Assembly: GCF_029891575.1 (NCBI RefSeq)
Contig: NZ_JARZHF010000001.1
Coordinates: 434,001 to 498,000, forward strand
DNA: 64,000 nucleotides
DNA from: Salipaludibacillus daqingensis
GTDB lineage: Bacteria > Bacillota > Bacilli > Bacillales > Salisediminibacteriaceae
Reading direction: 5' to 3'
Made by a program: the position numbers and the translations under genes. Below, one piece after another: positions 1 to 64,000 of this stretch. The notes under the pieces were generated by a model. It had not been told where the DNA came from. It worked only from the letters and a program-made list of their open reading frames with translations, and ran no database searches. Each line of letters begins with the position of its first letter. Within the stretch, counting starts at the first letter, position 1.

Positions 1-1285
1 TAGACGATCGTTCTAATGCTGAAATATCATCTACATACCCAAGTGGAGAAACAGATCGAATTGGTTGGGATCCTGGTAAGTCAAGTGGTCGATCGTAAAT
101 ACCTGTTCCAGGAGGCATTACACCTGTGTCGAAACCAGCCAACACGGTCGCCCCTTTCATGGATGACCCCACTTCATAAGAAAGTTGAAAAGTATCTAAA
201 TCACTGCTATTTTCATTTCCAGTATAACCTGACATGGCAAGAACTTCTCCATTATTTGGATCCATCATTACAACGTAAGCATTCTCTTCTTCGATAAATC
301 TAGCTGAACTGCTATTAACTTCTTCATTAATGACTTCTTGAACCTTCTGTTGTAGTTCCATATCTAACGTTAAAACAAGGTCATTCCCTCTACTCCCCAT
401 TTTCTCTTCTGGGTTACGAAGGAAACTTCCTCCAGGATCCATAAAGTTCTCAATCTCTCCTTTTCGTCCTCTCAGTACAGATTCATACTGAGACTCCAAA
501 TAGCTTCGTCCAACTTCTTCATTTCTCTCATATCCTTGCGATAAGAAACTATCTAGACTATGTCTAGGAATAGAACCGACCCTGCCAAAAACTGAGCGAA
601 GAGTATCATCATACATATACTTTCTTGTAGAATCTCTAATAATATCTACACCTGGTAAATTATCCATATTTTCCATAATCAAAGCCGCTTCTTCATACTC
701 AATACCACGACTTACTTTATGTGGTAAATTATTGTAACCTGAAGTAAATTCCCTCCAGATTAAAAATACTTCTAGTTCTTCATCCGTCAATTGTTCTAAT
801 TCTTCATCTGTAATTTTATTTAAACGTTCAATATGTGCTTCACTGTCCGACAAGCCTAGTTCAAGAGCTTCTTCTAATGTAAGCTTTTCCTCAAACTCGT
901 CTGGATATAGTAATGTCCAAAACTCTTTACGTTCTCGCTCAAAACGATTCCCAATATCTTCAATATCAAATGAAATGAACTGATTGAGTTTATTTGCTGT
1001 TTCTAACATTTCAGCTGATGGTGTATTACGATTCGTATAAGTTACGGTAAATAATAGTTCGTTATCAACGAGTGTATTTCCAAATCGGTCATAAATCAGT
1101 CCTCTCGGCGCTTCCACCGGCTGACTTATATTAACGGTTCTCTCAAGCTCCTCTTGAAAACTTTCACCTTGAACAATTTGAACGACACCTAAACGAAGGA
1201 TCAATGCCGAAAATAATAAAAATACGAGAAAAAAGAGTATATTCAATCTTACTGAAAGATGAGGTTTTTGTTTTTTTTCACTCAT
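1..1285 (-). CDS. pbpA: Penicillin-binding protein 2 (class B transpeptidase), 3' end cut by window
   Basis: This is the first ~428 codons of a class B PBP, a membrane-anchored D,D-transpeptidase that cross-links peptidoglycan. It starts at ATG 1283-1285 with AAAGGATCC upstream. The product begins MSEKKQKPHLSVRLNILFF and has one membrane anchor at about residues 12-30. A dimerisation-domain signature PRGLIYDR follows, and the active-site SxxK motif (SSMK, catalytic Ser about 374) sits in YEVGSSMKGATV near the window edge. The C-terminal transpeptidase motifs SxN and KTG lie outside the window. Its position after sodA and yqgE matches B. subtilis pbpA, a PBP of rod elongation. PbpH is the alternative paralogue. 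Confidence 0.9.
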   Translation of the reverse strand, partial: MSEKKQKPHLSVRLNILFFLVFLLFSALILRLGVVQIVQGESFQEELERTVNISQPVEAPRGLIYDRFGNTLVDNELLFTVTYTNRNTPSAEMLETANKLNQFISFDIEDIGNRFERERKEFWTLLYPDEFEEKLTLEEALELGLSDSEAHIERLNKITDEELEQLTDEELEVFLIWREFTSGYNNLPHKVSRGIEYEEAALIMENMDNLPGVDIIRDSTRKYMYDDTLRSVFGRVGSIPRHSLDSFLSQGYERNEEVGRSYLESQYESVLRGRKGEIENFMDPGGSFLRNPEEKMGSRGNDLVLTLDMELQQKVQEVINEEVNSSSARFIEEENAYVVMMDPNNGEVLAMSGYTGNENSSDLDTFQLSYEVGSSMKGATVLAGFDTGVMPPGTGIYDRPLDLPGSQPIRSVSPLGYVDDISALERSS

Positions 1286-1338
1286 GGCAAGGATCCTTTC
1301 TATTGTAGCTTTCAACTTAGAATTATCTATTACATAGA

Positions 1339-1369
1339 TTTAGACACCTTCGTCAATAAGGTGTCTAAA
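1339..1369 (-). terminator. Stem-loop at 3' end of the 6S-like RNA
   Basis: This is a 12-bp inverted repeat (TTTAGACACCTT and its complement) with a 7-nt loop. It lies just after the 6S-like RNA and before pbpA. The following bases are not a clean U-run, so it may be a processing or weak termination site. Confidence 0.55.
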
Positions 1370-1371
1370 GA

Positions 1372-1566
1372 CTAGCGCCCGCATGTGCGGTTATCTTCCA
1401 GATTTCACGAACCCGCCTTAGGCAGGTGGGTGCCAGCAAAAACACTTTCAACTTCCTAATAAAATAGGCATGTTGTTGGTGTTTTAATGTAAGGCTCCCG
1501 TGTGAATTGGTGTTCGGTTCGAATTAAACTCGAAGTTCACCAACACCGCAGGCAATCAATTTATTT
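1372..1566 (-). ncRNA. ssrS: 6S RNA (6S-1 type regulator of RNA polymerase)
   Basis: This gene-free stretch is GC-richer than its surroundings and sits directly behind a strong sigma-A promoter. The predicted RNA of about 195 nt has a closing stem (GCCUGC near the 5' end with GCGGGC near the 3' end), a long arm and a central region. The central region reads, on the opposite strand, GTTCGGT followed by TCGAATTAAACT. B. subtilis 6S-1 RNA templates a product RNA that begins GUUCGGU, so the same start here is strong support. 6S RNA mimics an open promoter and traps sigma-A holoenzyme in stationary phase. The locus, between yqgE and pbpA, differs from that of B. subtilis bsrA. The assignment rests on secondary structure and the pRNA start, not on a model search. 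Confidence 0.7.
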
Positions 1567-1572
1567 AGCTTT

Positions 1573-1600
1573 ATTATACCATATATTAAACGATTATCAA
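1573..1600 (-). promoter_or_regulatory. Sigma-A promoter of the 6S-like RNA
   Basis: TTGATA (1595-1600), a 16-nt spacer and a perfect TATAAT (1573-1578) read on the minus strand. Transcription would start near 1566, right at the 5' end of the structured RNA and just beyond the yqgE stop codon. Confidence 0.8.
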
Positions 1601-1621
1601 AAGGAGTCTAATGTCTCAAAA

Positions 1622-2878
1622 TTACCTTTTTTTCAAAGCTGTAAATGTTTCTTTATCAAGTGTAGAAGGAAGATGGATCTTCTTAATCCAACCATAAATA
1701 CACAGGTGTCCGATTCCAAGCACAGTTAATGCAATTGGAACGCCCTTCTCTTCTCCGAATTGAAAAAGACATAAAAGCAGAAAAAGTATGGAAGAGATTC
1801 TTCCTGCATTTAGATAGAGTTCTCTTATAACAATGTACTCTATTCTCATTTCCCTCGCTTTCCACCCACTTCCAATGACATCATAGGTAAGCGATAAGTA
1901 TGGGACGAGTAATAATGGATATGCTATCGCTGTTACCACGCCATATGTCATCAACTTAACAAAGCTAAGATCAAACACTACAATGAATACAGCCGCATAA
2001 AGGATAAATCCCCCTAAGAGAATTGCTTTTTTTCGATGTTTTTTAGGTAAAAACCTTCCAACGATAAAATACACAACAAAAGAAGTAGCAGAGACAACCA
2101 AACCGTACGTCCCGATTGCTAATTCACTTCCTGTAGTAATAAAAATCCATACTACGATGACGAAGATGAAACTCCCTTCCCTCAAACCTTGGAAATAATT
2201 CGCCCTTAATATTTGTTTCCAAGGAGGATACTCCTTCCTCACCTTAAATACTTCTTTTAGATGATATGCCCCTTCAGCAGATCGTCGTTTCATAAAAAAA
2301 GTTAAAATCACTGCAACAATAAATAACCCTAAAGATACTGCAAAAATGACGCTATATCCCTTTAGGTTATTCATGTATGTAATGACCGTCCCCGCAAAAA
2401 TAGGACCTATCATTCCAGCAAACGATGTTAATAAACCTAGAAAACCATTGAAAAAATCTCTTGTTTCTGGTTCTGTGATTTCAAACGTTAAAACGTTAAA
2501 AGATAACCAATAAAATCCATAACCAATTCCTAATAAAAATCCTAGTAGTACAACATAATTCTCAGCAGATTCCCCAAGCCAAAGAACAGATAAATAAAAA
2601 CATGAAAGAAAAATAACTCCTAGTCTTAGAACTATAATACGGTCTATTTTTTTTGCCCATCTCCCCGCAAGAATAAACGTTAATGGATGCATAGTCACAA
2701 TAGATAAATTAAATATTGCCAGCTTTATAAACTCCTCCGATTGCTTCCATAAATAGATATTCACAAATGTATTTGATAAGGCGATGCTTAACGCATATAA
2801 TCCTCCGATGGTAAGTAATAATTCAATATCTTTGTTTAATTCTAAATCACCAACAATATACCTTGTCCATTTTTTCAT
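1622..2878 (-). CDS. yqgE: MFS-type membrane transporter, YqgE family
   Basis: This is a 418-residue protein with about 12 hydrophobic membrane segments in the major facilitator pattern, close in length to B. subtilis YqgE (about 430). A charged helix at residues 195-225 separates the two six-helix halves. The start ATG has AAGGAGCG upstream. It lies between sodA and pbpA as in B. subtilis. The substrate is not known for the family and nothing in the sequence reveals it. Family assignment rests on architecture and conserved neighbourhood. Confidence 0.85.
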   Translation of the reverse strand: MKKWTRYIVGDLELNKDIELLLTIGGLYALSIALSNTFVNIYLWKQSEEFIKLAIFNLSIVTMHPLTFILAGRWAKKIDRIIVLRLGVIFLSCFYLSVLWLGESAENYVVLLGFLLGIGYGFYWLSFNVLTFEITEPETRDFFNGFLGLLTSFAGMIGPIFAGTVITYMNNLKGYSVIFAVSLGLFIVAVILTFFMKRRSAEGAYHLKEVFKVRKEYPPWKQILRANYFQGLREGSFIFVIVVWIFITTGSELAIGTYGLVVSATSFVVYFIVGRFLPKKHRKKAILLGGFILYAAVFIVVFDLSFVKLMTYGVVTAIAYPLLLVPYLSLTYDVIGSGWKAREMRIEYIVIRELYLNAGRISSILFLLLCLFQFGEEKGVPIALTVLGIGHLCIYGWIKKIHLPSTLDKETFTALKKR

Positions 2879-3050
2879 TTGTCCACGCTCCTTTTACACT
2901 CACACAAATTAGTTTGTCACGAGAGTAAAAGGATATTCCTTGATTATATTCATTGGTAGAAAAATCACGGAGATAACCAAAAAATGATGGGCTTTGTCAT
3001 TCTAAACTCCTAGGAGGGACTGACAGAGAAATCACCTTCCACACTAAAAC

Positions 3051-3083
3051 AAAAAATGCCACAAAGCCAAAGGCCTTGTGACA
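3051..3083 (-). terminator. Rho-independent terminator of sodA
   Basis: Minus-strand hairpin TGTCACAAGGCC / GGCTTTGTGGCA with a TTT loop, followed by TTTTTTG, 12 nt after the sodA stop codon. Confidence 0.9.
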
Positions 3084-3094
3084 TTATATAAAGA

Positions 3095-3703
3095 TTATTT
3101 TGCTGCTTCGTAACGTTTAGCAACTTCATCCCAGTTAATTACATTAAAAAATGCATCTACGTAATCAGGACGCTTATTTTGGTATTTTAAGTAATAAGCA
3201 TGTTCCCATACGTCTACACCTAAAATTCCTGTTTTACCTTCCATAATTGGTGTATCTTGATTTGGAGTACTTGTTACTTCAAGCTTTCCATTATTTACGG
3301 CAAGCCAAGCCCAACCGGACCCAAAACGAGTTAATGCTGCATTTTTAAATTCTTCTTTAAATTTATCAAAGCTACCAAAAGTTTTATCAATAGCGTCAGC
3401 TAGTTCTCCTGTAGGAGCTCCTCCGCCATTTGGAGACATGATTTCCCAAAATAATGTGTGGTTAAAGTGACCTCCACCATTATTGCGAACAGGACCTCGA
3501 ACGCTCTCAGGTAAACCATCTAGGTTCGTTAATAATTCTTCTAAACTCTTCCCCTCAAGATCACTATGACCTTCAAGAGCACCGTTCAGCTTCGTTATAT
3601 ACGTGTTATGGTGCTTACCATGATGAATTTTCATTGTCTCTTCATCAATGTGTGGTGCTAATGCGTCGTGTGCGTATGGTAGTTCGGGTAAAGAAAATGA
3701 CAT
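3095..3703 (-). CDS. sodA: Superoxide dismutase (Mn/Fe type)
   Basis: This 202-residue cytoplasmic enzyme converts superoxide to oxygen and hydrogen peroxide. The length and sequence are typical of Bacillus SodA. All metal ligands are visible: His27, His about 82 in [10 protein letters not shown], and Asp and His in [12 protein letters not shown]. The Gly and Gln environment ([16 protein letters not shown]) favours manganese. AAGGAGGAGATATG gives the start (ATG AGT). A plausible promoter (TTGAAA, 17 nt, TAATGT) lies about 130 nt upstream in the gap to the next gene. Transcribed alone. Confidence 0.97.
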
Positions 3704-3947
3704 TCATATCTCCTCCTTGATTAATTGTATGTAGGAATTGATGTTTCTCAAATAAAGAGAAAAAATCATCCCACAAGGACACTACCTTTTCCAACATAAG
3801 GAAAGGGTTATCCTTTATACTTTTCACATTATCAAATATTCCCTTTGCTTTCAATCGATAAACCTTGATTTTAAAAGAAATCTTAACATTAATTACTAAT
3901 AACCCTATGAAAGACTAGAGCTAATCAGCTTTATCAATAGCATAAGT

Positions 3948-4289
3948 TTATTTTTTAATGGCGTTAAAGGACATCCTAGGATTCAACATTTGATTAGGAC
4001 TTTTTAATTGAAGCATATTAGCAGAATCAGAATAATCAACCTTTAAATCATTGTCATACACCCATTCTACTCTCTTTTGTATCGCGACACGATATGGGGC
4101 TGGTTTCGTTGTTAATACAATTTCTTCATCCGTTAAGTTTTCTTCATAGATTTCCACCAGCTTGCTTACACCATTTACAACACATCCACAATCGTCTGTC
4201 TCATATTGTAAAAGTAAAACATTTTCATTTGGATTTATTGCGGATTCCTTAATTTTTTGAAGCGCACTGTTAGTAATTTCAATTTCCAT
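3948..4289 (-). CDS. HesB/IscA-like iron-sulfur cluster family protein (YqkB type)
   Basis: This 113-residue protein of the HesB/IscA fold starts MEIEITNSALQKIKE and carries one DCGCVVNG cysteine cluster near residue 33. The C-terminal C-x-C pair used by true IscA carriers is missing, which is typical of the divergent Bacillus YqkB subgroup. A role in Fe-S handling is therefore suggestive only. The gene stands alone, with GGATAGGAGTG upstream of ATG. It is not next to a suf operon. Confidence 0.7.
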   Translation of the reverse strand: MEIEITNSALQKIKESAINPNENVLLLQYETDDCGCVVNGVSKLVEIYEENLTDEEIVLTTKPAPYRVAIQKRVEWVYDNDLKVDYSDSANMLQLKSPNQMLNPRMSFNAIKK

Positions 4290-4780
4290 TTATTTTCACT
4301 CCTATCCTTTAACATTTGCGAGATTTAATAATAAAACCGGTAATTTTTTTGCCATTTACGACAACAGATCAATAATATAAGTATCCTACATTAAATAAAG
4401 ATAAACAATCAAACTGCTTATAAATAGATCACAAACAAAAAGGAGTAACCTGGGACATACATTACGTAAATAAATCTTCCGGTTAGACCGATTCATTTCC
4501 CCTGCCTTGATGAATCGCTCCAATATGGACATTTAGACCGATTCAGTCCTCCTCCCTTGGATCAATCCCTCCAACTCGATTGTTATATAAAGTTTCATAA
4601 ATTTCATCTCGACACTTCAGGGAAACGACAATCATGCAATTTCCAAAAATCCACTAGTATGATCTAATAGAATTTTTATCACACCATCATTGTTACTCAT
4701 TTGAGCCACTTCCTTTATGATCACGATACTCAAAACTTAAACATATCCACAACTCAAACATCTATAATATCCAAACAATA
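4290..4780. other. 490-nt intergenic region with an imperfect direct repeat
   Basis: No large gene. Two copies of a roughly 41-42-bp sequence (4483-4523 and 4533-4574), each starting TTAGACCGATTCA and ending CTCCAA, lie 50 bp apart and have diverged. The second half contains a 22-codon open frame listed separately. The rest is AT-rich with nothing recognisable. Confidence 0.5.
4632..4700 (-). CDS. Possible 22-residue peptide
   Basis: ATG 4698-4700 is preceded by AAAGGAAGTGG at good spacing and opens a short frame MSNNDGVIKILLDHTSGF plus four residues, ending in TGA. No relatives are recognised. It could be a small peptide gene or the remnant of a longer gene, since the frame looks protein-like and stops abruptly. 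Only the ribosome-binding site argues for translation. Confidence 0.25.
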   Translation of the reverse strand: MSNNDGVIKILLDHTSGFLEIA

Positions 4781-4812
4781 AAAAAACTCACTAACAATAA
4801 AGCTAGTGAGTT
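4781..4812 (-). terminator. Terminator of the tRNA operon
   Basis: Minus-strand hairpin ACTCACTAGC / GTTAGTGAGT followed by TTTTTTATTG, 14 nt after the tRNA-Ser gene. Confidence 0.9.
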
Positions 4813-4825
4813 GTTCGTATTTTAA

Positions 4826-4918
4826 TGGAGGAGGAAGAGGGATTCGAACCCCCGCGGGCTTTGACACCCCTGTTGGTTTTCAAGACCAATCCCTTCAGCC
4901 AGACTTGGGTATTCCTCC
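4826..4918 (-). tRNA. tRNA-Ser (anticodon UGA)
   Basis: A 93-nt class II tRNA with a long variable arm. The anticodon loop CTTGAAA carries UGA and reads UCA codons. The TTCGAATCC T-loop is present, the acceptor GGAGGAA pairs with TTCCTCC, and the CCA end is encoded. Last gene of a three-tRNA operon. Confidence 0.95.
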
Positions 4919-4934
4919 TAGTTAACCTATATAA

Positions 4935-5011
4935 TGGTGGACCCTGTAGGACTCGAACCTACGACCGGACGGTTATGAGCCGTCTGCTCTAACCAACTGA
5001 GCTAAGGGTCC
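4935..5011 (-). tRNA. tRNA-Ile2 (anticodon CAU, lysidine-modified type)
   Basis: A 77-nt cloverleaf with loop CTCATAA (CAU) and encoded CCA. The body sequence (GGACCCTTAGCTCAG start, GACGG anticodon stem) matches the Bacillus minor isoleucine tRNA modified by TilS rather than a methionine tRNA. The elongator methionine tRNA is the neighbouring gene. Automated tools often label this species Met. Confidence 0.85.
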
Positions 5012-5030
5012 TTACTTTAGAAGTAAATCA

Positions 5031-5107
5031 TGGTAGCGGCGGAGGGGATCGAACCCCCGACCTCACGGGTATGAACCGTACGCTCTAGCCAGCTGAGCTA
5101 CACCGCC
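5031..5107 (-). tRNA. tRNA-Met (elongator, CAU)
   Basis: A 77-nt cloverleaf with anticodon loop GTTCATA (CAU) and encoded CCA. The body (GGCGGTGTAGCTCAGCTGG) is that of the Bacillus elongator tRNA-Met. The first base pair G-C is normal, unlike the initiator. First gene of the operon. Confidence 0.95.
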
Positions 5108-5140
5108 ATTAATCAGCTCTGTTAATCAAAGACAAGTAAC

Positions 5141-5170
5141 ATCTTACCATGATAAATTAATTGAAGTCAA
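5141..5170 (-). promoter_or_regulatory. Sigma-A promoter of the tRNA operon
   Basis: TTGACT (5165-5170), an 18-nt spacer and TAAGAT (5141-5146) on the minus strand, about 33 nt upstream of tRNA-Met. Confidence 0.8.
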
Positions 5171-5241
5171 TACATTTTTTACTTTTTTAAAAAAGTTATG
5201 ATGCACTAGAGTAGAAAACTTTCACTAGTGCATCAATTTAA

Positions 5242-6870
5242 TTACTCGTCTTCGAGAACTGCCTCTGCAATATTTACAGAATGGTCACCTATACGTTCTA
5301 AGTTACTAATCATATCAACAAATACTATTCCAGCAGAAGCTTCACAACTACCTTCATTTAGTCTCATGATATGTTTTTTACGAAGCTTTCTTTCCATTTT
5401 ATCTATCTGCTCTTCTTTAAGAATAACGGACCTTGCGGCTAAAATATCGTCTTCTTCTAGTGCTTTTTCCGCTTGAGTTAATGTATCAATTGTTAATTCA
5501 AACATTTCTCTTAAATCTTGCATAGCCAATTCGGACATCTTCACTTTATTCGTTACTTGATATTCCGTTAACTCAATAATATTTTCCATATGGTCTCCAA
5601 CTCTCTCAATATCTCTTACAGTATCCATCAGCATTGAATGTAGCCTAGAATCTCCAGCTGTTAGTGAGTTCGTTGAAATTTTCACGAGGTAGTCTGTAAT
5701 CTTTCTATCAAGGTTATTCACAGCATCTTCAAATTGGTAAGCTAATTCTGCATGACGCTTATGTTTTGTCTCAACAAATTGTGATGCTTCAACAAGCCCT
5801 TGCTTGGACAATTCAGCCATTCTTAACGTTTCTTTTTTTGCTTGACCTAAAGCAATCGAAGAGGATTGAGAAATCAAAACCGGATCTAAATGTTGTGCTT
5901 TATATTCAATAACTGTTTCATTACCTGGGATGAGCTTCGTTACAATCATAGCTAATACTGCCACAAATGGTAATTGAATAAGCACATTAGAAAAGTTAAA
6001 AATACCGTGTGCAACAGCAATTGTCATTTCAGGATTTAATCCAAGAGACTCTTGTAAATAAGCAATTAAAGAGATGTATGGTCTTATAACGATAAGTACT
6101 AAAATTGTTCCAACAAGATTAAAAATAACATGAGTTAATGCTGCTCTTTTCGCTGCAATCGATGCACCTAAAGCTGCTAACACTGCAGTAATTGTCGTTC
6201 CGATATTATCACCAAACAACACTGGCAAGGCTGCATCTAAATCCATCGCACCTTGTGAGAACAATTGTTGTAAAAGTCCTATGGCGGCAGATGAACTTTG
6301 CACACTGACAGTAAAGATCGTTCCAATAAGAACACCTAATAGTGGGTTTGAACTCATACTGACGGTTAACTCGGCAAATGACTCCAGTTCTCGTAATGGA
6401 TGAAGACCATCTCCCATGAGGTTAAGTCCATAAAACAGAGCACCAAAACCAAAAAATACTTGACCTATATTATTCGCTTTTTTATTTTTAAGGAAAAAGA
6501 TCAGAAATGTTCCAATTGCAATAATGGGTAACGCATAATCAGAGATTTTCAATCCTATAATAAATGCAGTAATTGTCGTTCCAATATTCGCTCCCATGAT
6601 GACACCGATGGACTGGCGTAATGTCATAAAACCGGCATTTACAAGTCCGATAGCTAACACAGTAGTCCCTGTACTTGTTTGCAATAAAACTGTTACAACA
6701 ACACCTGCTATAACACCCATAATTGGATTACTAGTAAATTTATCTAATATATCTCTTAATTTATCCCCTGCTACTTTTTGTAGACCGTCGCCCATGTATT
6801 TAATACCAAATAAAAAGATGGCTAGTCCACCAAAAAACATGAACAACAGGTCTCTTAGTTCTAGTTCCAA
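5242..6870 (-). CDS. Na/Pi cotransporter family protein with C-terminal PhoU domain
   Basis: A phosphate-sodium symporter-type membrane protein of about 542 residues. Two inverted Na/Pi repeats are seen, each with the QSS signature: LLQTSTGTT near residue 65 and VSVQSSSAA near residue 195. About 10 membrane segments are followed from about residue 350 by a helical PhoU-like domain with ERVGDH and ERIGDH motifs. I prefer the TTG start at 6870, which has GGGGGATGAGG at correct spacing. An ATG at 6888 would place that ribosome site inside the gene. Phosphate import is the family role, but PhoU fusion suggests regulation by phosphate status. PhoP boxes upstream agree. Confidence 0.88.
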   Translation of the reverse strand: MELELRDLLFMFFGGLAIFLFGIKYMGDGLQKVAGDKLRDILDKFTSNPIMGVIAGVVVTVLLQTSTGTTVLAIGLVNAGFMTLRQSIGVIMGANIGTTITAFIIGLKISDYALPIIAIGTFLIFFLKNKKANNIGQVFFGFGALFYGLNLMGDGLHPLRELESFAELTVSMSSNPLLGVLIGTIFTVSVQSSSAAIGLLQQLFSQGAMDLDAALPVLFGDNIGTTITAVLAALGASIAAKRAALTHVIFNLVGTILVLIVIRPYISLIAYLQESLGLNPEMTIAVAHGIFNFSNVLIQLPFVAVLAMIVTKLIPGNETVIEYKAQHLDPVLISQSSSIALGQAKKETLRMAELSKQGLVEASQFVETKHKRHAELAYQFEDAVNNLDRKITDYLVKISTNSLTAGDSRLHSMLMDTVRDIERVGDHMENIIELTEYQVTNKVKMSELAMQDLREMFELTIDTLTQAEKALEEDDILAARSVILKEEQIDKMERKLRKKHIMRLNEGSCEASAGIVFVDMISNLERIGDHSVNIAEAVLEDE

Positions 6871-6939
6871 AACCTCATCCCCCAGCATTCGTCAATTTTC
6901 TCGTTTTTTCTTCCAACGCTCACCATCCTACGCTCTTTT

Positions 6940-6978
6940 TGTTAATTGTTTGTTAATGAATTGTAAAGATTATATTAA
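6940..6978 (-). promoter_or_regulatory. PhoP-type box array ahead of the Na/Pi cotransporter
   Basis: Read in the direction of the gene there are four hexamers at exact 11-bp period: TTAATA (degenerate), TTTACA, TTAACA, TTAACA, each separated by 5 nt. This is the layout of the Bacillus PhoP binding site (direct TTAACA repeats). A TAGGAT -10 candidate lies 10 bp beyond the last box, placing the array where PhoP activates transcription. Confidence 0.75.
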
Positions 6979-7051
6979 GTTTTTCAGTACTCTTTCACAT
7001 TTACGATATTAATAGATTTAAAATGCATACTTGTTCCACTTTTACTGGTCA

Positions 7052-7079
7052 TTTACAATTAAAAATGTAATAGTATCAT
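7052..7079 (+). promoter_or_regulatory. Sigma-A-like promoter of the DUF1189 gene
   Basis: TTTACA (7052-7057), a 16-nt spacer and TATCAT (7074-7079), 40 nt ahead of the start codon. Divergent from the PhoP-box promoter. Confidence 0.55.
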
Positions 7080-7118
7080 AAGAGACATTATCATTTTAGA
7101 ATAGCTAGGAGTGAAAAA

Positions 7119-7904
7119 ATGAATATCATCCAACAATTTATTAAAAGTTTACATTCACCTGAGACAATTGCAAAATTCCGTTTTCAAAAAATAGGGAGAA
7201 CAATTTTGTATGTATTTTTTCTCATGCTAATTGTTTCCATTCCAATGGCAGTTATTTTAGGAAGCAATATTAACAATCTTTTTAAAGATGTAGAAAGCCA
7301 TATGATTGAATCCTTCCCTGACTTCACCATTGAAAATGGTGTCTTGCAGTCAGATGTGGATGAACCTATGGTATTTGAAGATGGTGACACAACCGTTATA
7401 TTTGATCCCACTGGGGAGTTTCGATTAGAAGATGCTGAACAGTATGATACAGCTTTTGCACTTCTCGAACGGGAAGCAGCGATTATTACAGACGGTTTTC
7501 CACAAACTTTTGGTTATCAAGAATTTGGGATTAATATTTCTAAAGACCAGTTAACTGATTTTGTTCAATCGATTGGCGACTTATTACCTCTCCTTATATC
7601 AATCATCATTTTATTGATGTATTTATTTACAACTGCAATGAAATTTCTTGGAATCTTTATGCTATCTGTTATCACATTGTTGTTGAAACGAAATGCAGTC
7701 GATCATCTCTCATACCGACAAGGCTGGGTGTTATCAGCTTATACAGTAACCCTACCTACCGTCTTGTTTGCTGTGATTGATATGTTCAGGATAGATATTC
7801 CTTTTTCGCTTGCAATTTACTGGGTGATTGCAATCGTAATGATGAATTTAGTTTTAAGAAATATTCCTCGTCCAAAAAATGAAACACCATCAGAAACTCC
7901 TTAA
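7119..7904 (+). CDS. DUF1189 family integral membrane protein (YqgB-like)
   Basis: A 261-residue protein with one membrane helix at about residues 28-48, an extracytoplasmic acidic domain (about 50-140), and four further helices from about residue 145. The N-terminal part SLHSPETIAKFRFQKIGRTI fits the DUF1189 family, to which B. subtilis YqgB of this same chromosomal region appears to belong. Function unknown. The start ATG follows TAGGAGTG. The gene is monocistronic with its own promoter and terminator. Confidence 0.75.
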   Translation: MNIIQQFIKSLHSPETIAKFRFQKIGRTILYVFFLMLIVSIPMAVILGSNINNLFKDVESHMIESFPDFTIENGVLQSDVDEPMVFEDGDTTVIFDPTGEFRLEDAEQYDTAFALLEREAAIITDGFPQTFGYQEFGINISKDQLTDFVQSIGDLLPLLISIIILLMYLFTTAMKFLGIFMLSVITLLLKRNAVDHLSYRQGWVLSAYTVTLPTVLFAVIDMFRIDIPFSLAIYWVIAIVMMNLVLRNIPRPKNETPSETP

Positions 7905-7926
7905 ATTCAATGATCTTTAACATTAG

Positions 7927-7960
7927 AACGACACCTTTATATTAAAGGTGTCGTTTTTTT
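7927..7960 (+). terminator. Rho-independent terminator
   Basis: Hairpin AACGACACCTTTA / TAAAGGTGTCGTT followed by TTTTTTGG, 23 nt after the DUF1189 gene. Confidence 0.92.
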
Positions 7961-8112
7961 GGTATAAATTTAGAAAAAAATACAGAAACGAAAGTTCTAC
8001 CCACAAAAATGTGATATATTAAACGTAGAATATTTTATAACGAACAATGATTAATGATTAATTTCGAATTATAATCATATATTAATAGCTTTTTCGAGGA
8101 GGGGCTTTATCC

Positions 8113-8442
8113 ATGGTTGGAGAGCGTGTTAAAAAATATCGGAAAGATGCTGGTATGTCATTGACAGAACTAGCAGAAAAGGCAGGAGTTGCAAAGTCTT
8201 ACTTAAGTGCATTAGAAAGAAATATTCAAACAAACCCTTCTATTCAATTTTTAGAAAAAATTGCAGAAGTGTTACAAGTAAACATGAATCAATTATTAAA
8301 AGATCAACCGGAAAACAGTTATGAATCAAATCTTGATAACGAATGGCAATCACTCGTAAAAGAAGCAATGGACTCTGGTGTATCAAAAGAAGAATTCAAA
8401 GAATTTTTAGAATTCAACAAATGGAAAATTAAAAATAAGTAA
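8113..8442 (+). CDS. sinR: SinR-type master regulator of biofilm formation
   Basis: A 109-residue cytoplasmic repressor. Residues 1-65 form an XRE helix-turn-helix (TELAEKAGVAKSYLSALERN with TNPSIQFLEKIAEVL), nearly superimposable on B. subtilis SinR. Residues 74-108 are the SinI-interaction/multimerisation domain (EWQSLVKEAMDSGVSKEEF, EFL). The length matches SinR (111). GAGGAGGGG lies upstream of ATG. SinR represses matrix operons and is antagonised by SinI. Unlike B. subtilis, no sinI gene precedes it, and a SinI-like gene lies 1.5 kb downstream on the other strand. A TATAAT (8070-8075) is a likely -10 element. Confidence 0.92.
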   Translation: MVGERVKKYRKDAGMSLTELAEKAGVAKSYLSALERNIQTNPSIQFLEKIAEVLQVNMNQLLKDQPENSYESNLDNEWQSLVKEAMDSGVSKEEFKEFLEFNKWKIKNK

Positions 8443-8444
8443 GA

Positions 8445-8472
8445 AAAAAGCCTTCATCTTTTGGAGGCTTTT
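8445..8472. terminator. Bidirectional terminator between sinR and the sortase gene
   Basis: Stem AAAAGCCT / AGGCTTTT with A-rich and T-rich flanks. It separates the convergent sinR and sortase genes. Confidence 0.8.
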
Positions 8473-8474
8473 AT

Positions 8475-9146
8475 TCATGATACTTTCTTAGCATGAACGA
8501 TCAACCTGTGTGTCGGATTAACCATTGGTTCACACGTAATTAAAGTGATGACCGATTCACCTTCTATCGGTTCTAAAACGGAGATATTATCTGGAGTTAC
8601 AACGGACGTTTGAAACACTACATATTTTAATTCCTCTTTATGCGTTTCAATTGTCACTATGTCCCCGTTCTTAAGTTCATCCAACCGATTAAATTGTCTT
8701 CCACTAGTATGACTTCGGTGTGCAGCAATACCTGTATTTCCAACGTCACCAATGGAAGATGAATTGGATAAAAGTCCCGCTCCAACATCTAAATTCTTAT
8801 CTGATGCACCATCCAACATTGGCATTGTTAGATTAATTTTATCAATATGAATCAAACCTACAACATCACTCTCGTTCTTGACCATTGTTTTACTTAACGG
8901 TTCCTCTTCTGAATTTTCAATTTCATTATCCCTCGAGCTATTCTCTTCAATATTAATGTTAAATACAGTTTTTAGTTCATCCTCTTCGTTTAACTTCTCT
9001 TTTTCATCTGTAAAAATCTCATCTAGCTCTAGAAATTCTTCTACTAAATCTTGTTCTAAAGAGGCGTATTGATGATTTTGTATATGTGGAAACAGAAGAG
9101 TAATGACACCTACTAACATAAAAATAACAGCTATCCGTTTTCTCAT
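8475..9146 (-). CDS. Sortase (probably class D)
   Basis: A 223-residue cysteine transpeptidase anchored by an N-terminal membrane helix (residues 4-22). A long acidic linker (25-85) precedes the sortase domain. The catalytic triad is complete: His in GIAAHRS, Cys in ITLITCEP, Arg in NPTHRLIVHA. The TxTC-like surround and compact size suggest the class D (YhcS-like) group. Such enzymes covalently attach surface or matrix proteins to peptidoglycan. No LPxTG substrate is encoded nearby. A GTTCTTT SinR-type half site (9230-9236) lies in its upstream region beside TTTACA, so control by SinR is plausible. Confidence 0.85.
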   Translation of the reverse strand: MRKRIAVIFMLVGVITLLFPHIQNHQYASLEQDLVEEFLELDEIFTDEKEKLNEEDELKTVFNINIEENSSRDNEIENSEEEPLSKTMVKNESDVVGLIHIDKINLTMPMLDGASDKNLDVGAGLLSNSSSIGDVGNTGIAAHRSHTSGRQFNRLDELKNGDIVTIETHKEELKYVVFQTSVVTPDNISVLEPIEGESVITLITCEPMVNPTHRLIVHAKKVS

Positions 9147-9338
9147 ATTCCCCTCCCCTTCACATACACATTTGAAAGATTATCGTTCCAAGATAAACTT
9201 AATCCATTAATATAGTTAATGTTGTCTGTAAAGAACAAAATTTCCGTTTACAACATCATTTGTTCGTTATTAAGAATATATCTGAATTATAGCCTTTATA
9301 CTCAATTAATGAAAAGTTGAAATAAAGTGATTTATGCT
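9147..9338. other. Upstream region of the sortase gene, with a SinR-type half site
   Basis: Together with the palindrome and the promoter listed next, this makes the 325-nt gap between the sortase and the short XRE gene. AAAGAAC at 9230-9236 (GTTCTTT on the sortase strand) is a 7-mer like the SinR half site. It overlaps TTTACA, a possible -35 element of the sortase promoter. No clear -10 is evident. Confidence 0.4.
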
Positions 9339-9367
9339 ATATAAAGAACGTTTTACGTTCTTTATAT
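9339..9367. promoter_or_regulatory. SinR-type operator palindrome
   Basis: A perfect inverted repeat with 13-bp arms (ATATAAAGAACGT and its complement) and a 3-nt centre. It contains AAAGAAC and GTTCTTT facing each other. The B. subtilis SinR site is built from GTTCTYT elements, often as inverted pairs. It lies between the divergent sortase and short-repressor genes. Confidence 0.65.
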
Positions 9368-9423
9368 CGTTTTATCTCTCATTTTCTCCGATTTTCATTT
9401 TTCCCAAAATCATTATCGTGCGT

Positions 9424-9429
9424 TATAAT
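9424..9429 (+). promoter_or_regulatory. -10 element of the short XRE gene
   Basis: Perfect TATAAT 43 nt before the start codon. The -35 region (TTCCCA at 17 nt) is weak, suggesting activator help or dependence on the upstream palindrome. Confidence 0.5.
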
Positions 9430-9471
9430 GAACGTAAGTTGTGTTTTTAATAGTTAGAAGGAGGCGACTGT

Positions 9472-9714
9472 ATGATTGGAGATATGATTCGTCATAGAAG
9501 AAAAGAAAAAGGATTAACATTATCAGAGTTATCCAGAAAAACTGGGGTTTCGAAGTCTTATTTAAGTTATTTAGAAAGAAATATGAAAAGAAACCCTTCA
9601 ATTGAAATTGTAAAAAAGATATTTCTCGTTTTAGACCTTCCATTATCCTCACTCATGTATCAAGAGAAAATAATCTCTGATATTCCTTTAAAGGAAAAAC
9701 ATAATTCTTTTTAA
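9472..9714 (+). CDS. Short SinR-like XRE repressor lacking the SinI-binding domain
   Basis: An 80-residue DNA-binding protein. Residues 1-62 are an XRE helix-turn-helix very like SinR next door: SELSRKTGVSKSYLSYLERN and NPSIEIVKKIFLVL mirror the SinR recognition helix. The C-terminal 18 residues bear no SinI/SinR multimerisation helix, so SinI should not titrate it. AGAAGGAGGCGAC gives a very strong ribosome site before ATG. It could compete with SinR at the same operators, or be a paralogous repressor of the sortase. The function is inferred from sequence only. Confidence 0.8.
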   Translation: MIGDMIRHRRKEKGLTLSELSRKTGVSKSYLSYLERNMKRNPSIEIVKKIFLVLDLPLSSLMYQEKIISDIPLKEKHNSF

Positions 9715-9754
9715 ATTTCTAAATCTCTTTTTGTTCAATATTGAGGAAATTGAA

Positions 9755-9794
9755 AAATAAATGGTGATGGACATATGTCCATCACCATTTATTT
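9755..9794. terminator. 40-bp perfect palindrome acting as bidirectional terminator
   Basis: Two 20-bp arms (AAATAAATGGTGATGGACAT and its complement) with no spacer, flanked by A-runs on the left and T-rich sequence in both reading directions. It separates the convergent short-repressor and sinI-like genes. An unusually long perfect stem for a terminator. Confidence 0.7.
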
Positions 9795-9977
9795 AGAAAA
9801 AAAGACGCAAATCATAACGAGTTGCGTATCCTATAGCACAAACTTAAATGACACTAAAATTTTCAATATAATCTCTTTGTTTATTTACGTGTCTTATTTT
9901 TCTATATTTTTTTAATTAAATACAATTATTGCTCTTCGTTCAAGTTTAAACTAGCCATTTCTATTTTATTTAGTATT

Positions 9978-10139
9978 TCATGGAGCCAATTCATTTGAAG
10001 ACGTATTTTTTTGAAAAATAGTACTTTCTTTTTGCTCTAGTAAAAAAGATCGAACATATTCAATTGTCAAACCTAATTTTTTCGCTTCCTCTAATAGTTT
10101 TTCCCACTCTCTCTCTTCTCTAGATTCGTTATCCCCCAT
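9978..10139 (-). CDS. sinI: SinI-like anti-repressor, 53 residues
   Basis: Short open frame starting ATG (10137-10139) and ending TGA. The product MGDNESREEREWEKLLEEAK continues as a helix KLGLTIEYVRSFLLEQKES. It shares the EW-x2-L-x2-EA pattern with B. subtilis SinI and with the SinI-type domain of the SinR above (EWQSLVKEA), followed by the second amphipathic helix that forms the SinI-SinR heterodimer. The length (53 versus 57 for SinI) fits. AGGAGG lies 12 nt and AGGAG 1 nt before ATG. It has no DNA-binding domain. The gene is detached from sinR and sits directly behind a c-di-GMP riboswitch. Residues after 40 are unlike SinI. Confidence 0.75.
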   Translation of the reverse strand: MGDNESREEREWEKLLEEAKKLGLTIEYVRSFLLEQKESTIFQKNTSSNELAP

Positions 10140-10169
10140 TCTCCTAGTATGCCTCCTCTCCTAATATCA

Positions 10170-10293
10170 TCAAAGTTGACTAGGCGGTTCAGCCATCATA
10201 GGGGGTAGAATTGTCAATAATTTATGTATTTCCCCGTTAGATCTGGAACTTTGCGTCCCTATTTTTCAATAGGTTTGCCTTTGACTAGAAGAA
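10170..10293 (-). promoter_or_regulatory. Cyclic-di-GMP-I riboswitch (GEMM-I) in the sinI leader
   Basis: The minus strand shows the class I core in order: AAAGGCAAACC, a hairpin closed by a GAAA tetraloop (TATT-GAAA-AATA), GGGACGCAAAG, then the tetraloop-receptor arm containing TCTAAC paired across CGGGG/CCCCC to CTATGATGG. The closing GCTGAACCGCC follows. These are the invariant elements of the c-di-GMP-I aptamer, including the AAACC and GACGCAAAG ligand-pocket segments. The aptamer ends about 35 nt before the sinI start codon, with no U-run after it, so control of translation is likely. CCUAGU at the aptamer 3' end is complementary to ACUAGG beside the start codon. Confidence 0.9.
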
Positions 10294-10411
10294 AAACAAC
10301 AATACATTATTTAATAGGACAATTTGATTATAAACAATCTTGTTCAGAATATTGTGGTGAAAATTGTCACATCTTTTAAATTAATGCTTAAGACCTATAT
10401 TTTTTTCCTAT

Positions 10412-10419
10412 TTCGACAA
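10412..10419 (-). promoter_or_regulatory. Spo0A box upstream of the riboswitch-sinI unit
   Basis: TTGTCGAA in the direction of sinI matches the Spo0A box consensus exactly, about 120 nt upstream of the riboswitch. In B. subtilis sinI is switched on by phosphorylated Spo0A. No sharp -35/-10 pair was found between the box and the riboswitch. TATAAT-like sequence near 10330 is the best -10 candidate. Confidence 0.45.
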
Positions 10420-10450
10420 TTATTTTTACGATTATTTTAAAAAACAGTAT

Positions 10451-10483
10451 AAAAAAACAGCCGGTATGGTTACGGCTGTTTAT
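10451..10483 (-). terminator. Terminator of the short nfeD gene
   Basis: Minus-strand hairpin AAACAGCCG / CGGCTGTTT followed by TTTTATAC, 5 nt after the stop codon. It separates this gene from the sinI leader. Confidence 0.9.
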
Positions 10484-10487
10484 ATTC

Positions 10488-11117
10488 CTATGTTTCTGGT
10501 ACGATGACAATTCTTGTACCATCAACTGAAATAACTTTCACTTTTTGCTCTTCTTTTAACCACTGATTATCTGTTGTTGCACTATATAATTTCCCTTCAA
10601 TTTCTATAGTACCAATTGGGCGAAATGGTGTTTTCGTCCTTCCTGTTTTTCCTATTAAATCTCGATAGTCATCATTCATGGAATTATATCCATGTTCACT
10701 TGATAATTTATCATTTAACATCATTTTATTCCACATATTCCGTTTCGGGAATACTTTTGTAAATAAATATGAAGCTGGTGCTGCTATGACAAAAGCCATT
10801 CCTACAAGCACTCCGTAGGTTAAGCTAGGTGCAGGTAGCGCAAGTCCAAGTACCATAAATAATATTCCAATTCCGGCTATTGTTCCATCCGTGGTAACTT
10901 TCCCATCAAATATAATGAGTGACAAACCAATTAAATACAAAATGACAACCCACAAACTATCTCCTGCAGTTAAATGATAAGAGAAATAGATAGCCATGAT
11001 GACGATTCCTATAATACCGAATAATCCCTTCGTCCTTACCATGACTTCACCAAAAATAAATAATGTTGCTAGAAATACAACAAAAAAACCAAAAACTGCT
11101 TGATCTAAAAACTCCAT
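10488..11117 (-). CDS. Short NfeD-like membrane protein
   Basis: A 209-residue protein with four or five membrane helices (about 5-140) and a C-terminal OB-fold typical of NfeD (GKTGRTKTPFRPIGTIEIEG ... VKVISVDGTRIVIVPE). It lacks the ClpP-like protease domain of the long NfeD encoded near 59 kb. The start is ATG 11117, which follows GAGGAGGAAG. Short NfeD proteins usually pair with a flotillin or stomatin, but none is adjacent here. The membrane-quality role is by family analogy only. Confidence 0.78.
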   Translation of the reverse strand: MEFLDQAVFGFFVVFLATLFIFGEVMVRTKGLFGIIGIVIMAIYFSYHLTAGDSLWVVILYLIGLSLIIFDGKVTTDGTIAGIGILFMVLGLALPAPSLTYGVLVGMAFVIAAPASYLFTKVFPKRNMWNKMMLNDKLSSEHGYNSMNDDYRDLIGKTGRTKTPFRPIGTIEIEGKLYSATTDNQWLKEEQKVKVISVDGTRIVIVPET

Positions 11118-11256
11118 GAGACTTCCTCCTCTCAAGACCTATTCCACAAATTAATTGTACCAGATTAAGCTATTATGTTCATATACGAACTCTGTTCATT
11201 TAAGTTTCAAAAAACGAACGAAAACTTTAACCATCTATCCACTCATATTATCGAAG

Positions 11257-11286
11257 AAAAAACGACTTAGAAACATCTAAGTCGTT
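11257..11286 (-). terminator. Terminator overlapping the end of the DUF1002 gene
   Basis: Minus-strand stem AACGACTTAGA / TCTAAGTCGTT followed by TTTTTC. The TAG stop codon lies inside the left arm. Confidence 0.88.
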
Positions 11287-12188
11287 CGCTCTCCTGTTGG
11301 AGTGATTGCTTCTGATGAGCTAAACCATCCTCTTAAAGTATCAATGAACTCACTAAAGAAATCTAAGATAGATTGAATAAAACTTTGTCCTTCATCACTA
11401 CTTAAAAAGTCTCCAATGTTATCTCTAATGGAATTGATTTGATTTTGGACTTGGTCCCAATCAATATTTAAGTTTTTCATTCTTTCGAAAAGAGACACAA
11501 GACCATTTAGTTCTTCATCTGTAAGGTTCATACCTAACTCATCTGCAATTCGTTGGATTAGATTACGCATATCCTCTTCTGTTTCAATATCTTCTTCTGA
11601 CAATGCTTCTTTTATTCTAGCCATCAATTCTGTTGCGTCTTCCACACCGTATTCATCACCAAGTTCAGCAGTTTTTACTAACTCTTCATTGGCAACTTCT
11701 TTTTGATCTTCTGGAATTACTTCATCCATGGATGTTTCATAAGCTTTAATCAAACCAGTCAACGCTCCGGTTCCTGATACATCGAAAGGAGCTGTTACAT
11801 AGATGTCTGCATCCTTCACTCCTGCCGTAATCAAAGCATTAGCATACATACCTTCCGAAACCCAATTGATTCGATTTGTTTCTACATCCATTCCTTCGCC
11901 TTCTTCAAGCAATGTGATTTTTGAAGACGAGAGAGCATTACTACCAATAACGGAAGCACTAATATGATCTCCTAAGTATTGATGTTCTTCCTCATTTGAA
12001 ACAGTGACAATAAGAACATCATCTTCTGAAACACCCATTTCATTTAACAACTCTTCTTTTTGCTGAGGTGATAAATCTTCCCCTAAAGTGACAATTTCAT
12101 CACCAGGTGCCGCATCGGCAAAACTAACTGATACGAATAACATCCAAACAGCTAGCGTTGATATCATAATCTTATATCGCTTCTTCAT
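11277..12188 (-). CDS. Secreted DUF1002 family protein (YpuA-like)
   Basis: A 303-residue exported protein. A signal peptide occupies residues 1-26 (KKRYKIM then a hydrophobic core ending ADAAPGDE). The DUF1002 domain spans about 30-250, with GMYANALITAGVKDADIYV and SGTGALTGLIKAYE as conserved features. An acidic helical tail and a final hydrophobic stretch near 270 follow. The family includes B. subtilis YpuA. Function unknown. The start codon overlaps the stop of a 35-codon frame upstream (ATGA), and no clear independent ribosome site other than GAAAAGGGGAATG is needed. Confidence 0.75.
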   Translation of the reverse strand: MKKRYKIMISTLAVWMLFVSVSFADAAPGDEIVTLGEDLSPQQKEELLNEMGVSEDDVLIVTVSNEEEHQYLGDHISASVIGSNALSSSKITLLEEGEGMDVETNRINWVSEGMYANALITAGVKDADIYVTAPFDVSGTGALTGLIKAYETSMDEVIPEDQKEVANEELVKTAELGDEYGVEDATELMARIKEALSEEDIETEEDMRNLIQRIADELGMNLTDEELNGLVSLFERMKNLNIDWDQVQNQINSIRDNIGDFLSSDEGQSFIQSILDFFSEFIDTLRGWFSSSEAITPTGERTT

Positions 12189-12292
12189 GATTCATTCCCC
12201 TTTTCATCTCTAATTGCTATTTCAATTCGTGCTCCTCCATCGTGCAAGAAATTTTTATGAAATCCTTGTCTACCTTGATAATAATCATTCAT
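12185..12292 (-). CDS. Possible 35-residue protein translationally coupled to the DUF1002 gene
   Basis: ATG 12292 opens a frame MNDYYQGRQGFHKNFLHDGG continuing 15 residues to a TGA that shares ATGA with the next start codon. AAGAAGATAAGAAG lies upstream as a modest ribosome site. The DUF1002 start codon has its own AAAAGGGGAA inside this frame. The coupling makes translation credible, but no family is recognised. Confidence 0.35.
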   Translation of the reverse strand: MNDYYQGRQGFHKNFLHDGGARIEIAIRDEKGNES

Positions 12293-12304
12293 TTCTTCTT
12301 ATCT

Positions 12305-12554
12305 TCTTGAATTTTTAGATTAGAACACTAATGAACTTCAACCCATGTGTCCTTATCCTATTATTAAGACGTTTCCGGAGTTTAATAAGTTACAGCTTCT
12401 TTTACTATATCTAAAATTTTTTGTTAGCGAAAGGTATATATTGGAAATGTGCTAGAACATTTTAAATTGATCTCGAAACATTATTATACTCTTTTTATTA
12501 CAATTAGTCATATCTCTAATAGAGAATCATATACTTTAATAGACGTTAAGAGAA
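12305..12554. other. AT-rich intergenic region
   Basis: No gene or strong structure seen. It holds the promoters of the divergent DUF1002 and yqfZ genes. No high-quality -35/-10 pair is evident. Confidence 0.4.
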
Positions 12555-12569
12555 TTGGAGGAAATAAAA

Positions 12570-12938
12570 GTGAGACCACTTGTTATCCTAATCATTATTG
12601 TGATCGTATCGGTTAGTATTCGAATAGATTTAACTTCAGGAACTATTCCAGATAACTTTATTTCATCCTCTCCTGATCAAGAAATAATGAAAGAACCCGA
12701 AGAAGAAGATAGTGAACATCCCGCTATGAATCCACTCGCATTTCAAGAAGTAATGGTTGAATCTGGACAGACCGTATATGGTATTACACAAAAGCTTCAT
12801 GATAGTGATTCGTTTAATATCTCTGTTCAAGAAGTGTTAGATGATTTTGAAAAGCTAAATCCAGATACTCCCGCACATGAATTATTTGCGGATGAAATTT
12901 ATAAATTTCCTATTTATGAGATTAACGACGAACAGTAA
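12570..12938 (+). CDS. yqfZ: Membrane-anchored LysM-like protein, YqfZ family
   Basis: A 122-residue protein starting at GTG 12570, which has TTGGAGGAAAT at proper spacing. One membrane helix (about 3-18) is followed by an acidic linker (PEEEDSEH). A degenerate LysM repeat (VESGQTVYGITQKL ... KLNPDTPAHELFADEIYKFPIY) spans about 65-118. B. subtilis encodes the LysM protein YqfZ beside ispG, as here. A peptidoglycan-binding role during sporulation is likely by analogy. Confidence 0.7.
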   Translation: MRPLVILIIIVIVSVSIRIDLTSGTIPDNFISSSPDQEIMKEPEEEDSEHPAMNPLAFQEVMVESGQTVYGITQKLHDSDSFNISVQEVLDDFEKLNPDTPAHELFADEIYKFPIYEINDEQ

Positions 12939-13039
12939 TCAATATTCCTTGCCACAATTGTCTTCTCATTGTTACAATGAACTACGATAGACAAAAACTT
13001 ACACATTTTTTAAATGCAAAAATAAAGGGGCGATGAAGA

Positions 13040-14146
13040 ATGACCCAAAGAACTCATCGAAGAGATACACGGCCTGTAAAGGTAGGTCCGCTTACAATCG
13101 GTGGAAGTGACGAAGTCATCATGCAAAGTATGACAATGTCAAAAACACACGATGTTGATGCCACTGTAGCTGAAATTAACCGACTTGAAGAAGCTGGTTG
13201 TCAAATTGTTCGAGTAGCTTGTCCTGAAATGAAAGATGCCGAAGCAATTTCAGAAATTAAAAAACGGATTAACATACCACTTGTTGTAGATATTCATTTT
13301 GACTACAAGCTCGCTTTAAAAGCCATTGAAGGTGGCGCAGATAAAATTAGAATTAATCCTGGTAATATCGGTCGAAAAGAAAAAGTAGAAGCAGTAGTCA
13401 ATGCTGCTAAAGCAAAAGGTATACCCATTCGTATTGGTGTTAACGCAGGATCTTTGGAGAATCGTATATTAGAAAAATATGGGTATCCCACAGCTGACGG
13501 AATGGTAGAAAGTGCTTTACATCATATAAAAATTTTAGAAGATCTCGATTTCTACGATATTATCGTATCTATGAAAGCTTCTGACGTCGGTCTAGCTGTT
13601 GAAGCATACGAAAAGGCTGCTGAAGCATTTGATTATCCATTACATTTAGGTATCACAGAGTCAGGAACGCTTTTTGCAGGTACGATCAAAAGCTCCGCAG
13701 GCTTAGGAATTCTTTTAGATAAAGGAATTGGAAATACGATGCGGATTTCTCTAAGTGCTGATCCAGTTGAAGAAATTAAAGTAGCTAAAGAGTTGCTGAA
13801 AACATTTGGACTAGCAACAAATGCTGCTACACTCATTTCGTGCCCAACTTGCGGTCGAATTGAAATTGATCTTATTAGTATTGCAAATGAAGTGGAAGAA
13901 TACCTTCAAACCATTAAAGCTCCCATCAAAGTATCCGTTCTCGGTTGCGCTGTCAACGGACCAGGAGAAGCAAAAGAAGCTGACATTGGTATTGCCGGTG
14001 CACGTGGAGAAGGTCTATTATTCCGAAAAGGGAAAACAATTAGGAAAGTTCCTGAAGAAATTATGGTTGAAGAACTTAAAAAGGAAATTGATATTTTAGC
14101 TGAAGCTCACTACGAAAAAGAAAGACAAAAACAACAAGAAGTATAA
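13040..14146 (+). CDS. ispG: 4-hydroxy-3-methylbut-2-enyl diphosphate synthase (flavodoxin type)
   Basis: The 368-residue [4Fe-4S] enzyme of the MEP isoprenoid pathway reduces MEcPP to HMBPP. It has an N-terminal TIM barrel ([30 protein letters not shown]) and a C-terminal cluster domain with cysteines in ISCPTCGR and [11 protein letters not shown] plus the conserved Glu. The length equals other Bacillus IspG. GGGGCGATGAAG precedes ATG. Its product is used by IspH, encoded at 31 kb. Transcribed alone to a strong terminator. Confidence 0.97.
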
Positions 14147-14151
14147 CAAAC

Positions 14152-14191
14152 AAAAAAGCGAAGGGTATGAATAGCACCCCTTCGCTTTTTT
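14152..14191. terminator. Bidirectional terminator between ispG and yqfX
   Basis: Stem AAAAAAGCGAAGGG / CCCTTCGCTTTTTT with a 12-nt loop, effective in both directions for the convergent genes. Confidence 0.93.
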
Positions 14192-14198
14192 ATTTGTT

Positions 14199-14606
14199 TT
14201 ATAAAACAAATGGTGCAAAAAAGAAACTCATGATCAGAGAGAATGCACTAATAGCCACAGCGGTATAACCTAACGCTTGTCGCCCTTTCCTTGCTGACAA
14301 GACACCAAATACAATACCAGCTAACGCAAATAAAATCGGTAAAATAAACAGCGAAAGAATCGAAAATGCAATTCCTAAAGCCCCCATTCCCTTTCCAGCT
14401 GATTGTGCTTCTTCATCCTGTTCCCTCGTTCTGTCGCTACTAAGCTCCACCTGACTTCTTCCTCCAGCTAATCCTGGGTTTGGCATATACTCAGCAGCTG
14501 TTTCTTCTCGATATTGATTATCAAAATTTGGTTCCTCTGGTGATTCAGGCTCTTTTTCAATATCTTCAAAAGTTTGTTCATCTTGCGATCCCTTTTCTTC
14601 AGTCAT
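14199..14606 (-). CDS. yqfX: YqfX family membrane protein (DUF4190-like)
   Basis: A 135-residue protein. The acidic, disordered N-terminal half (1-70) is rich in Glu and Gln. The C-terminal half has two membrane helices separated by a basic loop (GVLSARKGRQALGYTAVAIS), the DUF4190 signature. Location beside ispG and yqfW matches B. subtilis yqfX. Function unknown. Start ATG with AAGGAGGAGAG upstream. Confidence 0.8.
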   Translation of the reverse strand: MTEEKGSQDEQTFEDIEKEPESPEEPNFDNQYREETAAEYMPNPGLAGGRSQVELSSDRTREQDEEAQSAGKGMGALGIAFSILSLFILPILFALAGIVFGVLSARKGRQALGYTAVAISAFSLIMSFFFAPFVL

Positions 14607-14710
14607 GACTCATCTCTCCTCCTTAAACAAGGCTGTACAATTAGTATGAGTATGAGACAATGAAAGCATAAGAGGAAACATTACACATTGTTGAGAAGAA
14701 GGTGAAGGAA

Positions 14711-15274
14711 ATGACTAAATACCGCTTAGGAATCGATATTGATGGAACCGTCACTGATCCAGCAACATTTATTCCCCATTTGAATAAACACTTCAAGAAA
14801 AATTTAACACTTCATGACATCGTTGAATATGATCTTACTACAGTATTAGGAGTAACTCAAAAAGAATTTGGCGAATGGATGACTATTCATGAACCATCTA
14901 TTTATGAACAAGCAGAAATTGCAATCAACGCAAAAGAAATTTTAATGGAATGGAAAAATAAACATGAGTTATACTATATTAGCGCAAGACCAAAACACGT
15001 CCATGACGTAACAATTGATTGGTTTCACCGTTTTACTGTGCCTTATGACCATATTGAATTAATCGGTCAACATGACAAGTTAAGCGCTGTAAAAAAACAT
15101 AAGCTAGATGCATTTTTTGAAGATAAACACGATAATGCTTGTAATATTGCAGAAGAATGCGATATACCGGTAATTCTAATCGACACACCTTACAACCAAT
15201 TAGCGGTTCCAAGTAATGTATATCGAGTTGCCCATTGGAATGAAGCAAAAAATATTGTCGATAAATTATTTTAA
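14711..15274 (+). CDS. yqfW: YqfW-like HAD-superfamily nucleotidase
   Basis: A 187-residue protein with the HAD catalytic motif DIDGTVTD at its N-terminus (both aspartates present), a Ser/Thr motif at YYISARP, and the acidic motif FFEDKHDN followed by an IDTPYN segment. This is the 5'-nucleotidase-like NT5C group of B. subtilis YqfW. The ATG at 14711 has GAAGGTGAAGG upstream and is preferred over a GTG nine bases earlier. Substrate not determinable. Confidence 0.8.
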   Translation: MTKYRLGIDIDGTVTDPATFIPHLNKHFKKNLTLHDIVEYDLTTVLGVTQKEFGEWMTIHEPSIYEQAEIAINAKEILMEWKNKHELYYISARPKHVHDVTIDWFHRFTVPYDHIELIGQHDKLSAVKKHKLDAFFEDKHDNACNIAEECDIPVILIDTPYNQLAVPSNVYRVAHWNEAKNIVDKLF

Positions 15275-15431
15275 TCTAAGCTAAAAGCTTGTAGCTAAAG
15301 ATTTTGAAATTGTTCGCATTCACTGAAGTCCACACATTTTGGCCGAAGTGACGGGCAAAACTTCCCCTCTTCTTCGTCAATAAAGTGCGACATTTTTATA
15401 AATCAGTACTTAAATAACCTAGCGTATTTAT

Positions 15432-15472
15432 AAAAAACGATTCCTGAATTAGTTTTCAGGAATCGTTTTTTT
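15432..15472 (-). terminator. Terminator built into the last codons of zur
   Basis: Minus-strand stem AAACGATTCCTGAA / TTCAGGAATCGTTT followed by TTTTAT. The zur stop codon TAA lies in the loop, so the stem's 5' arm is coding. Confidence 0.9.
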
Positions 15473-15907
15473 AGCTTTCTCGATATCTTCTTTTAGTTTT
15501 CCGCACTCTTCACAATATCCATACACTTCAAATTTATGCCCAATAACTTTAAAGCCTTCCGAATATATAGGTGAATGATCCATTGGGCACTCATGAATAT
15601 GTTTTGTTTTTCCACAATCAAGACAAATTAAATGATGATGATGATGATCTGTTGAACAAGAAAATCGAAACTTTTTTTCTCCATCTAATTCCGTTGCTTC
15701 TAGGATACCTAGCTCAGTAAATAAAGATAAATTACGATAAATTGTATCGAAACTTAACCCATTGTATTTATCATGCAACGCTTCAAGCACATCTTTAGCT
15801 GCTAAATAGCGACTCTCATCAGAAAATAATTGAAGCATATCCAAACGCTTATCCGTGTGCTTATATCCTTCTTCTTTCAATTTATTCATAGCTTGATCTA
15901 CATTCAT
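15449..15907 (-). CDS. zur: Zinc uptake regulator, Fur family
   Basis: A 152-residue Fur-family repressor. A winged helix (about 10-75, LFTELGILEATELDGE) precedes the metal-binding dimerisation domain. That domain contains a histidine run (CSTDHHHHHLICLDCG) and two CxxC pairs (CLDCG, CEECG) that hold the structural zinc. It is the last gene of the metal ABC operon it presumably controls. The start overlaps the stop of the upstream permease by 4 nt. The operon context and position (yqfV of B. subtilis is zur) favour Zur over Fur or PerR. Confidence 0.9.
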   Translation of the reverse strand: MNVDQAMNKLKEEGYKHTDKRLDMLQLFSDESRYLAAKDVLEALHDKYNGLSFDTIYRNLSLFTELGILEATELDGEKKFRFSCSTDHHHHHLICLDCGKTKHIHECPMDHSPIYSEGFKVIGHKFEVYGYCEECGKLKEDIEKAKKTIPEN

Positions 15908-16788
15908 TTGACAATCTCCTTTCTTGAAGAAATGAGTCGATAACTGTTCATTATTTTTTTAATTTTATTAATCAGTAAAGCAATAATTAATAACAATAAA
16001 CCTGTTACAACAATCATGCCACCTGTAGCAATATTAAAAAAGTAGGAAAAGAATATTCCTCCTATCATTGCAGCTTCTCCAAATAAAATTCCAAGAAAAA
16101 CTACTTGACGAAAACTTTTGGCAAATTGCATACTTGCTGCAACAGGAAGGGTAACCATTGCTCCTACAAGGAGAATACCTACTACTTTCATTGACATCGA
16201 AATGACAAGAGCGATCAAAACAGAAAATAAAAAATTCATTTTTTTAACTGAAATACCTGATGTAAAAGCAAATTCTTGATCAAAAGAAATAGATAGCAAC
16301 TCTTTATAAAAAGCTGCTAATAGAAGCATCGCAATAATACCTGTCATAAAAATAAACAACAAATCATTTAAATTGACGGTTACAATACTTCCGAACATAT
16401 AATTATACCATTCTGAATAGCTGCTTGTAGACATACTGATGAGCAGAGCACTTAAACCAATACCAGAAGAAAGAATAATTGGAATTGCTAGCTCTTGAAA
16501 GTGTTTGTAAATTTGTCTCAACTTTTCAACAAGAAGCGAACCGACTAAAGAAAAAATCAAACCTGTATATAAGGGATTAATAAATGCTAATAAAGCTGTT
16601 GTTTGGCTCATCAAAACCCCTGCTGCAATACCTGAAAGGGTAATATGTGATAGCCCCTCTGAAATAATAGTCATTCTTCGTACAAGAAGAAATGCTCCTA
16701 CCACAGGACAAATGAAACCAATAATTAAACCTGCAAGAACACCTCGTTCAAGAAATGTAAGTTGTTGTAGTAATTCCATTTTATTCAC
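15904..16788 (-). CDS. znuB: Zinc ABC transporter permease, second subunit
   Basis: A 294-residue member of the ABC-3 metal permease family with about 8 membrane helices. RRMTIISEGLSHITLSGIAAG near residue 37 is the family EAA-like loop. Paralogous to the next gene upstream (11-nt gap), suggesting a heterodimeric channel. Co-transcribed with znuC, the other permease and zur. Confidence 0.85.
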   Translation of the reverse strand: MNKMELLQQLTFLERGVLAGLIIGFICPVVGAFLLVRRMTIISEGLSHITLSGIAAGVLMSQTTALLAFINPLYTGLIFSLVGSLLVEKLRQIYKHFQELAIPIILSSGIGLSALLISMSTSSYSEWYNYMFGSIVTVNLNDLLFIFMTGIIAMLLLAAFYKELLSISFDQEFAFTSGISVKKMNFLFSVLIALVISMSMKVVGILLVGAMVTLPVAASMQFAKSFRQVVFLGILFGEAAMIGGIFFSYFFNIATGGMIVVTGLLLLIIALLINKIKKIMNSYRLISSRKEIVK

Positions 16789-16799
16789 CTATTCTTCGA

Positions 16800-17633
16800 T
16801 TATAAAGACCGTTTTCGTGTTAATGCAATCGATCCAATTAAAAGAGCAATATTCGTCATGACTATCGTACCACCTGGAGCTAAATCTAAATGAAATGCAC
16901 TAATTAAACCTGTTATAACGGATACTTCCCCAAAGAGAACCGCATATAGAAACATTTGTTTGAAACCTCTTGCCCACCTCATGGCGGATGCAACTGGTAA
17001 CGTCATTAAGGCTGATACGAGTAATATACCGACAATTTGCATCGAAATTCCAATAACGAGGGCCACTAATATCATAAATATAAAGTGAAGCGATCGCTTA
17101 GGTAAACCTGAAATAACCGCTTGTTCTTCGTCGAAACTTAGAAAGAACAATTCTTTATAAAACAATAAGAGTACCAATGAAACCAAAAAGGTTAATACTA
17201 TAACGACGTGAAAATCCGTTTCACTTATTGCTACAACGCTACCAAATAAATAGTTAAACAAATCATTGTTAAATCCATCTGCTAAAGAGATAAATAGGAC
17301 ACCAACCCCAATTGCACCAGACAAAATAATTGGGATAGCTAACTCTTTATAATATTGATACATATGTCTTAATTTCTCTATCAACAGTGCACCACTTATA
17401 GAAAATACCATTCCCATATAGACTGGATTTAACCCTGCAAAAAAAGGATAATAACGGCCCAGTAATAAGCTGAAAGCAATCCCTGTTAATGTAATATGAG
17501 AGAGTGCATCTGCCATCATGGACAATCGTCTCACGACAATAAACACTCCTACAACTGGAGCTAAAAACCCAATCATTAACCCCGTGTATAATGAATATCT
17601 TAAAAAATCATACTGAAAGAAAACCTCGATCAT
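16800..17633 (-). CDS. znuB: Zinc ABC transporter permease, first subunit
   Basis: A 277-residue ABC-3 family permease with about 8 membrane helices and the RRLSMMADALSHITLTGIAF loop. The start overlaps the znuC stop by 4 nt, showing translational coupling. Two permease genes in one zinc operon are unusual and imply a heterodimer, as in some Mn importers. Confidence 0.85.
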   Translation of the reverse strand: MIEVFFQYDFLRYSLYTGLMIGFLAPVVGVFIVVRRLSMMADALSHITLTGIAFSLLLGRYYPFFAGLNPVYMGMVFSISGALLIEKLRHMYQYYKELAIPIILSGAIGVGVLFISLADGFNNDLFNYLFGSVVAISETDFHVVIVLTFLVSLVLLLFYKELFFLSFDEEQAVISGLPKRSLHFIFMILVALVIGISMQIVGILLVSALMTLPVASAMRWARGFKQMFLYAVLFGEVSVITGLISAFHLDLAPGGTIVMTNIALLIGSIALTRKRSL

Positions 17634-18454
17634 GTTTCGTCTCTCCTCACATCATCGTGATCATGGTGATGGTGATGATGGTCATGGTCGTGGTTATGTT
17701 CAAGAAGATTAACTTCATGGCCGTACATAGCCGTCATCATTTCTTCCTTATTCTCTTCAAACGAATGTTTATTTCCATGGAAATGTAAACATTTATTTAA
17801 GCATGCTACATCTGTCACATATTCAGACATAGCACCGATATCATGAGTAACAAGGATGAGGGTAATACCTTTTTCATCATTTAATTTCTTTAACATTGTA
17901 TAAAAGTTGGTCACCGATTTTGCATCAACTCCAACTGTAGGTTCATCAAGAATAAGTAGGCTAGGGTCACTGACTAATGCTCTTGCAATAAAAACTCTTT
18001 GCTGTTGACCACCTGAAAGTTGTCCAATATTTTCATTAATGAAATCTTCCATACCTACTTGAGCAATTGCTTCTCGCACCTTTTGTTTATGTTTTCGATT
18101 TAAAAAGCGAAAAAGCCCTACTTTACCGTAAAGGCCCATGGAAACAACTTCGAAAACTGTTGCAGGAAAACCGCTGTTAAAACTGTTAGCTTTTTGTGAC
18201 ACAAAACCTATATCGTTCCAACGATCGAATTTCTTCACATTAACTCCAAATAGTTTTACCGTTCCTTGGTTAGGTGTAAGCAAGCCCAACAAACATTTGA
18301 TAAGCGTTGACTTTCCTGATCCATTCGGTCCTACTAGTCCAAGAAATGATCCTTGGGGAACTTTCATGTTAATATCTTCTAAAACATTTTGATTTTGATA
18401 AGCAAATGAAAGTTGATCTATATCAATAGCTAACGGTCTTGATTGTTCGTTCAT
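17630..18454 (-). CDS. znuC: Zinc ABC transporter ATP-binding protein with histidine-rich tail
   Basis: A 274-residue ATPase with Walker A GPNGSGKST, Q-loop VSQK, signature LSGGQQQR, Walker B LLILDEP and H-loop THD. After about residue 225 comes CLNKCLHFHGN, and the last 22 residues are a His/Asp stretch (HNHDHDHHHHHHDHDD). Such a tail binds zinc and may sense or buffer it at the membrane. GAAGAGGG precedes the start. First gene of znuC-znuB-znuB-zur. No solute-binding protein gene is in the window. Confidence 0.9.
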   Translation of the reverse strand: MNEQSRPLAIDIDQLSFAYQNQNVLEDINMKVPQGSFLGLVGPNGSGKSTLIKCLLGLLTPNQGTVKLFGVNVKKFDRWNDIGFVSQKANSFNSGFPATVFEVVSMGLYGKVGLFRFLNRKHKQKVREAIAQVGMEDFINENIGQLSGGQQQRVFIARALVSDPSLLILDEPTVGVDAKSVTNFYTMLKKLNDEKGITLILVTHDIGAMSEYVTDVACLNKCLHFHGNKHSFEENKEEMMTAMYGHEVNLLEHNHDHDHHHHHHDHDDVRRDET

Positions 18455-18471
18455 TTGAATCCCTCTTCACT

Positions 18472-18494
18472 TGTATAAGAATCATTCCGATTTA
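18472..18494 (-). promoter_or_regulatory. Probable Zur box in the znu operon leader
   Basis: Minus strand TAAATCGGAATGATT followed by CTTATACA. The left half matches the Bacillus Zur box (TAAATCGTAAT-N-ATTACGATTTA) at 10 of 11 positions. The right half is degenerate. It lies just downstream of the transcription start, where binding would block the operon. Confidence 0.6.
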
Positions 18495-18506
18495 CTTTCT
18501 CATCGT

Positions 18507-18535
18507 AGTATACATTAGCTATACTAGTTTGTAAA
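18507..18535 (-). promoter_or_regulatory. Sigma-A promoter of the znu operon
   Basis: TTTACA (18530-18535), exactly 17 nt, TATACT (18507-18512). Start near 18500, immediately before the Zur box. Confidence 0.8.
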
Positions 18536-18613
18536 TAAACAAGACCGTTGCACCCTCGCATCTTATTGATAATCTCTATATAATAGAAATAACTGAAAAA
18601 GGAGGCTATTAAA

Positions 18614-20149
18614 TTGGAAGCACAACAAATTGGCATCGTTGATATGGGTTCCAACTCCATTCGTTTTGTTATATATAAAGTTGATCATTTGGCTAGTTAT
18701 CAAGAAATTTTAAATTTAAAGGTAACAGCAAGATTAAGTACATATATTACTAAAGAAGGCAAGATGACTAAAGAAGGTATCAATGTGATTATTGATACCT
18801 TAAAGAAATTCGAAACCGTTGTCACTGACTTTGATTTAACTGAAATTCGCGGTGTAGCTACTGCAGCCGTGAGAAACGCTACAAATCAATTAGATATCAT
18901 ACATGCAATCAATGAACGTACACCTTTTACAATCTCTATTCTAAGTGAAGAAGAAGAAGCATATTATGGTTACTTAGCTATTACAAACTCAACAAATATT
19001 CACGAAGGCGTCACTGTTGATATAGGTGGAGGAAGTACGGAAATTACTTATTATAAAAATCGAGTCCTAAAACACTCTCATAGCTTTCCCTTTGGAGCCA
19101 TCACATTAAAAAAACGTTTCGTGGAAAATAACTCTCCAACAAAAGAAGAATGGCAAAATATTCGGCAGTTTTTACAAGATCAGTACGACAAACTCCCATG
19201 GTTAAAAGGAAAAAAGGTTCCCGTTATTGGAATCGGAGGCTCTGCTCGAAATATAGCTCTTGTTCATCAAAACTATATTTCTTACCCACTTTCTGGATTG
19301 CATCAATATGAAATGTCAAAAGAGGATGTCTCATCCATACAAGAAAAGCTGTCTTCTTTACCGTTCAAAAAGAGAGAAAAGGTCGATGGTTTATCTAAAG
19401 ATCGAGCAGATATTATCTTACCAGCGATCGCTGCAATAGAAGAACTAATTCATTATGTTCAATCAAACGAGTTTATCGTCAGTAATAAAGGGCTAAGGGA
19501 CGGCCTTTTTTATGAAATTCTTCTAAAACCCATGGAAGTAACACATTTCCCAGATGTTACAAACGAAAGTTTTTATCAGCTAGCGATTAACTTTCGATTA
19601 AATGATGATCATCAGAGAAGAATCTCTGTACTTTCGTCCTATCTTGCACATGAACTATTACAGCTAAATGAAATAGAATTATCGGAAATGGATTTCAAAC
19701 ATTTAAAATGGGGAGCGAATGTTTTCTATCTTGGACACGCGATTAACCCTGAGTCTCAAAGCCAACATAGTTTTTACCTACTTACTAATCAGTCGATTGA
19801 TGGTCTTTCTCATATTGAACGTTTAACCATTGCCTTTTTGTCTTCTTTTAAATCACGCTCTCAACTATATCAATATGCTGTCCCTTATCGTCATTGGATA
19901 TCAAAAGAAGAACTAAGTAAATTTGAATTGATGGGCTCCATTCTTAAACTATCTTATGCCTTTGACGTATCGAAAAGAGATGTAGTCCAGCGTCTCGAAG
20001 TCACAAATCAATCAAAACTAACACTAACAGTAAACGTATTTTACCGTGGCGAATTTTATTTTGAGTCGTTTCATGCTAATAAATACAAAAAACACTTAGA
20101 GCGTTGCCTTAACAAATCTATCCACTTAGAATTTATCGAAGAGAGCTAA
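18614..20149 (+). CDS. ppx: Exopolyphosphatase, Ppx/GppA family
   Basis: A 511-residue enzyme that removes terminal phosphates from polyphosphate (or the pentaphosphate of pppGpp). The N-terminal actin-like fold shows GIVDMGSNSIRFVIY, the catalytic Glu region GVATAAVRNA and TVDIGGGSTEITYY. The C-terminal helical domain (about 310-510) is HD-like and diverged. It starts with TTG 18614 behind AAAGGAGGC. A TATAAT at 18579-18584 is a likely -10. The next gene, ppk, has the opposing activity, so the pair controls polyphosphate level. Confidence 0.93.
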   Translation: MEAQQIGIVDMGSNSIRFVIYKVDHLASYQEILNLKVTARLSTYITKEGKMTKEGINVIIDTLKKFETVVTDFDLTEIRGVATAAVRNATNQLDIIHAINERTPFTISILSEEEEAYYGYLAITNSTNIHEGVTVDIGGGSTEITYYKNRVLKHSHSFPFGAITLKKRFVENNSPTKEEWQNIRQFLQDQYDKLPWLKGKKVPVIGIGGSARNIALVHQNYISYPLSGLHQYEMSKEDVSSIQEKLSSLPFKKREKVDGLSKDRADIILPAIAAIEELIHYVQSNEFIVSNKGLRDGLFYEILLKPMEVTHFPDVTNESFYQLAINFRLNDDHQRRISVLSSYLAHELLQLNEIELSEMDFKHLKWGANVFYLGHAINPESQSQHSFYLLTNQSIDGLSHIERLTIAFLSSFKSRSQLYQYAVPYRHWISKEELSKFELMGSILKLSYAFDVSKRDVVQRLEVTNQSKLTLTVNVFYRGEFYFESFHANKYKKHLERCLNKSIHLEFIEES

Positions 20150-20231
20150 CTCTTCGCATGAATCTATGGTGTTTTGCTATGATTAAAGGGGAAGTTTCGC
20201 CACTTAAAATCAAAAGATGGAGGGGTCACTT

Positions 20232-22337
20232 TTGAAACAAGAAAACAATAGCAAACAAATTAACTTAAATGATCCTCATTTTTATAATAATCGCGAATTA
20301 AGTTGGTTGAGCTTCAACGAACGTGTTTTACAAGAAGGGTTAGATAACGAAAATCCATTGCTTGAAAGACTTAAATTCATGGCGATATTTAGTTCCAACT
20401 TAGACGAGTTTTTTATGGTTCGAGTAGCCGGTTTGAAAGATCAGGTCAAAGCGGGATTCAATAAACCTGAAAATAAGTCGGGCCTCACCCCTAAACAACA
20501 GTTAAAACAAATCTCTGAACAAACTCACCGATTAATTCAGATCCAAGACGAATTATATCATTTAGAACTCCGAGCATCTCTAAAACAAGAAGGTATCACA
20601 TTTTTACCAATTAATAGCATTGATGGAGATGCTTATGATACATTATCTGAGCACTTTAAAAACTATATATTACCCGTTTTAACACCGATGGCAATTGATG
20701 CCTATCGTCCGTTTCCGATGTTATTGAATAAAAGCTTAAACTTGGCTGTTGTTCTCTATGGTGACGAGGTGGAACAAACAGATAAATTAGCAATCGTACA
20801 AGTTCCTTCTGTTTTAAAACGGTATATTCCAATTGAACAAAAGGAGGAAACAACGAGTTTTGTATTATTAGAAGATGTCATAAGCCATTTTATAAATCAT
20901 CTTTTTAGCGGAAATAAAGTAAAATCAGTATCGCCATTTCGTATTACGAGAAATGCCGATTTAACAATTCATGAAGAGGGTGCTAGAGACCTGTTGCTTG
21001 AAATTGAAAAAGAATTAAAAAAACGTAAATGGGGTGCTGCTGTTAGATTAGAGATGCAGCGAGAGAAGATGGATGATAAAGTGCTATCTTTTTTATTGAA
21101 TGTTTTAGAACTTCACGATGACGATATCTATGAAGTATCAGGTCCGATTGATTTGTCATTTTTATTTTCTTTTTACAATGATGTAGCTCACGAATACGAA
21201 TCACTTGTTCATGAAGCTTTTATCCCTCAACTACCCAAAGATTTATATGACGAAGAGGATATTTTTCTTGCAGCGTTAAAAAAAGATATATTTTTTCATC
21301 ATCCCTATGAATCGTTCCAACCAATCGTTGATTTCATCTCAAAAGCTGCTGAGGACAAAAACGTCTTAGCGATTAAGCAAACTCTCTATCGAGTCAGTGG
21401 TGATTCACCTATCATTAAAGCGCTATCCACAGCTGCAGAATCTGGAAAACAAGTTACTGTCCTTGTGGAATTAAAAGCTCGGTTTGATGAGGAAAAAAAT
21501 ATTCATTGGGCTAGGAAACTAGAAAAGTCTGGTGTACATGTCATTTATGGGATTACAGGTCTAAAAACACATAGCAAAATAACACTAGTTATCCGTCATC
21601 ACCAGCAAAAGATCCAACGCTTTGTTCATTTAGGTACAGGAAATTACAATGATTCTACCGCTAAGCTTTATACAGATATGGGAATTTTAACGACTCAAGA
21701 ATCTTTTGGGATAGACGCTACTAATTTTTTTAATCATCTTAGTGGTTTTAGTCATAAACCAAAATGGAAAGAATTATCTACATCACCATTTGAAATGCGA
21801 GATAAGTTTCTTTCTTTAATCGATAAGGAAATAAACTTTCAAAAAAAACATGGTGATGGACACATTATTGCAAAAATGAATTCTCTTACCGATAAACCAA
21901 TTATTTTAAAGCTTTATGAAGCTAGTCGAGCAGGAGTGAAAATTGATCTGATCGTTCGAGGAATTTGTTGTCTTCGGCCTGGTATTCCAAACGTTAGTGA
22001 AACGATTACTGTAAGAAGCATTATTGGTCGATTTTTGGAACACAGTAGAATATTTTATTTCAATCAACACGGTTTACAGAAAATTTACTTATCATCTGCC
22101 GATTGGATGACTCGTAATATGGAAAAACGTATCGAATTATTGTTTCCTGTCTACTCAGATTCGATAAAAGAGAGGATACGAAATGTCTTAACTGTTACTT
22201 TAAAAGATAATGTAAAAGCTAGAGAGCAAAAATCAGATGGAAGTTATCAATATGTAAATCAAGAAGAATCACAGCTGCTCATTGAAAGTCAAAAAGAATT
22301 CTATAAACAAGCAGCAATGTTCTTTGAGGACAATTAA
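20232..22337 (+). CDS. ppk: Polyphosphate kinase 1
   Basis: A 701-residue enzyme that reversibly makes polyphosphate from ATP. Family domains are in order: N (YNNRELSWLSFNERV, about 15-110), head (about 120-300), C1 and C2 phospholipase-D-like domains. The catalytic histidine is in GLKTHSKITLV and the second in EHSRIFYF. The start is TTG 20232, because GGAGGGG sits 8 nt before it. The ATG at 20217 would overlap that site. It follows ppx after a 67-nt gap and is probably co-transcribed. Confidence 0.95.
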   Translation: MKQENNSKQINLNDPHFYNNRELSWLSFNERVLQEGLDNENPLLERLKFMAIFSSNLDEFFMVRVAGLKDQVKAGFNKPENKSGLTPKQQLKQISEQTHRLIQIQDELYHLELRASLKQEGITFLPINSIDGDAYDTLSEHFKNYILPVLTPMAIDAYRPFPMLLNKSLNLAVVLYGDEVEQTDKLAIVQVPSVLKRYIPIEQKEETTSFVLLEDVISHFINHLFSGNKVKSVSPFRITRNADLTIHEEGARDLLLEIEKELKKRKWGAAVRLEMQREKMDDKVLSFLLNVLELHDDDIYEVSGPIDLSFLFSFYNDVAHEYESLVHEAFIPQLPKDLYDEEDIFLAALKKDIFFHHPYESFQPIVDFISKAAEDKNVLAIKQTLYRVSGDSPIIKALSTAAESGKQVTVLVELKARFDEEKNIHWARKLEKSGVHVIYGITGLKTHSKITLVIRHHQQKIQRFVHLGTGNYNDSTAKLYTDMGILTTQESFGIDATNFFNHLSGFSHKPKWKELSTSPFEMRDKFLSLIDKEINFQKKHGDGHIIAKMNSLTDKPIILKLYEASRAGVKIDLIVRGICCLRPGIPNVSETITVRSIIGRFLEHSRIFYFNQHGLQKIYLSSADWMTRNMEKRIELLFPVYSDSIKERIRNVLTVTLKDNVKAREQKSDGSYQYVNQEESQLLIESQKEFYKQAAMFFEDN

Positions 22338-22365
22338 GTTTTATAAAAAAGGCTATGTAATAGCG

Positions 22366-22413
22366 AAAAAAAATGAGGTAAGAGCCATATCCATATAGGC
22401 TCCCCCTCATTTT
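22366..22413. terminator. Bidirectional terminator between ppk and the transglycosylase gene
   Basis: Long stem AAAATGAGG ... CCTCATTTT with an inner GAGCC / GGCTC stem, flanked by an A-run and T-run. Confidence 0.85.
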
Positions 22414-22416
22414 GAA

Positions 22417-23133
22417 CTACTGATCATAGGTAACTAAACTACTCTTTTCTGCATTTTCTTGAATCTCGACAGCATACCAGCTTTTAGCATCTCCATTTTC
22501 CTCTATATACTGCTCTAAACCATACATACCTCTATGGTAAGCAGTTAATGCATGGTCCCAATCTCCATACTCCTCATAGAGAAAATCTAAATAGACAATA
22601 GATAGCTGAATGGAATAATAAGGATCAAATAACATCTCATCGTCATATGGTAGATCAGCCATATCAGCAATCCAAGGACCTGTATTTTTCATAAACTGAG
22701 CTATTCCATAAGCGTGACCATATTTTGTTTCTGGACCAACTAGTTCTGGATCAAACTCTCCTCCTGTTTCTACTTTTAATAATTCATAAACAATAAGAGG
22801 ATCAATATCTTTTTGCTTAGCTTCGAGAGTCAAAAAAGTTCCCCAATCTTTTTTAAAAGTACCATCACTGTTTTCATGTAAATGTGTCGCCATTCGTTTC
22901 GCAATTTCCCAGCTTTCATAACCCGCAACCTTGTAGTCGTCCGGTAAGTGATCAATGATACCTTTCATCCGTTCCACTTCTAAATCTAATCCTTGCTGTT
23001 TTCTTTGGTCTTCTTTAACAATTTGTAATTCTTGTATTTTTCCCTTTGTCTGAACAAATTCATTCCCTAATAAAAGTGAGTACCCTGACAGGACAGTAAT
23101 TACCAAAATCATCACAAGCGTTTGAAAACGCAT
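22417..23133 (-). CDS. Lytic transglycosylase, SLT domain
   Basis: A 238-residue exported enzyme with an N-terminal signal anchor (3-22) and a coiled segment (30-60). The SLT domain spans about 95-215: catalytic Glu in YELLKVETGGEF, then the AYGIAQFMKNTG motif and the ALTAYHRG segment. It cleaves peptidoglycan glycan strands, leaving anhydro-muramic acid. AAAGGAGGG precedes ATG. Its leader contains a TGTACAC / GTGTACA inverted repeat. Confidence 0.85.
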   Translation of the reverse strand: MRFQTLVMILVITVLSGYSLLLGNEFVQTKGKIQELQIVKEDQRKQQGLDLEVERMKGIIDHLPDDYKVAGYESWEIAKRMATHLHENSDGTFKKDWGTFLTLEAKQKDIDPLIVYELLKVETGGEFDPELVGPETKYGHAYGIAQFMKNTGPWIADMADLPYDDEMLFDPYYSIQLSIVYLDFLYEEYGDWDHALTAYHRGMYGLEQYIEENGDAKSWYAVEIQENAEKSSLVTYDQ

Positions 23134-23155
23134 GAGTTGTCCCTCCTTTTAATAC

Positions 23156-23174
23156 TGTACACTTCATGTGTACA
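23156..23174 (-). promoter_or_regulatory. Inverted repeat in the transglycosylase leader
   Basis: TGTACAC, 5-nt centre, GTGTACA, located just after the predicted transcription start and before the ribosome-binding site. Could be an operator or a leader hairpin. No known regulator consensus matches. Confidence 0.4.
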
Positions 23175-23181
23175 AGTAAGC

Positions 23182-23210
23182 ATAATAACTTATCTATGCA
23201 ATAAAAGCAA
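23182..23210 (-). promoter_or_regulatory. Sigma-A promoter of the transglycosylase gene
   Basis: TTGCTT (23205-23210), 17-nt spacer, TATTAT (23182-23187). Confidence 0.6.
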
Positions 23211-23284
23211 CTAACTCGGCCTACAATTACCATTATTTTCTATTTTATGGTGAATAATTACTAATAAGGTCAAATAAAACAAAT

Positions 23285-23316
23285 AAATACCTGTATATAA
23301 AAATATACAGGTATTT
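23285..23316 (-). terminator. Terminator of the metal ABC operon
   Basis: Minus-strand stem AAATACCTGTATA / TATACAGGTATTT followed by ATTTG, 43 nt after the permease stop codon. Confidence 0.85.
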
Positions 23317-23358
23317 CCATATAGCTGCTGGAGTCAAATAAAATCTGATTTCCTAGCA

Positions 23359-24234
23359 TTATGAAGATAAGGATTCTTTTTTAGGCGTACGTAACCATTT
23401 AAAAACAAGTCCTTGTTTTGGGGCAAAAAAGAATGTGAAAATAAATATAACCGAAGCAACTAAAACAATCGATGCCCCTGAAGAGACGTCATAAATAACA
23501 GAGAAAAATAGTCCTAGCACGGCAGATATCACTCCAAATATTGCTGAGAGCAATAACATAACGGAAAACCTCTCTGTTAACAAATAGGCTGTAGACCCTG
23601 GAGTAATTAACATAGCAACAACTAAAATTATTCCTACCGTTTGTAAGGAAGCAACAGTAACAAATGAGAGCAGGAGCATAAGCATATAATGGATCCATTT
23701 AACAGGTAAACCTGTTGCTTTAGCCATCGTTTCATCAAATGTGCTTAACAAAAGCGGACGATAAAATACTAAAATGACAATTAATACAAATGCCCCAATT
23801 CCCATTGTAATATATAAGTCTGTTTGTGAAACAGCAAGAACATTTCCAAAAAGAATATGCCACAAGTCAACACTCGTTCCCTGCAATGCTGTGATCATAA
23901 CAACCCCTAAAGCAAACATCGCTGAGAACATAATTCCTATCGCCGAGTCTTCTTTGATTCGGCTATTTTGAGAAATAAACCCTATTGCTAAAGCAGTTAA
24001 TACCCCAGTAATAACAGCCCCAACAAAGAAACTTGCACCAACCATATAAGCTAGGACAACGCCTGGAAGTACGGCATGCGAAATCGCATCACCCATGAGT
24101 GCCATCCCTCGCAAAATAATAAAACAGCCAATAACTCCACAAATAATCCCTACTAAAACAGCAGCCAACAAAGCATTTTGTAAATAAGGATAATTCATTA
24201 ATTGATAAAAAAACATTTCAATGTTTCCGATCAA
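23359..24234 (-). CDS. Metal (probably manganese) ABC transporter permease
   Basis: A 291-residue ABC-3 family permease with 8-9 membrane helices. ILRGMALMGDAISHAVLPGV near residue 40 is the conserved loop of MntC/PsaC-type manganese permeases, distinct from the two ZnuB proteins above. The start overlaps the ATPase stop by 4 nt. No solute-binding protein is encoded next to it. Manganese is inferred from similarity and the upstream MntR-like operator. Confidence 0.82.
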   Translation of the reverse strand: MIGNIEMFFYQLMNYPYLQNALLAAVLVGIICGVIGCFIILRGMALMGDAISHAVLPGVVLAYMVGASFFVGAVITGVLTALAIGFISQNSRIKEDSAIGIMFSAMFALGVVMITALQGTSVDLWHILFGNVLAVSQTDLYITMGIGAFVLIVILVFYRPLLLSTFDETMAKATGLPVKWIHYMLMLLLSFVTVASLQTVGIILVVAMLITPGSTAYLLTERFSVMLLLSAIFGVISAVLGLFFSVIYDVSSGASIVLVASVIFIFTFFFAPKQGLVFKWLRTPKKESLSS

Positions 24235-24992
24235 GGTCCCACCACCACCATCTCGTTACCTTCTTTTATAATAGCCGCATTTTCTTGATATGCTTCTTTT
24301 AAAAACTTTGGTTTATAGACATCACGAACTGCACCAGCTTGAATCAATACTTGATTTAAAAGAACAAGTTGATCAAAATATTTCTCTACTTTACTCAAAT
24401 CGTGATGAATAATAAACATTGTTTTTCCGTCATTACGAAGTTCATGAAGAATATTGACAATGATTTCTTCTGACTGTACATCAATTCCAACAAATGGTTC
24501 ATCCAAGAAAAATAAATCTGCATCTTGTGCCAATGCTCTAGCTAAAAATACCCTTTGCTGCTGACCACCAGATAATTCTCCTATTTGCCTGTTTGCATAG
24601 GTTCCCATTCCAACTTTATCTAAAGCTTCTCTAGCGCAATCTCGGTCATATCGACTCGCCCTTTTATACCAAGGAATGTGTACAAACCTCCCCATCAACA
24701 CAACATCTTCTACGCGTACTGGAAAATCCCAGTCAATTGTATTTCGTTGAGGGACATAAGCAATTTTTTTACGCATTGACTGAATATTTTTTCCGAAATA
24801 AGAAACGTCTCCTCCGCTTTTTTCCAACCCCAGCATTGCTTTCATTAGCGTTGATTTTCCTGCTCCATTGGGACCTATCACACCAACAATTGTTCCTTCT
24901 TGAACAGAAAAAGAGATGTCCCGAATTGCAGAGTGATTATAATAATTTACAGATAAGTGTTTTACTTCAATTTGTTGATTTGTCATACTCAT
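24231..24992 (-). CDS. Metal (probably manganese) ABC transporter ATP-binding protein
   Basis: A 253-residue ATPase with Walker A GPNGAGKST, Q-loop PQRN, signature LSGGQQQR, Walker B FFLDEP and H-loop HHD. The IDWDFPVRVEDVVLMGR segment is typical of MntB/PsaB-type manganese importers. First gene of a two-gene operon. GGAGGTCG precedes ATG. Energises the permease encoded next. Confidence 0.85.
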   Translation of the reverse strand: MSMTNQQIEVKHLSVNYYNHSAIRDISFSVQEGTIVGVIGPNGAGKSTLMKAMLGLEKSGGDVSYFGKNIQSMRKKIAYVPQRNTIDWDFPVRVEDVVLMGRFVHIPWYKRASRYDRDCAREALDKVGMGTYANRQIGELSGGQQQRVFLARALAQDADLFFLDEPFVGIDVQSEEIIVNILHELRNDGKTMFIIHHDLSKVEKYFDQLVLLNQVLIQAGAVRDVYKPKFLKEAYQENAAIIKEGNEMVVVGP

Positions 24993-25182
24993 CGACCTCC
25001 TTTAAAGAAAACAAAAGTACTATTCAAAACTTCTATTATTTATCGCCATCATCTTACTTAAATAATCTCTTCGAACTTTTAGAGATCATATAGTTTATTT
25101 TTTATTATATGGATAAACGTTGATTCATAATATGCATTTGCGCAATCATTGTGTTCATAACTGAAATTGTTGTATTCATTTT
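24993..25182. other. Leader region of the metal ABC operon
   Basis: 190 nt of AT-rich sequence with no gene and no solute-binding protein remnant. TATAAT-like sequence is present near 25105 without a good -35. Confidence 0.4.
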
Positions 25183-25208
25183 AAAAAGTTTACCTAGGGA
25201 AACTTTTT
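25183..25208. promoter_or_regulatory. MntR/DtxR-type operator palindrome
   Basis: 26-bp inverted repeat with a single mismatched pair: AAAAAGTTT-ACCTAGGG-AAACTTTTT. The core GTTTACCTAGGGAAAC resembles the Bacillus MntR box (TTTGCCTNAAGGAAAC type). It lies 190 nt upstream of the ATPase gene. Confidence 0.55.
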
Positions 25209-25294
25209 AATTCACTTCTTATTATAATCCATCTTTTCTAATCTTTCAATCTTTAAGTTATGACAATTTCATGAGGGTAAAATAATCCAAGCAC

Positions 25295-25320
25295 AAAAAA
25301 AGCCCTCTGATTGAGGGCTT
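25295..25320 (-). terminator. Terminator of the sensor kinase gene
   Basis: Minus-strand stem AAGCCCTC / GAGGGCTT followed by TTTTTTG; its left arm overlaps the stop codon. Confidence 0.9.
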
Positions 25321-26677
25321 AAATCATTTCATTCTCATGCTTGTAAAGAGGTAAGTGTATTGTAATTAGTGTTCCTTTATCCACTTCACTTTCCACTATT
25401 ATGGACCCACTATGATCTTCAATGATCTTTGTCACTAATGGAATTCCAATTCCGGTACCTTGTTCCTTCGTTGTAAAAAACGGTTCTTTCACCTTTTCCA
25501 ACACTTCCCTTGCCATTCCTGGCCCTTCATCTTTAAGCTTGATAATGTAAGTATCGTTTTCTAAAAATGTTGTTAGGGTAAACGTTCGTCGGTCTTTTTG
25601 TCCTTCATAAGCCTCAATTGAATTTCGTAAGACATTTAGCAACACTTGTTTTATCATTTGTTCATTTACATTTAATTTATTTGTCGTTTCAACCAAACGA
25701 TAATTAAATTCAATGTCATGAAGGGTACATTCTGAACGAAAAATCATTAGCATGGAACCCATTAGTTCACTTGGTCCCAAAAGATTTTTCTCTAACTTCC
25801 TTCTAGTAATGGATAAAAAGTCTCCAATTATTTTATTCATACGATCAATCTCAGAACTAATCGTTTCGTAATACTTTCCGATATTATTCGAATGATTGGA
25901 AAGTTGAATGAAACCTTTTATTACAGAAAGGGGATTTCTCAATTCGTGTGCTACACCTGCTGACAGTTGCGAAACTGCCTGCATTTGTTGCTGATAAGAC
26001 AACAATTGCTCAAATTTTCTTTGATATGTTTGATCTTTCACTAAAATAACGAACTGTTCGCCATCAACTAATCCTTGTAATAAAAGACTAACTTCTTCTG
26101 TTTTATATTCTAAATGCACATCTTTTTTCGTTTTAACTAATTCATTTAAAACCCTTGAATATTTATGAAAAAGAGGGTGTTTTATTTCATCATTTTTAAG
26201 TGAGAAATAAAAAACTTCATGAATTCCTAATCTGTCGTGAAGTTTATGCAAATGACTGTTGCACTGAACGAGGTTTTCATCTTGATCAATTTGAATTGCC
26301 GGAATAGAAATTTTCTCTAAAATATCGTTTGCACTTTGAACCATAGATGGTTGCTTAATTCCTACAATAAATATTTTATTACTTACTTGTTTCCCTTTAC
26401 ACTGAAAAACACACTTATCGCCATTATTTGATAACGTAAAAAGTTGTTTGAAAGTGGAAGGTTTGTGCTCCATGATTGAGTCAATAAACTGATTAAAATC
26501 CTCCATTGGCAAAATAGTTTCTCTTAAATTAGTTAAAGAACGGTGAATGTCTTCATCATCCGTCATCACTTCTTCTACAAGTAAGCTATCCGATAAAACA
26601 ACACAAAAATCTGCCGAAAGATTAAAAAGTTCACGAACCATCTCCAGATCTAAAACCTTCTCTTTTCCTTTCATCAC
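25319..26677 (-). CDS. Cytoplasmic PAS-type sensor histidine kinase
   Basis: A 452-residue kinase with no membrane helix. Two weak PAS-like regions occupy about 15-115 and 115-230. The HisKA domain has the phospho-acceptor in VAHELRNPLSVIKGF, and the ATPase domain shows N-box NVLRNSIEAYEG, DEGPGMAREVL and GTGIGIPL. The H-box resembles sporulation kinases (KinA-E). No response regulator is adjacent, as is usual for phosphorelay kinases feeding Spo0F. GTG 26677 is chosen because AAGGAGAG sits 9 nt before it; ATG 26674 is an alternative. Confidence 0.82.
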   Translation of the reverse strand: MMKGKEKVLDLEMVRELFNLSADFCVVLSDSLLVEEVMTDDEDIHRSLTNLRETILPMEDFNQFIDSIMEHKPSTFKQLFTLSNNGDKCVFQCKGKQVSNKIFIVGIKQPSMVQSANDILEKISIPAIQIDQDENLVQCNSHLHKLHDRLGIHEVFYFSLKNDEIKHPLFHKYSRVLNELVKTKKDVHLEYKTEEVSLLLQGLVDGEQFVILVKDQTYQRKFEQLLSYQQQMQAVSQLSAGVAHELRNPLSVIKGFIQLSNHSNNIGKYYETISSEIDRMNKIIGDFLSITRRKLEKNLLGPSELMGSMLMIFRSECTLHDIEFNYRLVETTNKLNVNEQMIKQVLLNVLRNSIEAYEGQKDRRTFTLTTFLENDTYIIKLKDEGPGMAREVLEKVKEPFFTTKEQGTGIGIPLVTKIIEDHSGSIIVESEVDKGTLITIHLPLYKHENEMI

Positions 26678-26824
26678 ATAAATGCTCTCCTTCTCATAAA
26701 ATACTTTTGTAGAAGTTTCAAGCAAAAACATCGATCAATTCATATGTCATTGTCACAAAATTCTCACATGTTTCATAATTATCATTTTATACGTTTATTA
26801 CACATTGGTAAAGGAGGAAATTTT

Positions 26825-27088
26825 TTGAATCCTGTCATTAGAGACTTAATAAATGAAAAAGTTCGACAATTAACTTTAAAAGAGCTTATAAAATTAAGTA
26901 AGAAAGAAAATATCCCCTTAACGGTTAAAGAAGCTCGCCGTGTAATTACCATCATTCAGCAAGATACGTTTGACATCTCTAACCATAATCAAGTTAATAA
27001 AATTAGGGAAAAACTCAAAAAAGAATTTCCTAATCAGTATCAACAATTACTTCCGAAAATACAATCTTACGAACATTATTTGGAATAG
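26825..27088 (+). CDS. yqfT: DUF2624 family protein, YqfT
   Basis: An 87-residue cytoplasmic, helical, basic protein (NPVIRDLINEKVRQLTLKEL). The start is TTG 26825, with AAAGGAGGAAA at optimal spacing. Longer frames upstream lack a ribosome site. Length and position beside nfo match B. subtilis YqfT (about 85 residues). Function unknown. Confidence 0.75.
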   Translation: MNPVIRDLINEKVRQLTLKELIKLSKKENIPLTVKEARRVITIIQQDTFDISNHNQVNKIREKLKKEFPNQYQQLLPKIQSYEHYLE

Positions 27089-27125
27089 AAAAAAAGAAGT
27101 TATCTCAAAAGCATTTTAAATTCAG

Positions 27126-27162
27126 AAAAACGAGTCAGGATTATGATCCTAACTCGTTTTTC
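27126..27162. terminator. Bidirectional terminator between yqfT and nfo
   Basis: Stem AAAAACGAGT-CAGGAT / ATCCT-AACTCGTTTTT with a 4-nt loop, separating convergent genes. Confidence 0.9.
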
Positions 27163-27170
27163 ATATCCAT

Positions 27171-28061
27171 TTATATTTTTAGCAATTCATCTTTTAATGT
27201 TTCATGGAAAACGCGCTTTTTTAGCATCTCAATTTCTTTCCCGTACGGAGGTTTCTTGTCCTTTTTATCTATCCCTACGTAAGGAGTTTCTAAAATCTTA
27301 GGAATATTTGAAAATACTTCATGATATATAATACGTTCAATAGCATCAAACCCAATATGACCAAAACCTATGTTTTCGTGACGGTCTTTTTTAGCACCAC
27401 AAACGTTCTTGCTATCATTAACATGAAGTACTTTGATTCTATCTAAACCAACAACTTTATCAAACTCTTGTAAAACAGAATCTAAATTGTTTACAATATC
27501 GTAACCTGCGTCATGAACGTGACAAGTGTCAAAGCAAACAGATAACTTTTCATGATGATTTACCCCATCGATAATAGTTGCCAACTCTTCAAATGAGCGA
27601 CCACATTCTGAACCTTTTCCTGCCATTGTTTCTAAAGCAATTTGTACATCTTGATTTTGATCGATCACTTCATTTAAACCTTCAATAATTTTTGCAATAC
27701 CTGCCTCAGGTCCAGCACCTACATGAGCACCTGGATGAAGCACGATCTGTTTCGATCCTAGAGCTTCCGTTCGGTCAATTTCGCTTTTCAAAAAGTCTAC
27801 CCCAAGTTGAAACGTTTCTGGTTTTGTTGTATTGGCAATATTAATGATATACGGAGCATGAACGACAATATTCGAAATACCATTCGATGTCATATGTTCT
27901 TGCCCCGCTTCAATATTTAAGTCTTCAATCGCTTTGCGTCGAGTGTTTTGAGGTGCACCTGTATAAACCATAAATGTCGTTGCTCCATACGATGATGCTT
28001 CTTCACTTGCACCTAATAACATCTTCTTTCCACTCATTGAGACGTGTGATCCTAACAGCAT
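27171..28061 (-). CDS. nfo: Endonuclease IV (AP endonuclease)
   Basis: A 296-residue zinc enzyme that nicks DNA 5' to abasic sites in base-excision repair. TIM-barrel motifs with metal ligands are seen: [66 protein letters not shown]. Length equals B. subtilis Nfo (297). The start ATG 28061 follows AAAAGGGGAGACC. Six nucleotides upstream of its leader lies cshB, probably the same operon. Confidence 0.96.
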
Positions 28062-28097
28062 GAATGGTCTCCCCTTTTCTTCTCTCTTCAATTAAAA

Positions 28098-29396
28098 TTA
28101 CCCTTTTCTCCGGGTTAATCTCCTCTGACGCTGCTCTCGTTGTTCCATTTCTTTCTTTGCTTTTTTCTTGTATCCTGGTTTTATTTTTTGCTTACTTTTT
28201 GGTTTCATAGGATGTGCTCCTTGTGTATTGAGTGGCTTTTGTGTAGGAGCGACTCTTTTTTCAATCGTTACCCATTCCCCATTTTTCAGTTCTTTATGAG
28301 TAAAGTGAATGCCTTGTTTTTCGAGCTTTTCAATACTTCTTTGATCAGAACGACCATATAACGTCATCGCAATACCATCCCACCCAGCTCTCGCCGTTCG
28401 ACCAACCCGGTGAATATAATATTCCAATTCTGTTGGAATTTCGTAATTAATAATATGACTAATTCCTTTAATGTCCATTCCACGAGCAACTAGATCAGTT
28501 GCAACTAAGTACTGAATTTCCGCATCTTGCAACCTTTTCAATACTTTTTTACGATGACGAGGCGTCATCCCACCATGAATACAATCAACATTTAACCCTT
28601 TTGATTGAAGAGTTTGATAAACATCGTCTGCAGATTCTTTTGTATTTGTGAAAATAATCGCTAAAAATGGATTCAACACTTTCGTTATTTTCACTAATAT
28701 ATCCTTACGATTACGGTCTCTGTCGGGAATAAGCCAGTGATGGATGTTCTTTGGTGATGCACCTTTCGCATCCACTTCCACTTGCTTTGGATTTTTCATA
28801 TATTTTTGTAAAAATGGCTTTAGTTTTTCGGGAATTGTAGCAGAAAAAACAAGAAGTTGTAACTTTTCATGCATTCTTGCTGCAATGAGATCAACATCTT
28901 CCAAAAAACCCATATCCAACATTTGGTCTGCTTCATCCACAACTAACCCTTCAACAAATGCTGGTTTGAGGGCTTGTTGATTTAACATGTCTAATATTCG
29001 ACCTGGTGTACCAATAACAATATGAGGCTGTTGTTTCACTTTTTCAATCATTCTTAAACGGTCCGTACCACCAACAATAAGCTGAGCTGTAATCGGCTCT
29101 TCACTAAAACTAGCATAGGATTTACATACTTCAAAAAGCTGAGTTGCTAACTCACGCGTAGGTGCGGTAATAATGAATTGAGTTGTCGGTTCCCCAGCCT
29201 TCACTCGATTTAACATCGGCAAAAGAAAAGCTAATGTTTTTCCTGTACCTGTTTGTGATCGACCAATGACATCTTGTCCATTTTTTATCGCGGGAATTAA
29301 CCTTTCTTGAATATCGGTAGGTAATGTAATTCCTTCACTTTCTAATCCATCAATTAAAAAAGATTTTAATTGGAATCTGTCAAAATTATGCTTCAT
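28098..29396 (-). CDS. cshB: DEAD-box RNA helicase CshB
   Basis: A 432-residue ATP-dependent RNA helicase of the cold-shock group. Motifs in order: Q-motif (about 5-25), GRSQTGTGKT (motif I), PTRELA, TPGR, VDEADQ (DEAD), SATIP, ARGMD and HRVGRTARAG. A basic C-terminal tail (about 375-432, KPKSKQKIKPGYKKK) binds RNA. Position beside nfo matches B. subtilis yqfR/cshB. GAAGGAAA precedes ATG. Confidence 0.95.
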   Translation of the reverse strand: MKHNFDRFQLKSFLIDGLESEGITLPTDIQERLIPAIKNGQDVIGRSQTGTGKTLAFLLPMLNRVKAGEPTTQFIITAPTRELATQLFEVCKSYASFSEEPITAQLIVGGTDRLRMIEKVKQQPHIVIGTPGRILDMLNQQALKPAFVEGLVVDEADQMLDMGFLEDVDLIAARMHEKLQLLVFSATIPEKLKPFLQKYMKNPKQVEVDAKGASPKNIHHWLIPDRDRNRKDILVKITKVLNPFLAIIFTNTKESADDVYQTLQSKGLNVDCIHGGMTPRHRKKVLKRLQDAEIQYLVATDLVARGMDIKGISHIINYEIPTELEYYIHRVGRTARAGWDGIAMTLYGRSDQRSIEKLEKQGIHFTHKELKNGEWVTIEKRVAPTQKPLNTQGAHPMKPKSKQKIKPGYKKKAKKEMEQREQRQRRLTRRKG

Positions 29397-29615
29397 TTTT
29401 TTTCCTTCTTTCTTCTAAACGAATCATTAAACTCTAATATATCATTTTATCATGAAAATATAGGCAAATGCCAGTTGATCTTATTATTACAAAAAATAAT
29501 TTTCACTCCATACTTCTATTTCACTTTTTTACCTTAAATGAGCATGTGCCTATAACATTTCAATCATAAATGCATATAACTAAATGAGAAGGTCATGTTT
29601 GAAAGGATGATCAAA

Positions 29616-30167
29616 ATGTTCGGCCCTCCACCAATCCCATACAATCATATCCCATATCCTTCTCAATCATTTTTCCCAACTAGTGGCCCTCCCATGCCTC
29701 CAGTTTCAATACCGCATGGAGCTGCTCAGAACACTGGTTTTTTATCAAAGTTATTTGGAGGAAGTTCTGCTGTTAGTAATGCAACCTCTACATTAACTTC
29801 AGGACAAGGAATGAACCTTGGGCAAATGATTGGGATGGTTCAACATGCTCAAAAAGCGATTCAAACTGTTCAAACTGTTGGCCCTATTATTCAACAATAT
29901 GGTCCAATGGTTAAAGCTCTTCCACAATTAATGCAACTGTTGTCTGCTCAATCAAAAAACAGCGATTCTTCCAATACTTCAACAAAAACAAAAAGTTCTT
30001 CAACTGAAAAGAAGTCTGTTTCCAAAAAAATGCCTTCTAAAAAAAGCGATGACATTTCTAAAAAGAAAAAGAATAAATCACGTCACCCTTCTAAAAAAAC
30101 GACAAAGCCCATGAATAAAAATAAACAGAAATCAAATAATATACCTGAACCAAAGTTGTATATATAA
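29616..30167 (+). CDS. yqfQ: YqfQ/VrrA-like spore-associated protein
   Basis: A 183-residue protein. Residues 1-45 are Pro/Gly/Tyr-rich (FGPPPIPYNHIPYPSQSF), the centre (60-115) is a Gln-rich amphipathic region (VQHAQKAIQTVQTVGPIIQQ), and the C-terminal 65 residues are Ser/Lys repeats (KKSVSKKMPSKKS) of low complexity. This matches B. subtilis YqfQ and B. anthracis VrrA, a spore coat-like protein. I chose ATG 29616, preceded by GAAAGGATG. An ATG at 29595 is also possible. Located between cshB and ispH as in B. subtilis. Confidence 0.75.
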   Translation: MFGPPPIPYNHIPYPSQSFFPTSGPPMPPVSIPHGAAQNTGFLSKLFGGSSAVSNATSTLTSGQGMNLGQMIGMVQHAQKAIQTVQTVGPIIQQYGPMVKALPQLMQLLSAQSKNSDSSNTSTKTKSSSTEKKSVSKKMPSKKSDDISKKKKNKSRHPSKKTTKPMNKNKQKSNNIPEPKLYI

Positions 30168-30212
30168 TTTGTCAAAACCTCTGATATTAAGGAGTTTTTT
30201 CTGTTTTTTCTA

Positions 30213-30270
30213 TTGACTAATTCATCGGAACATAGTAAAATTTTTGTTTTGTTTCATTTTATGTTATAAT
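30213..30270 (+). promoter_or_regulatory. Tandem sigma-A promoters of the CarD-family gene
   Basis: TTGACT (30213-30218), 17 nt, TAAAAT (30236-30241), and further down an extended -10 TGTTATAAT (30262-30270), 30 nt ahead of the start codon. Confidence 0.6.
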
Positions 30271-30299
30271 AGGAATACTATTGCATTGGAGGAATGTCT

Positions 30300-30791
30300 A
30301 TGTTTAATGTGGGAGACAGTGTTGTATACCCTTATCATGGGGCTGGCACAATCAAAGATATGGAAGAAAAGGATATTTTAGGAGAAAAACACATCTATTT
30401 TGTTGTGTACTTTCCACTAAACCACGTAACTTTAATGCTTCCTGAAAACAGGATCAAAGAATCTGGTCTTCGCAAAATTATCGAGAGCAATCAACTTGAT
30501 GAAGTTGCTACTGCCCTAAAAACAAGTGAAGTTCCTGAAAAGAAAGAAGCAGCACGACCTTACTCCAAAGAAAATGAAACATTGCTTAAATCAGGGTGCA
30601 TATTAGATGCAGCTAGCGTCATTGCTAACCTTACATCAAAACAAGGTGAGCGAAACAACGGTCTTCATATGGAAGACAGAAAAAATTTAGACCGAGCGAA
30701 ACAGTTTATCATTAGTGAACTAATGCTCGTAAATGAAATGAGTGAAGATGAAGCATTAAGCTTTATTGATGAAAATGCTCACGGTGCATAG
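30300..30791 (+). CDS. CarD-family transcription regulator (CarD_CdnL_TRCF)
   Basis: A 163-residue protein. The RNA-polymerase-interacting Tudor-like domain (MFNVGDSVVYPYHGAGTIKD, about 2-60) is followed by a helical domain (about 85-160) with NLTSKQGERNNGLHMEDRKN. CarD/CdnL proteins bind the RNA polymerase beta lobe and stabilise open complexes. B. subtilis has a homologue, YdeB, elsewhere. ATG 30300 has GGAGG at 7 nt. The ATG at 30294 is too close. Confidence 0.88.
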   Translation: MFNVGDSVVYPYHGAGTIKDMEEKDILGEKHIYFVVYFPLNHVTLMLPENRIKESGLRKIIESNQLDEVATALKTSEVPEKKEAARPYSKENETLLKSGCILDAASVIANLTSKQGERNNGLHMEDRKNLDRAKQFIISELMLVNEMSEDEALSFIDENAHGA

Positions 30792-30802
30792 ATTTCATAT
30801 AA

Positions 30803-30837
30803 TAACGGATTCCTAATTTATAGGTATCCGTTTTTTA
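30803..30837 (+). terminator. Terminator of the CarD-family gene
   Basis: Stem AACGGATTCCTA / TAGGTATCCGTT followed by TTTTATTT. Confidence 0.88.
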
Positions 30838-30989
30838 TTTGCTTATCACACCGTTTGTTTGTTTTTCAATACGTCAGCATTTATAATTAACTTATAACTA
30901 TTTTATTATTCGATTTTCTCTTCCATATATTGAAGTGTAAAAGCTTATGAATACAGTATTGGAAGGTTTCATTTATAAGGAGGATAACG

Positions 30990-31946
30990 ATGGAAGTGAT
31001 TAAAATTTCCCCAAGAGGTTACTGCTATGGCGTTGTTGATGCAATGGTTTTAGCTAAACAAACAGCACAGAACTTAGATTTACCTAGACCTATTTATATA
31101 TTAGGGATGATTGTTCACAATAAACATGTTACCGATGCATTTGAAGAAGATGGGATCATCACGTTAGACGGTCCTAATCGCTTAGACATATTAAAACAAG
31201 TAGATAAAGGAACCGTTATCTACACGGCTCATGGCGTATCTCCTGAAGTAAGAGCTGTAGCGAAGGAAAAAGGATTAACAACCGTCGATGCCACATGCCC
31301 AGATGTAACAGTTACTCATGACCTTATTCGTAACAAAAAAGACGAAGGATACGAGTTTATTTATATCGGAAAAAAAGGCCATCCTGAACCAGAAGGAGCA
31401 CTTGGCGTTGCTCCAGACATAGTTCACCTCGTAGAAAATGAACAAGATGTGGAGAACCTGTCATTAAAAAGCGATAAAATATTAATCACAAACCAAACGA
31501 CAATGAGCCAGTGGGACGTTTCAAATATTATTAAAAAATCATTAATTAAATATCCACAAGCGAAAGTTCATAATGAAATTTGTAATGCTACACAAGTACG
31601 TCAAGAAGCAGTGGCTGAGCAGGCAGGAAAAGCAGATCTTCTTATTGTTGTTGGAGATCCTAAAAGTAATAACTCAAATCGATTAACTCAAGTCTCAGAA
31701 GAAATAGCAGGAACACCTTCTTACCGTATATCGAACGTAAACGAATTAGATTTAGAGTCGTTGAAAGGAATACAAACTGTTGCCGTTACTTCAGGCGCCA
31801 GTACTCCCACACCAATAACAAAAGAAGTGATTACTTTTTTGGAAAACTTCGATGAGGAAGATCCTCACACGTGGGATACGACAAGTACTGTAAAACTGAC
31901 AAAAATTCTACCTAAAATTAGAAAGAAAAAGACACAAGGTGCTTAA
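30990..31946 (+). CDS. ispH: 4-hydroxy-3-methylbut-2-enyl diphosphate reductase
   Basis: A 318-residue [4Fe-4S] enzyme, last step of the MEP pathway, giving isopentenyl and dimethylallyl diphosphate. The three cluster cysteines are at GYCYGV (residue about 12), DATCPDV and EICNATQ. The conserved TxHG and SNS motifs (SNNSNRL) are present. The C-terminal extension (about 285-318) is typical of Bacillus YqfP. AAGGAGGATAACG precedes ATG. Confidence 0.96.
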
Positions 31947-31965
31947 TTCTTTTAACATTAAACGA

Positions 31966-32001
31966 TAAGAGACGATGCATACGAGCACCGTCTCTCTTTT
32001 G
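31966..32001. terminator. Terminator between ispH and yqfO
   Basis: Stem AGAGACG-TGC / GCA-CGTCTCT with TCTTTTG after it; convergent genes on both sides. Confidence 0.8.
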
Positions 32002-32018
32002 TCATTTATCAACCAACA

Positions 32019-33137
32019 CTATAAAAATCGAAAAGGATCCGTATGAACGTCGGAAACAACCACTTCTGTTGCATATTTTTTTTCATTTAAAAAAGTATGA
32101 ATTTTTTTCCGAACGCCTTCTTTCATGATTTTCTCTACGTTATGACCAGGATCTACCATCATTAATCCCTCCATCATCGCATCGTGAGCCACATGATAGT
32201 ATAAGTCACCTGTGACGTAAACGTCAGCCCCTTTATGCAATGCTGTAAACGTATATTTATTTCCATCTCCGCCAAGAACAGCAACTTTTTTAACTTTTCG
32301 TTGTCCTTCTCCTACAACTCTTAACCCAGAAACATCAAAAGCTTTTTTTACTTTCATAGCAAATTCATCAAGTGTCATTTCCTCTGTTAAATAACCGATT
32401 CTACCAAGACCATAAGCTTCTCCTGAAGATGACATGTCATAAAGGTCATAAGCTACTTCTTCATAAGGATGTGCTTTTTTCATTGCTTGAATCACGTTCT
32501 TCTCAATCGAACCATGAAAAACACTTTCGATTTTAAGCTCATCAACAAATTCCATTTCTCCTTGCTTTCCAATAAAAGGATCCGTTCCTTCACCTGGTTT
32601 AAAGGCACCTTGGCCTTCTGAAGAAAAACTACAGTGACTATAATTTCCTATATGTCCGGCTCCAGCTGATCCTATCGCTTCCCTCACAACATTCGCTTGT
32701 TCTTTAGGAACAAATACTACCAATTTTTTCAATGGGTCAATCTCTGTCTCTACAAGAACCTTTACGTCTTCTAACTCCAACGCTTCAGCCATTAAATCGT
32801 TTACTCCACCTGGGGCTACATCTAAATTTGTATGTGCAGCATATACAGTAATGTCATGTTTGATCAGCTTTTCAATCGTACGCCCGTATGTCTGATCTGT
32901 TCGCAATGCTTTGATTGGTTTAAAAATGATAGGATGATGAGCAATAATTAAATCAACCCCTGTTTCAATTGCTTCATCCACAACCGGTTCTAGTACATCT
33001 AAGGCTACCATCACTTTTTTAATTGGTTTATTTAGCGTTCCAATTTGTAGTCCAATCTTATCTCCTTCTAGAGCGAAAGACTTCGGGGAAAATTGTTCAA
33101 ACGCTTGAATGATCGTTTGTCCATTAGCTTGTTTCAC
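32019..33137 (-). CDS. yqfO: Nif3-like dinuclear-metal protein, YqfO
   Basis: A 372-residue protein with the DUF34/Nif3 core at both ends (GDKIGLQIG, IAHHPIIF, HTNLDV, DVHTDP) and an inserted CutA1-like domain (about 125-235, KKLVVFVPKEQANVVREAIGSAG). This three-part layout is that of B. subtilis and B. cereus YqfO, which forms hexamers. A dinuclear metal site of His/Asp/Glu is visible. GTG 33137, preceded by AAGGAGGAATTATC, overlaps the trmK stop (GTGA). Molecular role uncertain (GTP cyclohydrolase-like). Confidence 0.92.
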   Translation of the reverse strand: MKQANGQTIIQAFEQFSPKSFALEGDKIGLQIGTLNKPIKKVMVALDVLEPVVDEAIETGVDLIIAHHPIIFKPIKALRTDQTYGRTIEKLIKHDITVYAAHTNLDVAPGGVNDLMAEALELEDVKVLVETEIDPLKKLVVFVPKEQANVVREAIGSAGAGHIGNYSHCSFSSEGQGAFKPGEGTDPFIGKQGEMEFVDELKIESVFHGSIEKNVIQAMKKAHPYEEVAYDLYDMSSSGEAYGLGRIGYLTEEMTLDEFAMKVKKAFDVSGLRVVGEGQRKVKKVAVLGGDGNKYTFTALHKGADVYVTGDLYYHVAHDAMMEGLMMVDPGHNVEKIMKEGVRKKIHTFLNEKKYATEVVVSDVHTDPFRFL

Positions 33138-33841
33138 GATAATTCCTCCTTCAGCCAAGTTAGCTTTTTGATAATTTCTTCCTTTTTTCCTACGAGTTTT
33201 TCTTGGTCACTAGCTTGCTCTAATTGGTTATTTATTTTTTCTAATTGATTCATTTCCCTATTCCATTTAACTCTAAAAGCATGATTTTTTTTATTCAATA
33301 AACACGGCCCCATCCATATTTCTTTCTCCATTTCCATTCCATAATGCTTCTTTGAATCACCACGTTCAGCAACTAATATTTCATATACATGATTATCTTC
33401 TTCAATAATTTCTTCATCAACTAAACACCATTCATTATCGAGCATCCAACGCCTAATGTGGTCAGCTGCGACATTTGGCTGAAGTACTAATTGTTCTACA
33501 TCATTTAAAAGAGCTTTCCCATTTTCTAAAATCGACGCAATCAAAGGCCCTCCCATTCCAGCAATAACGACGGAATCTACTTTCTCATTTTCTAATACCG
33601 ACAGACCATCTCCTAGTTTAGCTTTAATGAGATGACTTAAATTGTATTTATTAATTTGATCTATCGCTGAGTTCAATGGTCCTTCGTTTACTTCACCTGC
33701 TATGGCTTTCGTACACTTTCCTTGTTTTACTAAATGTACCGGAAGATAGGCATGGTCAGATCCAATGTCAGCAAGGACTGCGCCATCCATGACAAAATGT
33801 CCTACTTTTTCCAATCGTTTTGATAAGTAATATTCGTTCAC
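33134..33841 (-). CDS. trmK: tRNA (adenine-22-N1)-methyltransferase TrmK
   Basis: A 235-residue SAM-dependent enzyme that methylates A22 of tRNA. The Rossmann fold has GAVLADIGSDHAYLP at residues 20-34, and the catalytic NPPY-like region is IAGMGGPL with LQPN. The C-terminal coiled part (about 160-235) is typical. GTG 33841 with AAGGTG six bases earlier gives MNEYYLSKRL, matching YqfN starts. A GTG nine bases upstream is less likely. Coupled to yqfO. Confidence 0.93.
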   Translation of the reverse strand: MNEYYLSKRLEKVGHFVMDGAVLADIGSDHAYLPVHLVKQGKCTKAIAGEVNEGPLNSAIDQINKYNLSHLIKAKLGDGLSVLENEKVDSVVIAGMGGPLIASILENGKALLNDVEQLVLQPNVAADHIRRWMLDNEWCLVDEEIIEEDNHVYEILVAERGDSKKHYGMEMEKEIWMGPCLLNKKNHAFRVKWNREMNQLEKINNQLEQASDQEKLVGKKEEIIKKLTWLKEELS

Positions 33842-33906
33842 ATTGTTCACCTTAATTTCTATATTTTTTAGTTAAGCGCTATTATTAAAGCAGTAAAAAG
33901 TATTAG

Positions 33907-33936
33907 AAAAAAGAAGGATACAAAGACCCTTCTCTT
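33907..33936 (-). terminator. Terminator of cccA
   Basis: Minus-strand stem AGAAGG / CCTTCT followed by TTTTTC, 10 nt after the cccA stop. Confidence 0.75.
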
Positions 33937-33944
33937 CATGGTAG

Positions 33945-34313
33945 TTATTCATTTTCAGCTAAAATATATTCTGTAACAGCGTCTGCTTCTTCCCCACTTA
34001 CTAAATCTGCAGGCATTGTTCCAGGCCCTTCAGAGATGGCATTTAAGATGTCTTCGCTTGAATGCTCCCCAGTATCTAAAGCTGGTCCTGCACCGCCTTC
34101 TAATTCCCCACCGTGACAAGATGCACATTGCCCTTCATAAATACTTTCACCGAGTTCAATTGGATCATCAAATGTTTGCTCCTCATTATTTTCTTCCCCA
34201 TTTTCTGTAGCAGTATCAGGTCCAAGATTTATACCGACGAATGATAAAACGATAATCAAACCAATCCCCAAGATGGCTGTCACAGCAAAAGGAAAAAGTG
34301 GTTTTCCTCTCAT
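33945..34313 (-). CDS. cccA: Cytochrome c-550, membrane-anchored
   Basis: A 122-residue protein. One membrane helix (8-28) is followed by an acidic linker (33-50, ENGEENNEEQ) and a small cytochrome c domain. Heme attachment is CASCH (about 63-67) and the distal methionine is in GTMPADLVSG. Same architecture and location (between trmK and sigA) as B. subtilis cccA. It carries electrons on the outer face of the membrane. The acidic surface linker is pronounced, as in alkaliphile cytochromes. Confidence 0.93.
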   Translation of the reverse strand: MRGKPLFPFAVTAILGIGLIIVLSFVGINLGPDTATENGEENNEEQTFDDPIELGESIYEGQCASCHGGELEGGAGPALDTGEHSSEDILNAISEGPGTMPADLVSGEEADAVTEYILAENE

Positions 34314-34426
34314 GTTATGTACCTCCCTTAACGTTTCTCTAAGATAATATCCCCAACGTTTTCACATTGTATAACTCTATTATATTGTATATGAAAATGG
34401 CTCAATAGAAAAGTATTTATACACTT

Positions 34427-35149
34427 TTAACTCGATTGAAAAAACTCAGTCATCAGACGAGGGTCATTTGTGATAATCGCTTCTACATCAAGACGTTCAC
34501 ATTTCTTTGCTTCGCGAATAGTATGGACGCGATACACTCGGATAGGAACCCCTTTTTTACTCCATTTTCGATAGTATCGGGATGCTTGAAAACTGTGACG
34601 GATATGGATAGCATCTGCCTGAACTTTCTGAGCATACTTTGTCCCACGAAAAATCGGCGTTTTTGTAAGCAAAGCTGTTTTTATATGTAAGTTTTGACGC
34701 TTAATCTCTGAAATATACGGATGATAAAAACTAGAGATAACAACACGGTCCATTAATTCAAACTTTTCAATTTCTTCTAAACATTTTTTAACAAAAAAAG
34801 CAGGTTGGTCTGGCTGTTGCTTTAATTCCACATGTAAGTCAAATGCCGAATCTCTCGCCCAACGTAATACTTCAGAAAATGATGGTATTGTTTCTCCCCG
34901 AAAAGATTCATGAAAAGAACGACCTGCATCAAACTGCTTTAATTCTTGTAACGTAAAAGAACGAACAGCCCCTCGCCCATTTGTTGTCCGATCAATAGTT
35001 GGGTCATGAATAACAACGGGAACATGGTCTTTTGTTAACTGAAGATCAAACTCAATGCCATCAATCGGATAAGATGCTGCGGATACAAAAGCAGCCATCG
35101 TATTCTCGGGAGTATAGCGCTTGTTTCCTCTATGAGCAATAATCTTCAT
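34427..35149 (-). CDS. Glycerophosphodiester phosphodiesterase
   Basis: A 240-residue cytoplasmic GDPD-family TIM barrel without signal peptide. The catalytic motifs are HRGNKRYTPENT near the N-terminus, EFDLQLTKD, VVIHDPTIDRTTNG and HVELK. It hydrolyses glycerophosphodiesters to an alcohol and glycerol-3-phosphate. GGAGAG precedes ATG. Two genes downstream of glpABC in the same direction, so its product may feed that dehydrogenase. Confidence 0.9.
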   Translation of the reverse strand: MKIIAHRGNKRYTPENTMAAFVSAASYPIDGIEFDLQLTKDHVPVVIHDPTIDRTTNGRGAVRSFTLQELKQFDAGRSFHESFRGETIPSFSEVLRWARDSAFDLHVELKQQPDQPAFFVKKCLEEIEKFELMDRVVISSFYHPYISEIKRQNLHIKTALLTKTPIFRGTKYAQKVQADAIHIRHSFQASRYYRKWSKKGVPIRVYRVHTIREAKKCERLDVEAIITNDPRLMTEFFQSS

Positions 35150-35171
35150 TAAAGTAACTCTCCTTTTTTCA

Positions 35172-35726
35172 TTATATTCTTTCCACTAATATTAATCCGA
35201 TAAACAAAAGAATACCAGTCGCTCCGGCTATGTATAAATAATGATACCGATAGCGCCAACCTGCTAAAATCCAAGCTAAACATAATATTACAATGCCAAC
35301 ACCTATGTATACTCTATTATTTGAGAATAGTAAATCAATGCTAATGACCGTCGTTATGAAAGAAATAAAAGAAGCTAAAATGACATAAACATGGGCAAAC
35401 ACCGACTTGTTATAATGATAAAAGCGAGCAATAACAATACATACTCCTAGAAATACAACGAGAGTAACAACTTGAAAGATTTCCGAGAGTTGTGTGAAAT
35501 ATACCACAAAAGCAATAACTAAAAGAAGCAAAATCATGATCGAAAAACTAATTAAAGCTTTTTTAGCATGGGGAAGATAGGAAGATTTCTGAATTGGATC
35601 AACTTGTTTTTTTTCGCTTCCTTCCATATAAAGACTAAGTAAAAATTGACAATACGTTTCTGGGAGTAACTTATTTTCTTGCCATTTTTTTATTTCTTTG
35701 ATGATGATTTGCTTTTTTTCATCCAT
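35172..35726 (-). CDS. Uncharacterised membrane protein
   Basis: A 184-residue protein not recognised as a named family. A charged N-terminal helical part (1-45, IKKWQENKLLPETYCQFLL) precedes five membrane helices from about residue 58. AAGAAAGGTG precedes ATG. It runs in the same direction as the glycerophosphodiesterase gene 22 nt downstream and may be co-transcribed with it. Confidence 0.6.
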   Translation of the reverse strand: MDEKKQIIIKEIKKWQENKLLPETYCQFLLSLYMEGSEKKQVDPIQKSSYLPHAKKALISFSIMILLLLVIAFVVYFTQLSEIFQVVTLVVFLGVCIVIARFYHYNKSVFAHVYVILASFISFITTVISIDLLFSNNRVYIGVGIVILCLAWILAGWRYRYHYLYIAGATGILLFIGLILVERI

Positions 35727-35883
35727 AAAATCACCTTTCTTAATGAATCATTAGTTATTATATCGTACGAGCATATAGGTTTATATAGCTTTAACTGGAG
35801 AAAAATTTACTTTAAAGAATTTAACATAATAGGAACCACTTCATTATTATATACGATAAAGAATAACCTTGTTTTTTAAATTT

Positions 35884-35911
35884 AAAAAAAGGTTAGCTAT
35901 ATTAGCCAACC
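35884..35911 (-). terminator. Terminator of the glpABC operon
   Basis: Minus-strand stem GGTTGGCTAA / TAGCTAACC followed by TTTTTTTAAA, 9 nt after glpC. Confidence 0.88.
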
Positions 35912-35919
35912 TCGCCTTT

Positions 35920-37125
35920 CTAATTTAACTCATATGATTGTCTAAGGACTTGAATGGGGTGTCTTACTTCTTTATCGGTAAGCTGATCAAATTGATTTTT
36001 ACACATGCCGCATTCTGTCACGACATAATCACTTTCAGCCATACTTTTCGAGTCTACCATTGTATCTCCTAATGCCATGGAGTAAGAATACTTTTCTTTT
36101 TTAAAACCAAATGTTCCACATTGACCACAGCAACCAGCTGCCATATCTTCAATTTGATAACCAGGAATGAGCTCTAACATATCCATAGCCGGATTACCAA
36201 TCCCTTGACCTTTCATATGACATGGTGCATAATAAGCTGCTTTATCATTAAGTGCTGAAAGCGAGTCGTTTAACTCTCCTTTTTCATACAATATGCGTAA
36301 ATATTCATCTGCATCATAGACATTTTCAGCTAAGCGTTGCGCTTCTTCTGTTTGCATATAACCTGGATACTCTTTTTTCATAGCAAGAGTACAACTAGAG
36401 CAAGTCATAACGACATCATACCCTTGATCTACATAACTTAGAAAACTATCTATATTGGATTGAGCATTTTTCTTCCCTGCTTTCATTTGACCGTTTGCAA
36501 ACATAGGTACTCCGCAACAATTTTGTTTAGGAACAGCGACTTCAATCCCATTATACTCCATGACTTTCACAAATGAATCCGCCACATCTGGTGCATTGTA
36601 CGTTGCATAGCATCCAGCAAAATAAGCTACTTTTCGTTCTGTTGTAGATTCTTTAATTTTGTATTTTCGTTTAAAATTATTAAAACGGTATTCTGGGAAG
36701 TTTCTCTCTGCAGGTATTTCCATTATCCATTCCATCACTTTTCTAGCAGGTTTTAATTTCATTGTAGCGTTCGTCACTGGAGCAAACGTCGATGCTAGTT
36801 TGCCAACCCATTCCGCTTTACTTAATACGATATCTCTGAATTTTGTACCAACCTCTTCCGCATGTGTTTCTTTTAAATAGGCGGTTAAAGAGGAAACATG
36901 AATATTCTCGGGACAAGTTCTATCACATGTTCCACAAAGAGTGCAAAGTTCGATAGAAGCATCGTCAAGAATCCCTTGATTTTGCGTCATTCTTTGCAAT
37001 TCAGGTCCTAATTGTTTAGGTCCCCCAAACTCGGTTGACACGGAAGATATTGGACAATTTACCGTACATGCATGACATTTCAAGCATTGATCGTAGGATG
37101 CTTCTAAGCTTGGTTGATATAACAT
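35920..37125 (-). CDS. glpC: Anaerobic glycerol-3-phosphate dehydrogenase subunit C
   Basis: A 401-residue iron-sulfur subunit. Two 4Fe-4S motifs (CLKCHACTVNCP at about 14-25, CTLCGTCDRTCP at about 62-73) are followed by two cysteine-rich CCG domains (CFAGCYATYN ... NCCGVPM and APCHMKG ... GCCGQCG). It passes electrons from GlpA/B to the membrane. The start overlaps glpB by 22 nt. GAGGAGGGACG precedes ATG. GlpC is membrane-associated in E. coli; no clear helix is seen here. Confidence 0.9.
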   Translation of the reverse strand: MLYQPSLEASYDQCLKCHACTVNCPISSVSTEFGGPKQLGPELQRMTQNQGILDDASIELCTLCGTCDRTCPENIHVSSLTAYLKETHAEEVGTKFRDIVLSKAEWVGKLASTFAPVTNATMKLKPARKVMEWIMEIPAERNFPEYRFNNFKRKYKIKESTTERKVAYFAGCYATYNAPDVADSFVKVMEYNGIEVAVPKQNCCGVPMFANGQMKAGKKNAQSNIDSFLSYVDQGYDVVMTCSSCTLAMKKEYPGYMQTEEAQRLAENVYDADEYLRILYEKGELNDSLSALNDKAAYYAPCHMKGQGIGNPAMDMLELIPGYQIEDMAAGCCGQCGTFGFKKEKYSYSMALGDTMVDSKSMAESDYVVTECGMCKNQFDQLTDKEVRHPIQVLRQSYELN

Positions 37126-38267
37126 TTTTCGTCCCTCCTCTTATTTTTCTCATCCATTGAAGTAAAAGGGACGGAGTAACTAGAACTTATTGTATAAATC
37201 CCACCAGAAATCCAAGTTTCCGACCAAGGCATCTTACTACTTGAACCTATATAAAAGATATTATTAATTGGATCAACTAATGTCCCTTCGCTCGTTATCG
37301 GTAGAGATAGTGTTCGATCACTTAACCCTGTCGAGACCTGCTCTAGCCCACCACCTAAAATTCCACCAGAAGCTACAACAAGCTGTTTTAATTTAATAGC
37401 CTGCGGTTTTGTTTGATTTCCCGTTAGCACTTCTGTAACAACTCCATCATATACTTTCGCATGAAATACTGTTTCATCTTCATAAAATCTAACACCTTTT
37501 TTCACTGCGTAATGATGAAGTGCGTCATGCAACCGAATTGCTGCTGCATTGGGAGGTAATCCAGGCGCTTCCGTTACCGGTCCAATGGAATCATTTAAAT
37601 CTTCTATAACATCTTTATGATTTACCATACCTAGACAACTCGGAAAAATCATCAAGTCTGGCGTAGCGATTTCTTTTGTCCTCATCTCATTTTTCAGTGA
37701 GGTGATAAAACGAGCTCTGACCTGTTTGTCATCCATTGCTCTTGCCGCATCCACTTGAGATAAGACTCGACCTGAACCTTTAAAGAAATCGACTGTAACA
37801 GTTGAAACATTTAAATCAGGACGTTCTTTCATTAAATTTTCTTTTACATAGGTAGGTTGGAAATCAATGATTCCATTTAAACCTACAATCAAAATATCCC
37901 CCTTATTAGGGATTGGTCGAACTGTAGTTGGATACAATGCTGTATTTTTTACATAACCTGCGCCAGTTACGACCGGGGAAAGGAAATGAACGGAACCTTC
38001 GTAAGGAAGGTTTATTTCATTCATCAAAGCCTTGAACCATTCCACCGACTGATCAATGAGTTCTTCAGAAATGTTTTTTTGTAAGAATAAGTGTTTGGAC
38101 TCATCTAAATTTTGAGATGATGATGGAATTAGATCCATGAAACCGGTGGATTGCATGATTTTACCTGTTCCTTCAGCAATCACTGCCACACGTTTATTTT
38201 CTTGTTTTGCTCTTATGGCCGTTAATAAACCAGCAAGCCCTTGACCAATAATGACAACATCAAACAT
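37104..38267 (-). CDS. glpB: Anaerobic glycerol-3-phosphate dehydrogenase subunit B
   Basis: A 387-residue flavoprotein with an N-terminal dinucleotide-binding fold (FDVVIIGQGLAGLLTAIRA) and a second FAD-binding segment near the C-terminus (VASGGILGGGLEQVSTG). The overall match is to the GlpB family, whose FMN accepts electrons from GlpA. It overlaps glpA by 8 nt and glpC by 22 nt. AAAGGGGGGAGAG precedes ATG. Confidence 0.88.
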   Translation of the reverse strand: MFDVVIIGQGLAGLLTAIRAKQENKRVAVIAEGTGKIMQSTGFMDLIPSSSQNLDESKHLFLQKNISEELIDQSVEWFKALMNEINLPYEGSVHFLSPVVTGAGYVKNTALYPTTVRPIPNKGDILIVGLNGIIDFQPTYVKENLMKERPDLNVSTVTVDFFKGSGRVLSQVDAARAMDDKQVRARFITSLKNEMRTKEIATPDLMIFPSCLGMVNHKDVIEDLNDSIGPVTEAPGLPPNAAAIRLHDALHHYAVKKGVRFYEDETVFHAKVYDGVVTEVLTGNQTKPQAIKLKQLVVASGGILGGGLEQVSTGLSDRTLSLPITSEGTLVDPINNIFYIGSSSKMPWSETWISGGIYTISSSYSVPFTSMDEKNKRRDEKCYINQA

Positions 38268-39870
38268 AAGTCTCTCCCCCCTTTTTCATACCTAACGAAA
38301 CGTAATTTATCCCATCCATTAATTCCAACTGTTTATTTGCAGAACCTGTAGCAATCACCCTCATACCTTTCGACCGTTTCTCTACGCCATTTTGTAAAGC
38401 GATTTCCGCTTCATCACTAGTAGCAACACCTTTTTCAACTGCCATTGCCGCTGCTCGGCGATAGCAAAACGTTCCTTGACAAGGTCCCATACCTAACCTG
38501 GTTCTTCTACGAATATCACCTAAGTTAAATTGTCCTTTTTCTGGTAAAGCAGACTCTATTTCAGCCCATGTAACTGATTCACATTCACATACTATGCTGT
38601 TATCTTTTAATAAATTAGCTTTAATGGAAGAGGCATTAACACCTGCCCACGAGAATAATTTCTTTTTAGCTACCGGAGTAAGGTTTATATTTTCCAATGC
38701 TTGTTTAGCTTCTCTATGAGGAACTGCTACCTCAGCTGTCTGGCAATTAGATGTAATCCCCAGTTTTTCACAAACTAAATCTACCGTTTTCTCTGCCATG
38801 TATCGAAATGTCGTCAGTTTTCCACTTGTGATCGTAATGAAACCTTTTAAGCCATCTCGTTGCTCGTGATCTAATAACGCCATCCCTCGTGTGACATTTC
38901 TTCCACTTGCATCGCTAGATTCTGTTTCTTGAAACAAAGGACGACTTCCGCTAAAGGCTCTGATCATTCTTATTTGTGGTAATGTTGGAATCAGATCTTT
39001 CCCTTTCATAATCATATGCTCAAATTCTTCTCTTTGAAGCGATGTATCATCTGGATGTTCGACGTTTATGCCTGTTGTACCAAAGATTGTCACATTATGT
39101 GCAGGGACAAAAATATCTGCATCACCTGGCATCCTCAATCTGTTGATGACTTGTTTATTAATCCTATTGTTTAAAACGGTTAGCATGCCCTTGTTGTTAA
39201 TGATTTTCATCGGCACGTTAGCAAGTTTTGCAATGTTCGCACTCCATGGGCCTGCAGCATTGACGACTAATTTGGTGTGAATTTGTTTTTCTTCTCCTGT
39301 GTATCGATCTTTAACAGTAATATATGATACCTGTGCATTAGTCGTTTCTATATGCGTCACTTCATGATACGTTAAAACTCTAGCACCTTTCTCCACTGCA
39401 TCTGCTGTCACATCAACAAGCATTGTAAATGGATCAACAGCGCCATCAGGTATTCTATAAACTACTTCTGCTTTTCTATTTAAATATGGTTCTTCAGCAA
39501 AAGCAATCTGTAATGGAACTTCTTCAATTGGAATACCAATGGTGTTGCACGCATTTACCCACTTCTCAACATAATCATCGGGATCATCAGGTACTTTCAC
39601 AAACAAACCACCTGTTTCTTCAATCGAACCTGGCACTGTTTTCTTAAGAATTAAATTCTCTTGATAACTTTCAACCGCTGCTTCCTTATCTTTCACAGCG
39701 TATCTACCACCTGAATGCAACAAACCGTGATTTCTAGTAGATGTCCCATGTCCCAGATCGAATTGCTCGATCAATACAGCATTTACCCCTCTAAGTGCCA
39801 AGTCACGTAGAACCCCTACTCCTGTCATACCTCCCCCAATGACAGCCACTTCTGTTTCAAAAATTTCCAT
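38260..39870 (-). CDS. glpA: Anaerobic glycerol-3-phosphate dehydrogenase subunit A
   Basis: A 536-residue catalytic flavoprotein oxidising glycerol-3-phosphate to dihydroxyacetone phosphate. The FAD-binding GxGxxG is in EVAVIGGGMTGVGVLRDLALRG, and the substrate domain includes NHGLLHSGGRY and KLTTFRYMAEKT. From about residue 425 comes a BFD-like domain with cysteines in VCECESVTW and GMGPCQGTFC, which marks GlpA rather than GlpD. GGAGGGATCAAG precedes ATG. First gene of glpABC. Such sets are uncommon in Bacillaceae, which usually rely on GlpD. Confidence 0.92.
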   Translation of the reverse strand: MEIFETEVAVIGGGMTGVGVLRDLALRGVNAVLIEQFDLGHGTSTRNHGLLHSGGRYAVKDKEAAVESYQENLILKKTVPGSIEETGGLFVKVPDDPDDYVEKWVNACNTIGIPIEEVPLQIAFAEEPYLNRKAEVVYRIPDGAVDPFTMLVDVTADAVEKGARVLTYHEVTHIETTNAQVSYITVKDRYTGEEKQIHTKLVVNAAGPWSANIAKLANVPMKIINNKGMLTVLNNRINKQVINRLRMPGDADIFVPAHNVTIFGTTGINVEHPDDTSLQREEFEHMIMKGKDLIPTLPQIRMIRAFSGSRPLFQETESSDASGRNVTRGMALLDHEQRDGLKGFITITSGKLTTFRYMAEKTVDLVCEKLGITSNCQTAEVAVPHREAKQALENINLTPVAKKKLFSWAGVNASSIKANLLKDNSIVCECESVTWAEIESALPEKGQFNLGDIRRRTRLGMGPCQGTFCYRRAAAMAVEKGVATSDEAEIALQNGVEKRSKGMRVIATGSANKQLELMDGINYVSLGMKKGGETYV

Positions 39871-39939
39871 CTTGATCCCTCCTAGTATTTTTTCTAACCT
39901 TCACGTCTTATTTGTGAAAAACTGAGCAATTTCCGCATA

Positions 39940-39991
39940 AATAAAAGCCATAAAAACTCATGAGAATTCATCTCGCTGAGCTTTTATGGCT
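39940..39991 (-). terminator. Terminator of dnaG-sigA
   Basis: Minus-strand stem AGCCATAAAA-CTCA / TGAG-TTTTATGGCT followed by TTTATTTATG. It lies 100 nt after the sigA stop and separates it from glpA. Confidence 0.8.
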
Positions 39992-40090
39992 ATCTCCTCT
40001 TCTCCAAGCCTTTATATTATCTTATGCTTTTAGCATATCATAAAGGGTCATTGTAAAAAGGTCTGTTTATTGAAGATATTGTGGCAGTTC

Positions 40091-41206
40091 TTATTCAAGA
40101 AAGTCTTTTAAACGTTTACTTCGACTAGGGTGGCGTAATTTCCGCAACGCTTTTGCTTCGATTTGACGAATACGTTCTCTTGTTACACCAAATACTTTAC
40201 CAACTTCTTCTAACGTTCTCGTACGGCCATCATCAAGTCCAAAACGCAGGCGAAGAACATTTTCTTCTCGATCCGTAAGAGTATCTAAGACATCTTCTAG
40301 CTGTTCTTTTAGAAGTTCATATGCTGCTGCATCAGACGGTGCTAAAGCTTCTTGGTCTTCTATAAAGTCACCTAAATGGGAATCATCTTCTTCCCCGATT
40401 GGTGTTTCAAGTGACACAGGTTCTTGTGCAATTTTCAAAATTTCTCTAACTTTATCTGGAGTTAGCTCCATTTCTTTTGATACTTCTTCTGGAGTTGGCT
40501 CTCGACCTAAGTCTTGCAATAGTTGTCTTTGTACTCGGATCAATTTATTAATTGTTTCAACCATATGGACTGGAATTCGGATCGTTCTAGCTTGGTCAGC
40601 GATCGCTCGAGTAATCGCTTGACGAATCCACCATGTTGCATAAGTACTGAATTTGTATCCTTTATTATAATCAAACTTCTCAACTGCTTTGATAAGACCC
40701 ATATTTCCTTCTTGGATCAAATCTAAAAACAACATTCCACGTCCAACATAACGTTTAGCAATACTTACAACTAATCGTAAATTTGCTTCTGCTAATCTTT
40801 TTTTGGCTTCTTCATCACCATCTTCAATCTTCTTAGCCAAATCAATTTCTTCCTTTGCAGAAAGTAATGGAACACGACCAATCTCTTTAAGGTACATCCG
40901 AACAGGGTCGTTAATTTTAATTCCTGGCGGCACACTTAAATCATTTAAATCAAAAGCAGCTTCCTTCTCCACTTGCTGGATACTTGGAACAGCTTCATTA
41001 TCATTTAATATTTCTACACCTTGTTCACCAAGATATTCAAAGAATTCGTCCATTTGGTCAGAGTCTTGATCAAATGCACCTAACCTCTCCGTAATTTCTG
41101 CGTAAGTTAGTGTGCCTCTTTTTTTCCCTGATTCAACGAGCTGTTCTTTTACTTGATCGATGGTTAAATCACCTTCCGCCATTGGGCGAATTGGTTTCTC
41201 AGCCAT
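40091..41206 (-). CDS. sigA: RNA polymerase primary sigma factor (sigma-A)
   Basis: A 371-residue housekeeping sigma factor, the same length as B. subtilis SigA. Region 1.1 (1-85) is followed by 1.2 ([21 protein letters not shown]), region 2 ([31 protein letters not shown]), region 3 and region 4 ([31 protein letters not shown]). GGAGGGGTCGT precedes ATG. Operon with dnaG (47-nt gap), as in the Gram-positive macromolecular synthesis operon. Confidence 0.98.
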
Positions 41207-41253
41207 ACGACCCCTCCTTCCAATAGTTCACAACAATATCAGAATCGTTGGTT

Positions 41254-43077
41254 TTACTGTTTTTTCAAATCTAAACTTAATTGCAATACCGCATTAGCTA
41301 TTCGAGCAGCTTCTTCAAAATCAGAAGCTTCTTCTGCTTGCTTCTGCTCTATTTTCAACTGTTCAATTTCCTTTTTCTTTGGAAACTGACGAATTTGTTT
41401 TAGATAATCGTGCAATACTTGCTCAGAAAAGTCCAAGTTCACTTTCTTCATTGCAAGTTCTGTCGCTTTTCTTCTTAACTCTTTATCATCAACCCATTCA
41501 ATGAAATGAGAAGGATCAGGCTCGTACCCTTCCCCATAATAACTATAGATAAGTGCTGCTATAGCTTGATAGTTGTCATAATGAAAACCCCCGCCAATTT
41601 CTATCTGAACTTGTTCAGCTATTTGGCGTGACTGAAGCATAAGAGCAATAAGCTCTCGTTCTGCATTTTCATGTGCGGATAACATTTTTTTTGTTTGTTT
41701 CAACGTCTTCGCTTGAACAGCTTGATGCACTTGACGTTTTTCTTTTTTTTGCTGTGCTTTAAGTAATGTCGTTTGCTCTTGCTTTAAAGCTTCTAATGAA
41801 AGAGAAAATTCCTCTGCTAACTGCCTTAAATAATAATCTCTTTCTAACGCTCGTGGTAATTGGCTAATTTCAGAAAGAATTTGATCAATATATGTTAATC
41901 GATCACTTTCATTTTGAAGGTTTTTTCCACGACGGAAGAAGTCAAACTTAAAAGCCATCAGTGTGATATTTTGCGAAATAACTTCCTGAACAAATTGTTC
42001 CGACCCGTGTTTTTGAATATAATCATGAGGGTCATCTCCTTCTGGAAGTTTTCCGATACGAACTTGTGCACCAATACTTTCTAATATTTGTGCATTTTTA
42101 TACGTTGCCTTCATACCTGCTGAGTCAGAATCGTAACAAAGAATAATTTTATCAGCATTTCTTCTAATCATTTTCGCCTGTGATTCTGTCAAGGCCGTCC
42201 CTAATCCAGCCACTCCATTGTCTATACCCGCTCTCCATGCCGATATAACATCAACATAACCTTCAAACAAAACTGCCTCATTTTTCTTTTTAATAACAGG
42301 ACGTGCTTTATGAAAGAAATACAATACATCACTCTTATTAAAAACTTGCGATTCCGGACTATTTAGATACTTAGGATTCCCTTTATTAATGACTCGCCCC
42401 CCAAATGCAATCATATTCCCACGTCGATCCCATATCGGAAACATGATCCTGTCTCGGAATCGATCATATGGCTTTTGATCAAATTCTCTTAATCCTAACA
42501 GACCACATTCGGCCATCTCTGCCATCACAAAGGATCTTTTCTTCAAGAAACTCGAAAGAAAATCCCAAGAATTCGGAGCATAACCAATTTGAAATCGATC
42601 AATCATTTCTTTCGTAAACCCTCTTTTACGAAGATACTCCCGAGCTTCCCTTCCTTCATCTGAAACCGTAAGCACATGATGATATAGCTTAGCAGCTAAT
42701 TCATGCCCTTCATACCAACGCTTCATCTGATCGCTAATCTCAGGCTTATTGTTTACCTTTTCATCTAGCTCAGGTAATGAGACATTTGTCCGTCCGGCTA
42801 ATTTCTCAACCGCTTCGACAAAACTCATTCCTTCTGTTTCCATCACAAAAGAGAAGGCATTCCCTCCTGCCCCACAGCCAAAACAATGATAAAGCTGTTT
42901 ATCAGGTGAAACAGAGAATGAAGGAGTTTTTTCACCATGAAATGGACATAATCCTACGAAGTTTCTTCCTTGCTTTTTCAATTGAACATATTCACTAATC
43001 ACATCTACAATGTCTAATGATTGGCGAACCTCTTCAATTTTTTCTTCGGGAATTCGTTGAGTCAATTCTTTCACCAA
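41254..43077 (-). CDS. dnaG: DNA primase
   Basis: A 607-residue primase making RNA primers for replication. The N-terminal CHC2 zinc finger is intact (CPFHGEKTPSF ... CFGCGAGG at about 41-75). The TOPRIM domain (about 260-340) has LFEGYVDV and CYDSDSAG, and the C-terminal helicase-interaction domain follows. The exact start is uncertain: GTG/TTG codons within the first five residues compete, and TTG at codon 5 (MTQRIPEE) has GGTG before it. Its leader holds a sigma-H promoter. Confidence 0.96.
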   Translation of the reverse strand: MVKELTQRIPEEKIEEVRQSLDIVDVISEYVQLKKQGRNFVGLCPFHGEKTPSFSVSPDKQLYHCFGCGAGGNAFSFVMETEGMSFVEAVEKLAGRTNVSLPELDEKVNNKPEISDQMKRWYEGHELAAKLYHHVLTVSDEGREAREYLRKRGFTKEMIDRFQIGYAPNSWDFLSSFLKKRSFVMAEMAECGLLGLREFDQKPYDRFRDRIMFPIWDRRGNMIAFGGRVINKGNPKYLNSPESQVFNKSDVLYFFHKARPVIKKKNEAVLFEGYVDVISAWRAGIDNGVAGLGTALTESQAKMIRRNADKIILCYDSDSAGMKATYKNAQILESIGAQVRIGKLPEGDDPHDYIQKHGSEQFVQEVISQNITLMAFKFDFFRRGKNLQNESDRLTYIDQILSEISQLPRALERDYYLRQLAEEFSLSLEALKQEQTTLLKAQQKKEKRQVHQAVQAKTLKQTKKMLSAHENAERELIALMLQSRQIAEQVQIEIGGGFHYDNYQAIAALIYSYYGEGYEPDPSHFIEWVDDKELRRKATELAMKKVNLDFSEQVLHDYLKQIRQFPKKKEIEQLKIEQKQAEEASDFEEAARIANAVLQLSLDLKKQ

Positions 43078-43309
43078 CCTTTTTCCCTTTATCTAAAAGG
43101 CAGGCTAAACATGAATTCGCCTTTCCTTTCAAATTTCCTGCTGATTTGACAAGGTTTTTCAATTATTGTTCAAAAATCATTCTGTTCTTTAGAATGATAA
43201 GAAATAACTTCATTTTAAAACGACTTGGCACCATGAACATTTGATTTGAAACGGACACGGTAACCCAATCGACAAAAACCTTGTTATTTTTCATTGGTAT
43301 ATGTTGTTT
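43078..43309 (-). other. Untranslated leader of dnaG-sigA
   Basis: No gene. Two minus-strand stem-loops are visible: 43176-43198 (ATCATTCT / AGAATGAT, 7-nt loop, followed by TTTTTG), a possible weak attenuator, and an AAAGGC / GCCTTT pair near 43093-43125. The B. subtilis yqxD (yaiI) gene that normally lies between ppsR and dnaG is absent. Confidence 0.45.
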
Positions 43310-43336
43310 ATTCTACATCCCTTTAAAAATTCCTTC
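43310..43336 (-). promoter_or_regulatory. Sigma-H promoter of dnaG-sigA
   Basis: GAAGGAATT (43328-43336), 11-nt spacer, GTAGAAT (43310-43316). It matches the sigma-H consensus RNAGGAWWW-N11/12-RNNGAAT at every position. B. subtilis sigA has a sigma-H promoter used early in sporulation. Confidence 0.75.
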
Positions 43337-43481
43337 TTTTTATTTCTATTTCCGAAGGTACATAGGAATAAATATCAACTACCAACTAAAAAGAAGTAGA
43401 GTAGTCCTTCCTGCTCTTACTATCTTTACCAAAAATCCAAGAAAAAGTCTTGACATTTGTAATTTATTTGTTCTCGCTGTT

Positions 43482-43511
43482 ATTATGCATACATTTTATA
43501 ACTTTTATCAA
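43482..43511 (-). promoter_or_regulatory. Candidate sigma-A promoter of dnaG-sigA
   Basis: TTGATA (43506-43511), 18-nt spacer, CATAAT (43482-43487), about 400 nt upstream of dnaG. Confidence 0.45.
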
Positions 43512-43624
43512 GTCACAATATTTCATTATATAGGATAATTCTAAATTACGCCATACTTATACTCAAAAATAAAGTATAAAATATAATTATGTACGCAACC
43601 TTAGATTTATTTAAACTCTAAACG

Positions 43625-43668
43625 AAAAATCGATCCAAAGAGACATCGTCTTCTTTTGAATCGATTTT
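43625..43668 (-). terminator. Terminator of ccpN-ppsR
   Basis: Minus-strand stem AAATCGATTCAAAAGA / TCTTTGGATCGATTT followed by TTCG, 27 nt after ppsR. Confidence 0.82.
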
Positions 43669-43694
43669 ACATTTTACAACTTTTTACTAAAAGG

Positions 43695-44513
43695 CTACTT
43701 TAGATTTCCTCGAACCATTTGATAAATCAAATTAGCTGTTTCTTCTACTGCTTTTGTCGAAACATCAATGACTTCACATCCGAGCTTTTCCATCACTTCT
43801 TCCGAATAAATAAGTTCCTCTTGAATGCGATCAAGTGTTGCATAACTCGCTTCTTCTTTTAAACCTAATGCTTTCAGTCGTTCAGCGCGAATCCCATTAA
43901 GTTTTTCAGGATTGATTTTTAATCCAACAATCTTCTCTACAGGTATAGAAAATAATTCTTCTGGAGGATCTACCTCTGGCACTAAAGGAACATTGGCTAC
44001 TTTCAAACTTTTATGTGCCAAATATTGTGAAAGAGGCGTTTTAGATGTTCTCGATACACCAACAAGAACAACATCCGCTCTTTCTACTCCTCGAGGATCT
44101 CTACCATCATCGTACTTAACAGCAAATTCAATTGCTTCGACTTTCTTGAAATAATCCTCATCAAGAGTGTGCATGAGTCCTGACTCATTTTTTGGTGGAA
44201 CATTCAAACGTTTTCCCACCATAGAAATAAGAGGTGTCAAAATATCATAAACAGGAATGTTATACTTACTTGCTTCTGCCAATAAATGTTCTCTCACTAA
44301 TGGCAACACAACTGTGAATGCTATTACACCGTTATTTTCAAGTGCTTGACTAATCACCTCATCGACGATTGCCGTATCTTCTACATATGGGATCCGTCGT
44401 ATGACTGATTTTTCTTCATCAAACTGACTCAACGCTGCCCTAACCACTAGTTCAGCAGTTTCTCCGACCGAGTCTGACAGCACATAAACAATGGAATAAT
44501 CTTTTTGAGACAT
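43695..44513 (-). CDS. ppsR: PPDK regulatory protein-type kinase/pyrophosphorylase (DUF299)
   Basis: A 272-residue bifunctional Ser/Thr kinase-pyrophosphorylase family protein with the P-loop GVSRTSKTP near residue 155 and the N-terminal [13 protein letters not shown]. The family reversibly phosphorylates pyruvate phosphate dikinase or PEP synthase. This is YqfL of B. subtilis, which works with CcpN on gluconeogenesis. The second of two adjacent ATGs (44513) has GGAGGGTAG at 7 nt. 35 nt after ccpN in one operon. Confidence 0.93.
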
Positions 44514-44550
44514 CATCTACCCTCCAGTAGTTAGTTGAGTGTTTATTTTA

Positions 44551-45195
44551 TTATGCATGAATATCATTATTTGCAAGATAAACAAATGCTTTCGTAATAT
44601 TTGTTTTTGTCACTCGACCAATAAGTTCATGTACCGTTGTATCATTTTCCTTCACTTCTCTAACGACTGGCAACCCATCAATTTGTTTACTAATCAGTTT
44701 ATTAGCTACTTCTAACATCGAATCAGATGGTTTACACGTTGTGACATTTGGCATTCTCGTCATAATGATGCTAATCGGAACCGCCTCTAGATCTTGCTTC
44801 CCCATACTAGCTCGTAATAAATCCTTTCTTGAAAGAATTCCAACTAAATGGGCTTTTTTATTAACAACAAATAATGTGCCAACATCTTCCAAAAACATTG
44901 TGCAAATTGCATCATAAACGGAAGCTGATTCATTAACAACTACAGGGATTGACTGAAACTCTTTTACAGTTAACTTCTTCATCCGTTCGTTAAATAGTTG
45001 ACCTCCCGTTTTGCCGGTGTAATAATAGCCAACTCTTGGACGAGCATCTAGAAATCCAGACATCGTTAAAATCGCTAAATCCGGTCTCAATGTTGCTCTC
45101 GTTAATGAGAGTTTTTCGGCAATTTTCTCTCCTGTAATCGGTCCATTTTCTTTTACTATACTGACAATCCATTCCTGTCTCTCGTTCAGTTCCAT
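44551..45195 (-). CDS. ccpN: CcpN, repressor of gluconeogenic genes
   Basis: A 214-residue regulator. An N-terminal winged helix-turn-helix (NERQEWIVSIVKENGPITG, about 1-60) is followed by two CBS domains (about 75-210, DVGTLFVVNKKAHLVGILSR and IDGLPVVREV) that bind adenine nucleotides. CcpN represses gapB and pckA on glucose. Followed by its partner ppsR as in B. subtilis. GGAGGGCG precedes ATG. Confidence 0.93.
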   Translation of the reverse strand: MELNERQEWIVSIVKENGPITGEKIAEKLSLTRATLRPDLAILTMSGFLDARPRVGYYYTGKTGGQLFNERMKKLTVKEFQSIPVVVNESASVYDAICTMFLEDVGTLFVVNKKAHLVGILSRKDLLRASMGKQDLEAVPISIIMTRMPNVTTCKPSDSMLEVANKLISKQIDGLPVVREVKENDTTVHELIGRVTKTNITKAFVYLANNDIHA

Positions 45196-45349
45196 TTACT
45201 CACGCCCTCCGAACTTTGCCATGATCATTAATGATAAGACCACCCAAATGACAGGACTTATGAAAGGAAGGGTTTCCTATTACGGTGAAAACCTGCCTTT
45301 CAAAGACCTTTATAAATCTCATTATTCTTGTCACTTGTTTTCTTGTTAT

Positions 45350-45378
45350 ATTATACCTTACCCATCTAATGACTGAAA
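45350..45378 (-). promoter_or_regulatory. Sigma-A promoter of ccpN-ppsR
   Basis: TTTCAG (45373-45378), 17-nt spacer, perfect TATAAT (45350-45355). It overlaps the near-terminal sequence of glyS, giving a ~150-nt leader. Confidence 0.65.
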
Positions 45379-45383
45379 GAATT

Positions 45384-47477
45384 CTATTCTTCCGAATGAA
45401 AGACGATCGCTTGAAAATCTGCAAATAAGGTAATGATTGCTGCTACTTTATTCATTTGCGCCAAACGATTTTGTTTTGTAGCTGAATCTTCAGCCATTAC
45501 CATAATATGATCAAAATAATCATGAATAGCTGGCTCCAAACTTTTTAACTGCAGATAAGCTTCTTCCATTTGGTTTTCTTCTAAAAATGCGATAATTTTG
45601 CTTTGTTTTTCTTCAGCGATCATATGCAATTGTTCTTCTTGCTTTTCGATAAACAAAGATGGATCAACTGAAACGTTAGGATCCGTTGCCTTTTTGGATA
45701 TATTGGTCACTCTACTAAATGCTTCAACATCTTTTTTGAATGATGGAGAAGATAGTTGTTTCATCAAGAACGTTCCTTTATTAACAATCGTGCTCACTCG
45801 TCCAAGTTCGCGAGTTAAGATCGCATCTATCACATCGTAACGTATCCCTGAATCCTGTAATATAGCTTTATAACGTAATTTCACAAAATCTGTTAAGCCT
45901 GTCATTATCTCGTCTTTACTGCGTTTCAATAAGCCGTTCCTGTCAGCTAAATCAATCGCTTCTTTCATGAAATCAAATAAATCAATGTCCCATGCTTCAG
46001 CTACAACAATTTGCATAACACCTGCTGTCTGACGTCTTAGACCGTGTGGATCTTGTGAACCGGTAGGAATATTTCCGATTGCAAAGCTTGTAACTAATGT
46101 ATCTACTTTGTCAGCAACGCTAATAAACGATCCTATAGAAGACTTTGGTAAAGGGTCTCCAGATTGCTTTGGTAAATAGTGCTCTCTAATGGCTTGAGAA
46201 ACTTCTTTTGACTCTCCAGACTTCATCGCATATTCTTCACCCATTCGACCTTCTAACTCTGGGAATTCATTGACCATGTGCGTCACTAAATCAACTTTGG
46301 ATAAGTGGGCCGCTCGTTTTGTATCTTCTTTCTCTTTAGAAGAAGCACCAACTTTGTTCGCAAGATTAACAGCTAATTCTTCTACTCTTCTCACTTTGTC
46401 AGCAACAGATCCTAAATCTTCGTGATAAACTATCGATTCTAGCTTTGAAAAACGAGTATCAAATACCTTTTTTAAATCTTCATGATAGAAAAATTCTGAA
46501 TCCGCTAGTCTTGCCCTGAGTACTTTTTCATTTCCTTTCTGAACATTTTCTAAATGGCGATGATCCCCGTTTCGAACGGTTACGAAATACGGCAGAAGTT
46601 CACCCTCGCTATTTTTTACTGGGAAATAACGCTGATGTTCACGCATAGAAGTCACAAGGACATCATCAGGAACACTTAAAAATCGTTCGTCAAAACTTCC
46701 ATAGAGAGCCGTTGGATACTCAACTAAATTATTAACTTCTTCAAGTAAATCCTCATCAATTGGAATCACCCAATTCTCTTCTTCAGCCATACGTTCAATT
46801 TGCAAACGAATCGCTTGTTTTCTTTCTGATGGATCAACAATGACGTGCTCACTTAACAGTGCATTAACATATTGTTCCGCTTGATCAATTTCAATTTTCT
46901 TACCAAGAAAACGGTGACCATATGAATAACGGTCTGTTTGAACACCTGTCATTTCAAAAGGAATTCGTTCATCTCCAAATAAGGCAATTAACCATTTGAT
47001 TGGTCTAACGAATCGAAGGTCATTAGCACCCCACTTCATATTTTTAGGAAAAGGAATGCTAAGAATGACTTCTCTTAATTCAGGAAGGAGTGCATTGACT
47101 GAGTTACCTTCAAAATGCTTCGTTACAAATACATATTCTTCTCCTTTTATTTCTTTAAAGTATAAATCATCAACGGACACCCCTTGTCCTCTAGCAAACC
47201 CCTGTGCTGCTTTCGACCATTCCCCTTGATTATCAATCGCTATTTTTTTCGATGGACCTTTCGCTTCTTCTTCTATATCTGACTGCTTCTCTACCAGTTC
47301 GGAAACAATAACTGCTAGACGTCGTGGTGTCGAATAAGCTTCTATTTTGTCGTAAGTTAATCGGCGCTCATTCATCCATTTTTCTGTTCTAATTTTGAGT
47401 TGATTCATAGCATCTGAAACAAATCTCGCTGGCATTTCTTCTAAACCAATCTCTAGTAAAAATGTACGATTACTCAT
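45384..47477 (-). CDS. glyS: Glycyl-tRNA synthetase beta subunit
   Basis: A 697-residue subunit of the heterotetrameric enzyme. [15 protein letters not shown] at the N-terminus and the HD-like domain and C-terminal DALR-type anticodon-binding domain (about 590-690) are typical. It binds tRNA and supports the alpha catalytic subunit. ATG 47477 is chosen, with GGAGG 9 nt before it. It overlaps the glyQ stop by 8 nt. Confidence 0.96.
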
Positions 47478-48360
47478 CTTGATCATCCTCCTTCACTTTC
47501 AACATTGGGAATCCGAGTTCTTCTCTCACTTGATAATATTGTTTCGCACAATTACGTGCTAAATTTCTAACTCTACCAATATAGCCCGTTCTTTCTGTCA
47601 CAGAAATGGCACCTTGGGCATCCAATAAATTAAAAACGTGCGAGCATTTTAATACATAATCATAGGAAGGAATCACGAGGTTTTCCTCTAGAGCTCGTCT
47701 TGCTTCATTTTCATACATTGCAAATAATTCAAATAACATTTTTGCATCTGCGACTTCAAAAGCATATTTCGACTGTTCAAACTCATTTTGCAAAAAAACA
47801 TCTCCATACGTAAAACCATTGACCCACTCTAAGTCATAAACGTTTTCCTTATCTTGAATATAGGAAGCAAGCCTTTCGATTCCATAGGTGATTTCTACCG
47901 AGACTGGACTTGCATCTAGACCGCCTACTTGCTGAAAATACGTAAACTGAGTGATTTCCATGCCATCTAACCATACTTCCCAACCTAATCCCCATGCTGC
48001 AAGGGTTGGCGCTTCCCAATTGTCTTCAACAAAACGAATATCGTGCTCTTCTGGCTTAATACCCAATTCCGTTAAACTTTGCAAATAGAGTTCTTGAATA
48101 TTATCAGGAGATGGTTTCATAATCACCTGAAATTGATGATGCTGGTATAATCGATTAGGATTTTCTCCATAACGTCCGTCGGATGGTCGTCTAGACGGCT
48201 CCACATAAGCAACGTTCCATGGTTCAGGTCCAATACTCCTTAAAAAGGTCATAGGATTCATCGTTCCTGCTCCCTTTTCCACATCATACGGTTGTAAAAT
48301 CAAACAGTCTTGTTCTCCCCAAAATTTTTGTAACGTCAAGATCATCTCTTGTACATTCAT
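47470..48360 (-). CDS. glyQ: Glycyl-tRNA synthetase alpha subunit
   Basis: A 296-residue class II catalytic subunit, joining glycine to tRNA-Gly with ATP. Motifs include [40 protein letters not shown] and FTYFQQVGG. The length matches B. subtilis GlyQ (295). GGAGGGATAAGT precedes ATG. Controlled by a T-box leader. Confidence 0.97.
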
Positions 48361-48460
48361 ACTTATCCCTCCATATATTCATTATTAACAGTTGCAGGGT
48401 GATAAAGATTTTTCAACTGCTACAGTTTTGTCTTCAAATTTCAATGCTAAGTATAATCAT

Positions 48461-48675
48461 AAAAAAACTCTCGTCCCTATGTCCATTTAAACGGACATAG
48501 GGACGAGAGTAACCCGCGGTTCCACCCTACTTGCACGATACTCGTGCCACTTTAAAAAGTGTGCTCCAGAACGCCTTCCTTACTGTCAATACGCTTAGCT
48601 TCCACCATTCTAAGCTCGCTTTTAAGTATCGAGAGAGTAAGTACTACTTTCTATCCACGCACGCTATTTGCTTAT
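48461..48675 (-). promoter_or_regulatory. T-box riboswitch (glycine) of glyQS
   Basis: The T-box sequence AGGGTGGAACCGCG is complete at 48514-48527. It is preceded by a stem III hairpin (GCACGA / TCGTGC) and followed by the terminator ACTCTCGTCCCTATGTCC with its complement and TTTTTTTATG (48461-48510). The stem I specifier is probably GGC (48573-48575, in AAGGAAGGCGTTC), fitting tRNA-Gly. Uncharged tRNA would pair with the T-box and prevent termination. Confidence 0.9.
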
Positions 48676-48681
48676 TTTCAA

Positions 48682-48710
48682 AGCTTACTGAAAAATATGT
48701 CACCTGTCAA
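48682..48710 (-). promoter_or_regulatory. Sigma-A promoter of glyQS
   Basis: TTGACA (48705-48710), 17-nt spacer, TAAGCT (48682-48687). The -35 hexamer is part of the last codons of recO. Confidence 0.65.
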
Positions 48711-49461
48711 TGTTTTCATTAGATAATCGCTCCATCTGATCTAAAAATCGCTTTGATTTGAGATTAACCCCTACATACTCTTGGTAATACATTTCAAGTA
48801 CTTCTTTTAACTGTTTTTTTGTTTCATCTTTAACTGTAATATGACCAATTCTTGTTGGATTTAATTGCTGAAAAAGACGTAATAACTTCATTACGGTAGG
48901 TAACACTTTTAAGTGATAAGAGTCTTCCATAAGACATTTCCTGCAAAGCGCTCCTCCAAACTTCAGTGAAAACATAAAAGGAAGTTCAGGACTCCCACAA
49001 TGAGAACATTGATGAAGAGTTGGTGTAGAACCAGTAAATGTTAACATTTTTGTTTCTAATATTCGTAATAAGATTTCACCATCTTCTCCCTCATCTAAAT
49101 GATGAAGAAGTTGAAAAAGAAGTTCAAATAAATAAGGGTTACTTTCTTGATCTTCTGTCAATTTATCTAGAAGCTCTACCATATAAGCAGCGTATGCTGT
49201 TAACATTAAATCACTACGAATATTTCGAAATGAATCAAGAATATCTGCTTGATTTAATGTTCCTATCCCTTTTGACTTCTGATAAACGAAAGACCCATAA
49301 ATAAATAGCTGTGAACTTGAAGCAAAACGACTTTTTGGCTTTTTAGCACCTCTTGCCATTAATGCAATTTTACCGTTTTCTCTAGAATAGATTGTTAAGA
49401 TTTTATTCGTTTCCGAATAATTAGTTGTTCGAATAATAATACCTTCTATCTTATCCAACAC
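48700..49461 (-). CDS. recO: DNA repair protein RecO
   Basis: A 253-residue recombination mediator that loads RecA with RecF/RecR. An OB-fold (about 1-80, KIEGIIIRTTNYSETNKIL, ARGAKKPKSRF) precedes a helical domain with a zinc knuckle (CSHCGSP ... CRKC at about 150-175). GTG 49461 gives MLDKIEGI as in other RecO. AGGTGA precedes it. Fourth gene of the era cluster. Confidence 0.95.
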   Translation of the reverse strand: MLDKIEGIIIRTTNYSETNKILTIYSRENGKIALMARGAKKPKSRFASSSQLFIYGSFVYQKSKGIGTLNQADILDSFRNIRSDLMLTAYAAYMVELLDKLTEDQESNPYLFELLFQLLHHLDEGEDGEILLRILETKMLTFTGSTPTLHQCSHCGSPELPFMFSLKFGGALCRKCLMEDSYHLKVLPTVMKLLRLFQQLNPTRIGHITVKDETKKQLKEVLEMYYQEYVGVNLKSKRFLDQMERLSNENIDR

Positions 49462-49501
49462 GTTATCACCTGCATTCATTAAGGTGATCGAAAGGCCATC
49501 A

Positions 49502-49645
49502 TTATTCTAGAGAATCATTCTCCTCCATCGAATCATCCTCTTCATCAGGGGATGATTCAGCTTGATCCTGATCTAGCTGTTTGTATAACAGATATGATTC
49601 AACATTGCCTGTCATGGAGAATACTCGCCAAGATAACTGCCTCAT
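49502..49645 (-). CDS. yqzL: YqzL family small protein
   Basis: A 47-residue protein starting MRQLSWRVFSMTGNVESYLL, with a strongly acidic C-terminus (PDEEDDSMEEND). The WxVFSxTGNVxxYLLxK motif defines YqzL, encoded between era and recO in B. subtilis. AAAGGTGGAG precedes ATG 49645. Function unknown. Confidence 0.85.
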   Translation of the reverse strand: MRQLSWRVFSMTGNVESYLLYKQLDQDQAESSPDEEDDSMEENDSLE

Positions 49646-49830
49646 CTCGCCACTCCACCTTTCTTGAAACAGACGTAATAAATACGTTTCATATCTGTTA
49701 TGATGGCCTTGATCTGCTATTTTCATGTCAAGGAAAAATTGACATTTCTACCTCTAATCTTCTAATAATAATTCTTCACTCGTCACTCGTCAGCTCCTAC
49801 GCCAATGATCAAAGAGCTTTCGCTTTTCTT

Positions 49831-51151
<1,321 letters not shown>

Positions 51152-51167
51152 TTATATATACTACTAC

Positions 51168-51566
51168 TTAAAACAATAATTCAAAAACTCTTGGGAGAAG
51201 AATCATCCCGCCAACAATCAACGCTGTCAATGCAAAAGCCAATACAGCTCCAGCAGCAACATCTTTGATTACCTTTGCTCGTTCATCATACGTTTGAACG
51301 ACCAAATCGACTATATGTTCCAACGCAGTATTAATTAATTCCAATCCGATTACAGCTCCGATCACAATAGCAAGAATTGCTTGCTCTAATAAAGGAACTC
51401 TCAGGATTTGAGCTGCAATAAAGACAGTGACTGCTAATACAATATGAATTCGGAAATTCTGTTCATATCTCCACGTATAACGAATTCCTTTTGAGGCATA
51501 ATCAAAACTCTTTTTTAGACGGCTCCACGAAACAAATGGTCGCTTATTTTTTGATTCCATGGGCAT
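51168..51566 (-). CDS. dgkA: Undecaprenol/diacylglycerol kinase
   Basis: A 132-residue membrane kinase with three helices and the catalytic GLELINTALEHIVDL motif. Gram-positive members phosphorylate undecaprenol for cell-wall lipid carrier recycling. The start near 51566 (ATG CCC ATG) follows GAGGATATTC and overlaps the end of ybeY by about 23 nt. Confidence 0.9.
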   Translation of the reverse strand: MPMESKNKRPFVSWSRLKKSFDYASKGIRYTWRYEQNFRIHIVLAVTVFIAAQILRVPLLEQAILAIVIGAVIGLELINTALEHIVDLVVQTYDERAKVIKDVAAGAVLAFALTALIVGGMILLPRVFELLF

Positions 51567-52014
51567 CAAGAATATCCTCTTGTTTAATAAACATTTTTTC
51601 TTCATTTTCTTTAGAATCATGATCATAGCCTATTAAGTGCAGGAATCCATGAACAGCCAAAAAACAGAGTTCTCTTTGAAAATCATGGCCATATTCTATT
51701 GCTTGAGCTTTTGCTCGAGGAATTGAAATGATAATATCTCCTAAAAGATTAGGCATACTCATTTGATCGCTATTTACTTCGTCGTCCCCTTCATTTAACG
51801 CAAAAGACAATACATCAGTCGGTCGATCTATGTCTCTGTATTCTTTGTTAAGCTCATGAATTCTTTCATCCGAAACAAACGTAACTGACAGCTCAGATTC
51901 TTTCGGTATCGCTTCTTTTATAAGGGCCGTTTCCAATACGTTGCCAACCAGCTTCTGCTCATCAGTGGATAAGGCATCCGTTTCATCTATGATATCGATA
52001 ATATAAGTGGTCAT
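51544..52014 (-). CDS. ybeY: Endoribonuclease YbeY (rRNA maturation)
   Basis: A 156-residue zinc protein with the metal site HGFLHLIGYDH near residue 125. It acts in 16S rRNA 3'-end processing and ribosome quality control. The start overlaps pgpH by 4 nt. AAGGAGGAAAAAG precedes it. Confidence 0.95.
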   Translation of the reverse strand: MTTYIIDIIDETDALSTDEQKLVGNVLETALIKEAIPKESELSVTFVSDERIHELNKEYRDIDRPTDVLSFALNEGDDEVNSDQMSMPNLLGDIIISIPRAKAQAIEYGHDFQRELCFLAVHGFLHLIGYDHDSKENEEKMFIKQEDILDAHGIKK

Positions 52015-54233
52015 TCTTTTTCCTCCTTGTCTTTTGAAATCTCATCGTCAGGGTACTCAATTCTCGAATGAAAGGTACCTTGTAATGTTTCACAAATGGA
52101 TGTTGCTATCGTGTGAAGTTCTTTCATCGTTAAATCACACTCATCAAACTGTTCATCTTTTAATCGATCAGAAATTATTTTTCTTACAAGGCTTTCAATC
52201 TTCTCTTTTGTTGGTTTTTGCATAGATCTAACTGCAGCTTCTACACAGTCTGCAATTCCAACAATTGCCGCCTCTTTTGATTGTGCTCTAGGGCCTGGAT
52301 AACGATAATCAACTTCTCGGACTTCCTCTCCTGATTCTTCGTTCTTTGCCTTATGATAGAAATACTTCAATAGTGTTGTACCATGATGTTGTTCAGCAAT
52401 ATCAATAAGTTCTTTAGGCATCTTATATTTTCTTAACATTTCGGCCCCATCGTATGGGTGTGCAATAATAATTGTTCTACTTAATTGCGGTGAAATCGTA
52501 TCATGTGGGTTATCAATTTTCATTTGGTTTTCGATAAAAAAGTGTGGACGCCTTGTTTTTCCTATATCATGATAATAGGCTCCCACTCTTGCTAACAATC
52601 CATTCGCTCCAACAGATTCACAAGCTCCTTCTGCTAAGTTAGCTACGATTACGCTATGATGATATGTGCCAGGAGCTTCTAACAAGATCTTCCTTAACAA
52701 AGGATGATTTGGATTTGACAACTCGATTAATTTTGTCGTAGATAAAATACCAAATCCTGCTTCAAAAAATGGAAGGAGACCGATTGCTAACACAACAGAA
52801 ATAAAACCTGCTATACCGGCGAAACCTAAATTTGAACCTATTTCGACCCATCCATACTGAGCATTTTTCAAAAGTAAAATAGCTAATACAACAAGAACAT
52901 TAATAACAGACACAAAGATGCCTGTTTGAAGAATTCTCATCATGCGGTGCGACTTACTTAGGAAAAAGACCCCGGCTACTCCACTGAAAAATACAAGAAT
53001 AGCGTGGGAGTAGTCTACAATACCGGATGCCTGATTATTAAACATAATACTAGCTACAATCGCAAAAACCATGCTAGTAAATAAAGCAACTCTTGAATGT
53101 AGTAATATCGTTATTAACATCGTTCCCATAGCAACAGGTGCAATATAAGTAATACCGTCAAGCTCAATAACGTGCATCATACTCACTAACTTTAATAGCA
53201 TTAATGTTAGTGAATAGATAATCGTATACATTAACAAGTGTGTATTATTTGAACGCAATGATGTTTTTGCATCATTTAAGTAATATGCAAGCATCGTTAT
53301 TAATAAACTAACAATAATAGCGAGACCTAAATACGGATAGCCCATCGTGATATCCTCAGTTAATCCAACAAGTGACAGTTGTTGATAAATTTCTGACGTG
53401 ATGACTTGTCCTTCTTCAACGATTAACTGACCTTCTCTAATCATGACTGGCTCGACAAATTCTGCAGCTAGTTCTCTAGCTTCAGCAGTTGCTTCATCGT
53501 CTAACATGTAGTTTGCAGTTACACCATAGCGAGATATTTCTATCATAGCTCTAGTTAATTGAGGACTGACAGCTGACAGTTCCACTTTTCTTTCTACTTC
53601 ATCTTTAGCAGAGTCTACTTGATTCATTTGTACTTCAACATTCATCACATCATACACAGCACTCGTCGTTGTTTCTTGTGCCATTTGCAAGTCATCCATA
53701 GACGCATTTAATAATGTTACCAACGTATCGTCAGATAGATTTTTTTCGGATTGTTCTGCTAAAAGATTACGAGTTCGGTCTAATTTTTCCTCATCTGTGA
53801 AATCTTCAATCTCAGTGTTCTGTTGGTCTTCCTCTTCAAAATCTTCGAGCTCTTCCTCCAACATTTCGATCTCATTTTCTCGATCTTCCACTTCTTCTTT
53901 TACTTGTTTAATGGTATGAAAGATATCTTGAATTCGCTCTATTTGATTTTGAGAGTACCTAGCCCTCAAAGAATAAACAGGCTCAACCGAATCATAAGCT
54001 TCTTGTTTTAATCGTTCTGTTTCTGTTTTATTTTCGATTGTTAAAGGCGAACGAATATCTGCTTCTGAAACGGTCCCTGTTTCTACTTCCAACGTATTAG
54101 GAATAATATTGGATACTAATAAACTGTATGTAACGATTCCTAAGATCACAAATAAAAATATTCGAATAAACCGATGATTTTTTAATTTTTTCCACCATAT
54201 TTGTTGGTCAATTGACTTACGTTTGGCCACCAT
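52011..54233 (-). CDS. pgpH: Cyclic-di-AMP phosphodiesterase PgpH (7TM-HD)
   Basis: About 740 residues. An N-terminal membrane helix (about 25-45), a long extracytoplasmic domain (50-280) with acidic coiled coil, seven membrane helices (about 285-475) and a cytoplasmic HD domain (about 490-690) with HHSVIVANLAEGA and YYHDIGKTRRPHF. It hydrolyses c-di-AMP to pApA, affecting potassium and wall homeostasis. The start is uncertain; ATG 54233 follows GGGGTGGGG. Fits B. subtilis YqfF. Confidence 0.93.
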   Translation of the reverse strand: MVAKRKSIDQQIWWKKLKNHRFIRIFLFVILGIVTYSLLVSNIIPNTLEVETGTVSEADIRSPLTIENKTETERLKQEAYDSVEPVYSLRARYSQNQIERIQDIFHTIKQVKEEVEDRENEIEMLEEELEDFEEEDQQNTEIEDFTDEEKLDRTRNLLAEQSEKNLSDDTLVTLLNASMDDLQMAQETTTSAVYDVMNVEVQMNQVDSAKDEVERKVELSAVSPQLTRAMIEISRYGVTANYMLDDEATAEARELAAEFVEPVMIREGQLIVEEGQVITSEIYQQLSLVGLTEDITMGYPYLGLAIIVSLLITMLAYYLNDAKTSLRSNNTHLLMYTIIYSLTLMLLKLVSMMHVIELDGITYIAPVAMGTMLITILLHSRVALFTSMVFAIVASIMFNNQASGIVDYSHAILVFFSGVAGVFFLSKSHRMMRILQTGIFVSVINVLVVLAILLLKNAQYGWVEIGSNLGFAGIAGFISVVLAIGLLPFFEAGFGILSTTKLIELSNPNHPLLRKILLEAPGTYHHSVIVANLAEGACESVGANGLLARVGAYYHDIGKTRRPHFFIENQMKIDNPHDTISPQLSRTIIIAHPYDGAEMLRKYKMPKELIDIAEQHHGTTLLKYFYHKAKNEESGEEVREVDYRYPGPRAQSKEAAIVGIADCVEAAVRSMQKPTKEKIESLVRKIISDRLKDEQFDECDLTMKELHTIATSICETLQGTFHSRIEYPDDEISKDKEEKE

Positions 54234-54386
54234 TCCCCACCCCATTTTAAAAAGCATCCATTGCATTCACACTGTCCACTTTTATGACTACCACCAGACA
54301 TAGTCATTCATCTATCCCTCTTCGATAGATAGAGAGATAGATGACAATGAACAGTACATTTCATAAGAAAAGAAAAACTTCAAACA

Positions 54387-55358
54387 TTATTTTGTTGAAG
54401 AGTCCTCTACCTCATATGCATCAATAATTCGTTGCACAAGTGTGTGTCGAACGACATCTGTGGATTCTAGGTGGATAAAGGCTAGTCCATCTACTCTTTT
54501 CAAGACATTCAACGCGACTTTTAATCCTGAATTCTTCCCTCTTGGTAAATCAATTTGTGTAAGGTCTCCTGTTACGACCATTTTTGAACCGAAACCAAGA
54601 CGTGTTAAAAACATTTTAATTTGTTCTGCTGTCGTATTTTGTGCTTCATCTAAAATGACAAAAGAATCGTCTAACGTTCTTCCACGCATGTATGCTAATG
54701 GAGCAATTTCAATCGTTCCTCTTTCTAATAATCTTTCGGTGTGCTCTACACCCAACACATCATGGAGCGCATCATATAGTGGTCGCAAGTATGGATCGAC
54801 TTTTTCCTTTAAATCCCCCGGTAAAAAACCTAAACTTTCACCCGCTTCTACTGCCGGTCTAGTTAGAACAATTTTCTTAACTTGTCCTTCTTTTAACGCA
54901 TGAACAGCTAATACGACAGCTAAATATGTTTTACCTGTTCCAGCTGGACCTATCCCAAAGACAATATCATTTTTTCTAATAGCTGATACATAATGCCTTT
55001 GTCCTAGCGTTTTTGCCAAAATTGGTTTTCCCTTTGCCGTTACAGTAATTTTATCCTCATATAAATCAGTCATTTCATTTAATAACCCTCTATTTGCTAA
55101 TTGAGAAGCATAGAGTACATCTCTTTCTTTCACGGATATTCCACTTCTAATTAATTTCAAAAGCATTCTTAAAATTTCTTCAACATTTTTTATTTTTTCT
55201 TCTTCGCCAACGATTGTTACCTCTTCTCCTCTTGCCATAATTTTTGTTGAAAAGGATTCTTCCAATCGTTGTAAATGTTTATCATTTGGTCCAAATAAAA
55301 CTTGAACCTCGTTAGCACTTTGAATTGGTAATGCAATCGTTCGTTTATTTTCTATCAA
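54387..55358 (-). CDS. phoH: PhoH-like ATPase (YbeZ type)
   Basis: A 323-residue P-loop protein. A KH-like N-terminal part (15-70) precedes the PhoH domain with GPAGTGKTYLA (about 125-136), Walker B VILDEAQNT and TGDLTQIDLPRG. Its neighbourhood (upstream of pgpH and ybeY) and family suggest a role with YbeY in RNA metabolism. It appears to start with TTG; AAGGAGACTG precedes it. Follows yqfD by 6 nt. Confidence 0.93.
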   Translation of the reverse strand: MIENKRTIALPIQSANEVQVLFGPNDKHLQRLEESFSTKIMARGEEVTIVGEEEKIKNVEEILRMLLKLIRSGISVKERDVLYASQLANRGLLNEMTDLYEDKITVTAKGKPILAKTLGQRHYVSAIRKNDIVFGIGPAGTGKTYLAVVLAVHALKEGQVKKIVLTRPAVEAGESLGFLPGDLKEKVDPYLRPLYDALHDVLGVEHTERLLERGTIEIAPLAYMRGRTLDDSFVILDEAQNTTAEQIKMFLTRLGFGSKMVVTGDLTQIDLPRGKNSGLKVALNVLKRVDGLAFIHLESTDVVRHTLVQRIIDAYEVEDSSTK

Positions 55359-55364
55359 ATCGTC

Positions 55365-56552
55365 TCAGTCTCCTTGAATAATCGGTTGTTTTACCGCTAT
55401 TTCATCCATGATTCGAAAGTGTAGGGATATCTTTACTTTACCACCGTCTACCATCTGGTGCAAAACTTTTTCATCTACTACTTCTGCTTTATCAGAAAAC
55501 TTACCAAGTAACTCTTTTTTGCTCTCCTCACTCGCTATAGCAAGAGCTTCATCTTTTATTCTCTCTTTGTCTAAGGATTTTAACTCATATTCATCCGTGA
55601 ACTTATAATTAAAGGGCATCGTTACACCGAACGGCTTCCATTTTATTGAAAAGGTTTCCTTTACTGTTTCTTCAGCGTCTAAACCTCTCCATCCCCAAAT
55701 AGGTATCGTCACCTCTCCAATGCCAATTCCATGTTTTCTGTTAATATTCCCTGTAAGACTTTCTGCCATCAAATGGAGAGGTACCTTCACTTTAACTCCG
55801 TACCAAAACTCTCCAGTTACACTTCCTTTTGCTGCTATTATCCTTTGATCATCTTCTTTTCCAATTAATCCAGAAACGAGTATATCACCTTTTTCAACGA
55901 CTTGATTTGTTTTAACCATCGCTTTTCCTTTTTCTACAAACATATCATGAATCACAGCTTTTCTTGAAGCAACTAGATGTCCCGAAATCGTTGGAGGAGC
56001 TTCTTCCACTATTTCCTTTTCAACTACTTGGAATTGATAGGACGCACCTTGCTTTGTGACGCCCACCCATGTAACCTCATCCATTTCGTTCATAATTTCT
56101 TGCTGGATTTCTTCAGGGGACGGCAAAAAATACTGAAATTTCCCTTTTTGGATACCTAATTCACTAATGGTTTCGTGCATTTTATGTTCCAGAGCAGGAG
56201 AAGCACCATCAATTTCAATTCCCCAAACCATATTAGATAGCGTGACAAGGAAAAGCAAAAATCCTATCACTCCAGCTACCATTCCTTTTCTTTGGTTTAG
56301 TTTACTTACTAAAAAGGGAATTCCTTTTTTTTCAATAAAAAATATTTTACAAGGAAGGTGCTTGGCCATTTTTTTCAGTTTCGAAAGGTCAGCTAATAAA
56401 ACATTTGCTATGAATTTCTCCTCCTCTTCATATTTAATTTCCCATATGACAATATTTCTCTTCGCACATTGATTCAAAAATAATTCTGTAGAAACACCGG
56501 TCACTCGAATAGTCATATATCCTGAAGAACGCTGCACCCATTGATTTTTCAT
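55365..56552 (-). CDS. yqfD: Sporulation protein YqfD
   Basis: A 395-residue membrane-anchored protein. One clear helix at about residues 91-110 is followed by an extracytoplasmic domain (about 115-395) in the YqfD family pattern (VEKGDILVSGLIG, GSVTGEFWYG). YqfD is made in the mother cell and required for late sporulation in the B. subtilis set. AAAGAGGGGATT precedes ATG. Follows yqfC by 18 nt. Confidence 0.9.
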   Translation of the reverse strand: MKNQWVQRSSGYMTIRVTGVSTELFLNQCAKRNIVIWEIKYEEEEKFIANVLLADLSKLKKMAKHLPCKIFFIEKKGIPFLVSKLNQRKGMVAGVIGFLLFLVTLSNMVWGIEIDGASPALEHKMHETISELGIQKGKFQYFLPSPEEIQQEIMNEMDEVTWVGVTKQGASYQFQVVEKEIVEEAPPTISGHLVASRKAVIHDMFVEKGKAMVKTNQVVEKGDILVSGLIGKEDDQRIIAAKGSVTGEFWYGVKVKVPLHLMAESLTGNINRKHGIGIGEVTIPIWGWRGLDAEETVKETFSIKWKPFGVTMPFNYKFTDEYELKSLDKERIKDEALAIASEESKKELLGKFSDKAEVVDEKVLHQMVDGGKVKISLHFRIMDEIAVKQPIIQGD

Positions 56553-56570
56553 AGCTAAATCCCCTCTTTA

Positions 56571-56867
56571 TTAAATGGTTTGGTCGTTTTTCCCATAGTA
56601 AGAAATTTGATGAATATATCCTTCAAGTAATATTTCTTCGGGTAAAATCGTCTTAATTACGAATCGTTCACCGGAAATTATCATTTCGCCTTCACTTAAG
56701 GCTAATCTAAGTTCATTGTTAGTGAATTTTATTAACCCTTTATGGTTTTCAATATAAATATGAACTTGCCCAATCATCGTGATCCTTGGCAAATCCATGA
56801 CCACATCTTCAGGCAGGTCCATATGATCTACCATCCATCTTTTTATCCACATTTGGAATCGTCTCAT
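56571..56867 (-). CDS. yqfC: Sporulation protein YqfC (YabP family)
   Basis: A 98-residue cytoplasmic beta-rich protein of the YabP/YqfC family (LPRITMIGQVHIYIENHKGL, GEMIISGERFVI). First gene of yqfC-yqfD-phoH. AAGAGGGGG precedes ATG. A sigma-E-type promoter lies just upstream, consistent with mother-cell expression. Confidence 0.9.
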   Translation of the reverse strand: MRRFQMWIKRWMVDHMDLPEDVVMDLPRITMIGQVHIYIENHKGLIKFTNNELRLALSEGEMIISGERFVIKTILPEEILLEGYIHQISYYGKNDQTI

Positions 56868-56889
56868 ACCGAACCCCCTCTTCCATCAT

Positions 56890-56918
56890 ATGTATGACTA
56901 GTTTTGAAATGCTATCAC
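56890..56918 (-). promoter_or_regulatory. Sigma-E-type promoter of yqfCD
   Basis: GTGATAG (56912-56918), 15-nt spacer, CATACAT (56890-56896). The -10 matches the sigma-E consensus CATACA-T and the -35 matches partly. Confidence 0.5.
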
Positions 56919-56978
56919 CTTAAAAAAGATTCAAAAGGGTAGAAAATACACTTTCCACATATCGATAAATGATCACAC

Positions 56979-57009
56979 AAAAAAAGACGTGCACTATATA
57001 AGTGCACGC
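56979..57009 (-). terminator. Terminator of the nfeD-floA operon
   Basis: Minus-strand stem GCGTGCACTTA / AGTGCACGT followed by CTTTTTTTG, 10 nt after the stop codon of the third gene. Confidence 0.88.
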
Positions 57010-57019
57010 CTGACTGTTT

Positions 57020-57598
57020 TCACCTTATTTGTTTTCTCCGAGATTTTGGTTTCCCTAAAATCTCAGACCATATGACACCTTTAACTGCTTCATCTCTAGA
57101 TATTTTACTGAAATCTAGTTTGATTTTATCTTTCTTTTGAAGAGTTAAATCATTATTTGTAATTGGGGAATTATCGGTTAAACTCCCTTTTTCTATTGCT
57201 TTTTGCTTTTGCTTTTGTATCCGCTCATACCTTTCGTTAAGCTCACTTTTCGATCGTTTGAGCTCTTCTTCAGCACCTCTAGGAAGCGATGACACAGTAG
57301 GCTCAGACTGACCTCTCGTTTCATATTGACGATTTGATCTGGATGCAGACGGTTGTGGTTCGGTTGGACGAGTTTCTTGACGAAAAATATCTTTCCAATC
57401 CACTTCTTGATCCTTTGACCCTCGTTGCTGAGTTTGCTGTTTTTGCTGTGAAGGGCGCTCTTGTCTAGTTTGTGGTTGCCCAGACTGCTTTTTCTGTTCT
57501 TCTTCTCCTCCACGACTACGAAGAAAGCTAATGATTGCAGCGATGACGAAAAAGAGAAGGAGCGGAGACTCAGCTATTAAATTGAATAAACCTTCCAT
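57020..57598 (-). CDS. Uncharacterised membrane-anchored protein downstream of floA
   Basis: A 192-residue protein with one N-terminal membrane helix (12-27). A long Gln/Arg/Ser-rich disordered cytoplasmic or surface part follows (30-140, QQKQQTQQRGSK). A short conserved-looking tail AVKGVIWSEILGKPKSRRK ends it. Third gene of the flotillin operon, AAAGGAGCG before ATG. Probably a flotillin partner by position; no family recognised. Confidence 0.7.
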   Translation of the reverse strand: MEGLFNLIAESPLLLFFVIAAIISFLRSRGGEEEQKKQSGQPQTRQERPSQQKQQTQQRGSKDQEVDWKDIFRQETRPTEPQPSASRSNRQYETRGQSEPTVSSLPRGAEEELKRSKSELNERYERIQKQKQKAIEKGSLTDNSPITNNDLTLQKKDKIKLDFSKISRDEAVKGVIWSEILGKPKSRRKQIR

Positions 57599-57653
57599 TT
57601 CAGGTCGCTCCTTTCCTTAAAAGGAACAATGAGAAGTCCCTCTCTCATTCTTA

Positions 57654-58658
57654 TTAGTAAGATCCTCTAGGGTTATTTTCATCATCCCCATCATCTGTTG
57701 CTTTACCGATGGAATCACGCATATCCGTATCCGCTTTAACGTTATTATAATTCATATAATCCATCACACCTAAGTTACCTTTACGTAATGCTTCAGACAT
57801 AGCCATTGGTACTTCAGCTTCTGCCTCAACCACTTTCGCACGCATTTCTTCTACTCGAGCCTTCATTTCTTGCTCTTCGGCTACAGCCATTGCACGGCGT
57901 TCTTCCGCCTTTGCTTGAGCAATTTTCTTGTCGGCTTCTGCTTGATCTGTTTGAAGACCTGCTCCAATGTTTTTACCGATATCAATATCAGCAATATCAA
58001 TAGAAAGGATTTCGAATGCTGTTCCTGCATCTAAACCTTTCTTTAGAACGGTTTGTGAAATCATATCTGGATTTTCAAGTACTTCTGCATGATTTTTAGC
58101 AGAACCAATTGTTGAAACAATCCCTTCACCAACACGTGCGATAATTGTTTCTTCACCTGCACCACCAACTAGGCGGTCAATGTTTGCTCTTACAGTAATT
58201 CTAGCTTTTGCTTTTACTTCAATACCATCCATTGCTACACCAGCAATAAACGGCGTTTCAATTACTTTTGGATTTACACTCATTTGAACGGCTTCAAGTA
58301 CGTCACGTCCAGCTAAGTCAATAGCTGCACAACGCTCGAAAGTCAATTCAATGTTGGCACGTTGAGCCGCAATCAATGCGTTTACTACTCTATCAACGTT
58401 ACCACCTGCTAAGTAATGACCCTCTAGTTTATTTGTATTTAGTTCTAGTCCTGCTTTAACAGCTTTAATCAGTGGGTTTACGACACGATGCGGAATAACC
58501 CGACGAAGCCTCATCCCAACAAGCTGGAAAATTCCAACTTTAACACCGGCAGCCCATGCTGAAATCCATAAAGCTACTGGAACAAATGTAAATAATACTG
58601 CTACTGCTACAATGATAAGTCCTATGACTATCAATAAACCAATTTCTTCTGTAATCAT
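57654..58658 (-). CDS. floA: Flotillin-like membrane scaffold FloA
   Basis: A 334-residue protein. An N-terminal hydrophobic hairpin (about 5-45) is followed by the PHB/SPFH domain (55-230) and a coiled Glu/Ala/Arg region (235-300, [18 protein letters not shown]). B. subtilis YqfA/FloA has the same length (331) and organises functional membrane microdomains. GGAGGAATA precedes ATG. Co-transcribed with nfeD (29-nt gap). Confidence 0.95.
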
Positions 58659-58687
58659 CTGTTTTATTCCTCCCTTTCCAAATTCAA

Positions 58688-60028
58688 CTAATCTTTACCT
58701 TCCGTTATTTCTCGTACAACGATTCTTGATCCTGCTACTGAAATAACCTTTATTTTCTTTCCTTGTTCAATATATCCTCCTTCAGAGACAACGTCAAGTC
58801 GTTCATTATTTAAGACGGCTGTTCCTGAAGGTCTAAGGATCGTAAGTGATTCTCCAATCTCACCCATAAGTTCGTCTCTGTTAACATTAGAAACGTAACC
58901 TAATTCTGTCTTTGTTTGATCTGTAAAGATGACTCTTTTCATCGGTCCCGAGTACCCAACGTATTTAAAGAATAACACGGAAGCGACGGCAGTCACAATC
59001 ACAGCGATCGTAACAGACAGTAAAATATTCATCGTTGAAAAGGAGCTCATGACCAAACTGCCAATCATCGCGCCAATTCCGATAATACCGAACACTCCAA
59101 AACTTGGGGAAAAGACTTCTACCAGGAGTAAAATCGCCCCAACCCCAAATAGAATTAATGTTTCCCATCCAGCGAATCCAGCCACCAAATGTCCATAAAA
59201 GTAAAGTAGTAATGCTGAAGCTCCCATAATTCCTGGGATACCAAAGCCAGGTGAGTAAAGTTCAAGAACTAAGCCTAAACTTCCAATGGATAATAAAATC
59301 GGTATGACAATTGGGTTTGTAACAAATCGAGCAATTTGCTCTGCAAAACTTACTTCCATCGTTTTTTCTTCTGCATTTTCGATATTCAAAAATTCAAGTA
59401 GTTCTGTTCGATTTTCAACAACAGCTTCTGCATAACCAACTTCCAAAGCTTGCCTACCTGTTAAAGTTAATAATTCTCCTTCTCCAGCTCCATACTCCGG
59501 AAGGTCTATTCTTGCATCTGCCATCGCTAGAGCATATTGTTCATCTCGACCATTTAGTTCGGCTGCATCTCGCATACTAGCCAACCAAGCAGACTGAGCT
59601 TTATCCTCAGCAGCATTTCCCGTCCCATCAATGACAGCTGCTGAACCCATCCTACTTCCAGGAGTCATGACAATTTGGTCAGCATTCAACGAAATATATG
59701 CCCCTGCTGACAACGCATCTGCAACAATAAAAGCTGTCGTCGGTACTTCCGTATCACGAACGAGCTTAGCAATGTTTCCAGCTGCATCTACAAATCCTCC
59801 TGGTGTATTCACTTCGAAGACTATGTGATCTGCTCCCTCTTCTTCCGCAGTAGTAATAGAACGGTTAAGAAATGCTTCCAAACCACGTTCGACTGCTTGC
59901 TCTACAGGAATATAATAAACGAGTTCGTCTGAGCCAGTGCTCTTCGCCTCTGGCGGCGTGAAGATTAACATCATAAAAGCTATTATCAACATGAAAGAGT
60001 AACCCATCACTCGAAAATTTTTCTTCAA
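58688..60028 (-). CDS. Long NfeD protein with ClpP-like serine protease domain
   Basis: A 446-residue protein corresponding to B. subtilis YqeZ. Signal peptide (1-29), a ClpP-class protease domain (about 35-220) with [16 protein letters not shown], the [11 protein letters not shown] serine region and conserved lysine, four or five membrane helices (240-370) and a C-terminal OB-fold (about 380-445, [18 protein letters not shown]). TTG start with GGGGGTCACGAGG. Acts with FloA in membrane quality control. Confidence 0.92.
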
Positions 60029-60082
60029 CCTCGTGACCCCCTTTTTATAATGCTACAGATTTTACAATTTCGATATTTAGAA

Positions 60083-60108
60083 TACGTTTAAAAGAGAGCA
60101 AAGTTTCA
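60083..60108 (-). promoter_or_regulatory. Sigma-W promoter of nfeD-floA
   Basis: TGAAAC (60103-60108), 16-nt spacer, CGTA (60083-60086). This is the exact ECF sigma-W consensus; the B. subtilis yqeZ-yqfA operon is sigma-W controlled. Confidence 0.85.
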
Positions 60109-60161
60109 CTTTTTTTATATTAATATCGTTGTCTTTATTTTACCTTTTCTAGGTAAATAAT

Positions 60162-60182
60162 AAAAGCGGAAGCGCTTTTTAT
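60162..60182. terminator. Hairpin AAAAGCG / CGCTTTT
   Basis: 7-bp stem with a 4-nt loop and T-rich flanks, upstream of the sigma-W promoter. It may stop transcription arriving from the upstream gene. Confidence 0.55.
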
Positions 60183-60603
60183 TAACTAAATAAAATAAAC
60201 TGTAATCATTTATCACGAAACTGTACTAATTTTTAGTTTTCATAAGATGATCCGATTTTATTATGGTTTTCTAAAAAAAGAAAAGGCTCCTCCTCTAAAG
60301 GAATGCCTTAAAAATGTTACTTCTCAGTCAGAGTTTCTGAATCATAAGAAAACTGTTTGCCTATACAACAGCTCCCACTTTCGGCGAAAGTGGGAGCTAG
60401 AAAATTCTCCACAAAGGCGAACCTTTACTTATCTTCAGCAGTTGCTTTTCCTGCTGAAAAGAGCTGAGTTTCGTCGAAATTACATCGATTTGACTCGACG
60501 AGTAATAACTAAAAGAGTGACTTCTTCTGGCTATTCAACTAAACTACAAAGTTTGCGAAAACAACCTATCCTAAAATCGATAATTGTTTTGAACTCACAC
60601 CTC
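60183..60603. other. Gene-free region carrying a three-hairpin element
   Basis: No credible gene. 60370-60501 contains three successive inverted repeats: a perfect 13-bp stem AGCTCCCACTTTC (60370-60398), TTCAGCAG / CTGCTGAA (60434-60458) and TCGTCGA / TCGACGA (60471-60501). The element is more GC-rich and structured than its surroundings. Confidence 0.5.
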
Positions 60604-60924
60604 TTAATTATTTTCTCTCATTTCATCCATCTTCTTTTTCGTTTCCTCTGTTCCTAATTGATAAATCATTTCAAACAGTTCACTAACGTCAGTCTTTAAA
60701 GTTTCTTTATCTCTGTCATCCGCTAACTCATCAAAAGGTCGAACAAATATATGTTCTTGCATTACATCTTTACTATTCATTTTCGTGATCAATTTTTCCA
60801 GTTTATATTGATCATGTTCATTCACTTTCACTTCATAGTGAATCGTTCTCGAATCTGGTTTTACAGGTTGCAATTCAAGATAACTGCCTGTGTGTAACGT
60901 TACATAGATAAGTTTATTATTCAT
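60604..60924 (-). CDS. Uncharacterised 106-residue protein
   Basis: A soluble, acidic, helical protein not recognised. Its N-terminal part (LIYVTLHTGSYLELQPVKPD) looks beta-rich and its C-terminal half (DKETLKTDVSELFEMIYQLG) is a helix. TATGGAGGG precedes ATG at good spacing, so it is likely real. It lies between yqeY and the flotillin operon. No function can be assigned. Confidence 0.6.
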   Translation of the reverse strand: MNNKLIYVTLHTGSYLELQPVKPDSRTIHYEVKVNEHDQYKLEKLITKMNSKDVMQEHIFVRPFDELADDRDKETLKTDVSELFEMIYQLGTEETKKKMDEMRENN

Positions 60925-61027
60925 TATTACCCTCCATATTTTCCATTGTTACAAGTTCTTTACCCTTTGAACCATCTTTCTATTCGATGAATTTTAATAT
61001 TTCATAAGTGTTTAATCAAAGAACAAT

Positions 61028-61058
61028 AAAAACGCCTTGTACATGACAAGGCGTTTAA
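61028..61058 (-). terminator. Terminator of rpsU-yqeY
   Basis: Minus-strand stem AAACGCCTTGTCA / TGTACAAGGCGTTT followed by TTATTG, 5 nt after yqeY. Confidence 0.9.
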
Positions 61059-61062
61059 TTCA

Positions 61063-61506
61063 TTAAGATAATGATTGTTGGACAAAGTTTTTCACTTTTG
61101 ATCCATCTGTGCGACCTTTTACTTTTGGCATAATCGCACCCATCACTTTCCCCATATCTGATTTAGATTTTGCTCCAACTTCTTCTACCGTTTCAGTAAC
61201 GATAAGTTGAAGTTCTTCATCAGAGAGTTGTGATGGCATATATTCAGACAAAAGCTGAATTTCTGCATTTGTTTTGTCAACGAGTTCCTTGCGATCGGCT
61301 TTTTCAAATTCATAGAGGGATTCTTTACGTTGATTCATCTCTCGATTAAGAACGGTCAAGATTTCATCATCAGAAAGCTCTTCGCCTTTATTAATCTGAT
61401 CATTCTGTAGTGAAGATTTCACTGACCGAATAACAGAAAGGCGTTGCTTATCTCTGTTGCGCATTGCATCCTTCATATCTTGATTTAATTGATCAAGAAT
61501 GTTCAA
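61063..61506 (-). CDS. yqeY: GatB/YqeY domain protein
   Basis: A 147-residue helical protein of the YqeY family, related to the tRNA-binding tail domain of GatB (DQLNQDMKDAMRNRDKQRLS ... LSEYMPSQLSDEEL). Its role in tRNA-linked metabolism is inferred from the domain. TTG start with GAGAGGGTG. 18 nt after rpsU in one operon. Confidence 0.92.
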   Translation of the reverse strand: MNILDQLNQDMKDAMRNRDKQRLSVIRSVKSSLQNDQINKGEELSDDEILTVLNREMNQRKESLYEFEKADRKELVDKTNAEIQLLSEYMPSQLSDEELQLIVTETVEEVGAKSKSDMGKVMGAIMPKVKGRTDGSKVKNFVQQSLS

Positions 61507-61524
61507 GGAAAATACACCCTCTCA

Positions 61525-61698
61525 TTAGAACTTACGCTTTCGAGCCGCTTCGGACTTCTTCTTGCGCTTAATACTAGGTTTCTCATAATGTTTACGCTTT
61601 TTAACTTCTGCCATCGTACCTTCTTTTGAAATAGACTTCTTGAAGCGTCGAAGAGCAACATCGATGGATTCATTTTTACGAACACGTGTTTCTGCCAT
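61525..61698 (-). CDS. rpsU: Ribosomal protein S21
   Basis: A 57-residue basic 30S protein beginning [18 protein letters not shown] and ending in a Lys/Arg-rich tail ([14 protein letters not shown]). ATG 61698 follows GGAGGGAGGG. The length matches Bacillus S21. Confidence 0.97.
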
Positions 61699-61854
61699 TC
61701 TGTATCCCTCCCTCCGAACAACCAATCAAAACATGCTAAACGAGACATTGGATGATCGTCAGTTGTTATTCATGACGTAATCTTCTGTCATAGCGTACTT
61801 TGATCTTTCTCAAAAGAGATAAAATCTACAAGTACAAAAAGCATGTCTATGTTG

Positions 61855-61883
61855 ATTATATATGATTGGGAACTTATGGTCAA
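61855..61883 (-). promoter_or_regulatory. Sigma-A promoter of rpsU-yqeY
   Basis: TTGACC (61878-61883), 17-nt spacer, TATAAT (61855-61860), about 155 nt upstream of rpsU. Confidence 0.85.
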
Positions 61884-61957
61884 CTTTTCTTTATAAATTT
61901 ATTGTTTTGTCATGTTTGTCCTCCTTCATTGATATAGTGTTTTGAGGAGGAAAAAAT

Positions 61958-62899
61958 ATGAACGAATGGATGACATTATTTGCAATATACCTTGCGCTTT
62001 TTCTATTCGGAATGACAGTCATGAGACACGGGTTACTCATACGGTTCAAAGGAGTTGTTCCGTCACTCTTAATGAAATTCGTAAATAAACCTTGGAAAGG
62101 ACTATTACTTGGAACCATAGCAGCAACATTTCTCCAAAGTAGCTCTGCTGTCATGGTGATAACTGTAGGTTTCGTTTCCGTTGGACTGCTTCCTTTTTAT
62201 TATTCCATAGGTATCATGCTTGGTGCTAATATAGGAACTGTGACAACATTAGAGATTCTAGCTTTTGATTTATCATCATTTATTCTTCCATTATTAGCAT
62301 TAGGAATTATTCTTCTATTTTCAAAGAAAGAAACTGGTTTCTCTTTCGGTTGCTTTTTTTTCGGACTATCGATGATGATCACTGCCATGACTGGATTTGA
62401 GAGTTTAGCTTATCACCTTTCTTCTATTCCTAGTGTCTATGATTGGTTTATCTACACAAGCGAAAGAACAGGGACTGGAATTATTATTGGTACGATCCTC
62501 AGTGCCATCGTTCAATCAAGCTCAGCTGTTACAGCAATGGCCATGAGTTTTATGGGAGAAAACTTACTCACGATAAAAACATCGATTGCTATCATGTTAG
62601 GAGCAAATATTGGAACGTGCGTTACTGCATGGATAGCAAGTATCGGTGGTTCACCAGAAGCCAAATATACGGCATATGCACATATTTGGCTAAATATATT
62701 AGGCGTCTTTTTCATTTTACCGTTTATAGGTATTTTCACAGCCCTTATTGTATTAACGAGCGATATACCATCTCAGCAGTTAGCTCATGCGGCTTTTCTT
62801 TTTAACACAATTTGTTCTTTAGTATTACTCCCTTTTAGTAGACCTTTTGCAAATTTAATTATCAAAATTCACGGAGGTGAACCTTCCTTCAAACCTTGA
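61958..62899 (+). CDS. yqeW: Na/Pi cotransporter family protein YqeW
   Basis: A 313-residue membrane protein with about 8 helices and both Na/Pi repeats carrying QSSSA (FLQSSSAVMV and IVQSSSAVTA) plus two GANIGT motifs. It lacks the PhoU domain of the larger relative at 5-7 kb. Position between mtaB and rpsU matches B. subtilis yqeW. TGAGGAGG precedes ATG. Presumed phosphate transporter, not proven for this subgroup. Confidence 0.9.
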   Translation: MNEWMTLFAIYLALFLFGMTVMRHGLLIRFKGVVPSLLMKFVNKPWKGLLLGTIAATFLQSSSAVMVITVGFVSVGLLPFYYSIGIMLGANIGTVTTLEILAFDLSSFILPLLALGIILLFSKKETGFSFGCFFFGLSMMITAMTGFESLAYHLSSIPSVYDWFIYTSERTGTGIIIGTILSAIVQSSSAVTAMAMSFMGENLLTIKTSIAIMLGANIGTCVTAWIASIGGSPEAKYTAYAHIWLNILGVFFILPFIGIFTALIVLTSDIPSQQLAHAAFLFNTICSLVLLPFSRPFANLIIKIHGGEPSFKP

Positions 62900-62959
62900 T
62901 ATTACTCATGATTAACGTTTATACGAATACAAATAAACCCTATAAGTTGACGTCAAAAA

Positions 62960-62993
62960 TAAAAAAGAGCACCTGTTTTAGGTGCTCTCAATA
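62960..62993 (-). terminator. Terminator of mtaB
   Basis: Minus-strand stem GAGAGCACCT / AGGTGCTC followed by TTTTTTATTTT, 9 nt after the mtaB stop; convergent with yqeW. Confidence 0.9.
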
Positions 62994-63001
62994 ATCATTA
63001 A

Positions 63002-64000
63002 TTAGACGAATTCCGGTTCTTTTACGACTTTTATAAACGAACCAGTATTATAAGGGTATCCAGCTTGATCAATTTTCACTTGAACAATTTCTCCAATAAA
63101 TCCTTTATGCAAAGGCACTTTCACTTTCATGTAATTATCTGTGTAACCAATTAAATAGTCTGGATTTGCTTGATCTTGTTCTTCAGGAATCATTTCTAAA
63201 ACTTCCCCTTCAAAAATAGAAGCATATTCTTTTGCTTGCTGATTTGAAAGTTCAATTAGTTTATGAACTCGCTCATTTTTCACTTCGTCTTCCACTTGGT
63301 CATCCATTCTTGCTGCAGGTGTACCCGTTCGCTTTGAATATGGGAAAACGTGCAGTTCCGAAAAACCTATTTCACGAATAAAATCAAAGGTTTCTTGAAA
63401 CTCTTCGTCTGTCTCACCCGGAAAACCTACAATGACATCTGACGTTACCGCAAGCCCTGGCAAGGCTTTTTTCAAACGATCTACTCTCTCTTTATAGAAA
63501 TCTGTTGTATATTTTCGTCTCATCCGTTTTAAAACCGTATTTGATCCGGATTGAAGAGGGACGTGCAAATGTCGAACAACCTTCTCAGACAGGTCAATCA
63601 CGTCAATAACAGCATCTGTAATTTGACTAGCTTCAATGGAAGATATACGAATCCTTTTTAGGCCATTGATTTTTTCTAAGTCAGCTAATAAATTGGCAAG
63701 GCTATAGTCTTTCATATCTTCACCATATCCACCTGTGTGAATACCGGTTAAGACAATCTCTTTATACCCCGCTTCCACAAGCTGCGTTGCTTGCTGCAAA
63801 ACATCTTCAGGTTTTCTTGAACGCATCAACCCTCTTGCCCATGGGATAATACAAAACGTACAGAAGTTATTGCACCCTTCTTGAATTTTCAATGAAGCTC
63901 TTGTTCGATCTGTAAATGATGGCACATCTAGCTCTTCATAAACTCGAGCTTTCATGATGTTACCAACTGCGTTAATTGGTTCTCTTTTTTCTTGGAATTC
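63002..64000 (-). CDS. mtaB: tRNA (N6-L-threonylcarbamoyladenosine-C2)-methylthiotransferase MtaB, 5' part missing
   Basis: The C-terminal 332 residues of a radical-SAM methylthiotransferase; the frame remains open to the window edge. The radical-SAM cluster CNNFCTFC is complete and GIHTGGYG, LQSGSNTVLKRMRR and TSDVIVGFPGETDEEF are conserved. A C-terminal TRAM domain (about the last 65 residues) binds tRNA. It converts t6A37 to ms2t6A37. The N-terminal UPF0004 domain with its own cluster lies outside. Corresponds to yqeV. Confidence 0.95.
   Translation of the reverse strand, partial: EFQEKREPINAVGNIMKARVYEELDVPSFTDRTRASLKIQEGCNNFCTFCIIPWARGLMRSRKPEDVLQQATQLVEAGYKEIVLTGIHTGGYGEDMKDYSLANLLADLEKINGLKRIRISSIEASQITDAVIDVIDLSEKVVRHLHVPLQSGSNTVLKRMRRKYTTDFYKERVDRLKKALPGLAVTSDVIVGFPGETDEEFQETFDFIREIGFSELHVFPYSKRTGTPAARMDDQVEDEVKNERVHKLIELSNQQAKEYASIFEGEVLEMIPEEQDQANPDYLIGYTDNYMKVKVPLHKGFIGEIVQVKIDQAGYPYNTGSFIKVVKEPEFV

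Follow-up and report, generated by a model that had tools for sequence, protein, structure and literature searches.

A c-di-GMP-I riboswitch upstream of a SinI-like anti-repressor gene in Salipaludibacillus and other relatives of Bacillus subtilis

Riboswitch aptamer and genes at the locus

The window, i.e., the whole stretch of 64,000 nt from the genome of Salipaludibacillus daqingensis analysed here, contains a c-di-GMP-I riboswitch aptamer ahead of a small open reading frame (ORF) on the minus strand. A full-length sinR gene and a shorter SinR paralogue lie on the plus strand, convergent to the small ORF. The locus comprises the following features.

8113-8442, plus strand: full-length SinR, the presumed partner of SinI (phmmer, PF08671)
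8475-9146, minus strand: sortase of 223 aa, between sinI and sinR (PF04203, E 3e-31)
9472-9714, plus strand: SinR paralogue of 80 aa, helix-turn-helix only (HTH_3, E 8.1e-16)
9978-10139, minus strand: SinI-like ORF of 53 aa, start codon ATG (PF08671 match)
10180-10289, minus strand: c-di-GMP-I riboswitch aptamer (RF01051, cmscan)
10285-10288, minus strand: 5' strand of helix P1, CUAG, pairing with 10180-10183
10180-10183, minus strand: 3' strand of helix P1, CUAG, pairing with 10285-10288 and adjoining the presumed C92 equivalent at 10184
10412-10418, minus strand: TGTCGAA, a 0A-box-like motif in the 200 nt upstream of the leader

The aptamer is matched over its full length by the Rfam model RF01051 (cmscan; window 10289-10180, minus strand; model positions 1-87 of 87); two of its pairs are flagged as non-standard. 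The score of 67.6 bits (E 4.3e-11) exceeds the gathering score of 35 bits and places the element among the c-di-GMP-I (GEMM-I) riboswitches, as an earlier note on this DNA had proposed. Flanking the conserved core, the closing helix P1 is formed by CUAG:CUAG. In 33 of 38 SinI leaders, including that of the window, a P1 of at least three pairs occupies this position; other sequences pair there in the relatives, and only one or two pairs are found in 5 of the 38. The ligand-contacting bases, which we take to be G20, A47, and C92 in the customary numbering, are present in the window aptamer when the alignment is read by eye; the C at 10184 is presumably the equivalent of the ligand-pairing C92. 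The element shares with other members of RF01051 the full-length covariance match and the P1 flanking the core; it differs in that binding of c-di-GMP is predicted and in having the gene of a SinI-like anti-repressor downstream.

The start codon of the SinI-like ORF (10139) is located 40 nt downstream of the end of the Rfam match, which agrees with the close placement described in the earlier note and corrects its distance of about 35 nt. Because the score of the 53-aa protein against PF08671 (29.4 bits, E 6.6e-7) is below Pfam's curated cut-off of 31.4 bits, it is termed "SinI-like" here. For its seven syntenic orthologues in the genus, the scores range from 30.6 to 45.3 bits, with six of them above the cut-off. 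The SinI-like proteins have a common core in which W12, A19, G23, and F32 are invariant (25 aligned, of 38 found). In a search against solved structures, SinI chains were the best matches (E 0.04-0.05), none of them significant alone, followed by SinR chains; one unrelated chain is included in the overall range (E 0.04-0.4). Judged by sequence, the small ORF at 9978-10139 probably encodes a SinI-like anti-repressor that switches off a biofilm repressor.

The presumed target at 8113-8442 is closely related to SinR (phmmer E 8.1e-42 to 1b0n_A) and contains the domain PF08671 (49.7 bits). By contrast, PF08671 was not found in the 80-aa paralogue at 9472-9714, which might therefore escape SinI. 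This paralogue is convergent to sinI, and a similar ORF of 80-101 aa is present in five other Salipaludibacillus loci examined. No sortase-type ORF of at least 100 aa was found between sinI and sinR in five other Salipaludibacillus loci examined. The minus strand of the window also carries a 6S RNA and three tRNA genes (1372-1557 and 4829-5107), and a blastn search for a related plasmid gave no match.

Linkage of riboswitch and sinI in the genus and the order

The eight Salipaludibacillus genomes examined contain 46 c-di-GMP-I riboswitches (seven in the genome of the window), and a SinI-like ORF is located directly downstream of 26 of them. The same genomes encode 38 proteins matching PF08671 (E<1e-5), namely eight full-length SinR (one each) and 30 stand-alone SinI. 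Of the latter, 26 are located behind a riboswitch, including all four in the window's genome, and each genome has 3-5 stand-alone SinI genes as opposed to a single full-length SinR. A permissive scan of two of the four unlinked genus genes (L212, L215) and of three loci from the SinR survey below (L231, L253, L296) found no c-di-GMP riboswitch.

Several of the riboswitch-sinI pairs have further genes or frames attached. One pair (L038; G000:C3:237044-242135) is followed by a ComEA-like ORF, whereas four others (L040, L047, L078, L082) are paralogous units followed by an ORF resembling N-acetylmuramoyl-L-alanine amidase; both names are taken from sequence reading. At three loci, an earlier ATG follows the Shine-Dalgarno run just before the sinI start. 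It reads ATG TAA at L046 and opens a three-codon frame at L076 and L081, whose TAA end overlaps the sinI start; such frames might be a case of reinitiation.

Outside the genus, SinI was found downstream of 12 of the 114 riboswitches examined (14 picked from the family and the 100 top-scoring among the matches listed). Among 160 c-di-GMP-I riboswitches, 38 are followed by a SinI-like ORF on the same strand within 300 nt, and none is preceded by one within 300 nt upstream (0/160). The SinI profile was built from 11 seeds, 10 of which are genus proteins that are counted again among these 38; PF08671 provides an independent check.

The linkage extends across the order. Of 35 genomes sampled from 34 families, 22 encode a stand-alone SinI (here, an open frame no longer than 100 aa), and at least 18 of these (17 families) have at least one SinI directly behind a riboswitch (gap of at most 250 nt). 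At least 23 of the 41 stand-alone SinI genes are linked in this manner, where a rough estimate predicts about 0.006; the riboswitches comprised 150 of 160 matches and one from the window's genome, and the linkage counts are lower bounds. The linkage of riboswitch and sinI is far above chance and conserved across the order. Together with the RF01051 match, it supports the notion that a c-di-GMP-I aptamer is placed to control the SinI-like gene of the window.

The same arrangement is found when sinR is taken as the starting point. The best 80 of 404 confirmed candidates from a SinR alignment scan include loci from Evansella, Sutcliffiella, Metabacillus, Mesobacillus, Rossellomorea, Lederbergia, Peribacillus, and Fictibacillus, and Rfam scans located a riboswitch of the clan in 69 of the 80. 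The 70 riboswitch matches (49 RF01051 and 21 RF03167) are followed by a SinI ORF within 330 nt in all cases but one (69/70). Among the 11 loci without a riboswitch match, eight lack a SinI ORF in the stretch examined and three have one. The 21 matches (L228-L307) that score best with RF03167 (c-di-GMP-I-GGC) show that SinI is among the downstream genes of this variant model as well. One locus (L259) has tandem riboswitch-sinI units upstream of sinR (2449-2539 and 3153-3240), and long P3 insertions (matches of 122-183 nt) precede sinI at L260, L262, L270, L271, L272, L274, L276, and L290.

The orientation of these riboswitches bears on the question whether sinI is their target. As sinI and sinR are convergent in the window and at 34 of the 70 matches, the riboswitch might act on sinR (or on the HTH-only paralogue) by an opposing transcript, with the small ORF being secondary. 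An antisense-acting c-di-GMP-I riboswitch has been proposed at a SinR homologue of Paenibacillus sp. FSL P4 (PMC9943018, as far as available), which likewise lies next to the SinR gene on the opposite strand. That case was read as antisense control of the regulator, whereas the convergent riboswitches at the named SinR loci precede a SinI ORF. The other 36 of the 70 riboswitches are located on the same strand as sinR, the SinI ORF is directly downstream at 69 of the 70, riboswitches also precede SinI paralogues far from sinR, and the leader region of the window has no terminator-like element. We regard antisense action as very unlikely.

Leader folding and the direction of the switch

In many relatives, the riboswitch and the ribosome-binding site are connected by a conserved hairpin. 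Its strict motif, consisting of the aptamer end CCUG(A/G)AAUAC, a short loop, and GUAUUUU(A/G)GG, is present in 40 of the 70 riboswitch matches at the best 80 of 404 SinR loci. Within this hairpin, the ligand-binding end of the aptamer is held together with the beginning of the Shine-Dalgarno sequence. A hairpin anchored in the aptamer and overlapping the Shine-Dalgarno sequence was detected at a shuffle p<=0.05 in 39 of 64 distinct named leaders (duplicates merged, leader L284 left out), and by the same threshold in only 4 of the 27 distinct leaders of a second set, mostly from Salipaludibacillus. Gapless stems of at least six pairs are present in 53 of 89 leaders and the other 36 were counted as lacking a stem; a few of the 53, being short, may be due to chance. 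In some lineages, the pairs vary on both sides of the stem (e.g., A-U, G-C, U-A, and C-G at pair 6). Since the 3' end of the aptamer can pair with the Shine-Dalgarno sequence, the conserved hairpin predicts a translational ON switch, which is the simplest reading of this expression platform.

The leader of the window lacks the long conserved hairpin. The elements that enter its folding models are all located on the minus strand.

10284-10293: UUCUUCUAGU, 5' leader and P1 strand, complementary to ACUAGGAGAA (folding model)
10179-10184: CCUAGU, 3' end of the aptamer, candidate anti-Shine-Dalgarno strand with six gapless pairs to AUUAGG
10160-10165: AUUAGG, partner of CCUAGU, overlapping the start of the Shine-Dalgarno run (folding model, stem search)
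10152-10162: AGGAGAGGAGG, Shine-Dalgarno run (sequence)
10139-10148: ACUAGGAGAA, beside and into the start codon, including ACUAGG at 10143-10148 (sequence)

At the place of the conserved hairpin, the window leader has the pairing CCUAGU:AUUAGG, whose modelled probability is 0.25, 0.01, 0.24, and 0.25. The helix between UUCUUCUAGU and ACUAGGAGAA has modelled probabilities of 0.88, 0.05, 0.90, and 0.44 in the free state (four flank choices) and of 0.00-0.06 when the aptamer and P1 are formed; ACUAGGAGAA is not conserved in the other seven leaders of the genus. The earlier note had suggested that CCUAGU pairs with ACUAGG beside the start codon. This pairing had to be abandoned: its modelled probability is 0.00-0.04, and ACUAGG is located by the start codon in only one of the eight syntenic Salipaludibacillus leaders, that of the window. 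In the folding models, CCUAGU:AUUAGG over the Shine-Dalgarno run and the helix of UUCUUCUAGU with ACUAGGAGAA are better candidates.

The energy required to open the ribosome-binding site points in the same direction in most leaders. With P1 placed according to the alignments, on which the modelled ON direction depends, formation of the aptamer makes opening cheaper in 31 of 38 leaders, the difference exceeding 1 kcal/mol, and harder in one. The mean gain (+3.1 kcal/mol) is larger than that of shuffled sequences (+1.3; Wilcoxon p 4e-4) and of platform swaps (+1.9; p 0.04), although these p-values overstate the significance because the leaders are related. The window leader, under the same alignment-based P1, gains 4.7 kcal/mol (+1.5 to +5.0 over all 32 flank choices), a value that is also attained in 4 of 60 shuffled sequences and 9 of 25 platform swaps. 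A first placement of P1 was rejected; it required pairing of the second C of the aptamer with the G that immediately precedes the GC of GGC, whereas the alignments put P1 further 5'. With this misplaced P1, the Shine-Dalgarno sequence was more open in 12 of the 38 leaders and less open in one, with no clear direction (overall p 0.15 vs shuffles; window -0.5 kcal/mol).

An effect of opposite sign would result if the ligand-stabilized P1 allowed the 5' leader (UUUCUU) to pair with the Shine-Dalgarno region, so that c-di-GMP turns SinI off. RNAalifold unites P1 (CUAG:CUAG) and a helix between leader and Shine-Dalgarno region in a single structure for the 10-member class of the window. Among the seven leaders of group B, four have no gain (0.0 in one, -0.7 kcal/mol in three), the latter being consistent with such an effect, and the others have +0.7, +5.0, and +5.0 kcal/mol. 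Moreover, c-di-GMP riboswitches of B. thuringiensis have been named both "on" and "off" (cbpA and mcpA; PMC7793685, available in part), although they act on surface-protein and chemotaxis genes and not on the anti-repressor of a regulator. We nevertheless consider an OFF switch unlikely, given the easier opening in 31 of the 38 leaders against a single one that is harder to open, and a hairpin in the relatives that blocks the Shine-Dalgarno sequence with the ligand-binding end of the aptamer.

Switching by transcription termination is unlikely because there is no terminator-like site between 9900 and 10500 and the gap to sinI is only 40 nt. For the leader of the window, the modelling favours an ON switch, weakly so when compared with the controls. 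Folding of the bound and unbound states thus leaves the translational ON switch of the earlier note as the best model, with a signal in the window that is weak against shuffles and swaps and without the pairing by which the note had explained it.

Overall, it is probable that the c-di-GMP-I riboswitch controls the translation of the SinI-like anti-repressor, with the ligand turning it on and SinI removing SinR. In the ligand-free state, the strands that would close P1 would pair with the ribosome-binding region, and SinI would be low. When c-di-GMP rises, aptamer and P1 would form, sequester these strands, and free the ribosome-binding site; SinI would then be made and take SinR off its targets. 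The conserved hairpin between aptamer end and Shine-Dalgarno sequence would represent the OFF state in many relatives, whereas other, weaker pairings would have to serve in Salipaludibacillus, which lacks it.

Spo0A, c-di-GMP supply, and relation to known systems

Transcription of sinI may still require Spo0A, which would create a two-input gate. The motif at 10412-10418 matches what we take to be the consensus of the 0A box. TGNCGAA, on either strand, occurs in 38 of 100 distinct 200-nt stretches upstream of SinI-linked riboswitches, compared with 171 of 1814 (9.4 percent) AT-matched background windows of the named loci. For comparison, three scrambled versions of the motif occur in 7, 1, and 18 of the 100 stretches and in 8.2, 9.2, and 13.6 percent of random windows. 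The motif is not unique to sinI, because 28 of 121 other c-di-GMP-I riboswitches also have it upstream. The enrichment suggests that Spo0A may be a second input besides c-di-GMP. The contrast drawn in the earlier note, that sinI of B. subtilis is controlled by Spo0A and not by such an RNA, is probably too sharp in view of this enrichment. In B. subtilis, sinI is activated by Spo0A (PMC8876208, in the part available).

The genome of the window has 22 GGDEF matches (20 over Pfam's cut-off), and one GGDEF gene is located directly upstream, on the same strand, of a riboswitch-sinI pair (L038), which makes c-di-GMP signalling likely in this organism. The claim of the earlier note that the second messenger is wired straight into the biofilm/sporulation switch says more than the evidence supports; a search of the same genome for the TasA family (PF12389) gave no match.

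The enrichment of 0A-box-like motifs (38/100 vs 171/1814) would also fit a situation in which, as in B. subtilis, Spo0A is the only input that sets SinI, and the aptamer is a relic or binds another ligand. The lack of the common hairpin in the window and the better fit of the RF03167 variant model to 21 of the 70 matches near named sinR genes point the same way. We consider this very unlikely in view of the strong aptamer score, with RF01051 as the match reported for the window, the linkage in at least 17 of the 34 families sampled, and the 22 GGDEF matches in the genome. A caution applies to the ON model itself, as a real c-di-GMP-I riboswitch need not matter much in the cell: the Bc1 riboswitch of B. 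thuringiensis had hardly any effect on its downstream gene under physiological conditions (PMC11218506, available part).

The components, i.e., riboswitch, SinI, and SinR, are of known kinds, and the interest lies in the generality and testability of their combination. As in the sinIR locus of B. subtilis, a SinI-like ORF is located beside a full-length SinR, but the B. subtilis genome has no match to RF01051; the same is true for all 14 control genomes, to which it belongs. For B. subtilis, no RNA that links c-di-GMP directly to the SinR switch is known to us. A putative c-di-GMP riboswitch before sinI (BMMGA3_08510) is listed for B. methanolicus MGA3 in Table 4 of PMC4342826. It resembles the present case in its position ahead of sinI; the accessible part of that paper covers one species and gives no mechanism, whereas the arrangement described here is linked across the order, comes with a conserved platform, and has several paralogues in each genome. 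No riboswitch ahead of a Bacillus-type sinI is described in the available parts of a paper on C. difficile (sinI/sinR locus, c-di-GMP riboswitches) and of a review. In the literature searched, which included few subscription papers and was partly accessible, the arrangement is named once, in the table of PMC4342826, and neither its breadth nor the conserved platform was found.

Because the same arrangement recurs in many relatives of Bacillus, the results suggest a widespread direct link from c-di-GMP to the biofilm switch. We tentatively put forward a broader scenario, which we consider almost as likely as not: a two-input gate would be the default form of sinI in large parts of the Bacillus order, with Spo0A acting at the promoter and c-di-GMP at translation via the conserved hairpin. 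On this view, B. subtilis would have departed from the default by losing the RNA input, and the module would have been amplified in genera like Salipaludibacillus so that several c-di-GMP-gated anti-repressors converge on one repressor.

The riboswitch-sinI leaders are a ready test system, and they offer another possible reading for the riboswitch published as antisense-acting on a SinR-like gene. If the leaders work as modelled, many relatives of B. subtilis carry a direct c-di-GMP route that acts at the translation of the anti-repressor, and what has been concluded about SinI and SinR in B. subtilis would not apply to these relatives.
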